From Vulcanimicrobiota bacterium (GTDB lineage Bacteria > Vulcanimicrobiota > Vulcanimicrobiia > Vulcanimicrobiales > Vulcanimicrobiaceae): a stretch of 34,420 bases of DNA. A model generated the notes under the pieces. It made no database searches, had not been told where the DNA came from, and was given only the letters and a program-made list of their open reading frames with translations. Below are positions 1 through 34,420 of this stretch, in pieces; the first letter of the stretch is position 1; the number at the start of each line of letters is the position of its first letter. The position numbers and the translations under genes are program-made. The stretch lies in NCBI GenBank assembly GCA_003140855.1, contig PLLF01000032.1:1-34420 (forward strand), written 5' to 3'.

Positions 1-629
1 ACCACGACCATCACTTCAACTTCTTTTGAAAGTTCCAGCGCTTCGCTTTGGCGATTGTTCGTGTCGGTGCAGATCGTATTGACCGCGCGCACTTCGTAGT
101 ATTTGGCAATCAGCGCGCGCACGATGTCCGTGAACCGCTCGCGCGAATACGTTGACTGAACCACGACGCCGACGCGCGAACCGCGCGGAAGTTTCTCGAC
201 GTCTTCGATCGTTTCTATGCACCACGCGCCGGGAACGTGGCTGAGTGTGCCCTTCACTTCGGGATGGTTGGGATCGCCGACCACGATGATCTTGTAGCCG
301 TCGGCTTTCAACTTCTCGGCTTGCACGTGAATCTTGGTGACCATCGGGCAAGTCGCGTCGATGATCTCCAGGCCTTTTTCTTTTGCTTTCTCGTACACTT
401 CGACCGGCAAGCCGTGCGCGCGCACGAAAAGCGCGCCGGTGTCGACTTCGTCCACGGATGTGGCATTCCGCATGCCGCGCTGCTCGAGCGATTCGACCAT
501 CTGTGGATTGTGCACGACGTGTCCCAGCGTCGTCACCTGTTCGCGGGCGTCGATCGCCTCTTCGGCCTTCTTCAGCGTAATGGCGACACCGAAGCAGAAG
601 CCTTGCACCTTCGCCTTTTTAATCTCCAC
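1..629 (-). CDS. ispH: 4-hydroxy-3-methylbut-2-enyl diphosphate reductase (IspH), 3' end outside window
   Basis: IspH carries out the last step of the MEP isoprenoid pathway, reducing HMBPP to IPP and DMAPP with a [4Fe-4S] cluster in the cytosol. About 209 residues are visible. All three cluster cysteines of the family are present: C12 in GFCFGV, C94 in DATCP and C187 in NTICTDT. The substrate-site segments VVHNP (H40) and NHPEVKGT (H122, E124) are also there. The start is taken as GTG at 629, because it puts the first cysteine at the family position; it lies inside the last codons of plsC, an 11-base overlap that implies translational coupling. The C-terminal third lies outside the window. 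Order cmk-plsC-ispH is known from other bacteria, often followed by rpsA, which may lie beyond the edge (inference). Confidence 0.95.
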   Translation of the reverse strand, partial: MEIKKAKVQGFCFGVAITLKKAEEAIDAREQVTTLGHVVHNPQMVESLEQRGMRNATSVDEVDTGALFVRAHGLPVEVYEKAKEKGLEIIDATCPMVTKIHVQAEKLKADGYKIIVVGDPNHPEVKGTLSHVPGAWCIETIEDVEKLPRGSRVGVVVQSTYSRERFTDIVRALIAKYYEVRAVNTICTDTNNRQSEALELSKEVEVMVV

Positions 630-1215
630 CGGCGGTCTCCGGGAGCTTTCGAATCGCCTGCATCACCTGGTCCGTGAAGTTCGCCAACTCTTCCCGAGTC
701 GCTTTCCGGCCGGGCGGCAGCCTCAGCGCAGGGCCGAAAACAACCTTGAATTGCCGGAAACGGCCGGCCCGGGCGGTTCCCACGACGGCGGCCGGGACGA
801 CCGGGGCCTTGCCCAGGGAAGCCAGGAGCGCAACGCCTTCGCGGGCTTGCACGGTTCCATCGAGATTCCGGGTGCCTTCCGGAAAGATGCCGATGACCTC
901 ACCGCGGCGCAGCACTTCGACCGACCGGCGCACGGCCGCCATGGGCGTTCCGGTGCGATCGACCGGGTAGGCGCCGAAACCTCGAATGAGCGGCCCAAGA
1001 ATCGGAATCTTAAAGAGCGAGCTCTTAGCCATATAACGGATGCGGCGAGGACATGCGGTTCCGAGCAGCGGCGGGTCGAAATACGATATGTGGTTACATG
1101 CAACGATCAGCGGACCCGTTGCGGGGACGTTGCCGGCTCCGAAGACGCGCATGCGCCACAGTTTGAAAATGACGCCCAGCGAGAGTTTGGCTGCGTCGTA
1201 AAGCCAATCGATCAT
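619..1215 (-). CDS. plsC: 1-acyl-sn-glycerol-3-phosphate acyltransferase (PlsC family)
   Basis: Predicted acyltransferase that adds the second acyl chain to lysophosphatidate in membrane phospholipid synthesis. The 198-residue protein has the diagnostic motifs in order: the catalytic NHxxxxD at 41-47 (H42, D47) and FPEGTR at 111-116. A hydrophobic N-terminal stretch suggests membrane association. The ATG at 1215 overlaps the cmk stop codon in an ATGA junction; open frame continues upstream inside cmk but that part has no acyltransferase character. The end overlaps the ispH start. Members of this family vary in acyl-donor preference, so the exact substrate is inferred. Confidence 0.93.
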   Translation of the reverse strand: MIDWLYDAAKLSLGVIFKLWRMRVFGAGNVPATGPLIVACNHISYFDPPLLGTACPRRIRYMAKSSLFKIPILGPLIRGFGAYPVDRTGTPMAAVRRSVEVLRRGEVIGIFPEGTRNLDGTVQAREGVALLASLGKAPVVPAAVVGTARAGRFRQFKVVFGPALRLPPGRKATREELANFTDQVMQAIRKLPETAGGD

Positions 1216-1883
1216 CCGACTATGCTGCAGATCTCGTCGACGACTTGTTCGGCCGTGAGCTTGCTCGAATCGATCACGTGCGCGCCGGGCGCTTTCCGGA
1301 GCGGCGAGATTTTTCGCGTCTCGTCGAGCCGGTCGCGTTCCTCGATCTCCTGGGTCAACTCGTGCGCGCTGACGTCCACGCCCGCTTTTTCGAGCTGGGC
1401 ACGCCGCCGCTGCACGCGCGCCGCGACTGAAGCGGTGAGAAAAATCTTGCAAGGCGCGCCGGGCAGAACGACCGTGCCGATGTCGCGCCCCGCCATCACG
1501 ACGGGGCCTTCGCCGGCGATGCGCCGCTGCTCGCGCACCATGGCTTCGCGCACGCGCGGATGGGCTGCGACGATCGAAACGACGGCCGTCACGACCGGAG
1601 ATTCCAGCTCGTCCTGCGTGAGTTCGGCATCCTTCCAAAAAACCCGAAACCCGAGTTGCACCTCCGCGTCCAGGCTGACGCGGATTTGCTGATCGAAGAG
1701 CCGGACGAGCGCACTTTCGTTATCTACGTCGGTTTGCGTCTGCAAAGCCGCGAACGCAAGGGCGCGGTACATCGCGCCGGTATCGACGTACACGACGCCC
1801 AGACGCTGAGCGAGCAGACGCGCGACGGTCGTTTTTCCCGAGGCCGCCGGGCCGTCGATGGCAATCTGCAGATCTGCGGGCAC
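1212..1883 (-). CDS. cmk: Cytidylate kinase
   Basis: Phosphorylates CMP and dCMP with ATP in pyrimidine nucleotide recycling. The 223-residue length is normal for the family. The N-terminal P-loop GPAASGKT occupies 11-18, followed by VDTGAMYRALA, and by MAGRDIGTVVLP in the substrate-binding region; the LID-type arginine-rich segment ARVQRRRAQ follows. The start is GTG at 1883, with a GAGAA-like ribosome site a few bases upstream. It is the first gene of the minus-strand cmk-plsC-ispH unit and is divergent from radA, with 53 bp between the chosen starts. Confidence 0.96.
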   Translation of the reverse strand: MPADLQIAIDGPAASGKTTVARLLAQRLGVVYVDTGAMYRALAFAALQTQTDVDNESALVRLFDQQIRVSLDAEVQLGFRVFWKDAELTQDELESPVVTAVVSIVAAHPRVREAMVREQRRIAGEGPVVMAGRDIGTVVLPGAPCKIFLTASVAARVQRRRAQLEKAGVDVSAHELTQEIEERDRLDETRKISPLRKAPGAHVIDSSKLTAEQVVDEICSIVG

Positions 1884-1896
1884 GCCGTTCTCTTTT

Positions 1897-1922
1897 GCGC
1901 GAGGCTGCAGCGCGCCTCGCGC
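1897..1922. promoter_or_regulatory. Inverted repeat between cmk and radA
   Basis: A perfect 9-bp inverted repeat, GCGCGAGGC and GCCTCGCGC separated by 8 bases, fills the middle of the short divergent spacer between cmk and radA. It could be a shared operator, a hairpin in either leader, or a chance GC-rich palindrome. No clear -10 or -35 boxes were found around it. Confidence 0.4.
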
Positions 1923-1936
1923 CTAACTGCGCAGAC

Positions 1937-3259
1937 GTGGCCAAGGCGCGATCGGTGTACTTCTGCTCGGCGTGCGGTTTCGAATCGCCGCGCTGGCTCG
2001 GCCGCTGCCCTCAATGCGAATCCTGGAACTCTTTCGACGAGCGGCCGATGCGGGTAACAGCGGTCAAATCACGCGTGAATTCTCGCGCGGCTCCCAAAGG
2101 CGGCCCGATTCCGCTGAGCGAGGTCGATCGCAGTGCGACGGCGCGCGCCTCGACGGGCTTGCGTGAATTCGATGCGGTCCTCGGCGGCGGCATCGTGCCG
2201 GGAAGCGTGACGCTGATCGGCGGCCCGCCCGGCGCCGGAAAATCGACGCTTCTGCTGCAGATCGCCGCCAATCTCGCGCGCGAACGCGGGCCGGTGATTT
2301 ACGTGTGCGGCGAAGAATCGGCCGCGCAAGTACAGCTGCGCGCGGAACGGCTGGCGCTCGCCGGCCGCGACATTCTAGTTTATCCGGAAACGAATCTTCG
2401 TGAAGTATTAGACCAGGCGGAACAAATCGGGCCCCGTACGCTCATCCTCGATTCGATCCAAACCGTTTGGCTGCCCGAATCCGAATCGTACGCCGGCAGC
2501 GTGACGCAAATTCGCGATTGCGCGCAGGCTGCGATGGAGTTTTCAAAGCGCACGAATTGCGCGACGTTCGTCGTCGGCCACGTCACCAAAGACGGCGCCA
2601 TCGCCGGGCCGCGTTTGCTGGAACACCTGGTCGACACCGTGCTGTACTTTGAGGGCGACATGAACGGCGACTACCGGATCGTGCGTGCCTATAAGAACCG
2701 CTTCGGCAGCATCGACGAAATCTGCGTCTTTACCATGGAAGCCGACGGTTTGCACGAGGTCGGCAATCCGTCTGAATTATTTCTCTCCGGCCGGCACGGC
2801 CGTCCGAGCGGCTCGTGCGTGGTCGCGGGTATCGTCGGTTCGCGCCCGGTGTTGATCGAAATTCAAGCGCTCGTTGGTGAAACGAGTTACGGAACGCCGC
2901 GGCGGCTGGCAAATAACGTCGACCAAGCCCGGCTGGCGATGATCATCGCGGTGCTGGAGCGACGCGTCGGGCTGCAGCTCGGTTCTCACGACGTCTACGC
3001 GTCGGTTGCCGGCGGACTGCGCGTCAGTGAGCCCGCGGCGGATTTGGGAATCGCGCTCGCGATCGCGTCGTCCTTCCGCAATCGTCCGCTGCCGGCGGAT
3101 GCAGCCGCTTTCGGCGAGTTGGGACTTTCGGGAGAAATACGTTCGGTTACGGCGTCCGCGCGCCGCATCGCCGAGGCAAACAAGCTGGGTTACCGCACTC
3201 TGTTCACACCGCAGAATTACGCGGACGTCGCGCAGGCGATCGAAGCCGCGCTCGCGTGA
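1937..3259 (+). CDS. radA: DNA repair protein RadA (branch-migration ATPase)
   Basis: RadA is a RecA-like hexameric ATPase that promotes branch migration during recombination repair. With the GTG start at 1937 the protein has 440 residues and begins like other RadA proteins just before the zinc finger (C10, C13, C24, C27). Next come Walker A GGPPGAGKS at 95-103, the RadA-specific KNRFG motif at 252-256, and a Lon-protease-like C-terminal domain (from about 280). An in-frame ATG at 1895 would add 14 residues unlike the family, so it was not chosen. The stop codon overlaps the ftcD start (GTGA), making radA the first gene of a chain of overlapping, functionally unrelated genes. Confidence 0.95.
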   Translation: MAKARSVYFCSACGFESPRWLGRCPQCESWNSFDERPMRVTAVKSRVNSRAAPKGGPIPLSEVDRSATARASTGLREFDAVLGGGIVPGSVTLIGGPPGAGKSTLLLQIAANLARERGPVIYVCGEESAAQVQLRAERLALAGRDILVYPETNLREVLDQAEQIGPRTLILDSIQTVWLPESESYAGSVTQIRDCAQAAMEFSKRTNCATFVVGHVTKDGAIAGPRLLEHLVDTVLYFEGDMNGDYRIVRAYKNRFGSIDEICVFTMEADGLHEVGNPSELFLSGRHGRPSGSCVVAGIVGSRPVLIEIQALVGETSYGTPRRLANNVDQARLAMIIAVLERRVGLQLGSHDVYASVAGGLRVSEPAADLGIALAIASSFRNRPLPADAAAFGELGLSGEIRSVTASARRIAEANKLGYRTLFTPQNYADVAQAIEAALA

Positions 3260-4119
3260 AATCGCTGGAGTGCGTCCCGAATATCTCTGAAGGGCGCGAT
3301 CCGCAAACCGTCGCAGCCTGCGCCGCCGCGATCGAAGCTGCCGGCGCGCACGTGGTGGATCAAACGAGCGACCCGGTACACAACCGCAGCGTCTTCACCG
3401 TCGTCGGAAGTTATGAAGCTCTGCGTGACGCCGCGGTCGAACTGGCAGCCGTGACCGTCGAGCGCATCGATCTGCGAACGCATCGCGGCGTGCATCCGCG
3501 AATCGGCGCCCTGGACGTGCTGCCCTTCATTCCCCTGCGCGACGCCACCATGGAAGACGCCGTCCGGCTCGCGCGCGAAACGGCTGCCGCTATCTGGCAG
3601 CGGCTGCGCGTTCCTTCCTTCTTATATGGCGAAGCCGCGAGTACGCCGCTGCGCCGGAATCTTGCGAAGGTGCGCGAGGGCGAATTCGAGGGTCTCGACG
3701 CGCGCTTCGAGCTCCCCGACTGGCGGCCCGATTTCGGCGAAATACCCAAGCACTCGAGCGCCGGCGCGATCGCCGTGGGCGCGCGCGACGTTCTGATCGC
3801 TTTCAACGTCGAGCTAGCCAAGGGGGACTTGGCGCTGGCGAAGCGCATCGCCAAGCAGCTGCGCGAGCGCGACGGCGGCCTGCGCACGCTTAAAGCCTTG
3901 GGGCTTCCCTTGGCGGACGATCTCGTGCAGATCTCGATGAACGTCACAAACTACCGCGCCACCCCGCTCTACCGAATCGTCGAAACGATTCGGGAGATGG
4001 CAAGACAAGCGGGCGCGCAGGTCGTCCGTTCTGAACTTATCGGGTGTCTTCCATACGCTGCCGTCGAAGAGAGCGCGCGCTATTATTTAGAAGCTTCAAA
4101 CCCAGGAGAACGCCCGTGA
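3256..4119 (+). CDS. ftcD: Glutamate formimidoyltransferase (single-domain FtcD)
   Basis: Transfers the formimino group of N-formimino-L-glutamate to tetrahydrofolate, releasing glutamate; this is the last step of one branch of histidine degradation. The 287 residues correspond to the transferase part only, without a cyclodeaminase domain. It starts with the family signature CVPNISEGRD (6-15) and contains THRGVHPRIGALDVLPF, in which H80 aligns with the catalytic histidine of the mammalian enzyme. The GTG start overlaps the radA stop by four bases. The other hut genes lie about 20 kb away (24571-28924), so the pathway is split in this genome. No separate formiminotetrahydrofolate cyclodeaminase is seen here. 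Confidence 0.93.
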   Translation: MKSLECVPNISEGRDPQTVAACAAAIEAAGAHVVDQTSDPVHNRSVFTVVGSYEALRDAAVELAAVTVERIDLRTHRGVHPRIGALDVLPFIPLRDATMEDAVRLARETAAAIWQRLRVPSFLYGEAASTPLRRNLAKVREGEFEGLDARFELPDWRPDFGEIPKHSSAGAIAVGARDVLIAFNVELAKGDLALAKRIAKQLRERDGGLRTLKALGLPLADDLVQISMNVTNYRATPLYRIVETIREMARQAGAQVVRSELIGCLPYAAVEESARYYLEASNPGERP

Positions 4120-4586
4120 AAGTACCCGAACACCAACCCGTGACGACTGCGCAAGTCGAGAATCATCCGCTCGTCGATGACGTCAACGCCATGCACAACG
4201 AGCAGCTTTCGCCAATCGAACGAACGTGCCGCAAGATCGCAAACGCGACCGGCGCACCCATCGCCCTTATGCTGGCAATCGTCGTTCAGTTCGTTTGGGT
4301 TCTGGTCGGCGTAACCACGCATTGGGATCCTTTCCCCTTTATCTTCTTGCTGACGTGCTCGAACATCGCGCAACTGATTTTGATTTTCGTCATTGCTGTC
4401 GCGCAGCGTCAACAGAGTCAGCACGACGAGATTCGCGCCGAAGCCGATCACGATTCGATCTCGCGGCTGCTCTACCATCAGCAGCTGCAGGATCAGATTC
4501 TCTTGCGTCTGGCGGAACGGGCGGGCGTGGACGTAAGCGACCTGGCGTCGACCGTGCAAACGCTACTCGCGCCGGCTACAGCCTAA
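4116..4586 (+). CDS. DUF1003 family membrane protein
   Basis: A 156-residue protein of unknown function. Two predicted membrane helices (about 48-67 and 74-97) flank the sequence WDPFPFIFL, followed by a charged segment rich in Q, D and E (QRQQSQHDEIRAEAD); this layout is typical of DUF1003. The N-terminal 40 residues are polar. The GTG at 4116 has a good Shine-Dalgarno sequence, AGGAG at 4104-4108, and overlaps the ftcD stop in a GTGA junction, which decides the start against upstream in-frame codons. Its stop overlaps the start of the M16 peptidase gene by one base. Confidence 0.85.
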   Translation: MKVPEHQPVTTAQVENHPLVDDVNAMHNEQLSPIERTCRKIANATGAPIALMLAIVVQFVWVLVGVTTHWDPFPFIFLLTCSNIAQLILIFVIAVAQRQQSQHDEIRAEADHDSISRLLYHQQLQDQILLRLAERAGVDVSDLASTVQTLLAPATA

Positions 4587-7276
4587 TGAAATTTGCCTCG
4601 GCTTTCCTACTGGCGATCGCGCTGGCAGGTCCCGGCGTGGCGCAAGCGCAAAGCGCGCGCGCTGGAATCGGCGACAGCGGAATCTACCAGACGAAACTTG
4701 CCAACGGACTCCGAGTGATCGTCGTTGAGGATCATGCCGCCCCGGTCGCCCATACCGGCGTCTGGTATCGGTTCGGCTCGCTCGACGAAACGGCCGGAAA
4801 AACCGGGCTGGCGCACGCGCTCGAACATATGATGTTTCGCGGCAGCAATTCGACCTCCGCAGGCGGGTTAGACGATATCGTCGCGCGGCTAGGCGCTCAA
4901 ATGAACGGGCAGACGGATTACGACTACACGCAGTTCGTCTTCGACATGCCGGCGGATCGCGTCGGCGTCGCTTTGCAGATCGAAGCCGACCGGATGCAGC
5001 ATGCTGCGATCGCGCCCAAGGAATGGGCAATCGAACGACGCGCGGTGCTCAACGAACTCGACGGCGACGACAGCTCGCCTTTCTATAACCTGCTCTCGCG
5101 CGTGCGCGCCGCCGCATACCCAGGGTCGCCGGCAGGGCGGACGCCGGCCGGGCTGCGCGTCGACGTTGCGCGAGCGAGCGCCGCGGACATTCGCCGCTAC
5201 TACGAAGAGTGGTACGCGCCCGGAAACGCCGCGCTCGTTGTCGCGGGCGACGTCAACCACAATACGATATTCGCGCTTGCAAGAAAATACTTCGGCGGAA
5301 TTCCCGCGCGAGCTACCCCGTCGCGCCTCGCAGCACGCCCGCACGCCGCACAAGGACAAGCGGTTGAGGCTGAATTTCCATTTCCATTCGAGGTCGTCGA
5401 TCTCGCGTATGCCGTGCCGGGCGATACGGAGTCAGGCGAGCCGGCGATCAGTACGCTTTCGACGTTGATTCCGAACGAACGCGGACCGTTTTATCAGGCG
5501 CTGGTCGAATCGAACATCGCGCTCGAGCTGTATGCGAACGCCGATACGCAGCTGCGCGGCGGGCTGATGCACATCTTCGTGATCATGAACGGCGGGCACA
5601 GTGGCGCCGAAGCGCAGCAGGTCTTCCAAAGCGTCATGGACCGAGTTCTGCAAACCGGTTTCAACCCCGAACTCGTCTCGGCAGCCAAGCGCGCGACAAT
5701 TGCCGAGCGCGCTTTTACGGCCGACTCGATCGGCGGCTACGGCGACTTGTCCGGCTACACGTATGGTATCGTTGGCGAGCGCAATCGCGACGAAGATATG
5801 CGCTTGGCCGCGCTGACGCCGGCGGACTTGCTGAACGCGGCAAAAATGTATTTGGCGAAACCGACGGTGGTCGGGCACCTGACGCCCAACGAAAAACCGG
5901 CCACGAAATCTTCGCAGAAAACCGACGCGATCAACTCCGATAATTTCAGCGGGCGCACGCCGAGCGGTCCGATCGTCGAGCCACCTGCAATCCGCGCGCA
6001 GCTACAGCAGCCCAGCACGGCTCACAGCAAACTCGCGCCGGTGCGGTTTACGCTGGCCAATGGGCTGACAGTGATCGTGCAAGAGAAACATGACCGCCGC
6101 ACCATCTACATGCGTGGCGAAATCGACTCGTCGCCGGCTTTTGCGCCGGCGGGGCAAGAAGGCATTTCGCGGCTGGCATCGGTGGTCGCGCCGTTCGGTA
6201 GCGACCATTACAATTTTAAGCAACTGCGCAAAATCACCGATGACATCGGCGCCTCGATCGACCTCGGGCAAACGTTTTCGGCGCAAGGCTACGCGCAAGA
6301 TTTCGAAACGCTGCTGGGCTTGCTCGCCGACGGCGAAGAGCATCCGGCTTTCCCCGAGCGATGGCTGGCGTTAGAGCGTGGACAACTTGCCAATACCGTG
6401 CAGATGGAAGACAACGTTTCCGGAAACATGGTGACGCGCGCCTACCTCCAGAGCCTGCTCGCGCCGGACGATCCCTCGCTGCGCTTCGCGTCGCCGCTAA
6501 CGCTGGCGGCTATCACACGCAGCGATCTGCTGGCGTATGCGCAGCGCTATTGGCGCCCCGATCTGACGACGATCGCAATCGTCGGCGACGTGACGCCGGC
6601 CCGCGCGCGGCGAGCGGTCGAAGCAGCGTTCGGCTCCTGGGCCAACGCCGGGCCGAAGCCGCCGGTCACGCTACCCCCGTTGCCGGCCGCGCATCCCGGA
6701 CACGACTACATCGGGACCGACGCCAACCAAGTGTTCATTCAACTGGGGCAGCCTGCCGTGTCCCGAACGAGTCCCGACTACGACGCGTTCACACTGCTCG
6801 CCGAAATCATCGGCGGCTCGGGCTATTTCGAATCGCGCCTGTGGCAAGAACTTCGCCAGAAACGGGGACTCGTCTACAACGTGTCCAGCGAGATGAAGAG
6901 CGATAAAGATCGCGGCGATTTGGAGATCGATCTCAACGCTTCTCCCGGCAACGTTGCACCGTCCATCGCGATCGTCCGCGAACAATTAGATCGGCTGCGA
7001 ACGCAGCCCGTCAGTGAGAGCGAGCTCGCCAGCGCCAAACTGCGCTTGATTTCATCGGCACTGTTGTCGGAGGCGTCGGCCAGGGGGCAACTCTCGGAGA
7101 TTCTCGAGCTCGCGCAAAACGGGCTGCCGAACGATTATTTTTCCACGCTGCAATTGCGCTATGCGAACATCACGCCCGCCGATATTCAACGCGTTGCGCG
7201 GACCTACCTGCGCCCGGATCAGCTCATCCAAATCTACGCGGGCCCGGCCGGCCCGTGGTCGGACCATGCCATCTGA
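4586..7276 (+). CDS. Secreted M16 family zinc metallopeptidase (two fused halves)
   Basis: Predicted exported insulinase/pitrilysin-type peptidase of 896 residues. A signal peptide is visible at residues 1 to about 22 (hydrophobic core, then VAQAQS). The zinc site HALEH (H77, E80, H81) is followed exactly 76 residues later by E157 in ERRAVLNEL, the third ligand. The second M16 half starts near residue 485 (RFTLANGLTVIVQEKH) and has no HxxEH, so it is the inactive partner half, as is usual for fused M16 proteins; late in it is RLWQELRQKRGLVYNVSS, the conserved M16 C-terminal segment. The ATG at 4586 overlaps the upstream stop as TAATG. Substrates cannot be deduced. Confidence 0.93.
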   Translation: MKFASAFLLAIALAGPGVAQAQSARAGIGDSGIYQTKLANGLRVIVVEDHAAPVAHTGVWYRFGSLDETAGKTGLAHALEHMMFRGSNSTSAGGLDDIVARLGAQMNGQTDYDYTQFVFDMPADRVGVALQIEADRMQHAAIAPKEWAIERRAVLNELDGDDSSPFYNLLSRVRAAAYPGSPAGRTPAGLRVDVARASAADIRRYYEEWYAPGNAALVVAGDVNHNTIFALARKYFGGIPARATPSRLAARPHAAQGQAVEAEFPFPFEVVDLAYAVPGDTESGEPAISTLSTLIPNERGPFYQALVESNIALELYANADTQLRGGLMHIFVIMNGGHSGAEAQQVFQSVMDRVLQTGFNPELVSAAKRATIAERAFTADSIGGYGDLSGYTYGIVGERNRDEDMRLAALTPADLLNAAKMYLAKPTVVGHLTPNEKPATKSSQKTDAINSDNFSGRTPSGPIVEPPAIRAQLQQPSTAHSKLAPVRFTLANGLTVIVQEKHDRRTIYMRGEIDSSPAFAPAGQEGISRLASVVAPFGSDHYNFKQLRKITDDIGASIDLGQTFSAQGYAQDFETLLGLLADGEEHPAFPERWLALERGQLANTVQMEDNVSGNMVTRAYLQSLLAPDDPSLRFASPLTLAAITRSDLLAYAQRYWRPDLTTIAIVGDVTPARARRAVEAAFGSWANAGPKPPVTLPPLPAAHPGHDYIGTDANQVFIQLGQPAVSRTSPDYDAFTLLAEIIGGSGYFESRLWQELRQKRGLVYNVSSEMKSDKDRGDLEIDLNASPGNVAPSIAIVREQLDRLRTQPVSESELASAKLRLISSALLSEASARGQLSEILELAQNGLPNDYFSTLQLRYANITPADIQRVARTYLRPDQLIQIYAGPAGPWSDHAI

Positions 7277-8672
7277 GATTCTGACGGTCGATCCCTCGAC
7301 GGGAAAGACGTTGGAACGATTCGACTACATGACCCAGAGCGAGATTGACGTTCGCTTGGATGCGGCCGTTGCAGCGTATCGCACGTGGCGCCGCAAGCCG
7401 GCGGCCGGGCGCGCGCAACTCCTCCACGCGCTGGCGGAAAAGCTGCGCGCTCAACGTCAGACGCTGGCTGAAACTGCCGTGCGCGAAATGGGAAAACCGA
7501 TCGCCCAAGCCCTCGCTGAGGTCGAGAAATGCGCGTGGTGCTGCGAGTATTTTGCGCATCACGGAGAAGCGCTACTTGCCGATCGCCTCGTCCAAAGCAA
7601 CGCCGCACAAAGCGCCGTTGCATTCCGTCCGCTAGGCGTCATTTTTGCGATCATGCCGTGGAACTTTCCATACTGGCAAGTCTTCCGCGCCGCCGCCCCG
7701 GCATTGGCGGCCGGAAACGCGATCGTGCTCAAGCACGCCGACAGTACGACGCGGTGCGCGCTCGAGATCGAAAAGCTTTTCGCAGACGCGGGCGCTCCGA
7801 AGGGATTGTTTACAACGCTCCTCATCGAGAACGAAGCTGCGGACGCGCGAATAGCCGATGAGCGAATCGCCGGCGTCACGCTAACGGGGAGCGAGCGCGC
7901 CGGTGTCGCGGTGGCTTCAGCCGCAGGAAACGCGCTCAAAAAATGCGTGCTCGAACTGGGCGGCTCCGATCCATTCATCGTTTTGGGCGATGCCGACGTC
8001 GATCTGGCCGTTGAATTCGCGGTGAAGGCGCGCTTTCAAAACAATGGGCAGAGCTGCATCGCAGCCAAGCGTTTTATCGTCGAGGACGGCCTGTACGATC
8101 GTTTCGTTCAGTCGTTCGCCGAGGCTGCTGCCCGGCAGCGCGTCGGCGATCCGATGGATCCGCAAACGCAGCTCGGACCGTGCGCGCGCAGCGATCTGCG
8201 CGATGCGGTCGCGCGCCAGATCACCGGCACGGTGCGCGGCGGCGGACGCATCGTCACCGGCGGCAAGTCGGTCGACCGGCCCGGCTTCTTCTTCGAACCT
8301 ACGATCGTCGCCGATGTGCACGCAGGCATGCCCATGTTCGGTCAAGAGACGTTCGGCCCGGCCGCTGCGGTGACACGGGCCCGCGACGCCGCGCATGCGA
8401 TCGAACTCGCGAACGACTCAACATTCGGCCTCGGCGCCAACATTTGGACGCGCGACGTCGATCGCGCAATGCGCATGGCCGCCGAAATCGAATCGGGCTT
8501 GGTCTTCATCAACGGCATGGTGGCAAGCGATCCGCGCTTGCCGTTCGGCGGAGTAAAGCGCAGCGGCTATGGCCGCGAGTTATCGGAATTCGGCATTCAC
8601 GAATTCGTCAACATTCAAACGGTATGGATTGGGCCGGAACACACAAACCAACCCGTTGCCTCCGCCGAGTAG
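7266..8672 (+). CDS. NAD(P)-dependent aldehyde dehydrogenase, succinate-semialdehyde dehydrogenase type
   Basis: A 468-residue aldehyde dehydrogenase. Catalytic residues are E230 in ELGGSDPF and C264 in NNGQSCIAAKRF; the Rossmann segment VTLTGSERAG lies at 204-213 and PWNFPYWQ at 131-138. The NGQSCIAAKRFIV and ELGGSDPFIVL context and the short length resemble the GabD2/Sad-like succinate-semialdehyde dehydrogenases, which would feed succinate from GABA-type compounds into the TCA cycle. Substrate is inferred from family resemblance only. The ATG at 7266 lies 11 bases inside the peptidase gene. It meets the next gene tail to tail with a single base between. Confidence 0.88.
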   Translation: MPSEILTVDPSTGKTLERFDYMTQSEIDVRLDAAVAAYRTWRRKPAAGRAQLLHALAEKLRAQRQTLAETAVREMGKPIAQALAEVEKCAWCCEYFAHHGEALLADRLVQSNAAQSAVAFRPLGVIFAIMPWNFPYWQVFRAAAPALAAGNAIVLKHADSTTRCALEIEKLFADAGAPKGLFTTLLIENEAADARIADERIAGVTLTGSERAGVAVASAAGNALKKCVLELGGSDPFIVLGDADVDLAVEFAVKARFQNNGQSCIAAKRFIVEDGLYDRFVQSFAEAAARQRVGDPMDPQTQLGPCARSDLRDAVARQITGTVRGGGRIVTGGKSVDRPGFFFEPTIVADVHAGMPMFGQETFGPAAAVTRARDAAHAIELANDSTFGLGANIWTRDVDRAMRMAAEIESGLVFINGMVASDPRLPFGGVKRSGYGRELSEFGIHEFVNIQTVWIGPEHTNQPVASAE

Positions 8673-8673
8673 T

Positions 8674-8982
8674 TTAAAGCTTCGGCATCTTTTCAGCGTC
8701 GCCAATCAACATGTACTTGCAAGCGACAAATCCACTAAAACCCTGCAAGTGGGCTTCACATTGCCGCTGCGTGTCAAATGGTCCAGCGAGGATGGTAAGG
8801 TCTCGCGCCCCGGGCCGTCTCTTGACGATGTAGTCCAGGGCATACCAGGCGGCAGGTCCTGTTCGAACGCGCCATCGATCGTAGACGGACTGCGCTACGA
8901 ACGTTAGCGCGCATAATGTCAGGATAAGCAGGCCCCACAGGAACCGCCGTTTCCAAAGGCTCCAGAGGTTTGGCCGAGCCAA
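8674..8982 (-). CDS. Small single-pass membrane protein, unknown
   Basis: A 102-residue reading frame using TTG at 8982, placed two bases after the stop of the upstream oxidoreductase gene; longer frames run into that gene in another phase and are not credible. It has a basic start, one hydrophobic segment (about residues 14-32, with WGLLILTLCALTF), then a soluble tail with two cysteines and aromatic residues. No family recognised. Position immediately downstream of the oxidoreductase suggests co-transcription. The start codon is uncertain because no strong ribosome site is visible. Confidence 0.55.
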   Translation of the reverse strand: MARPNLWSLWKRRFLWGLLILTLCALTFVAQSVYDRWRVRTGPAAWYALDYIVKRRPGARDLTILAGPFDTQRQCEAHLQGFSGFVACKYMLIGDAEKMPKL

Positions 8983-8983
8983 C

Positions 8984-9628
8984 TTACTTTCGCAGCATTT
9001 TGAAAGCGTGATCCCAGGAACCGGTGCGGATGCCATAATGCACCCAAACGATGCACATCGGTTCGAGATAGCGCGCCTCTTCGATGCCGCCGAGATCGGT
9101 GACCGAGTTTTGCCAGCCGAGTGATTCGACGAGCTTCGTGACAGTTTTTTTGGCGCCGTCGTCGTTGCCGGCGATGAACATCGTCGGAGGGCCGCCCGGA
9201 AGGTTCGGATCGACCATAAACTGGTTGCCGATGATATTGAATGCTTTGACGACGTTGGCGCCAGGCAGCCACCGCTGAACTTCTTCACCCGCCGAGTTAT
9301 CGAACCCGAGCGAAAGCTCGGGTAGCTTCCCTTCGGGAAAACGCAGCGGGTTGGTGCAGTCGATGACGGGTTTGCCGGCAAAATTCGCGGGCCCAGCCAA
9401 GTCGATCGCGTGCTTCGTTCCGGAAAACAGTGTCGCGATCACCACGAGCTCGCCGAACTTCGCCGCTTCTTCGAACGTGCCGCCCCGCGCATGTCCATTT
9501 TGCTCGACGACAAACTCTTTGAGCTTCTCGGGTTCGCGCGAACTTATCATGACGTCGTGATTACGCGATACGAAACCGCGCGCCAGCGCCTTGCCGACGT
9601 CACCGCTCCCCAGAATCCCGATTTTCAT
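8984..9628 (-). CDS. NADP-binding oxidoreductase of the F420-dependent NADP reductase family
   Basis: A 214-residue protein with an N-terminal Rossmann motif, GSGDVGKALARGF (7-19), followed by the SSRE segment (29-32) that in this family contacts the NADP phosphate. Later segments include DCTNPL and VVKAFNIIGN, typical of the NADPH-dependent F420 reductase-like superfamily. Many bacterial members do not use F420, and no F420 synthesis gene is in the window, so the second substrate is unknown. Its ATG overlaps the dapD stop by four bases, indicating an operon. Confidence 0.82.
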   Translation of the reverse strand: MKIGILGSGDVGKALARGFVSRNHDVMISSREPEKLKEFVVEQNGHARGGTFEEAAKFGELVVIATLFSGTKHAIDLAGPANFAGKPVIDCTNPLRFPEGKLPELSLGFDNSAGEEVQRWLPGANVVKAFNIIGNQFMVDPNLPGGPPTMFIAGNDDGAKKTVTKLVESLGWQNSVTDLGGIEEARYLEPMCIVWVHYGIRTGSWDHAFKMLRK

Positions 9629-10446
9629 ACCGCAACTTCATATTCGCGAAGTGCCGACTCCAGCGATGTCTTGCGATCGGTGGATTGGTTGCGTGTTCCG
9701 ATGATCAGCGCACATGGCACGCCGAACGTGCCGGCCGGGAAATCTTTGGGAACCGAACCTGGAATGACGACGGCGCGCGACGGTACGCGCCCTTTGATCG
9801 TAACCGGTCCGCTGCCGCGCACGTCGATAACCGGCGTGCTCGCCGTGATCACCACGCCCGCGCCAAGCACGGCTTCGCGTTCCACGCGAACGCCTTCCAC
9901 GATGATGCAGCGCGAGCCGACGAATGCGCCGTCTTCCACGATCACCGGCTGAGCTTGCGGCGGTTCGAGCACGCCGCCGATTCCGACTCCGCCCGAGAGA
10001 TGCACGTTCTTGCCAATCTGCGCGCACGAACCGACGGTAGCCCACGTGTCGACCATCGTTCCTTCATCTACATACGCGCCGATATTGACGAAGCTCGGCA
10101 TCAAGATGACGTCGCGTCCGAGAAAACTCCCGTAGCGTGCAACGGCCGGCGGCACGCAGCGCACGCCGATTTTTTTGAAGTTGCTCTTGAGCGGAACTTT
10201 GTCGTAATTCTGCGGACCGAAACGCGAGCCGATCCATTCGCTCTTGCGCCGCTGAAAATACAAAAGAATCGCCCGTTTGATCCACGCGTGCGTCACCCAG
10301 TCTTCGCCAACCGGTTCGCAGACGCGCAACTCGCCCCGATCGAGCGCTTCGATCACCGCGTCGACGGGCTTCCCGGCTCGCCCCCGTATGCGTTCGGGCT
10401 GGGCCGCGAGCGCCTCGATTTCGCCCTGCAGTTCGGTTGCATCCAT
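9625..10446 (-). CDS. dapD: 2,3,4,5-tetrahydropyridine-2,6-dicarboxylate N-succinyltransferase
   Basis: DapD transfers succinate from succinyl-CoA to tetrahydrodipicolinate in the succinylase branch of lysine and meso-diaminopimelate synthesis. The protein has 273 residues, the normal size. The N-terminal helical domain is followed by the left-handed beta-helix core, including [20 protein letters not shown] (116-135) and [11 protein letters not shown] (152-162). The ATG at 10446 has GAGG a few bases upstream. It is the first gene of the minus-strand group and is divergent from tkt. No other dap genes are nearby. Confidence 0.96.
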
Positions 10447-10519
10447 CGGCCTCGCTTACGTCGCCTGCTTTCGCCACTCCCGCGAAGGTGGGGGGCCGGA
10501 CGGGTACAAAGGGAGCGAA

Positions 10520-12520
10520 GTGCCCAACACGCCCCAGGATGAGCAGCGTATCAACGCGATCCGTTTTCTATCGGTCGACGCGGTGCAGAAAGCCAATTCG
10601 GGGCACCCCGGCATGCCTTTGGGCGCAGCCGCCACAGCGTTCACTCTGTGGACCAAACACTTGCGTTTCAATCCGAAGGACCCGGCCTGGCTGAACCGCG
10701 ACCGTTTTATTTTGAGCGCCGGCCACGGCTCGATGCTGCTCTACTCGCTGCTCTATCTCACCGGCTACGACCTTTCACTCGATGAACTCAAACGGTTCCG
10801 GCAGCTCGGCAGCAAGACGCCGGGTCATCCCGAGGTGCACCACACTCCCGGCGTTGAGGCAACGACCGGCCCGTTAGGGCAAGGGTTCGGAAACTCCGCC
10901 GGCTTTGCAATCGCCGAAGCGCATATGGGCGCCATGTACAACCGCGATCAGCATATTATCGATCACTTCACCTACGTCATGTGCAGCGATGGCGACATGA
11001 TGGAAGGCGTCGCCTCCGAAGCTGCATCCATGGCGGGACATCTGCAGCTCGGAAAGTTGATCGCGCTCTACGACGACAACAAAGTTTCTCTAGCCGCCGC
11101 CACCGACGTGTGCTTTACCGAGGACGTCGCCAAACGGTTCGAAGCTTACGATTGGCACACACAATACATCGACCTCGACGAAGGCAACGATGTCGCCACA
11201 ATAGACCGCGCGATTGACGAAGCAAAAAGCGTCACCGGCAAACCCTCGATGATCGTCGTGCGCACGCACATCGGTTATGGTTCGCCCAAACAAGATTCGT
11301 TCAAGTCTCACGGCGAGCCGCTGGGTCCCGACGACGTCAAGCGCACCAAAGAGAATCTCGGCTGGCCGCTCGAACCCGATTTTTACGTTCCCGAGGACGT
11401 TTTGAAGTTTTATCGCGAGGTCGGCGCGCGCGGAGGCGAGCTGCAAGCTCAATGGCAGCGCACCTTCGACGAATGGAAATCGGCCAACGGCGACCTGGCC
11501 GCACAGCTCGCGCGGACGCTGCGCAACGAAGCGCCGCAGCAAATTCCCTGGCCGACGATCGACAGGCAAAACGGCGACAACGTCGCGACGCGCGATACGG
11601 GCGGCCTGGTGATGAACGCGATCGCGGCAACCCTCCCGGAACTGGTGGGCGGTTCTGCCGACTTGGACCCGTCGACGAAAACTTATCTCAAAGGCTGCGG
11701 CGATTTTCAACCCGGCCAGTACGCCGGACGCAACATTCATTACGGCGTGCGCGAGCATGCGATGGGAGCCATCAACAACGGCATTGCGCTGCATGGTGGG
11801 CTTCTTCCGTTCGGTGCGACCTTCTTGAACTTCTTAGATTACATGAAAGGCGCAGTGCGGCTCGCGGCCCTCAATTCGATTCGCTGTTACTACGTCTTCA
11901 CGCACGACTCAGTGTTTTTGGGCGAAGACGGCCCGACGCACCAGCCGATCGAGCACCTCGCGCACATGCGCGCGACTCCCAATCTCAAGATGATCCGGCC
12001 GGCCGACGCGCTCGAAACGCTGGCGGCCTGGAAAGTGATGATCGCCGCAAGTGAGGGACCCTGGGCGCTGATCCTCAGCCGCCAGAAGCTCCCCTATCTC
12101 GGCGATCGCAACGCCGACGTTGCGCGCGGTGCATATACTCTCACCGAAACCGAACGGACGCCGGATTTGATTTTGATTGCCACCGGCTCCGAAGTCTCGC
12201 TCGCCGTGCAAGCCGCAAAGATTCTCGCCGATCGCGGAACGCAAACACGAGTCGTGTCCATGCCGTGCTGGGAGCTCTTTGAAGCTCAGCCGCAATCCTA
12301 TCGCGACGAGGTATTGCCGCCCGACGTCACCGCCCGCATGTCCATTGAAGCCGCGGCGACATTCGGCTGGGAGCGCTGGATCGGCACGCGCGGGTTCGCG
12401 TTCGGTATCGACCATTTCGGCACGTCGGCGCCGGCCGCCGATATCGCCGCAGAGTTTGGGTTCACGCCCGAGCACATCGCAGACGTCGCGTCGCAAACGT
12501 TTTCTCCGGTACGAGGTTAG
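10520..12520 (+). CDS. tkt: Transketolase
   Basis: Thiamine-diphosphate enzyme that moves two-carbon ketol units between sugar phosphates in the non-oxidative pentose-phosphate pathway. With GTG at 10520 it has 666 residues, the usual length. Visible motifs are [10 protein letters not shown] (26-35), [10 protein letters not shown] (67-76), the cofactor-binding SDGDMMEG near 156-163, and the later [12 protein letters not shown] that carries the catalytic glutamate. The GTG is preceded by GGGAG at 10511-10515, a well placed ribosome site; the open frame extends to 10277 inside dapD antisense and is not used. It opens a plus-strand operon of sugar-phosphate genes. Confidence 0.96.
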
Positions 12521-12528
12521 GACATTCG

Positions 12529-15369
12529 ATGAGCAATCAACTGGACCAATTGCTGGCGGCCGGCCAAAGCGTCTGGCTCGACAATCTGCGGCGCGGCATG
12601 TTCGCCTCCGGTGAACTGCAAGGCCTCATCGACAAAGGCTTGCGCGGCATGACCTCCAACCCGACGATTTTCGAAAAAGCGATCGGCAGCGGCAACGATT
12701 ACGACGAACAGCTCCGTTCGCTGATCGGCAAGGAGCGCGACGCCAGCGCGCTGTTCTGGGATTTGGCGGTCGCCGACATATGCGACGCCTGCGATCTCTT
12801 CCGGCCCGTCTACGACAGCTCGGGTGGCAACGACGGCTTCGTCAGCATCGAAGTCTCGCCGCTGATCGCCCACGACACCAAAGCCACCGTCGCGATGGCC
12901 AAGGAGCTCTGGAAGCGGATCGATCGGCCGAACCTCATGGTCAAGATCCCGGGAACCAACGAAGGGGTCGCCGCGATCGAAGAGTGCGTCGCCGAAGGCA
13001 TCAACATCAACGTCACACTGATCTTCGCGATCGAGATGTACGAAAAAACGGCACGCGCGTACGTGCGCGGATTGCAACGGCGCGTCAAGAAAGGTCTGCC
13101 GATCGACCATCAGACTTCGGTAAACAGCGTCTTCGTCAGCCGGATCGATACGCTGGTAGATAAGCTCTTGCAAGCGCGCATCGACAAGGGCGAAACCCAA
13201 CTCGAAAGCCTGCTCGGCAAGACCGGCATCGCCAACCTGAAGCTCACCTATCAAAAATATCTGGAGATCTTCGAATCCGAAGAATGGGCGCCGCTCAAAG
13301 CCAAAGGCGGATCGGAGCAGCGTCCGCTGTGGGCTTCGACCTCCACGAAAAACCCAACGTATCCCGACCTCATGTACGTGGAACCGGTAGTGGCGCGCAA
13401 TACGGTCAATACGATGCCTCCGCAAACGCTCGACGCGTTGCTCGATCACGGCAAAGTCGTGCCGGACACGATTCTGCAAGACGTCGACGACGCTCGCAAC
13501 ACGTTTAAACGTCTCGCCGACAGCGGCATCTCGCTCTTCGACGTCACCTATCAACTACAAGTCGAAGGCGTGAGCGCGTTTAGCGATTCTTTTGCCGGGT
13601 TGCTCGGCGCAATCGTTTACAAGCAGCAACAGCTGAGCTCCGGAGCGGAGCGCGTTGCGCTAGCGCTCGGCGGTGGGCAGAACGCGTATGAGAACGCGCT
13701 GAAGACATTAGCCGATCGCGATTTCCTGAAGAAGTTGTGGGCGAAAGATCCGAGCCTCTGGTCGAACGACCCGCAGCACGCGGAGATCATCAAGCACGCC
13801 TTGGGCTGGCTCGACGTGCCGGAACACATGATCGAAAGCGTCTCGAATCTTCAAAGCTTCGCGAAGGAAGTTGCGGCGGAATTCACCGACGTCGTGGTGC
13901 TGGGCATGGGCGGCAGCTCACTGGCGCCCGACATTCTGCGCGAAACCTTCGGCAAAATCGAAGGCTATCCGACCCTGCACGTGTTGGACTCAACCGATCC
14001 CGAGCAGATCCGCGCGCTTGAAACCGCGATCGATCTGGGCTCGACGCTTTTCATCGTCGCCAGCAAGAGCGGCACGACGACCGAACCCGATGCGTTCTAC
14101 CGGTATTTCTGCGAACGCGTCACCAAGTTGCTCGGTTCGGGTAAATGCGGACGGCACTTTGTTGCAATAACCGATGAAGGAACGCAACTCGAAGCTGAAG
14201 CCAAGGCACAAGGCTTTCGTTCGTGCTTTCTCAACGACCCGAATATCGGCGGCCGCTACTCCGCGCTCTCCTTCTTCGGCATGCTGCCCGCGGCGCTGGC
14301 CGGCTACAACATCAATCTGCTTTTGGATCGCAGCCTCGGCGCGCTGCACGCCAACGACAAAACCGTCGCTTCCAAAGATGCGCCCGGCGTTCGCTTCGGC
14401 GCCGCTATCGGCGGACTCGCAACAGCGGGCCGCGATAAACTGACGATCGTCACACATCCGTCGGTACGCGCGTTCGGCGCATGGGCCGAACAGTTGATCG
14501 CAGAGTCTACGGGCAAGATGGGCAAGGGCATCTTGCCGGTCGAAGGTGAGCCGCTCGGCACTCCGCAAGACTACGGCAGCGACCGTGTCTTCGTGTACGT
14601 TGGCGCGGGCTTGCCGCAAGAACCCGCCGGCATCGAAAACAAGCTGCGCGCGCTGGAAAGCGCCGGACATCCCGTCATCCGGCTAGCGATGAACGACCCG
14701 TATGATATCGGCGAACAGTTCTACTCATGGGAAATCGCGACCGCGGCGGCCGGCTCGATTCTGCAGATCGATGCATTCGATCAGCCGAACGTGCAAGAAT
14801 CCAAAGACAATACCAAAGCGTTACTCAAGCAATATGCCGGCACGGGAAAGTTCGACGAGCCTGCGCCCACGGTTTCCGACGACACGATGGACATCTCGTT
14901 TCTCTCCGGCAGCCAGGGCATTCACGCGCACGATTCGGCCGCGGCGCTGGCCGGTGTCTTCGGACAAGTCGGCGCCGGCGACTACGTCGCCTTCTGCGCC
15001 TATATTGCGCGCAACGAAAAGCACGCCGAACTGCTCGAAGAGATGCGCCTCAAAGTTCGCGACGCGCGCAAGTGCGCGACCACCGTGGGCTTCGGGCCCC
15101 GTTTCTTACACTCAACCGGACAGGAACATAAAGGCGGTCCCGCTACCGGCGTCTTTGTGCAAATCACGGCCGACTCGCCCGACGACATGCCGATTCCAGG
15201 AATGGGCGTGACCTTCCGCACGCTGCTCGCCGCGCAAGCGCTCGGCGATCTGCAGTCGCTCGACAAGCGCAACCGCCGCGGCGTCCGCGTACACCTCAAG
15301 GGCGACGTCGATCGCGGACTGCAAGCGCTCAACGCGCTGATCGACGATTCCCTGACGGCCAAAGCTTGA
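12529..15369 (+). CDS. Bifunctional transaldolase / glucose-6-phosphate isomerase fusion
   Basis: A 946-residue fusion. Residues 1 to about 365 are transaldolase: GMTSNPTIFEKAIG (40-53) and the Schiff-base lysine K139 in MVKIPGTNEG. From about 390 the chain is phosphoglucose isomerase: VVVLGMGGSSLAPDILRETFG, then the phosphate-binding VASKSGTTTEPD, and near the end GPRFLHSTGQEHKGG. Such fusions are known in some bacterial groups. The fusion joins the step making fructose 6-phosphate to the step converting it to glucose 6-phosphate, the substrate of Zwf encoded two genes downstream. ATG at 12529 follows the tkt stop by eight bases; there is no frame break between the two domains. Confidence 0.95.
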   Translation: MSNQLDQLLAAGQSVWLDNLRRGMFASGELQGLIDKGLRGMTSNPTIFEKAIGSGNDYDEQLRSLIGKERDASALFWDLAVADICDACDLFRPVYDSSGGNDGFVSIEVSPLIAHDTKATVAMAKELWKRIDRPNLMVKIPGTNEGVAAIEECVAEGININVTLIFAIEMYEKTARAYVRGLQRRVKKGLPIDHQTSVNSVFVSRIDTLVDKLLQARIDKGETQLESLLGKTGIANLKLTYQKYLEIFESEEWAPLKAKGGSEQRPLWASTSTKNPTYPDLMYVEPVVARNTVNTMPPQTLDALLDHGKVVPDTILQDVDDARNTFKRLADSGISLFDVTYQLQVEGVSAFSDSFAGLLGAIVYKQQQLSSGAERVALALGGGQNAYENALKTLADRDFLKKLWAKDPSLWSNDPQHAEIIKHALGWLDVPEHMIESVSNLQSFAKEVAAEFTDVVVLGMGGSSLAPDILRETFGKIEGYPTLHVLDSTDPEQIRALETAIDLGSTLFIVASKSGTTTEPDAFYRYFCERVTKLLGSGKCGRHFVAITDEGTQLEAEAKAQGFRSCFLNDPNIGGRYSALSFFGMLPAALAGYNINLLLDRSLGALHANDKTVASKDAPGVRFGAAIGGLATAGRDKLTIVTHPSVRAFGAWAEQLIAESTGKMGKGILPVEGEPLGTPQDYGSDRVFVYVGAGLPQEPAGIENKLRALESAGHPVIRLAMNDPYDIGEQFYSWEIATAAAGSILQIDAFDQPNVQESKDNTKALLKQYAGTGKFDEPAPTVSDDTMDISFLSGSQGIHAHDSAAALAGVFGQVGAGDYVAFCAYIARNEKHAELLEEMRLKVRDARKCATTVGFGPRFLHSTGQEHKGGPATGVFVQITADSPDDMPIPGMGVTFRTLLAAQALGDLQSLDKRNRRGVRVHLKGDVDRGLQALNALIDDSLTAKA

Positions 15370-15377
15370 AGAGGCCG

Positions 15378-16283
15378 ATGCAGTTAGGGATGGTCGGGCT
15401 CGGGCGCATGGGCGCGAACATGACGACGCGTTTGATCGCGGGCGGACATTCGGTGATCGCCTACGATCGCAGCGCCGATGCTGTGAAGGCGAGCGCGAGC
15501 GGCGGCGCGACGGGTGCGAATTCGCTCGCCGATCTCGTCAAGAAATTCACGCAGAGTCCGCGCGTGGTTTGGCTGATGGTCCCGTCCGGAAAACCCACTG
15601 ACGACACGATCGACGAACTATTGGGATTGCTCGCCTCGGGCGATATGATCATCGACGGCGGAAACACGAACTATCAGGACGGACTTGCGGCGTACGCGCG
15701 CTGCAAGGCCAAGGGCATCTCGTTGGTAGATGCGGGAACCAGCGGCGGAGTGTGGGGCTTAAAGGAAGGCTACTGCTTGATGGTGGGCGGCGATGACGCG
15801 GCGGTAAGTTATTGCGAGCCGATCTTCCTGACACTGGCGCCGAAAGGCGGCTACGCGCACGTTGGTCCGGCAGGCGCCGGACACTTTTCGAAGATGGTGC
15901 ACAACGGCATCGAGTACGGCTTGCTGCAGGCCTACGGCGAAGGCTTCGAGATTCTCAAGAAGTCGCAGTTTCCGTTCGATTTGAAACAGCTCGCGGAAAT
16001 ATGGCGCCACGGCAGCGTCATTCGCTCTTGGATTCTCGATTTAGCGGTGCTCGCGTTTCAAGCCGATCCCGATCTGAAAGATGTTCGCGGCTGGGTCGAT
16101 GATACGGGCGAAGGCCGCTGGACCGTGCAGGCCGCGATCGATGAAAACGTGCCCGCTCCCGTGATCACGCTTTCGCTGCTCGCGCGTCTCGCTTCGCGGC
16201 AGGACGAATCGTACAGCGCCAAGGTGATCGCGGCGCTGCGCAATCAGTTCGGCGGCCACGCGATTAAATCAGAAAAGGAATAA
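15378..16283 (+). CDS. gnd: 6-phosphogluconate dehydrogenase (decarboxylating), short NAD-type
   Basis: Oxidatively decarboxylates 6-phosphogluconate to ribulose 5-phosphate. The 301 residues match the short GndA-type enzymes rather than the 470-residue E. coli type; the short type is usually NAD-preferring (family knowledge). It has GLGRMG (7-12), SGGVWGLKEGYCLMVGG and the catalytic HFSKMVHNGIEYG. The ATG at 15378 was chosen because MQLGMVGLGRMG matches the family start; TTG at 15366, overlapping the previous stop, is an alternative adding four residues. The stop overlaps the zwf ATG by one base. Confidence 0.93.
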   Translation: MQLGMVGLGRMGANMTTRLIAGGHSVIAYDRSADAVKASASGGATGANSLADLVKKFTQSPRVVWLMVPSGKPTDDTIDELLGLLASGDMIIDGGNTNYQDGLAAYARCKAKGISLVDAGTSGGVWGLKEGYCLMVGGDDAAVSYCEPIFLTLAPKGGYAHVGPAGAGHFSKMVHNGIEYGLLQAYGEGFEILKKSQFPFDLKQLAEIWRHGSVIRSWILDLAVLAFQADPDLKDVRGWVDDTGEGRWTVQAAIDENVPAPVITLSLLARLASRQDESYSAKVIAALRNQFGGHAIKSEKE

Positions 16284-17848
16284 TGGCTAAGACGATTCCC
16301 GCCCCGAAGACGGATGGTGCGTCGCACGTTGCAGCCAATCCGCTGCGCGAGGGCATCGAGAGCAACCGCGTCGCCGATCCGTGCACGATCGTCTTTTTCG
16401 GAGCGAGCGGCGATCTCTTCAAGCGCATGCTCATGCCGGCCGTGTACAGTTTGCGCGCGAAAGACATTTTGCCCAGCAACTTCGGATTAATCGGTTTTGC
16501 ACGCACTCCGTACACCGACGATCAGTTCCGAGATTACTGCAAGCGAGCTGTGCAACAAGATCAGGATCCCGACGCGCCTCTTAAAGACGCGCTCTGGAAC
16601 GATCTTGCAAAGCGCATTGGCTACCTAACCGGGGATTTCGATGATACCAAGCACTTCCAAGCGCTCAAGGCGCGCTTAGACGATTATGAAAAGCAGTTCG
16701 GCGCCGGCCACAACCGGCTGTTCTACCTCGCGACGCCGCCGTCGGTCTTCCCGAAGATCATCGAGCAACTGCAAAAAGCCGGCCTCGATCCCGTGAGCAA
16801 TCCCAACGGCTGGAGCCGGATCATCGTCGAGAAACCGTTTGGGACCGACCTCGCGTCGGCGCGCGCGCTGCAGACCGAGGTTGAAAAAGTCTTCACCGAA
16901 AACCAGGTCTACCGCATCGACCACTACTTGGGAAAAGAAACCGTCCAAGATATCATGGCGCTGCGCTTCGCCAACACCATCTTCGAGCCGATCTGGAGCC
17001 GCAACTACGTTCAGTCCGTGCATATTACCGCGGCGGAGACGCTCGGCGTCGAAGCGCGCGGCGCGTACTACGACAACGCCGGCGCGCTGCGCGACATGAT
17101 CCAAAACCACGTGCTCAATCTGCTGGCGCTGGTTGCGATGGAGCCGCCCGCCAGCTCCGACGCCGATGCGATCCGCAACGAAAAATACAAAGTGTTCTCA
17201 GCTATAGAACCGCCGGCGCCGGAGCACGTCTTTCAAATGTCGGTGCGCGGACAGTATGGGCCCGGCACGATCGGCGGCCAGCACGTCGCCGGCTACCGTT
17301 CGGAGCCTGATGTCAGCCCGACTTCGAACGCTGAGACCTATGCCGCGCTAAAGCTGTACATCAACAGCTGGCGCTGGGCCGGCGTTCCGTTTTTCCTTCG
17401 CAGCGGCAAACGGCTGGCGCGCAAAGCTTCCGAGATTGCGATCACGTTTAACCCGATTCCGCATCGCCTCTTTGGCGAGAAAAGCGATACGATCGAACAG
17501 AACGTGCTGGTGATCAAAATCCAACCTGACGAAGGCGTGTCGATCCGCTTCAACGCCAAAGTGCCCGGGCAGAAAAATCACATCCGCGGCGTGACGATGG
17601 ATTTCAACTACGGCACGGGGTTCGGAGTCCAGTCCGCGCCCGCGTACGAACGCTTGTTGGCCGACGCGATGCGCGGCGATGCGACGCTCTTCACCCGATG
17701 GGATGCGGTCCAGCGCGCGTGGGAGATCGTCATGCCGATCCTCGACGTGTGGCAGTCGATCAAAGATCGCTCGTTCCCGAACTACGCCGCGGGCTCGGAA
17801 GGCCCCGATGCCGCGAAGACGCTCAACCCCGGCTGGCGGATACTATGA
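16283..17848 (+). CDS. zwf: Glucose-6-phosphate 1-dehydrogenase
   Basis: Oxidises glucose 6-phosphate to 6-phosphogluconolactone with NADP, the entry to the oxidative pentose-phosphate pathway. It has 521 residues with GASGDLFKRML (40-50) as the nucleotide-binding start and the active-site signature RIDHYLGKE at 211-219. The N-terminal 30 residues are polar and vary in the family. ATG at 16283 forms a TAATG junction with gnd and has AAAAGGAA upstream. The following gene encodes OpcA, which in cyanobacteria and actinobacteria activates or assembles this enzyme. Confidence 0.97.
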   Translation: MAKTIPAPKTDGASHVAANPLREGIESNRVADPCTIVFFGASGDLFKRMLMPAVYSLRAKDILPSNFGLIGFARTPYTDDQFRDYCKRAVQQDQDPDAPLKDALWNDLAKRIGYLTGDFDDTKHFQALKARLDDYEKQFGAGHNRLFYLATPPSVFPKIIEQLQKAGLDPVSNPNGWSRIIVEKPFGTDLASARALQTEVEKVFTENQVYRIDHYLGKETVQDIMALRFANTIFEPIWSRNYVQSVHITAAETLGVEARGAYYDNAGALRDMIQNHVLNLLALVAMEPPASSDADAIRNEKYKVFSAIEPPAPEHVFQMSVRGQYGPGTIGGQHVAGYRSEPDVSPTSNAETYAALKLYINSWRWAGVPFFLRSGKRLARKASEIAITFNPIPHRLFGEKSDTIEQNVLVIKIQPDEGVSIRFNAKVPGQKNHIRGVTMDFNYGTGFGVQSAPAYERLLADAMRGDATLFTRWDAVQRAWEIVMPILDVWQSIKDRSFPNYAAGSEGPDAAKTLNPGWRIL

Positions 17849-18741
17849 CGGCCGCAACCGCTTCCACAACGACGGTCAATCTGATCGCGTTTGCCGAAGA
17901 CCCCGCAAACGTTCCGCGTTTGCGCGACCGCTTTTCGACGTTTGCCCAGAAGCACGCATGCAAAGCGATTTTTTTGGACGCGACGCGCGCCCGGTCCGGT
18001 TCTGAAGAGATGGTGCTCGGCGTCGCCGGCATGAAAGCAGCGGAACTGCGTTCGACCGTGCACGACCTGCTGACTGCGGGCATGGATTCGGCGCTCTTCT
18101 GGGCCGGGCGCGATCTTAACGATCCTCGCTTTGAGGCACTCGCATCGCTGGGAACGACGGTCGTCGTCGACAGCTCACGCGCCGCCGACGGAAAGGCTTC
18201 GATTCAAGAACTGGCTGAGATAAGCGCTTCGACGGATCGCTTCGTGCGCGATCTCTCCTACCTTCGGCTGCTGCCCTGGCAAGATATGGTCGCGCAATTC
18301 TTTGACGACGACGAACTCGCGCGCGAACTTCCTCGCATTGCAGGCGTCGAACTCGTCAGCGGTTCGGAACCGGAGGCTTACTATTTCGCCGGCTGGCTTG
18401 CTAGCCGTTTGCATTGGAAGCCCTGTGGGCGAAACGAACTTTGTAACGAGGCAGGTGACACGATCAAGGTTAAAATCGAGCGGCATGGCGATCCGCGGCG
18501 CGTCCTGAGTGTCATCCTGCGCAGCAAAGATTGCGCCTTTACAGCCGAGCTCGATGCAGAGTCACCCGACCTCGTGTGTTTGACCGTCACCGGAAAACCA
18601 CAGCGCGATACTCGCTGCGCGCCGCTGCATGACGTAGACTTGGTTTCGCTCGTCGAACAGGCCATGTTCGTTCCTCACAAAGATACTGTCTTTATCGAAA
18701 CGCTGAAAATGGCGCGCGCCATCCTCGACAGCGCCGGGTGA
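17845..18741 (+). CDS. opcA: Glucose-6-phosphate dehydrogenase assembly protein OpcA
   Basis: OpcA-type proteins bind glucose-6-phosphate dehydrogenase and promote its oligomerisation or redox-dependent activation. This 298-residue protein has the family layout: an N-terminal domain of alternating strands and helices, a central segment DLSYLRLLPWQDMVAQFFDD (about 131-150) typical of OpcA, and a C-terminal sheet-rich part. Its place directly after zwf, with an ATGA overlap, and before pgl is the usual context. The start is the ATG at 17845; the frame is open further upstream only inside zwf. Confidence 0.9.
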   Translation: MTAATASTTTVNLIAFAEDPANVPRLRDRFSTFAQKHACKAIFLDATRARSGSEEMVLGVAGMKAAELRSTVHDLLTAGMDSALFWAGRDLNDPRFEALASLGTTVVVDSSRAADGKASIQELAEISASTDRFVRDLSYLRLLPWQDMVAQFFDDDELARELPRIAGVELVSGSEPEAYYFAGWLASRLHWKPCGRNELCNEAGDTIKVKIERHGDPRRVLSVILRSKDCAFTAELDAESPDLVCLTVTGKPQRDTRCAPLHDVDLVSLVEQAMFVPHKDTVFIETLKMARAILDSAG

Positions 18742-19478
18742 CTGAACGCGCTCGCGGCGAGCTGCGCGTTTGTGAAACGCCCGAAGACGTAGCCGCGGCA
18801 CTTGCCGATCTGTTCATGGCCGACGCGCGTTCCGCCATCGAGGCCCGCGGTTCGTTCTTCGTTGCTTTGGCCGGCGGCAGGACGCCGCAAGCCGCCTATT
18901 CACTGTTAGTCGGGACCGAGCGGCGCGATGCGATCGACTGGGCGCACGTTTTTATCTATTTTGGCGACGAGCGCTGCGTGCCGCCCGAGAGCGACGAGTC
19001 GAATTACAAAATGGCGTTCGAATCGTTTCTTTCAAAAGTTCCGGTTCCGCCACGTAACGTGCACCGCATGCACGGCGAAGACGAGCACGCGCGAGCTGCG
19101 CGCGCATACGCGCAGCTGCTCGTGGAAACGATGGGCGAGCTGCCGCGCTTCGATCTCGTGCTGTTAGGGATGGGTAAGGATGGCCACACCGCCTCGCTGT
19201 TTCCCGGAACCGATCCTCGTACGGACGAGGACCAACTCGTCCGCGCGGTTTTCGTAAAACAGCATGAAACTCACCGGCTGACACTCACGCCGCTCGTCAT
19301 CAATAATTCGCTGCACGTTGCGATTGCGGTCGAGGGCGCAGCCAAGGCGCCGGCTCTTCACGCCGCCCGCGAAGGGCCTTACGATCCGGTCAAATACCCA
19401 GTGCAGATCGTTTTGCCGCATGACGGCGAGTTAACATGGCTTGTGGACAAAGCTGCCACAGCAGCCTTACCGGGTTAG
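18738..19478 (+). CDS. pgl: 6-phosphogluconolactonase
   Basis: Hydrolyses 6-phosphogluconolactone to 6-phosphogluconate, between Zwf and Gnd. The 246-residue protein belongs to the NagB-like (DevB) type, with ALAGGRTPQ around 46-51, FGDERCVPPESDESN (75-89) and the signature LLGMGKDGHTASLFPG (142-157). GTG at 18738 overlaps the opcA stop by four bases. It is the last gene of the pentose-phosphate operon and its end overlaps the convergent tolC gene by 12 bases, so no separate terminator can fit between them. Confidence 0.96.
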   Translation: MTERARGELRVCETPEDVAAALADLFMADARSAIEARGSFFVALAGGRTPQAAYSLLVGTERRDAIDWAHVFIYFGDERCVPPESDESNYKMAFESFLSKVPVPPRNVHRMHGEDEHARAARAYAQLLVETMGELPRFDLVLLGMGKDGHTASLFPGTDPRTDEDQLVRAVFVKQHETHRLTLTPLVINNSLHVAIAVEGAAKAPALHAAREGPYDPVKYPVQIVLPHDGELTWLVDKAATAALPG

Positions 19479-21179
19479 AATCGTACCGGTCGCGCGTTGA
19501 ATCTCGACCACTGCTTTATTGAGATCGGTCTGCGCCTGCAGCTCTAGACCGCGGTTGTTCGCAACCGCAATTTCGCGCTGCAGCACGAGATACGTCGTCG
19601 ATTCTCCGGCACGGAAACGCCGCTGCTCGCTCGCGAGCACGGCTTCGGCGGCTTGACGGGCCGCGCGCGCCGCATTCAAACGCGCGAGCGCGCTCTGATA
19701 GGCTTGCAAAGCGTTCCGTACCTCGACGGTGATGCCCTGAATCGTTGATGCCTCTTGTACCTGTGCGATATTTTCTTGCTCTTGCGCGATCGCAAGATTG
19801 GCCTTAGCCGTATGATCGCCGATTGGAAACGAAAAGAGCAGGCCCGCGGAATACACCGGGAATTTGTTGTTGAGCAGGTTGCGGATCGATTGGGGCAGAC
19901 CGCCGGAAAGGTATGCCGGAACCGGTGTATTCGAACTCGGCAGCGGCTGGATCTGCTGCGAGGGTGGCAGCGTCGGATTCACGGCTGCGATCAGCGCGTT
20001 GATAGCCATCAGCTGCTGTGCGCTGCTCGCAAAGAACGGGCTGCTCGCGGGGTTTGTCGGCGTGCCCGCAAATCCGTTGCTCGTGTAACCGGCCTGCAGA
20101 TCGACCTGCGGCTTGGTTTGGTTTTGCGCGTATTTAAGATTGACGTCGGCCGCCGCGCGTTGCTGACGCAACTGCTCGACCTCCGGGCGGTTGCGCAGCG
20201 CGGTCACAACGAGGTCCGCTAACGGAGGCTCCGCCGGCAACTGCAACACCGGACCCGTCGGCACCAGATTCGCGTCCCACAGCGGATCGGTGGGACTATC
20301 GGTGAGCAGCGACTTCAACTGGTTTTGCAATAAACCCACGCGCTGCAGCGCCGCGTACACGTTTTCCTGAAAGACCGCGATTTGCGTGTTCGCCTGCACT
20401 ACGTCGATCGGCGCGGAGACGCCCTGGCGCGCGAGCCGAATATTGCTGTGCTGTTGCGTGACCGTATCGCGCAGCGCTTCTTCTTGAATCGCCGCGTTTC
20501 GCCACGCCGAAACCAAATCCCAATAGACGTTTTCGACCTGTGCTACAGTGTCGGCCGTCGTGCTCAGCGCGTGCGCGGCGGCGGCCCGATCGTTGATTCG
20601 CGCCAGCAGCAGGTTGCGCGACGCATCGTTTATACCGCTGTTTTTGGCCAGCGGCTGTGAAAAATTCACCGAAAATACCGTTGGATAATACGGATCGAAC
20701 GAATTGATGGTGGTATTGTCGTGCGTTTGACGGCCACTCGCATTGACGCTGTACTGTTGGCCGGCCGGTGTTATACCTTGCACTCCGGCGCTGACCGACG
20801 TATTGCGCTGAACGATCGGCCCGAAATTCGGGCCGGCGAAGAACGCATTTTGCGGAGCTTCGGTAATGTATTGATACTGCGGCTGCACCGAAAAACGCAT
20901 GTCGAAAGCGCCTTGTGCCGCCACGATCTGATAACCCGCGATGCGGCGGTTGACCTCGACGACTTCTAAATCCGGATTCTTCGAAAGCGCCATGCCGACC
21001 GCATTCGGCAGCGAAATGCCGACGAAAGCTTGTTGCGTAACGCCGATCACGTTGGGCGATGCAGCCGGAACCGGCGGCGCGGCATAGCCGGGCGCAACGA
21101 CCGGAATTTTCGGCAGCACCGGTACCGGAGCGGGCGTCGGCACGGCGGCCGCCGCGGCTAAGAGTAGAACCGCGAGCAC
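19467..21179 (-). CDS. TolC-family outer membrane efflux protein
   Basis: A 570-residue predicted outer membrane channel for tripartite export. It has a short signal peptide followed by a proline/valine-rich stretch (to about residue 45), then two OEP repeats: the first starts with SLPNAVGMALSKNPDLEVVEVNRR, the second with LADLVVTALRNRPEVEQLRQQRAAADVNLKYAQNQ, each rich in coiled-coil heptads. The end ATGTILTR is typical of the family. Near residues 385-430 there is a P/S/T/N-rich insertion between the repeats. The GTG start directly follows the stop of the adaptor gene, so the two are probably co-translated. Confidence 0.9.
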   Translation of the reverse strand: MLAVLLLAAAAAVPTPAPVPVLPKIPVVAPGYAAPPVPAASPNVIGVTQQAFVGISLPNAVGMALSKNPDLEVVEVNRRIAGYQIVAAQGAFDMRFSVQPQYQYITEAPQNAFFAGPNFGPIVQRNTSVSAGVQGITPAGQQYSVNASGRQTHDNTTINSFDPYYPTVFSVNFSQPLAKNSGINDASRNLLLARINDRAAAAHALSTTADTVAQVENVYWDLVSAWRNAAIQEEALRDTVTQQHSNIRLARQGVSAPIDVVQANTQIAVFQENVYAALQRVGLLQNQLKSLLTDSPTDPLWDANLVPTGPVLQLPAEPPLADLVVTALRNRPEVEQLRQQRAAADVNLKYAQNQTKPQVDLQAGYTSNGFAGTPTNPASSPFFASSAQQLMAINALIAAVNPTLPPSQQIQPLPSSNTPVPAYLSGGLPQSIRNLLNNKFPVYSAGLLFSFPIGDHTAKANLAIAQEQENIAQVQEASTIQGITVEVRNALQAYQSALARLNAARAARQAAEAVLASEQRRFRAGESTTYLVLQREIAVANNRGLELQAQTDLNKAVVEIQRATGTILTR

Positions 21180-22424
21180 TCAGGGTACCCGGACGGCGGT
21201 TTCGACGGACATGCCCGGCCGCATCGGATATTTTTTCGGATCCGCATCATCTATCGATATCTTGACCGGAATACGCTGCGTGACTTTTACGAAATTGCCG
21301 GTTGAGTTTTGCGTAGGAACCAGCGCGTACGTGTTTTGCGAAGCCGGATTGATCGCGATGACGCGCCCGTGGAACGTCACGCCCTTATACGCATCGACAT
21401 GAATGTCGACCAGTTGTCCCGGCCGCATGTTTCCGACTTGCGTTTCCTTGTAGTTTGCCGTCACGAAGACTTGATTCGGGATGAGCGTGAGCAGCGGCAT
21501 GCCGGCGCCGACCGTTTGCCCCACTGCGACCTGCTTCTCGCCGACATACCCATCGATCGGCGAAACGATTCGCGTATTCGCGAGGTTTTGCTGCGCTAAC
21601 GAAACGGTAGCCTCGGCCGCAGAAATGGCTGCCGGGCCTTGCGCCTGAGAGAGTTTTCCTTGCGCCGTTTGTACGCCGCCCTGCGCGGCGCTGACGCCGG
21701 CCTGCGCCGAGCCAATCCGTTGCTGCGAGGCGTTCAGGTTGGCAATCGCAACGTTCACGTTGTCTTGCGCCGCGGCGTACTGCGACTGCGACTGCGCGTA
21801 GGCCGCGCGCGCCGCGTCGAGCTGCTGCCGCGGCAAATCTCCGCTGCCTACCAGCGATTGCGCGCGCTGATAGTCGGCACGGGCCCGCGCGAGCGCCTGT
21901 GCCGCGCCCGGGAGCGCCGCCTGCGCGGCCCGTACTTGGGCTTGCGCCGCAGCGACGCCGGCTTGCGCCATCGGAACTTGTGCGGAAGCGCCTTGAACCT
22001 CGGCCTGCGCCTGATTGACCGCGCCGGATCCTTGCTGCACGCCGGCATGCTGATTTTGCAGGGCCAGTTGCAGATTGGCACGCGCCTGATCGAGCGCCGC
22101 GCGTTCGGCTGCGCTGTCGAGCACGATCAGCAATTGACCCTTGCGGACCGGCTGATCGGTGTCGACCAGAATCCTATCGACGCGTTCGTTGATCTTGCTC
22201 GTCACCAGCACCGTGTTCGCATCAACGCGCGCGTCGTCGGTAGATTGGTGGACGTGCGCGTAGCTGTACCAGTTGATGCCATAGAGCAAGAGGAAAATCG
22301 CTATGACAACGCCGGCGGCGATGAAAATCGGCCGCAGATTGCGCCGGGGGCCCGTCTCTTCCGCTTCGGTTGGAGCGGGAACGTCCCCGCGCGTTACCGG
22401 AGGCTGCTGCTCGCGCGTTTCCAT
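21180..22424 (-). CDS. EmrA/HlyD-family periplasmic adaptor
   Basis: Membrane fusion protein of 414 residues linking an inner-membrane transporter to TolC. One N-terminal transmembrane helix (about 32-52) is followed by STDDARVDANTV (61-72), the EmrA-like start of the lipoyl half-domain, then a long alanine/glutamine-rich coiled coil (about 105-265), the second lipoyl half (RIVSPIDGYVG) and beta-barrel (ANYKETQVGNMRPGQLVDIHVD). TetR, adaptor and TolC genes abut without spacing, but the inner-membrane pump normally found with EmrA is not in this operon; the only MFS gene in the window, at 32939, is 10 kb away and of another subfamily. Confidence 0.92.
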   Translation of the reverse strand: METREQQPPVTRGDVPAPTEAEETGPRRNLRPIFIAAGVVIAIFLLLYGINWYSYAHVHQSTDDARVDANTVLVTSKINERVDRILVDTDQPVRKGQLLIVLDSAAERAALDQARANLQLALQNQHAGVQQGSGAVNQAQAEVQGASAQVPMAQAGVAAAQAQVRAAQAALPGAAQALARARADYQRAQSLVGSGDLPRQQLDAARAAYAQSQSQYAAAQDNVNVAIANLNASQQRIGSAQAGVSAAQGGVQTAQGKLSQAQGPAAISAAEATVSLAQQNLANTRIVSPIDGYVGEKQVAVGQTVGAGMPLLTLIPNQVFVTANYKETQVGNMRPGQLVDIHVDAYKGVTFHGRVIAINPASQNTYALVPTQNSTGNFVKVTQRIPVKISIDDADPKKYPMRPGMSVETAVRVP

Positions 22425-23027
22425 TTACCGCTTTCTTGCCCCGTTCAGGAACATGCCTACCTGGAATTCGATGACCGCGATGGGATCGGCCGCATACTCC
22501 TCAGGAAAACGCTTGCGCCCCATCACATACGAGAAAATCATGCCCATAAAGAACCGCGCCAGGAACAGCGGGTTTCCGGCCAGTTCGCCGGCCGCGATGC
22601 GCTTGGCCATATGCTCGGCGACGATTTTCTTGATCGCCGTCGGTGCGCGCCAGGCGGCTTCCCCGACCGACCCTTGACTTTCTTCTTCTATTAAAGACAT
22701 GACGATGAGGTCGCGTACGTTTTCCATGCGCTGCACCAAAGCCGCGGCGATTCGAACGAGGTCGCGTTCCAGATCGCCATCCAGACTTGCCAGCAGCTCT
22801 TCGAGCTCCACCGTGCTGCAGTAGTGCTCGACGCATGCGTCGATGAGGGCGTCCTTGTTGCCGAACTGCCTGAATAGCGTGGCCTCGTTGACGCCGGCTT
22901 CATCCGCGATCTCGCGCGTGGTGGTGCCGCGGCGTCCCTTCATCGCGAGCAGGCTGCGCGTCGCCGCCAAAATTCGCAAGCGCGTTTCGCTCGAGCGGCT
23001 CGTGACCGCAATCTGTTGCAGCGTCAT
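22425..23027 (-). CDS. TetR-family transcriptional regulator
   Basis: A 200-residue regulator with an N-terminal helix-turn-helix (about 36-58: TTTREIADEAGVNEATLFRQF) and a helical ligand-binding domain that ends in MGRKRFPEEYAADP. TetR proteins usually repress their own operon and release on binding a small molecule. It lies second in the minus-strand unit, overlapping the end of the LolA-like gene by one base (TAATG) and abutting the adaptor gene. A perfect palindrome at 23715-23732, upstream of the first gene of the unit, is its likely operator. The inducer is unknown. Confidence 0.92.
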   Translation of the reverse strand: MTLQQIAVTSRSSETRLRILAATRSLLAMKGRRGTTTREIADEAGVNEATLFRQFGNKDALIDACVEHYCSTVELEELLASLDGDLERDLVRIAAALVQRMENVRDLIVMSLIEEESQGSVGEAAWRAPTAIKKIVAEHMAKRIAAGELAGNPLFLARFFMGMIFSYVMGRKRFPEEYAADPIAVIEFQVGMFLNGARKR

Positions 23028-23692
23028 TAGTTCTTCGTAAAGACCGAATCAGAGACTGGAACATTGGTCTTATACGGATCGAACGTGGAATCCGCAACGG
23101 CCCGAACGCGATAATCCGCGTCGACGTGCTGCGAGGCGATGACGCTGTACGCGCCTTCGTTCCGATAGGTTTGGGTCATCGTAATCGTGCCCTTGAAGTA
23201 ATGCCACTCCATGCGCACCGTTGCATACGTTACCGGATCGACAAATGCGATCGTTTCTTTGATCTGATCGCTGTAGATTTTCTTGGTCATGCTGAGTGCC
23301 AAGAGCTGACGGCCGCCGACGGTGCGAACGCCTGCGTAGACGATATTGGAGTCCTTCTGCCAGCCTTCCGGATCGTCGATGTCGGCGAACATCCTTTCGA
23401 CCCCGCGCATGTACGACGGCGGATGATCGAAGACGACCTCGTAGTTGGCCGGCCGCTTGTAATAAGCGGTGCCGTCCAAGCGCGGCGCGAGCCAGGGAAA
23501 GCTCAGCATGTGGACTTGGACGTGCACGCGAGCCTGAAATGATTTCAAGGACGCATTACGGGCCTTGATGTGCTTGATGATTTCCGACGCCGTGTGCGGC
23601 GCAGCCGGGGAAGGCTGGCCCAGGGCGGGCATGGCGGCTAAAACTGAAACGAAAAAGAAGGCGATCGGGCGCTTGGCGGTCAGAAAACTCAT
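23027..23692 (-). CDS. Secreted LolA/LppX-like lipoprotein-sorting fold protein
   Basis: A 221-residue exported protein. The signal peptide covers residues 1 to about 25 (AKRPIAFFFVSVLAAMPALG). The mature part, starting SEIIKHIKARNASLKSFQARVHVQ, resembles the half-barrel LolA-type outer-membrane lipoprotein carrier family, including alternating strands and DPVTYATVRMEWHYFKG in the second half. Being the first gene of a TetR-controlled efflux operon, it may help an envelope process linked to the exporter rather than act as the housekeeping LolA (inference). ATG at 23692 has a purine-rich AAAGAAAG upstream. Confidence 0.75.
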   Translation of the reverse strand: MSFLTAKRPIAFFFVSVLAAMPALGQPSPAAPHTASEIIKHIKARNASLKSFQARVHVQVHMLSFPWLAPRLDGTAYYKRPANYEVVFDHPPSYMRGVERMFADIDDPEGWQKDSNIVYAGVRTVGGRQLLALSMTKKIYSDQIKETIAFVDPVTYATVRMEWHYFKGTITMTQTYRNEGAYSVIASQHVDADYRVRAVADSTFDPYKTNVPVSDSVFTKN

Positions 23693-23714
23693 GGAATCTT
23701 TCTTTGAAGGTCAG

Positions 23715-23732
23715 TGCAAGTACTTACTTGCA
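23715..23732. promoter_or_regulatory. Perfect palindrome, probable TetR operator
   Basis: TGCAAGTA and TACTTGCA, separated by CT, form a perfect 18-bp inverted repeat 22 bases upstream of the LolA-like gene and 36 bases upstream of the divergent beta-lactamase-like gene. Length, symmetry and the AAGTACTTACTT core are typical of TetR operators, and a TetR gene is second in the operon. Binding here could shut both directions. Confidence 0.75.
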
Positions 23733-23768
23733 TAACGCACGGCGGCCCTGCATGGGTTCCGCGTCGAA

Positions 23769-24563
23769 GTGGGCCCGGTGCTGACCGAACAGCTGCTGCT
23801 GAAGGCCGCCGGGGACGAGGGATTGACTCAGGCCTCGTTCGTTATCACCCGGCTGGACCGGCCGGGGGTGCGCATCGCCGTTCAGCCGGACCACTATTTT
23901 TATCCCGCCAGTATGATAAAGACGCCGCTGGCCCTGGCCGCACTCGAGCTCGTGCAAGAGCACGTCCTCAATCTCGACGAGACCTACGCGGTGACTCAGG
24001 CGAACATGACTGCCAACGACAAGGATTCGCCGCTCGTGCCGGGTTACGTCGCGGCGCTGCATCAGCTGATCGAATTGATGCTCACGATCTCCGACAACGT
24101 GGCGACGAACGTGCTCTTCGATGCGCTCGGCCGCGAACGCGCGACGCAGATCGTGCAGCAGCAGTTCGGGCTCACGAACACCGCCTTCCACAGAAAGTTG
24201 TCGGGTAGCGAGCCGCTGATCGTCGATCCGGGCTGGGACAAAGTTCATCGCAATTCGCACACGGCCGGCGACGCGGCCAAACTCTTCGAGCTGATCGCGC
24301 GCGACGAAGTGCCCTTCGCGCGCTTGTTTCGCAGCATCTTAGAGCGACAGCAGTGGAACAACAAACTGCCCGCAGGCCTCTATCCGGGTGACCGTTTTGC
24401 GCACAAGACCGGCGACACTGATGAAGTGACGCACGACGGCGGCATTCTAGATACGCAGGAAGGCGCTTCTTACGTGCTTGTGGTCTACACGGGCATGGTG
24501 TCCAACGACACCAACAATGCGAAGTTCGCCCCATTCATGAGCTCAATTCGTCCCTACCTATAG
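23769..24563 (+). CDS. Class A beta-lactamase-like serine hydrolase without visible signal peptide
   Basis: The 264-residue protein carries the three penicillin-recognising motifs in order: SMIK (S48, K51), SDN (108-110) and KTG (213-215), the spacing of class A beta-lactamases. An EP pair at 148-149 may be the omega-loop glutamate, but the following residues do not match the usual ExxxN, so hydrolytic activity on beta-lactams is uncertain. The chosen start is GTG at 23769. An in-frame stop at 23733-23735 closes the frame just upstream with no ATG, so no signal peptide can be encoded unless there is a sequence error; most relatives are exported. It is divergent from the TetR efflux operon and may share its operator. 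Confidence 0.82.
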   Translation: MGPVLTEQLLLKAAGDEGLTQASFVITRLDRPGVRIAVQPDHYFYPASMIKTPLALAALELVQEHVLNLDETYAVTQANMTANDKDSPLVPGYVAALHQLIELMLTISDNVATNVLFDALGRERATQIVQQQFGLTNTAFHRKLSGSEPLIVDPGWDKVHRNSHTAGDAAKLFELIARDEVPFARLFRSILERQQWNNKLPAGLYPGDRFAHKTGDTDEVTHDGGILDTQEGASYVLVVYTGMVSNDTNNAKFAPFMSSIRPYL

Positions 24564-24570
24564 CGAAGCG

Positions 24571-25752
24571 CTAAGAGCTGCGGCGCTCGCAGCGGCCGGC
24601 GCGAAAGACCGCGGCGGCGAGATTGCCCCCAAACTGCCAGCCGAATTCATCCGGCGAGCCGATCTGCAACGCTACGAAATCCGCGGGATCACCTGCGCGA
24701 ATGCGCCCGGCGTGCAGGCGCAACGATTTTGAGGCTGCGACCGTCACGCCGTACAGCGCCTCCGCCGCGCTCAGGCCAAAGAATTTGCGCCCGAAATATG
24801 CGACCGTCTGTAGGTTGAAACACGGTGAGGTTCCCGGATTATAATCGCTTGCCAGCGCGACGCTTCCACCACGCTCGAGGATCTTACGCACGGGCACGCG
24901 TTCGGGAAGCTCGAGGTATGCGATCGTCGCCGGGCAGGATACGGTGACGATATCGTGCTCGGTGATTGCCGCCACATCTTGCTCGCGAATATAGTTGCAA
25001 TGATCGACGGCATCCACGCCGATCTGTGCCGCCATCGCCGCGGCGCCGCTGTAAGCCATCTCGTCGCAATGCACGCGCAGTCTCAGGCCGTGCGCGCGCG
25101 CCGCCTCGAGGTAGCGCCGGGTCTGCGCCGGAGAGAAAAATCCGGGCTCGCAAAACGCATCGGCATACACGGCGCCGTGAGACTTGGCCTCCGGTAGCAC
25201 CTCAGCGATCAGATAGTCGATGTACTTTTCTGCGTCAGCGAATTCGGGCGGGACGGCGTGCGCGCCTAAGAAGGTTGATACAAGCCGGGGCAGCGCTGAG
25301 TCGTCTTTGTGTGCATCGATCAGATCGAGCAGTTGCAGCTCGCCGGTTTTCGTCAGCGCATAGCCCGTCTTTACTTCAGCCGTCGTCGTGCCATGCGCGA
25401 GCATCAGCTTCAAGCGGGTTGCGACAGTCTTCCAAAATGCCGGCGGGTCTGAGAGCGCTTCGCGCGTTTTCTGCACGGTATGCAACATCGTTTGGCCGGG
25501 TTCGCGGGTGCCCGCAAAAAGCGGATGCGTGTGCGCGTCCACAAAGCCGGGGACGATGACGCAATCCCGCAGATCGAGTGGTTCGACTGGGGCGCTTTGT
25601 GGCGCCCGCTCACCATGACACGAAGAGATGACCCCGTCTTCAACAAGAATTGCGCCGTTTTTTATCAGCCCGAGTTTTTCAAACGTGATGCCGTTCTGCG
25701 GAGCGACCGTGTCACAGGTTACGATCGCTCCGGCGCGGACTAGAAGCGCCAA
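24571..25752 (-). CDS. hutI: Imidazolonepropionase (HutI)
   Basis: Hydrolyses 4-imidazolone-5-propionate to N-formimino-L-glutamate, step three of histidine breakdown. With TTG at 25752 it has 393 residues. The metal-binding HTH of the amidohydrolase fold is at 74-76 in [30 protein letters not shown] and [10 protein letters not shown] follow as in the family. The start overlaps hutU by 13 bases; the frame stays open upstream in hutU but that part is unrelated. Residues about 45-58 (CHGERAPQ...VEP), in a loop before the metal site, are encoded by a palindromic repeat that also occurs at the window end. Loop length is nevertheless close to that recalled for the B. subtilis enzyme. Confidence 0.93.
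25578..25620. repeat. 43-bp palindromic repeat, copy 1, inside hutI
   Basis: Left flank GTGGTTCGACTGG and right flank CGCTCACCATGACA are identical to the copy at 34378-34420. The 16-base centre differs and is self-complementary: GGCGC and GCGCC around TTTGTG. The element is read through without a stop by hutI on the minus strand. Confidence 0.85.
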
Positions 25753-27392
25753 TCGATGCCTTTGGAGTCTGCGGTTTCGATCGCCGTTTCGTATCCCGCG
25801 TCGGCGTGCCGAACGACGCCCAGTCCCGGATCCGTTGTGAGTACGCATGCCAACCGCTCGCGCGAATCGTCGCTTCCGTCGGCTACGACCACCATGCCGG
25901 CGTGCAGGCTGTAACCGATACCGACCCCGCCGCCGTGATGAAACGACACCCAGTGCGCGCCGGCGGCCGTATTCAGCAATGCGTTGAGGATCGGCCAATC
26001 CGCGATCGCGTCGCTGCCGTCTCGCATCGCTTCGGTTTCGCGGTACGGGGAGGCGACGCTCCCGGCGTCGAGATGATCGCGGCCGATAACGATCGGAGCG
26101 CGCAATTCGCCCGAACGCACGAGTTCGTTGAAACGCAAGCCCGCTTTCGCGCGATCGCCGTACGCCAGCCAGCAAATGCGCGCCGGCAAACCTTGAAAGG
26201 CGACGCGCTCGCGCGCCAGCGTGAGCCAACGTCGAAGTGAAATATCATCGGAGAAAAGCTGAAGCAGCTCTTCGTCGCAGCGCGCTATGTCGGCCGGATC
26301 GCCGGAAAGCGCCGCAAAACGAAACGGGCCGCTTCCTCTGCAGAAAAGCGGGCGGATGAACGCCGGCACGAAACCCGGAAAGTCAAAAGCGTTCTCTACT
26401 CCGGCGCGCTGCGCCATCGCGCGCACGTTATTGCCGTAATCAAAAACGACCGCTCCGTTTTCCTGGAACCGCAACATTGCTTTGACGTGCTCCGCAACGG
26501 TCGCAAAAGCGCGCCGTTCGTATTCCTGTGGATCGCGCGTACGTAAATCGGCGGCTTCTTCTACCGAAAGGCCCTCGGGAATGTACGATCCGATCATGTC
26601 GTGCGCGGGCGTTTGGTCCGTCACGACGTCGGGCCGCAAGCCGGCGGCGAACAGCGCCGCAAATTCCGTTCCGGCATTTCCTTGGTAGCCGACCGACAAT
26701 GCGCGCCCTTCGCGGCGCGCCGCGTCCACTTCGCGCATCGCTTCGTCACGCGATCCCGCCACGCGATCGAGATACTTCAGCTCGCGCCGCCGTTCGAGCC
26801 GGCGCGGGTCGACGTCGACGATGAGCGCGATACCTTCATTCATCGTAATCGCCAGCGGCTGGGCGCCTCCCATTCCACCGGCGCCGGCCGTCAAGGACAG
26901 ACGTCCGCGCAGCGTGCCGCCGAAGTGTTGACGCGCGAGCTCGGCAAACGTCTCGTACGTACCTTGAACGATCCCTTGCGAACCGATGTAGATCCAAGAT
27001 CCGGCCGTCATCTGACCGTACATCGTCAAGCCTTGCGCTTCGAGCTCGCGGAACGTTTTGAGGTCTGCCCATTTCGGTACGATGTTCGCGTTGGCGATCA
27101 ACACGCGCGGCGCGCGGGCGTGCGTCTTAAAGATCGCAACCGGCTTTCCGCTCTGCACGAGGAGCGTCTCGTCGTTCTCCAAGCGTTTGAGCGCGCGTAC
27201 GATTGCGTCGAACGCTTCCCACGACCGCGCTGCCCGGCCGTTGCCGCCGTAGACGATCAGCTCGTCGGGCCGCTCGGCCACCTCGGGATCGAGATTGTTC
27301 ATCAGCATGCGCAGCGCGGCTTCTTGCGGCCAGCCGGCGCAGCTTATTTCGCTGCCGCGCGGCGCGCGAATGGTCCGGGCGGGGGCTTTCAT
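25740..27392 (-). CDS. hutU: Urocanate hydratase
   Basis: Converts urocanate to 4-imidazolone-5-propionate using tightly bound NAD, step two of histidine degradation. Its 550 residues are the normal length. Recognisable segments are [11 protein letters not shown] (48-58), the glycine-rich NAD-binding [11 protein letters not shown] (170-180), [10 protein letters not shown] (C351) and [25 protein letters not shown] lies near the C-terminus. The ATG overlaps the hutH stop by four bases and its end overlaps hutI, so the three enzymes are translated from one transcript in pathway order. Confidence 0.97.
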
Positions 27393-28924
27393 TTTTGAGA
27401 CGCACTTTCGGCAGCCCGCACGAGCTCGCCATTCGCGATCAACTCCCGCGCCGCCACGATGTCCGGCGCCGGTGAACGATCTTCGCGCCAGGCGGGAATG
27501 CGTTTGCGCGCGATGGCGTACGCCGCTTGGGTTCCGGCGCCCGAACGCAGCGGGCGGCGAAAATCCGTTGCCGCCAAAGCGCCGAGCAATTCGCAGGCGA
27601 GCGAACCTTCTACATTGTCCAGCACGCGGTCGAGATTAAGCGCCGCGGTCATTCCCATACTGACGTGATCCTCCTGACCCGCGGAAGTCGGAATCGAGTC
27701 CACGCTGTTCGGCCAGGCCAACCCCTTGTTTTCGGAAACCAGCGCGGCTGACGTGTATTGCACGATCATCAGGCCGGACTGCAAGCCCGAGCGGCCCGTA
27801 AGAAACAGCGGCAGCCCGCGCTCCTCGCCGTTCAGCAAGAGGTAGAGTCGCCGTTCGCTGATCGAAGCCAGTTCGGCCAGCGCAATTTTCAGCACGTCGC
27901 AGGCCAAGGCAACGGGTTGCCCGTGAAAGTTTCCGCCGCTCAAGAACTCGCCGTCGTCGGGAAAAACCAGCGGATTGTCGGTCACCGAGATCGCCTCGGT
28001 CTCTATTGCGGTGCGCGCGTAAGCGGCAGCGTCGCGAACCGCTCCGTGTACGACCGGAATGCAGCGGTACGAGTACGGATCCTGAACGCGGCCGCATTCG
28101 CGGTGCGACTCGATGATTTCAGAGTCGCGCAGCAGCGCGCGCAAGCGATCTGCCACCGCGGCCTGTCCGGGATGAGGCCGCAACGCATTGATGCGCCTGT
28201 CGAACACACGATCGGTCCCCAAGAACGCCTCGAGCGACATGGCGCCGATGACATCGGCGGACGCCATCAACGTTTCCGCGCGCAGCATCGAAAGCGCCGC
28301 GACGCCGGTCATCGCTTCGGTGCCGTTGACCAGCGAGAGCCCTTCTTTGGGCGCGAGTTTGATCGGCGCGAGGCCCGCGAGTTCCAAAGCTCGCGCGCTT
28401 TTCATCTTCTCGCCGCCGAAATAGGCGTCGCCTTCACCGACGAGCGTCAGCGTCATGTGTGCCAGCGGCGCCAAATCGCCGCTCGCACCGACCGAGCCTT
28501 GCGAAGGCACAAACGGCGTGATTCCGCGGTTGAGTATTGCCGCCAAGAGATCGAGCGTCTCTTCGCGGATGCCCGAATGTCCCGCCGCCAGCGAACTGAC
28601 CCGCAACACGCCAGCGGCGCGCACGAAAGCTTCCGATAGCGGCGGGCCCGTGCCGGCGGCGTGACTGCGCACGAGATTCAGTTGAAGTTGCTCGGCATCT
28701 TCGCGCGCAATCGGGACGTTGGCCAGCCGTCCGAAGCCGGTGGTTACACCGTAGATCGCTTCGCCTTGCGCAAGTTTTTCTTCGACTAGGCGCCGGGCGG
28801 ACGCAACGCGCCGGCGTGCGTCCGTGGTGATGCGGATCTCCGCGCCGTTCACGGCGACCGCGCGAATCGATTCAAGAGTTAGCTGCCTGCCGTCAATGTC
28901 GACGGCGGCCGGTACGGTCGGCAC
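27389..28924 (-). CDS. hutH: Histidine ammonia-lyase
   Basis: Removes ammonia from histidine to give urocanate, the first step of the hut pathway. The 511-residue protein contains the A-S-G triad at 147-149 in [13 protein letters not shown] that cyclises to the MIO cofactor, preceded by [11 protein letters not shown] (58-68) and followed by [22 protein letters not shown] and [12 protein letters not shown]-like segments (here [13 protein letters not shown]) are near the C-terminal end. GTG at 28924 has AAGGA six bases upstream. It begins nine bases after the stop of a secreted protein gene, suggesting one operon. No HutC-type regulator is seen. Confidence 0.97.
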
Positions 28925-28933
28925 GTTCTGTCC

Positions 28934-29473
28934 TTAAGGTCTTTGGTTGACCATGAGGTGCGCGTATGGAGTGCTGGCCCACATGATCCACGTTCCGGAG
29001 TTTTTCGGAGCGGTAGTGAGGCCGCTCGCGGCTGTAACCGGCCACATCACCATCCAATGCGGCGCCTCTTTGATCGGCGTCCCCTTCGTCGCCCACGGAT
29101 TGGTCGCGCTCCAATCGGTTCCGCCGGCGAGCATATAGATAATGCCGGGCTTGGCGTTTGCCGGCCGCGCTTTGTGCGCCATCCAAGAGCCGACCCATTG
29201 CATTCCGGCTGGGTCCGCACAGAACGGATCGTCGCCGACCACGCCCGGATGTCCAACAAAGCATGTGAAGCCGTTGCCGCCTTTTTGCAGTACGGTCACT
29301 TTACCGGTCGCATCGTTGACGTCTATGAAAGCGGCGCTGGCCGTGACCGCGGGCGGGCCTGCAGTCTTGCCGCGCGCTATTTTGGCTTGCGTCGACTCAG
29401 CAGCTGCATGGGCAGGCGCAAACGCGGCCAGGGCGACAACCGTTGCGAAAGCTGCAACTGTACGAAGATTCAT
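28934..29473 (-). CDS. Secreted protein of unknown function upstream of hutH
   Basis: A 179-residue exported protein, no family recognised. Signal peptide: residues 1 to about 23, ending APAHA. The mature chain has two cysteines in GFTCFVGHPG and PFCADPAG, which may pair, and many tryptophans and methionines (MQWVGSWMAHKA, HWMVMWPV). ATG at 29473 has AAGGAG upstream; the open frame further upstream overlaps the previous gene and is not used. It lies between another secreted protein gene (19-base gap) and hutH (9-base gap) on the same strand. Confidence 0.75.
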   Translation of the reverse strand: MNLRTVAAFATVVALAAFAPAHAAAESTQAKIARGKTAGPPAVTASAAFIDVNDATGKVTVLQKGGNGFTCFVGHPGVVGDDPFCADPAGMQWVGSWMAHKARPANAKPGIIYMLAGGTDWSATNPWATKGTPIKEAPHWMVMWPVTAASGLTTAPKNSGTWIMWASTPYAHLMVNQRP

Positions 29474-29492
29474 GAAATTCTGCTCCTTGCCT

Positions 29493-29999
29493 CTACAGCA
29501 AACTCCAACTTGGTTTGCGCGGGACCACAAACGGCGGACCGGACTGGATGACGACCGCTTCGTGATCGCGCAGCGGGATGAGTCTTGGATCGCGCGTCCA
29601 GGTTCGCCCGTTGACGGTGAAGCGTAGGCTCCGGCCGCGCCCTGCGCTGATACCGTCCGCTTGCGTACTGCTTAACCGAACGGACCAGATATCGAAAAAC
29701 TGCCCCAGTGTAAAAAGTTGATTTACGGGAGATTCGATATGGATCACGCCGTTGTCAGAATGCGTGTGCAACCAGTACAAACAGCCTACGCCAAGCGGAA
29801 TTCCAATATTCGAGGGGACCGTTACCTTACGGCCGCGATCGTACATTTGAAGGTTGGCGTGAATATGAAGCGCCGCGCCTTCACCGTAATCGCAGCGAAT
29901 GCCGTCGATCGGCAAGCCGCCCAACATGTTCTGCGCGCGGCCCGGAACTGATAGTAATACCAGCATTAGGGCCAAGACAACCGTGGAACTTCTGTGCAT
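29493..29999 (-). CDS. Secreted histidine-rich protein, possible metal binding
   Basis: A 168-residue exported protein. The signal peptide spans residues 1 to about 22 (VVLALMLVLLSVPGRAQ). The mature part has paired histidines in LHIHANLQ (H45, H47), WLHTHSDNG (H78, H80) and VIHIESP (H87), with cysteines C36 and C73; the FTLGQFFDIW segment follows. I have the impression of similar uncharacterised exported proteins with this HIH...HTH...IHIE pattern, but no named family. Metal binding is inferred from histidine spacing. The ATG at 29999 was chosen because the signal peptide starts there. Confidence 0.75.
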   Translation of the reverse strand: MHRSSTVVLALMLVLLSVPGRAQNMLGGLPIDGIRCDYGEGAALHIHANLQMYDRGRKVTVPSNIGIPLGVGCLYWLHTHSDNGVIHIESPVNQLFTLGQFFDIWSVRLSSTQADGISAGRGRSLRFTVNGRTWTRDPRLIPLRDHEAVVIQSGPPFVVPRKPSWSLL

Positions 30000-30045
30000 A
30001 ACTAAACTTTTTTGTGGAAACGTTGTGAGTACATCAATCGGCCCC

Positions 30046-30075
30046 TTGCATACGACTTTTGATGCGTGATACCAT
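30046..30075 (+). promoter_or_regulatory. Weak promoter candidate for the plus-strand RNA
   Basis: TTGCAT at 30046-30051 and TACCAT at 30070-30075 are spaced by 18 bases, and TGA immediately before the second box gives an extended -10 (TGN). Matches are 3/6 and 4/6 to the sigma-70 consensus. A start near 30082 would begin the transcript at the first hairpin of the RNA candidate. Confidence 0.35.
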
Positions 30076-30081
30076 CCATTC

Positions 30082-30282
30082 ACTTCGATAAAACGAAGGG
30101 CGATGAACGTATCGGTCGCGACTGGAGCATGTTGACGATAGCCGGGATGACCGGCGATAAGAGTGAACCAGTCAAACCGCCGGGTACGGCGTCAGTGGGG
30201 CTCCTTCACGGGAGTCAAACAGGCGAAGACCGGTGAGTGAATACGTCGGGGCCCCGGAGAAATCTGGGGCTTCGTCATTTTT
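30082..30282 (+). ncRNA. Candidate structured non-coding RNA, unknown class
   Basis: The 275-bp gap 30000-30274 has no gene but folds well by hand on the plus strand. Helices: CTTCG/CGAAG (30083-30098); long-range ACGTAT (30107-30112) with ATACGT (30241-30246), continued by CGGTC (30113-30117) with GACCG (30228-30232); GACTGG (30120-30125) with CCAGTC (30168-30173), enclosing GCCGG/CCGGC (30141-30155); CGCCG/CGGCG (30178-30191); GGCTCC/GGAGTC (30199-30216); then an intrinsic terminator. AGTCAAAC occurs twice (30170-30177, 30213-30220), each at the 3' side of a helix. Several G-U pairs would be A-C mismatches on the minus strand, supporting plus-strand transcription. No plus-strand gene follows for 2.6 kb, which argues against a riboswitch. 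No match to an RNA family I know. Confidence 0.55.
30247..30282 (+). terminator. Intrinsic terminator of the plus-strand RNA
   Basis: A 12-bp stem (30247-30258 with 30263-30274, three G-U pairs) closed by a GAAA tetraloop is followed three bases later by five T residues (30278-30282). The U-tract is only on the plus strand, where it overlaps the antisense end of the WYL gene, so it is not a terminator for that gene. Confidence 0.75.
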
Positions 30283-31261
30283 GCGCGTAGATTTCGGCTA
30301 TCTCGGCGGACAAACGCTCGATCCGTTCGCGCGCCTGCGGCGGCGCCACGATCTCGGCCTGGGCTCCCCAGCTCAGCACCCAGCGCGCCAGTTCCTCGAC
30401 ATCCGCCACGTCATAGGTAATGTCAACCGAGCCATCGCCGTCTTGGGCGATGGCGCGACCGGCTACCACGCGCGCGGCGATCGCAGCCTTCGCGACGCGC
30501 GGCGCGAAACGGACGCGCACCTCCGTGGTGGCGTCGCTATGCAGAACGCCGCTGATCGAGCTGGCCGCAAACTCCTCGACGTTAAACGTCGCCGGCTTGA
30601 CGAACGTCATGGCTGTCACGGTCAGCTCCGACATGCTGTCGATAGCGAACACGCGTTTGTCGTGCCGGTCGTGGTCGTAGGCGACGCAATAGACGCGGCC
30701 AGAGTTTACGATGAATCCGTACGGATCGGCCAGCCGCTTTGAACGGACGCCTTCTTTATCCTGATAGGTGAAGCGGACGCTGCGGGAACTTCGCTCGGCG
30801 GACGAGACAAGCCCGAAAATGCGCTCGCCCTCTTGGTCCAGCCGAATTTCGCTGAGGCGGAAAGCGACCGAGGACGGAGTTTGCAGACGCTCTTTGACGC
30901 CGCTTCCGGTCGAGCCGACGACCTTGGCCGTCACCTCATCAACGTACGCTCCGATGGTGCCGCCCAGGGTAGCCCCGATAGAACGTAGCGCGACGAGCCC
31001 AAAGAGCTCGCTGCTGCTCAGTTCCAAGCGCTTGAGGCTGTAGCCGTCCGAAAAACGATACGTGTTGGACGTACGGTCGAAATACCACGGGAAGCCCGCC
31101 TCGGCGAGAACGGCCAGGTACCGCCTCAGACTGCGCGTGCTCGGACGCCGTTCGCCTTCGGCGATCCGGTCTTTCAGATCCTCAAAAGAAAAACGCCCCT
31201 CATCGATAGCGTTGAGGAGCCGGACGAGCAAAACGATCTTCGGTTCGTTAGGCCGTTCCAC
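30275..31261 (-). CDS. WYL-domain transcriptional regulator
   Basis: A 328-residue regulator. The N-terminal winged helix region (about 1-70) contains STRSLRRYLAVLAEAGFPWYFDR, as in DeoR-type WYL proteins. The central WYL domain (about 150-215) includes DPYGFIVNSGRVYCVAYD, where VYCVAY replaces the name-giving WYL, and KRVFAIDSMSEL; a C-terminal WCX-like part ends with the frame. WYL regulators often sense nucleic acid or nucleotide ligands in stress or defence settings, but no defence gene is seen here. GTG at 31261 is preceded by a 26-bp inverted repeat that may be its operator. Confidence 0.88.
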   Translation of the reverse strand: MERPNEPKIVLLVRLLNAIDEGRFSFEDLKDRIAEGERRPSTRSLRRYLAVLAEAGFPWYFDRTSNTYRFSDGYSLKRLELSSSELFGLVALRSIGATLGGTIGAYVDEVTAKVVGSTGSGVKERLQTPSSVAFRLSEIRLDQEGERIFGLVSSAERSSRSVRFTYQDKEGVRSKRLADPYGFIVNSGRVYCVAYDHDRHDKRVFAIDSMSELTVTAMTFVKPATFNVEEFAASSISGVLHSDATTEVRVRFAPRVAKAAIAARVVAGRAIAQDGDGSVDITYDVADVEELARWVLSWGAQAEIVAPPQARERIERLSAEIAEIYAQK

Positions 31262-31266
31262 GATTT

Positions 31267-31292
31267 CATTGTGCCATTTATTTGGCGCAATG
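31267..31292. promoter_or_regulatory. 26-bp inverted repeat just upstream of the WYL gene
   Basis: CATTGTGCCA and TGGCGCAATG, separated by TTTATT, form 10-bp arms with a single T/G departure from perfect symmetry. The repeat fills nearly all of the 31-bp gap between the secreted-protein gene stop and the WYL start. An autoregulatory operator is the simplest reading; a plus-strand hairpin is another. Confidence 0.5.
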
Positions 31293-32924
31293 TCAGCGCC
31301 CGGTGGGTTCGGGTGCCGGCGAGGCCTGAGGTTTCGGGAAACATCCGTTCGGCGCGGTGATTGGAGGCGGACTCGGACTCGGAGGAGTTGCCGTCAAGCC
31401 GACCTCGAGCGGATAGAATGAACCGCCGTCCGTCATGGTCTGCACCGCAATCGTGGTCGATCCGGGAGGCGCCGGGATCGGTGCGCCGATCGCGTAACGC
31501 TCGGAAGCACGCGCGCAGGGAATTTCAATCTCCTGCGGCGTGCCGCTTATGATGAAGCTGCTGCGCACCGGTCCGCCCATCGGCTGCTCGTAGAGATAGA
31601 GCGTCGCCGTCTGTCCGGTCGGATTGCTAACTGAAAAATTCAAGGTGCGCCACACGCCATACTCGCCGAAGTCGCGTCCGTCCGGCGGTTCGACGGTCGG
31701 CGGACTGTGCAAGCCGTAGTCGAGCGAAGCATCTTGGCCGCCGACCGTGTAGGCAAGGGTATCATGCGCATATCCGGTGAGGTCGAAGACCCCGGTCCGA
31801 TGGTGTCCGTCGCCCGGGAGTTTGCCCTGCGTCAGCAACTGTGGAACCGCGGAATCGGGAGTGCCCGGGGCAACTGAAAGTACGGTTACGTCGAGCGCGC
31901 CGCCGGAGAGCACGTGTATGTCGATATTGCCCGCCGCGCCGGAAAGAGGCAGCATCGCGAACCTTTCCGCGAGGTAGGGCGACTGCGGCGTAATGGACTG
32001 CACGATCCCTTGGTTGTTCGGCTTGCGGTTGAGGAAATCGCGGGTCACGTTATGGCCGACGGTCATGACGTCGATGTTCGGCCCGGCAGATGCGTCGATC
32101 ACTTGAACCGTCGACGAATCCGAAGTCGTGGAAAACACCACAACTAAATCGCGCGGCTGGCCGCCGTTATCGTGGTAGTAGTAGAGCCTGACCGGCGTGC
32201 CGGGCTGAATATGACCTCGGTACAGAACCCCTTCACTAGCAATGTGTTCCGGATCGTCGTCGTAGAACAGCAGCGGCGGCGCGAATGTTTCCGCCGCAAC
32301 GTTTTGAAGATTCACGTTGACGAGCGCGCTCACAGGATAGGTGCTATCACTTCCTGGCACTTGCACCTGGGCTCCGAAAGCACTGATGCTGCCGGGCGCA
32401 AGCGGCGCGGGCAAGTTGAAGTTCGTCTGCGCTTGGGCGCCGGGCTGTAGCTGTACGTTGCGCAATACGGTTCGCTGTACAGTTCTTTGCAGCCACGCCT
32501 GATCGACGGGATTACCCGTGTACTGCAGCGTCAGGTTCGCAGACAGAATCTTCGCGGCGTCGAGCCCGACGCGCACCTGGATATGCACGCTTTGATTGCT
32601 TCGATCCGAAATAGTGAGTGTCGCGCGCCCCAATGCTCGACCCGCGCTCAATGCAACGGTGCGTGCATTCTGGTCGATGCTCCAGGTAGCGATCGGATTG
32701 TCGATTGCGACGCCGATGTCGCCGTTCGCATTCGCGACGGCGATCGTCAGCACGTTGCCCGGATAGAGATGATCGGCGACCGCTGGCCGCGCACTCATCG
32801 CGGGCGCCGCGGTGGGCGAAGCTGACGGTGAGGGCGATACCGAAAGCGATGGCGAGGGCGTGGGAACAGGCGTCCCTTGTAACAGCGCGGCAAGGATGGC
32901 CGCCACGAGGTGCATATATCCCAT
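31293..32924 (-). CDS. Large secreted protein with Pro/Ser-rich ends, unknown
   Basis: A 543-residue exported protein. After a signal peptide (about 1-17) comes a low-complexity linker of P, S, T and V (about 18-45). Residues about 52-118 (YPGNVLTIAVANANGDIGV ... ATLTISDRSNQSVHIQVRVGL) resemble the N-terminal secretin/pilus-type domain in pattern, which is only a suggestion. The rest looks beta-rich, with LYYYHDNGGQPRDLVVVFS and repeated aromatic strands, and ends in another P/S-rich tail. No catalytic motif seen. It shares a 14-bp divergent spacer with the MFS gene and lies upstream of the WYL gene on the same strand. Confidence 0.75.
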   Translation of the reverse strand: MGYMHLVAAILAALLQGTPVPTPSPSLSVSPSPSASPTAAPAMSARPAVADHLYPGNVLTIAVANANGDIGVAIDNPIATWSIDQNARTVALSAGRALGRATLTISDRSNQSVHIQVRVGLDAAKILSANLTLQYTGNPVDQAWLQRTVQRTVLRNVQLQPGAQAQTNFNLPAPLAPGSISAFGAQVQVPGSDSTYPVSALVNVNLQNVAAETFAPPLLFYDDDPEHIASEGVLYRGHIQPGTPVRLYYYHDNGGQPRDLVVVFSTTSDSSTVQVIDASAGPNIDVMTVGHNVTRDFLNRKPNNQGIVQSITPQSPYLAERFAMLPLSGAAGNIDIHVLSGGALDVTVLSVAPGTPDSAVPQLLTQGKLPGDGHHRTGVFDLTGYAHDTLAYTVGGQDASLDYGLHSPPTVEPPDGRDFGEYGVWRTLNFSVSNPTGQTATLYLYEQPMGGPVRSSFIISGTPQEIEIPCARASERYAIGAPIPAPPGSTTIAVQTMTDGGSFYPLEVGLTATPPSPSPPPITAPNGCFPKPQASPAPEPTGR

Positions 32925-32925
32925 G

Positions 32926-32940
32926 ATAACGTAACGTTAT
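32926..32940. promoter_or_regulatory. Perfect palindrome in a 14-bp divergent spacer
   Basis: ATAACGT, one A, then ACGTTAT: a perfect 15-bp inverted repeat. It fills the whole spacer between the start codons of the secreted-protein gene (ATG at 32924) and the MFS gene (ATG at 32939), and includes the first two bases of the latter. Confidence 0.55.
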
Positions 32941-34108
32941 GTCGGTTCCTTCAGGTATGCCACGCCCCCGCGTGCCGGCGTCGGCATATTGGGCGGCGCT
33001 TGCTTTTGCAGGCGTCGTCGGATTTTCGCGGCTGTGTTTCGGCGTGCTCATTCCCGCGATCCGGCACTCGCTGCCGGGATCGTACGTGACTTACGGCTGG
33101 GTTGCAGGCGCGAACTTCGACGGATTCCTCGTCGGCATCGTCGCAATCCCGTTCGCGCTGGAATTTCGGTTCGACCGCCACAAACTGAATTTCGTCGCGA
33201 TACTGCTGACCGGTCTCTTCATGATCGCGTCGGGATTCAGCGATAATCTTTTGCAATTGGCGATCTGGCGATTTTTGGCGGGGCTCGCCGCATCGGTCGC
33301 AACGATCTTGGTCGTGTCGCTCGCCGTTGATGACGCGCCCGAAGCGGTGCGCGGAAAGGTTTCGGGCATTCTCTTTTGTGGCGCAGCGCTCGGCATGGCG
33401 GTCTGCGGTGCGATAGCGCCGGCCGCAGCTCCCGGCAGTCCGTTCACCTGGCGCGACGCATTTATCGCCATGGGCGTATTCATACTCGCGGTTATGGTGC
33501 CGTTTGCGCGCAGCGTGGCAAACGTGGATCCGTCGCCGGAACCTTCCAGCGCAGCGCGCGGCGATTTTCTCACCGCGCGTTTTGTGCTCACGAGCCTTAT
33601 GTTCGCGTTTTTTGGCGCAGGTTTCATCATGTATTCGACCTTCATCGTTGCCTTTGTCGCGCAGATGGGGATCGGCAGCGCGGCGATCGGGGCAGTCTGG
33701 TTTGCGATGGGTGTCGCCGGCGCGATCGGCGGCATTTGGTGGGGCAGAGTGTACGATCGGGCCGGAAAGGGGCGCACGATCGCCTTTGCGATGGCCACAG
33801 CCGCGGCCGGTACGCTGATCGTGTTCGCGCACTTGCACGTTCTCACGGCGATCGGTGCGCTGGTCGTGGGCGCGGCAAGTTTTGGCATTCCCGCAATGGT
33901 CAGCGCACAGTTACGCCGCAGTTCGACGCCGAGCAGCTTCGCCTCAGTATGGGCGGCTGCGACCGCGATCTACGGCATCGGTCAAGTCGTCGGACCGCCG
34001 CTAGGCGGCGCGGTCGGCGATCGCTACGGCCTCTTCAGCACGATCGTGCTCTCCGGCTTTCTGTGGCTGGCCGGCGCGGCGTGCGCGTTGTTTATCGATC
34101 GGCGTTAA
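32939..34108 (+). CDS. MFS transporter, YbfB/YjiJ-like
   Basis: A 389-residue membrane protein with about 12 hydrophobic helices. The first helices (GVVGFSRLCFGVLIPAIR ... GWVAGANFDGFLVG) follow the YbfB/YjiJ pattern of the major facilitator superfamily, in which an arginine-containing first helix precedes GYLLG-like glycine repeats. Substrate unknown. The ATG at 32939 lies in the palindrome; a second ATG at 32957 would still leave all helices intact and would give room for a leader, so the start is uncertain. No partner genes follow on the same strand. Confidence 0.85.
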   Translation: MSVPSGMPRPRVPASAYWAALAFAGVVGFSRLCFGVLIPAIRHSLPGSYVTYGWVAGANFDGFLVGIVAIPFALEFRFDRHKLNFVAILLTGLFMIASGFSDNLLQLAIWRFLAGLAASVATILVVSLAVDDAPEAVRGKVSGILFCGAALGMAVCGAIAPAAAPGSPFTWRDAFIAMGVFILAVMVPFARSVANVDPSPEPSSAARGDFLTARFVLTSLMFAFFGAGFIMYSTFIVAFVAQMGIGSAAIGAVWFAMGVAGAIGGIWWGRVYDRAGKGRTIAFAMATAAAGTLIVFAHLHVLTAIGALVVGAASFGIPAMVSAQLRRSSTPSSFASVWAAATAIYGIGQVVGPPLGGAVGDRYGLFSTIVLSGFLWLAGAACALFIDRR

Positions 34109-34120
34109 CCGGAATGCTGC

Positions 34121-34249
34121 TCAGCAGCACCCCATTGCAGCAAGAATTAGCCAGAACAAACACACTAAGGCTATCACGGCTGCACCAAGATAGATTGCAA
34201 TGTGTACAACGAGGTTCTTCTTGTATGCTTCAGTCCGACGGTATGTCAC
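34121..34249 (-). CDS. 42-residue single-pass membrane peptide
   Basis: GTG at 34249 gives a charged start (TYRRTEAYKKN) and a single hydrophobic helix, IAIYLGAAVIALVCLFWLIL, ending MGCC. Its start overlaps the stop of the upstream tiny frame in a GTGA junction, the same coupling seen between established genes in this window. No family recognised; the R/K-rich lead followed by HIAIYL faintly recalls 2TM-domain proteins. Confidence 0.5.
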   Translation of the reverse strand: MTYRRTEAYKKNLVVHIAIYLGAAVIALVCLFWLILAAMGCC

Positions 34250-34347
34250 GAAGTCAGCAATTGAACCCCGATAACAACAAACAGTACGAGCGTCACCGGC
34301 CATAAATAGATCGGCACTTGGAGCCAATAAGGCAGTTCACGGAGCAT
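34246..34347 (-). CDS. 33-residue single-pass membrane peptide
   Basis: ATG at 34347 gives LRELPYWLQVP followed by one hydrophobic helix (IYLWPVTLVLFVVIGVQLL). An in-frame TAA lies six bases upstream, so the frame cannot begin earlier. The nearest purine-rich ribosome-like site (GAGGG) is about 14 bases upstream, which is far. Overlaps the next frame by four bases. No family recognised. Confidence 0.45.
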   Translation of the reverse strand: MLRELPYWLQVPIYLWPVTLVLFVVIGVQLLTS

Positions 34348-34377
34348 GATTTATGCGGCCCTCGACTGCGCTCGCGC

Positions 34378-34420
34378 GTGGTTCGACTGGCGCATCAAAG
34401 ATGCGTCGCTCACCATGACA
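34378..34420. repeat. 43-bp palindromic repeat, copy 2, at window end
   Basis: Same flanks and same length as 25578-25620, with a different 16-base centre in which CGCATC and GATGCG pair around AAA. Just before it, 34361-34377 contains TCGACTG and CGCTC directly joined, possibly a decayed or hairpin-less relative. The element may continue past the window edge. Confidence 0.8.

Follow-up and report, generated by a model that had tools for sequence, protein, structure and literature searches.

Palindromes that are read in frame inside conserved genes are known from the Rickettsia palindromic elements. The window analysed here, a stretch of 34,420 nucleotides that makes up the whole of contig C91 of a Vulcanimicrobiota genome (2.28 Mb in 116 contigs, 94% complete; hereafter the host), contains a palindrome of this kind in hutI, the gene for imidazolonepropionase, and a second copy with a different centre at the contig end. 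Here we ask what kind of repeat this is, how its copies could have spread and how one of them came to be translated as part of an enzyme.

Two copies in the window

A pattern search with GTGGTTCGACTGG-N16-CGCTCACCATGACA returned exact matches at only two places in the window, 25578-25620 and 34378-34420, and the pattern was absent from all 100 dinucleotide shuffles of the window. The 16-base centres of the two copies, GGCGCTTTGTGGCGCC and CGCATCAAAGATGCGT, are both self-complementary and dissimilar to each other. An earlier note on this DNA had described two 43-bp copies with exact flanks of 13 and 14 bases around unlike self-complementary centres, and this description holds. Its delimitation of the unit does not: the 43 bp are half of a composite element that reads on the minus strand, and the variable tip comprises 20 nt, more than the 16-base centre, since TTCGAC...GCTCA forms the conserved core. 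The hutI copy is a first unit alone, whereas the second copy is a two-hairpin element that abuts the contig end. The features are as follows.

24571..25746, minus strand: hutI (imidazolonepropionase), which contains the first copy; it scores 279.8 bits against TIGR01224, slightly below the cut-off of 298.15
25578..25620, minus strand: first-type hairpin unit in hutI, TGTCAT-GG-TGAGC-(20-nt hairpin tip)-GTCGAA-CC-AC; encodes 14 residues, 51-64 of the translated stretch P0001
25615..25620, minus strand: TGTCAT tag at the 5′ end of the hutI unit; the unit pattern search itself was tag-free
25588..25607, minus strand: variable 20-nt tip of the hutI unit, a self-complementary hairpin
34354..34420 (inner end approximate), minus strand: second copy, a head-to-tail dimer ending in CGCA on its contig-inward side
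34378-34420, minus strand: first unit of the second copy, tip GACGCATCTTTGATGCGCCA
about 34358-34377, minus strand: second unit of the second copy, CGAGC-GCA-GTCGAG, outer pairs imperfect

The 5′ limit of hutI is provisional, as the longest open frame starts upstream at 26229. The genes hutU and hutH lie upstream of hutI (25740-28924, minus strand), with frames that overlap by a few bases. The open reading frame (ORF) adjoining hutI (23769-24563, plus strand) resembles class A beta-lactamases at 72.7 bits, below the family cut-off of 200, and an efflux-like cluster with EmrA-type adaptor and TolC-type outer membrane genes occupies 19467-22424 on the minus strand. Contig ends coincide with, or come within about 10 bases of, two elements, that at 34378-34420 of the window and another in the host (G000:C3:30106-30137, on a 30147-base contig); such positions are expected of repeats that break an assembly.

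Architecture and fold of the repeat unit

The repeat unit is a hairpin, TGTCAT-SS-TGAGC-tip-GTCGAA-SS, which is often followed by a second, head-to-tail unit, CGAGC-tip-GTCGAG. In many copies (39 tagged sites) the full element reads TGTCAT-(GG or CC)-TGAGC-tip-GTCGAA-(CC or GG)-AC-(GGC, CCC or GCC)-CGAGC-tip-GTCGAG-...-CGCA. The tips consist of either 2-3 nt or a variable, self-pairing hairpin of about 17-30 nt. With a search pattern that does not require the tag, TGTCAT or CGTCAT was found ahead of most TGAGC units. Second units share the orientation of the first, and 23 of them lie beside the 34 tagged units of the host stretches.

These units are far more frequent than in control sequences. 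The pattern GGTTCGACN{2,30}GCTCACC matches the host genome 29 times and its reversed control not at all. Units with complementary outer pairs number 72 in a host set of 410,715 bases, consisting of contigs picked for holding elements plus the window, whereas ten block shuffles gave 1-5 each and the reversed sequence 2; the corresponding numbers for 400,000 bases of the congener G002 are 32, 0-4 and 3. When pairing was not required, the outer pairs were complementary in 113 of 120 tagged units (host, 33 of 34; G002, 29 of 33; G006, 26 of 27; G104, a genome of another genus of the family, 25 of 26). Look-alikes without the tag from this same DNA reach only 75 of 595. Second units fall below the tagged ones, at 43 of 65 (15 of 23, 15 of 20, 13 of 16 and, in G104, 0 of 6).

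For the 16 distinct short units with a tag, pairing holds in 93.8% of cells, as opposed to 73.8% in shuffles, and their covariation score of 0.458 (0.160 in shuffles) was reached by none of 500 shuffles, a score that relatedness among the units may inflate. Two pairs are changed on both sides, which is no excess, as 476 of the 500 shuffles reach that number. The closing pair is T-A in 117 of the 120 tagged units and mostly C-G in second units; it encloses an invariant GAGC...GTCGA, a core that is part of the search pattern. In this core GA stands opposite GA, an arrangement that could give a tandem sheared step, and a G-C pair lies between this step and the tip. The long tips have stems of their own: 43 of 49 distinct long tips contain a stem of at least 6 bp (9.7% of shuffles do), and their longest stem averages 7.1 bp, compared with 4.0 bp in shuffles.

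Distribution of the family

Of 149 genomes of the phylum, 76 contain the tagged pattern, mostly in the host family (73 of 99 genomes, against 3 of 50 others); none of the 149 has a match in its reversed sequence. The host carries 55 tagged copies, the seven genomes of its genus carry 55 to 117, and G104 carries 464 in 2.5 Mb. In three stretches of G104, all tips are 2-nt and the outer pairs are CC/GG or GC/GC. Another genome of a different genus of the family, G033, has 26 matches of GGTTCGAC...GCTCACC; in many of them the centre is short (8-12 nt) and self-complementary, for example CGCTACGCG, which is a different tip style. Plasmids of Phyllobacterium, Nitratireductor, Moraxella and others give short matches, which span 19-30 of the 49 bases of the query at a best E-value of 0.006, so that the repeat core is probably not confined to the Vulcanimicrobiota.

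The earlier note had taken the two copies as members of a dispersed palindrome family in which the structure of the tip is kept but its sequence is not, and had proposed a genome-wide copy count with a covariation analysis. The 55 host copies, far more than two, together with the unit counts, the genome survey, the tip stems and a covariation score above all 500 shuffles, support this interpretation. In the open-licence papers searched, the repeat core is not printed as a literal string and no title joins this phylum with palindromic repeats, which is weak evidence of absence; the Vulcanimicrobium alpinum paper mentions neither palindromes nor repeats, and the part of RepRanger that was available does not name the phylum under the term searched.

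A variable element in the hutI loop

Translation and alignment confirmed that the hutI element is read in frame, as the earlier note had stated, and that it encodes 14 residues (51-64) ahead of the HTH motif. In the AlphaFold model of HutI (mean pLDDT, 91.6), residues 53-61 link strands 47-52 and 62-74, and the block of residues 51-60 has a pLDDT of 67; the element residues are thus predicted to form a low-confidence loop between two strands.

Element sequence is present at this position in all six genus genomes with a full hutI, and each is different; G003, with a weak hit only, falls outside this count. The loops are composed as follows.

Host: one first unit
G001: two tandem copies
G002: a first unit interrupted by a short unit, plus a third
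G004: three hairpins, a host-type first unit and then two more
G005: a copy apparently nested in a copy
G006: hairpins without the tag

Outside the genus, the scan for tagged elements found none in the hutI loop of 20 of 21 alignment rows. The remaining row, L105, has a tagged element that is read in another frame as the peptide VILSAAPKGREVEG. Two further sequences stand outside the alignment: L116 has an element-like peptide in the loop, beside masked bases, and L089 has a longer loop from which the motif is absent. The comparison with relatives that the earlier note had suggested thus found differing elements in congeners and loops mostly free of the repeat at greater distance.

The host loop is similar in length to that of Bacillus subtilis HutI (2bb0) and not longer than those of most element-free relatives. 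For this reason the element probably replaced native loop residues, as the earlier note had suspected. HutI proteins of the genus also lack about 11 residues directly after the HTH motif that are present in every other alignment row.

Elements in prfC and other genes

A second protein segment has been occupied in a similar manner. In release factor 3 (RF3), encoded by prfC, the linker that leads from the GTPase domain to the one after it contains element sequence in all seven genus genomes: strict elements in the host (G000), G003, G004 and G005, degenerate ones in G001 and G002, and only a tag-like remnant in G006. The 13 prfC proteins of other genera in which the linker was inspected contain no element, and a scan of other-genus prfC loci found zero tagged elements. 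The prfC products of G000 and G003 are 97% identical over aligned residues 1-337, and their elements have the second unit and the right flank in common, but the first unit has GG/CC outer pairs and a 2-nt tip in G000 and CC/GG pairs and a 29-nt tip in G003. Among the sites compared, none shows apparent unit exchange at one position more clearly than this pair. In the orthologous linker of biotin carboxylase, the host and G002 share the same dimer, the second unit of which is altered on both arms, including a change from T-A to C-G.

Of the 71 tagged elements in the host and G002 stretches, 18 lie in an ORF that extends for at least 40 amino acids to either side. Protein families back eight of these candidates, which represent seven distinct genes and are all in sense orientation. 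In the host they are HutI, a biotin carboxylase-carrier fusion, isoleucyl-tRNA synthetase (IleRS) and RF3; in G002 they are the biotin carboxylase-carrier fusion, UvrC, DnaE2 (an error-prone DNA polymerase) and a transporter of short-chain fatty acids. We rejected L143, an antisense chance match within a conserved HTH motif; L190 is an antisense in-gene candidate. The remaining eight, among them L153 in the antisense frame of G002 hutI, are candidates by ORF extent.

Genomic placement and orthologous sites

We located 103 tagged elements from stretches of four genomes relative to ORFs, which served as gene proxies and cover 84-89% of the DNA. By these proxies, 16 elements lie inside ORFs in sense and 6 in antisense orientation, 29 lie between convergent and 7 between divergent ORFs, and 9 are at stretch ends; between same-direction ORFs, the tag is in sense orientation 26 times and in antisense 10 times.

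Pairing of orthologous sites between the host and G002 covered 18 of 56 clusters, 8 of which were compared base by base; in six pairs the gaps are equal, and these are probably chance occurrences of the unit pattern within coding sequence. Between G003 and the host, just 4 of 26 G003 element clusters could be paired. These include prfC, one common element with changes in the tip loop and at the 3′ end, and one ambiguous case. A full dimer downstream of ileS in G003 is absent from the host. In a comparison of L014/L156 with L276 of G003, G003 has about 36 extra nt, including an element-like CATGGTGAG, directly upstream of an otherwise common element.

Searches for a mover and nested copies

A search for Y1_Tnp, the Pfam domain of RAYT-type transposases, was negative in all 7 genomes of the genus and in all 29 searched from the host family and its neighbour; the same search was positive in 5 of 14 control genomes. 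The domain is present in 9 of 12 class-mates, and these nine carry 0-3 tagged copies each. It is also absent from 28 further genomes of the family, which were selected for their richness in elements. We therefore rejected a RAYT/Y1 transposase as the mover on its absence from the genus and the searched family genomes; a reverse transcriptase (RVT_1, PF00078), found in 1 of 18 genomes and in 0 of 7 of the genus, was rejected as the copier. A transposase of another family may act in trans.

Two host copies lie inside resident units, both between GT and CGA, such that the outer unit is restored without a visible target duplication. The nested pattern GT[AATGTCAT...]CGA gives 18 rows (16 places after merging overlaps) in 6 of 149 genomes and 0 in the reversed control. 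A looser pattern is found in 34 of 149 genomes, where 5′ halves with a new copy behind them break off at several points, and in genus g47 the CGAA after the copy can be the element's own tail. Nested insertion was rejected as a general rule on account of these varying break points and the g47 tail, and only the two host cases were kept; an automatic search for restored units among 167 elements yielded noise beyond these two (random-partner control, mean 5.3, maximum 9). A separate host element, L157 (minus-strand offset 15749, G000:C61), has a direct duplication with a period of 28 that extends from the 5′ flank to inside the tip hairpin; slippage at a hairpin could produce such a junction.

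Origin of the elements

We infer the mobility of the family and its mechanism from these patterns. Most elements are intergenic, a minority are in frame in conserved enzymes, and one loop contains different elements across species. The explanation that we favour, and consider probable, is that the hutI element belongs, as a single unit, to a dispersed family of REP-like palindromes whose units are exchanged without a Y1/RAYT transposase of their own and are tolerated in frame. Copies would spread and exchange units by single-strand hairpin processing during replication or repair, chiefly through template switching and through gene conversion of one copy by another. Hairpin-templated copying would preserve the self-complementarity of the tip, while the tip sequence drifts or is swapped. 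Inside genes, selection would retain only stop-free, in-frame versions in flexible loops or linkers, where they would act as near-neutral spacers. In favour of this explanation are the copy numbers above controls, the complementary and covarying outer pairs, the stems of the long tips, the differing elements in the hutI loop and the prfC and biotin carboxylase linkers, the two nested host copies, the lack of Y1_Tnp and RVT_1 in the genus, and the predicted loop position of the HutI residues. Against it are the poorer pairing of second units, the lack of an excess of pairs changed on both sides, the unspecific nesting pattern and the small share (4 of 26) of G003 clusters with a host counterpart. 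More tentatively, and with appreciably less confidence, we propose a transposase-free system in which hairpin-templated repair or replication rewrites and swaps tips and entire units but preserves the fold, nests copies at GT^CGA and feeds in-frame peptides to tolerant enzyme loops, such as those of HutI and RF3, that are rewritten between species.

We consider a history with little or no continued dispersal rather doubtful. In that case one ancient insertion each in the hutI loop and the prfC linker, before the genus split, would have been followed by conversion, duplication and deletion on site, with little or no new insertion. The same position in every congener fits this history, as do the first-unit type shared by the hutI elements of the host and G004 and the second unit shared by the prfC elements of G000 and G003. 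Nevertheless, the hutI loop of L105, a sequence from outside the genus, is occupied by a tagged element read in another frame, while 20 of 21 outside-genus rows are without such an element, and the dimer downstream of ileS is present in G003 and not in the host. It is unlikely that the elements are RNA-level signals, acting as 3′-end hairpins on transcript ends or stability, which spread and were kept for this function, with the in-gene copies accidental. Two strong serial hairpins would fold in RNA, and by the ORF proxies the placement agrees, with 29 of 103 elements between convergent and 7 between divergent ORFs and the tag sense in 26 same-direction cases, against 10; yet the window has zero Rfam family matches at gathering score, and a like orientation bias, reported for REPs generally in the available text of PMC3733652, may mirror where insertion is tolerated.

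An ordinary REP/REPIN system, with a RAYT (Y1) transposase as its mover that has since been lost or acts from elsewhere, would account for a tag beside a hairpin, for dimers and for possible nested copies without target duplication, which are similar to IS200/IS605-type products, and 9 of 12 class-mates do have a Y1_Tnp gene. We regard this as very improbable, since those nine carry 0-3 tagged copies, the domain is missing from all 7, 29 and 28 genomes searched in the genus, the two families and the element-rich set, and the tag is TGTC, not GTAG. Chance, that is, codons of the HutI loop that merely look palindromic, is suggested by a loop as long as that of an ordinary HutI, but is refuted by counts far above the shuffles and reversed controls, and the same DNA recurs between genes and, in other frames, in other enzymes; we give it practically no weight.

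Comparison with known systems

The available text of Di Nocera, De Gregorio and Rocco (2013, PMC3733652) leaves open how CGTC-type REPs spread without a dedicated transposase. The present lineage is a natural test of that spread, as it offers related genomes with up to 464 tagged copies and no Y1 transposase in those searched, unit tips that run free, and protein loops with different copies in each species. It also advises caution, in that peptides of predicted proteins such as CHGE..PVEP, VILS..SK and LSEVEG can be translated repeats.

The coding palindromes of Nematomorpha mitochondria (PMC6649704) are likewise inverted repeats within protein-coding genes but, as described in the accessible part of that paper, do not form a bacterial family of dispersed repeats with a tag. 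GTAG REPs, REPINs and RAYTs, as far as the consulted sections of PMC3116915, PMC2817692 and PMC8266576 describe them, are tagged short hairpins that occur in high copy number and in composites, as here; they differ in their GTAG tag and inverted pairs, whereas the present family has a TGTC tag, head-to-tail units and no Y1 found in the genus.

The most similar repeats on record are the CGTC-tagged REPs, a superfamily with TGTC variants that occurs in five phyla without a dedicated transposase (PMC3733652, available text, as for all statements on CGTC repeats below). Their stem has 8 or 9 bp and starts with complementary AT residues, the loop has 4 or 5 nt, with other lengths in few species, the unpaired tail is mostly CCA, and dimers are mostly head-to-head, head-to-tail ones being negligible. 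Intragenic copies are known in dnaE2 and excinuclease (uvr) genes. Of the elements of Rickettsia conorii, RPE-6 is assigned to the CGTC-1 and RPE-4 to the CGTC-4 repeats, so that the resemblance to Rickettsia palindromic elements seen in the earlier note is strengthened by the TGTC form of the tag: by description, the only level at which they were compared, RPE-4 and RPE-6 are also in frame in conserved protein genes and belong to the same tag class, but the tip and dimer layout of the present family is not described for them in that text. With the CGTC REPs in general, the family shares the TGTC tag form, short palindromes in many copies that are mostly intergenic with some in genes (dnaE2 and uvr genes included), a broad phylum range, and no dedicated transposase found (Y1_Tnp being absent from the genus and 28 other family genomes). 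It differs in that the AT after the tag faces AC and the outer stem is interrupted by GA/GA, in tips of 2-3 nt or a long hairpin with its own stem instead of a 4- or 5-nt loop, in head-to-tail dimers, and in a host phylum outside their five; its unit tails are CCAC in GG-type and GGAC or GGGC in CC-type units, next to their CCA. Because stem, tip and dimer layout differ, we regard the repeat as a new variant near the CGTC/TGTC-tagged REPs rather than a member of them.
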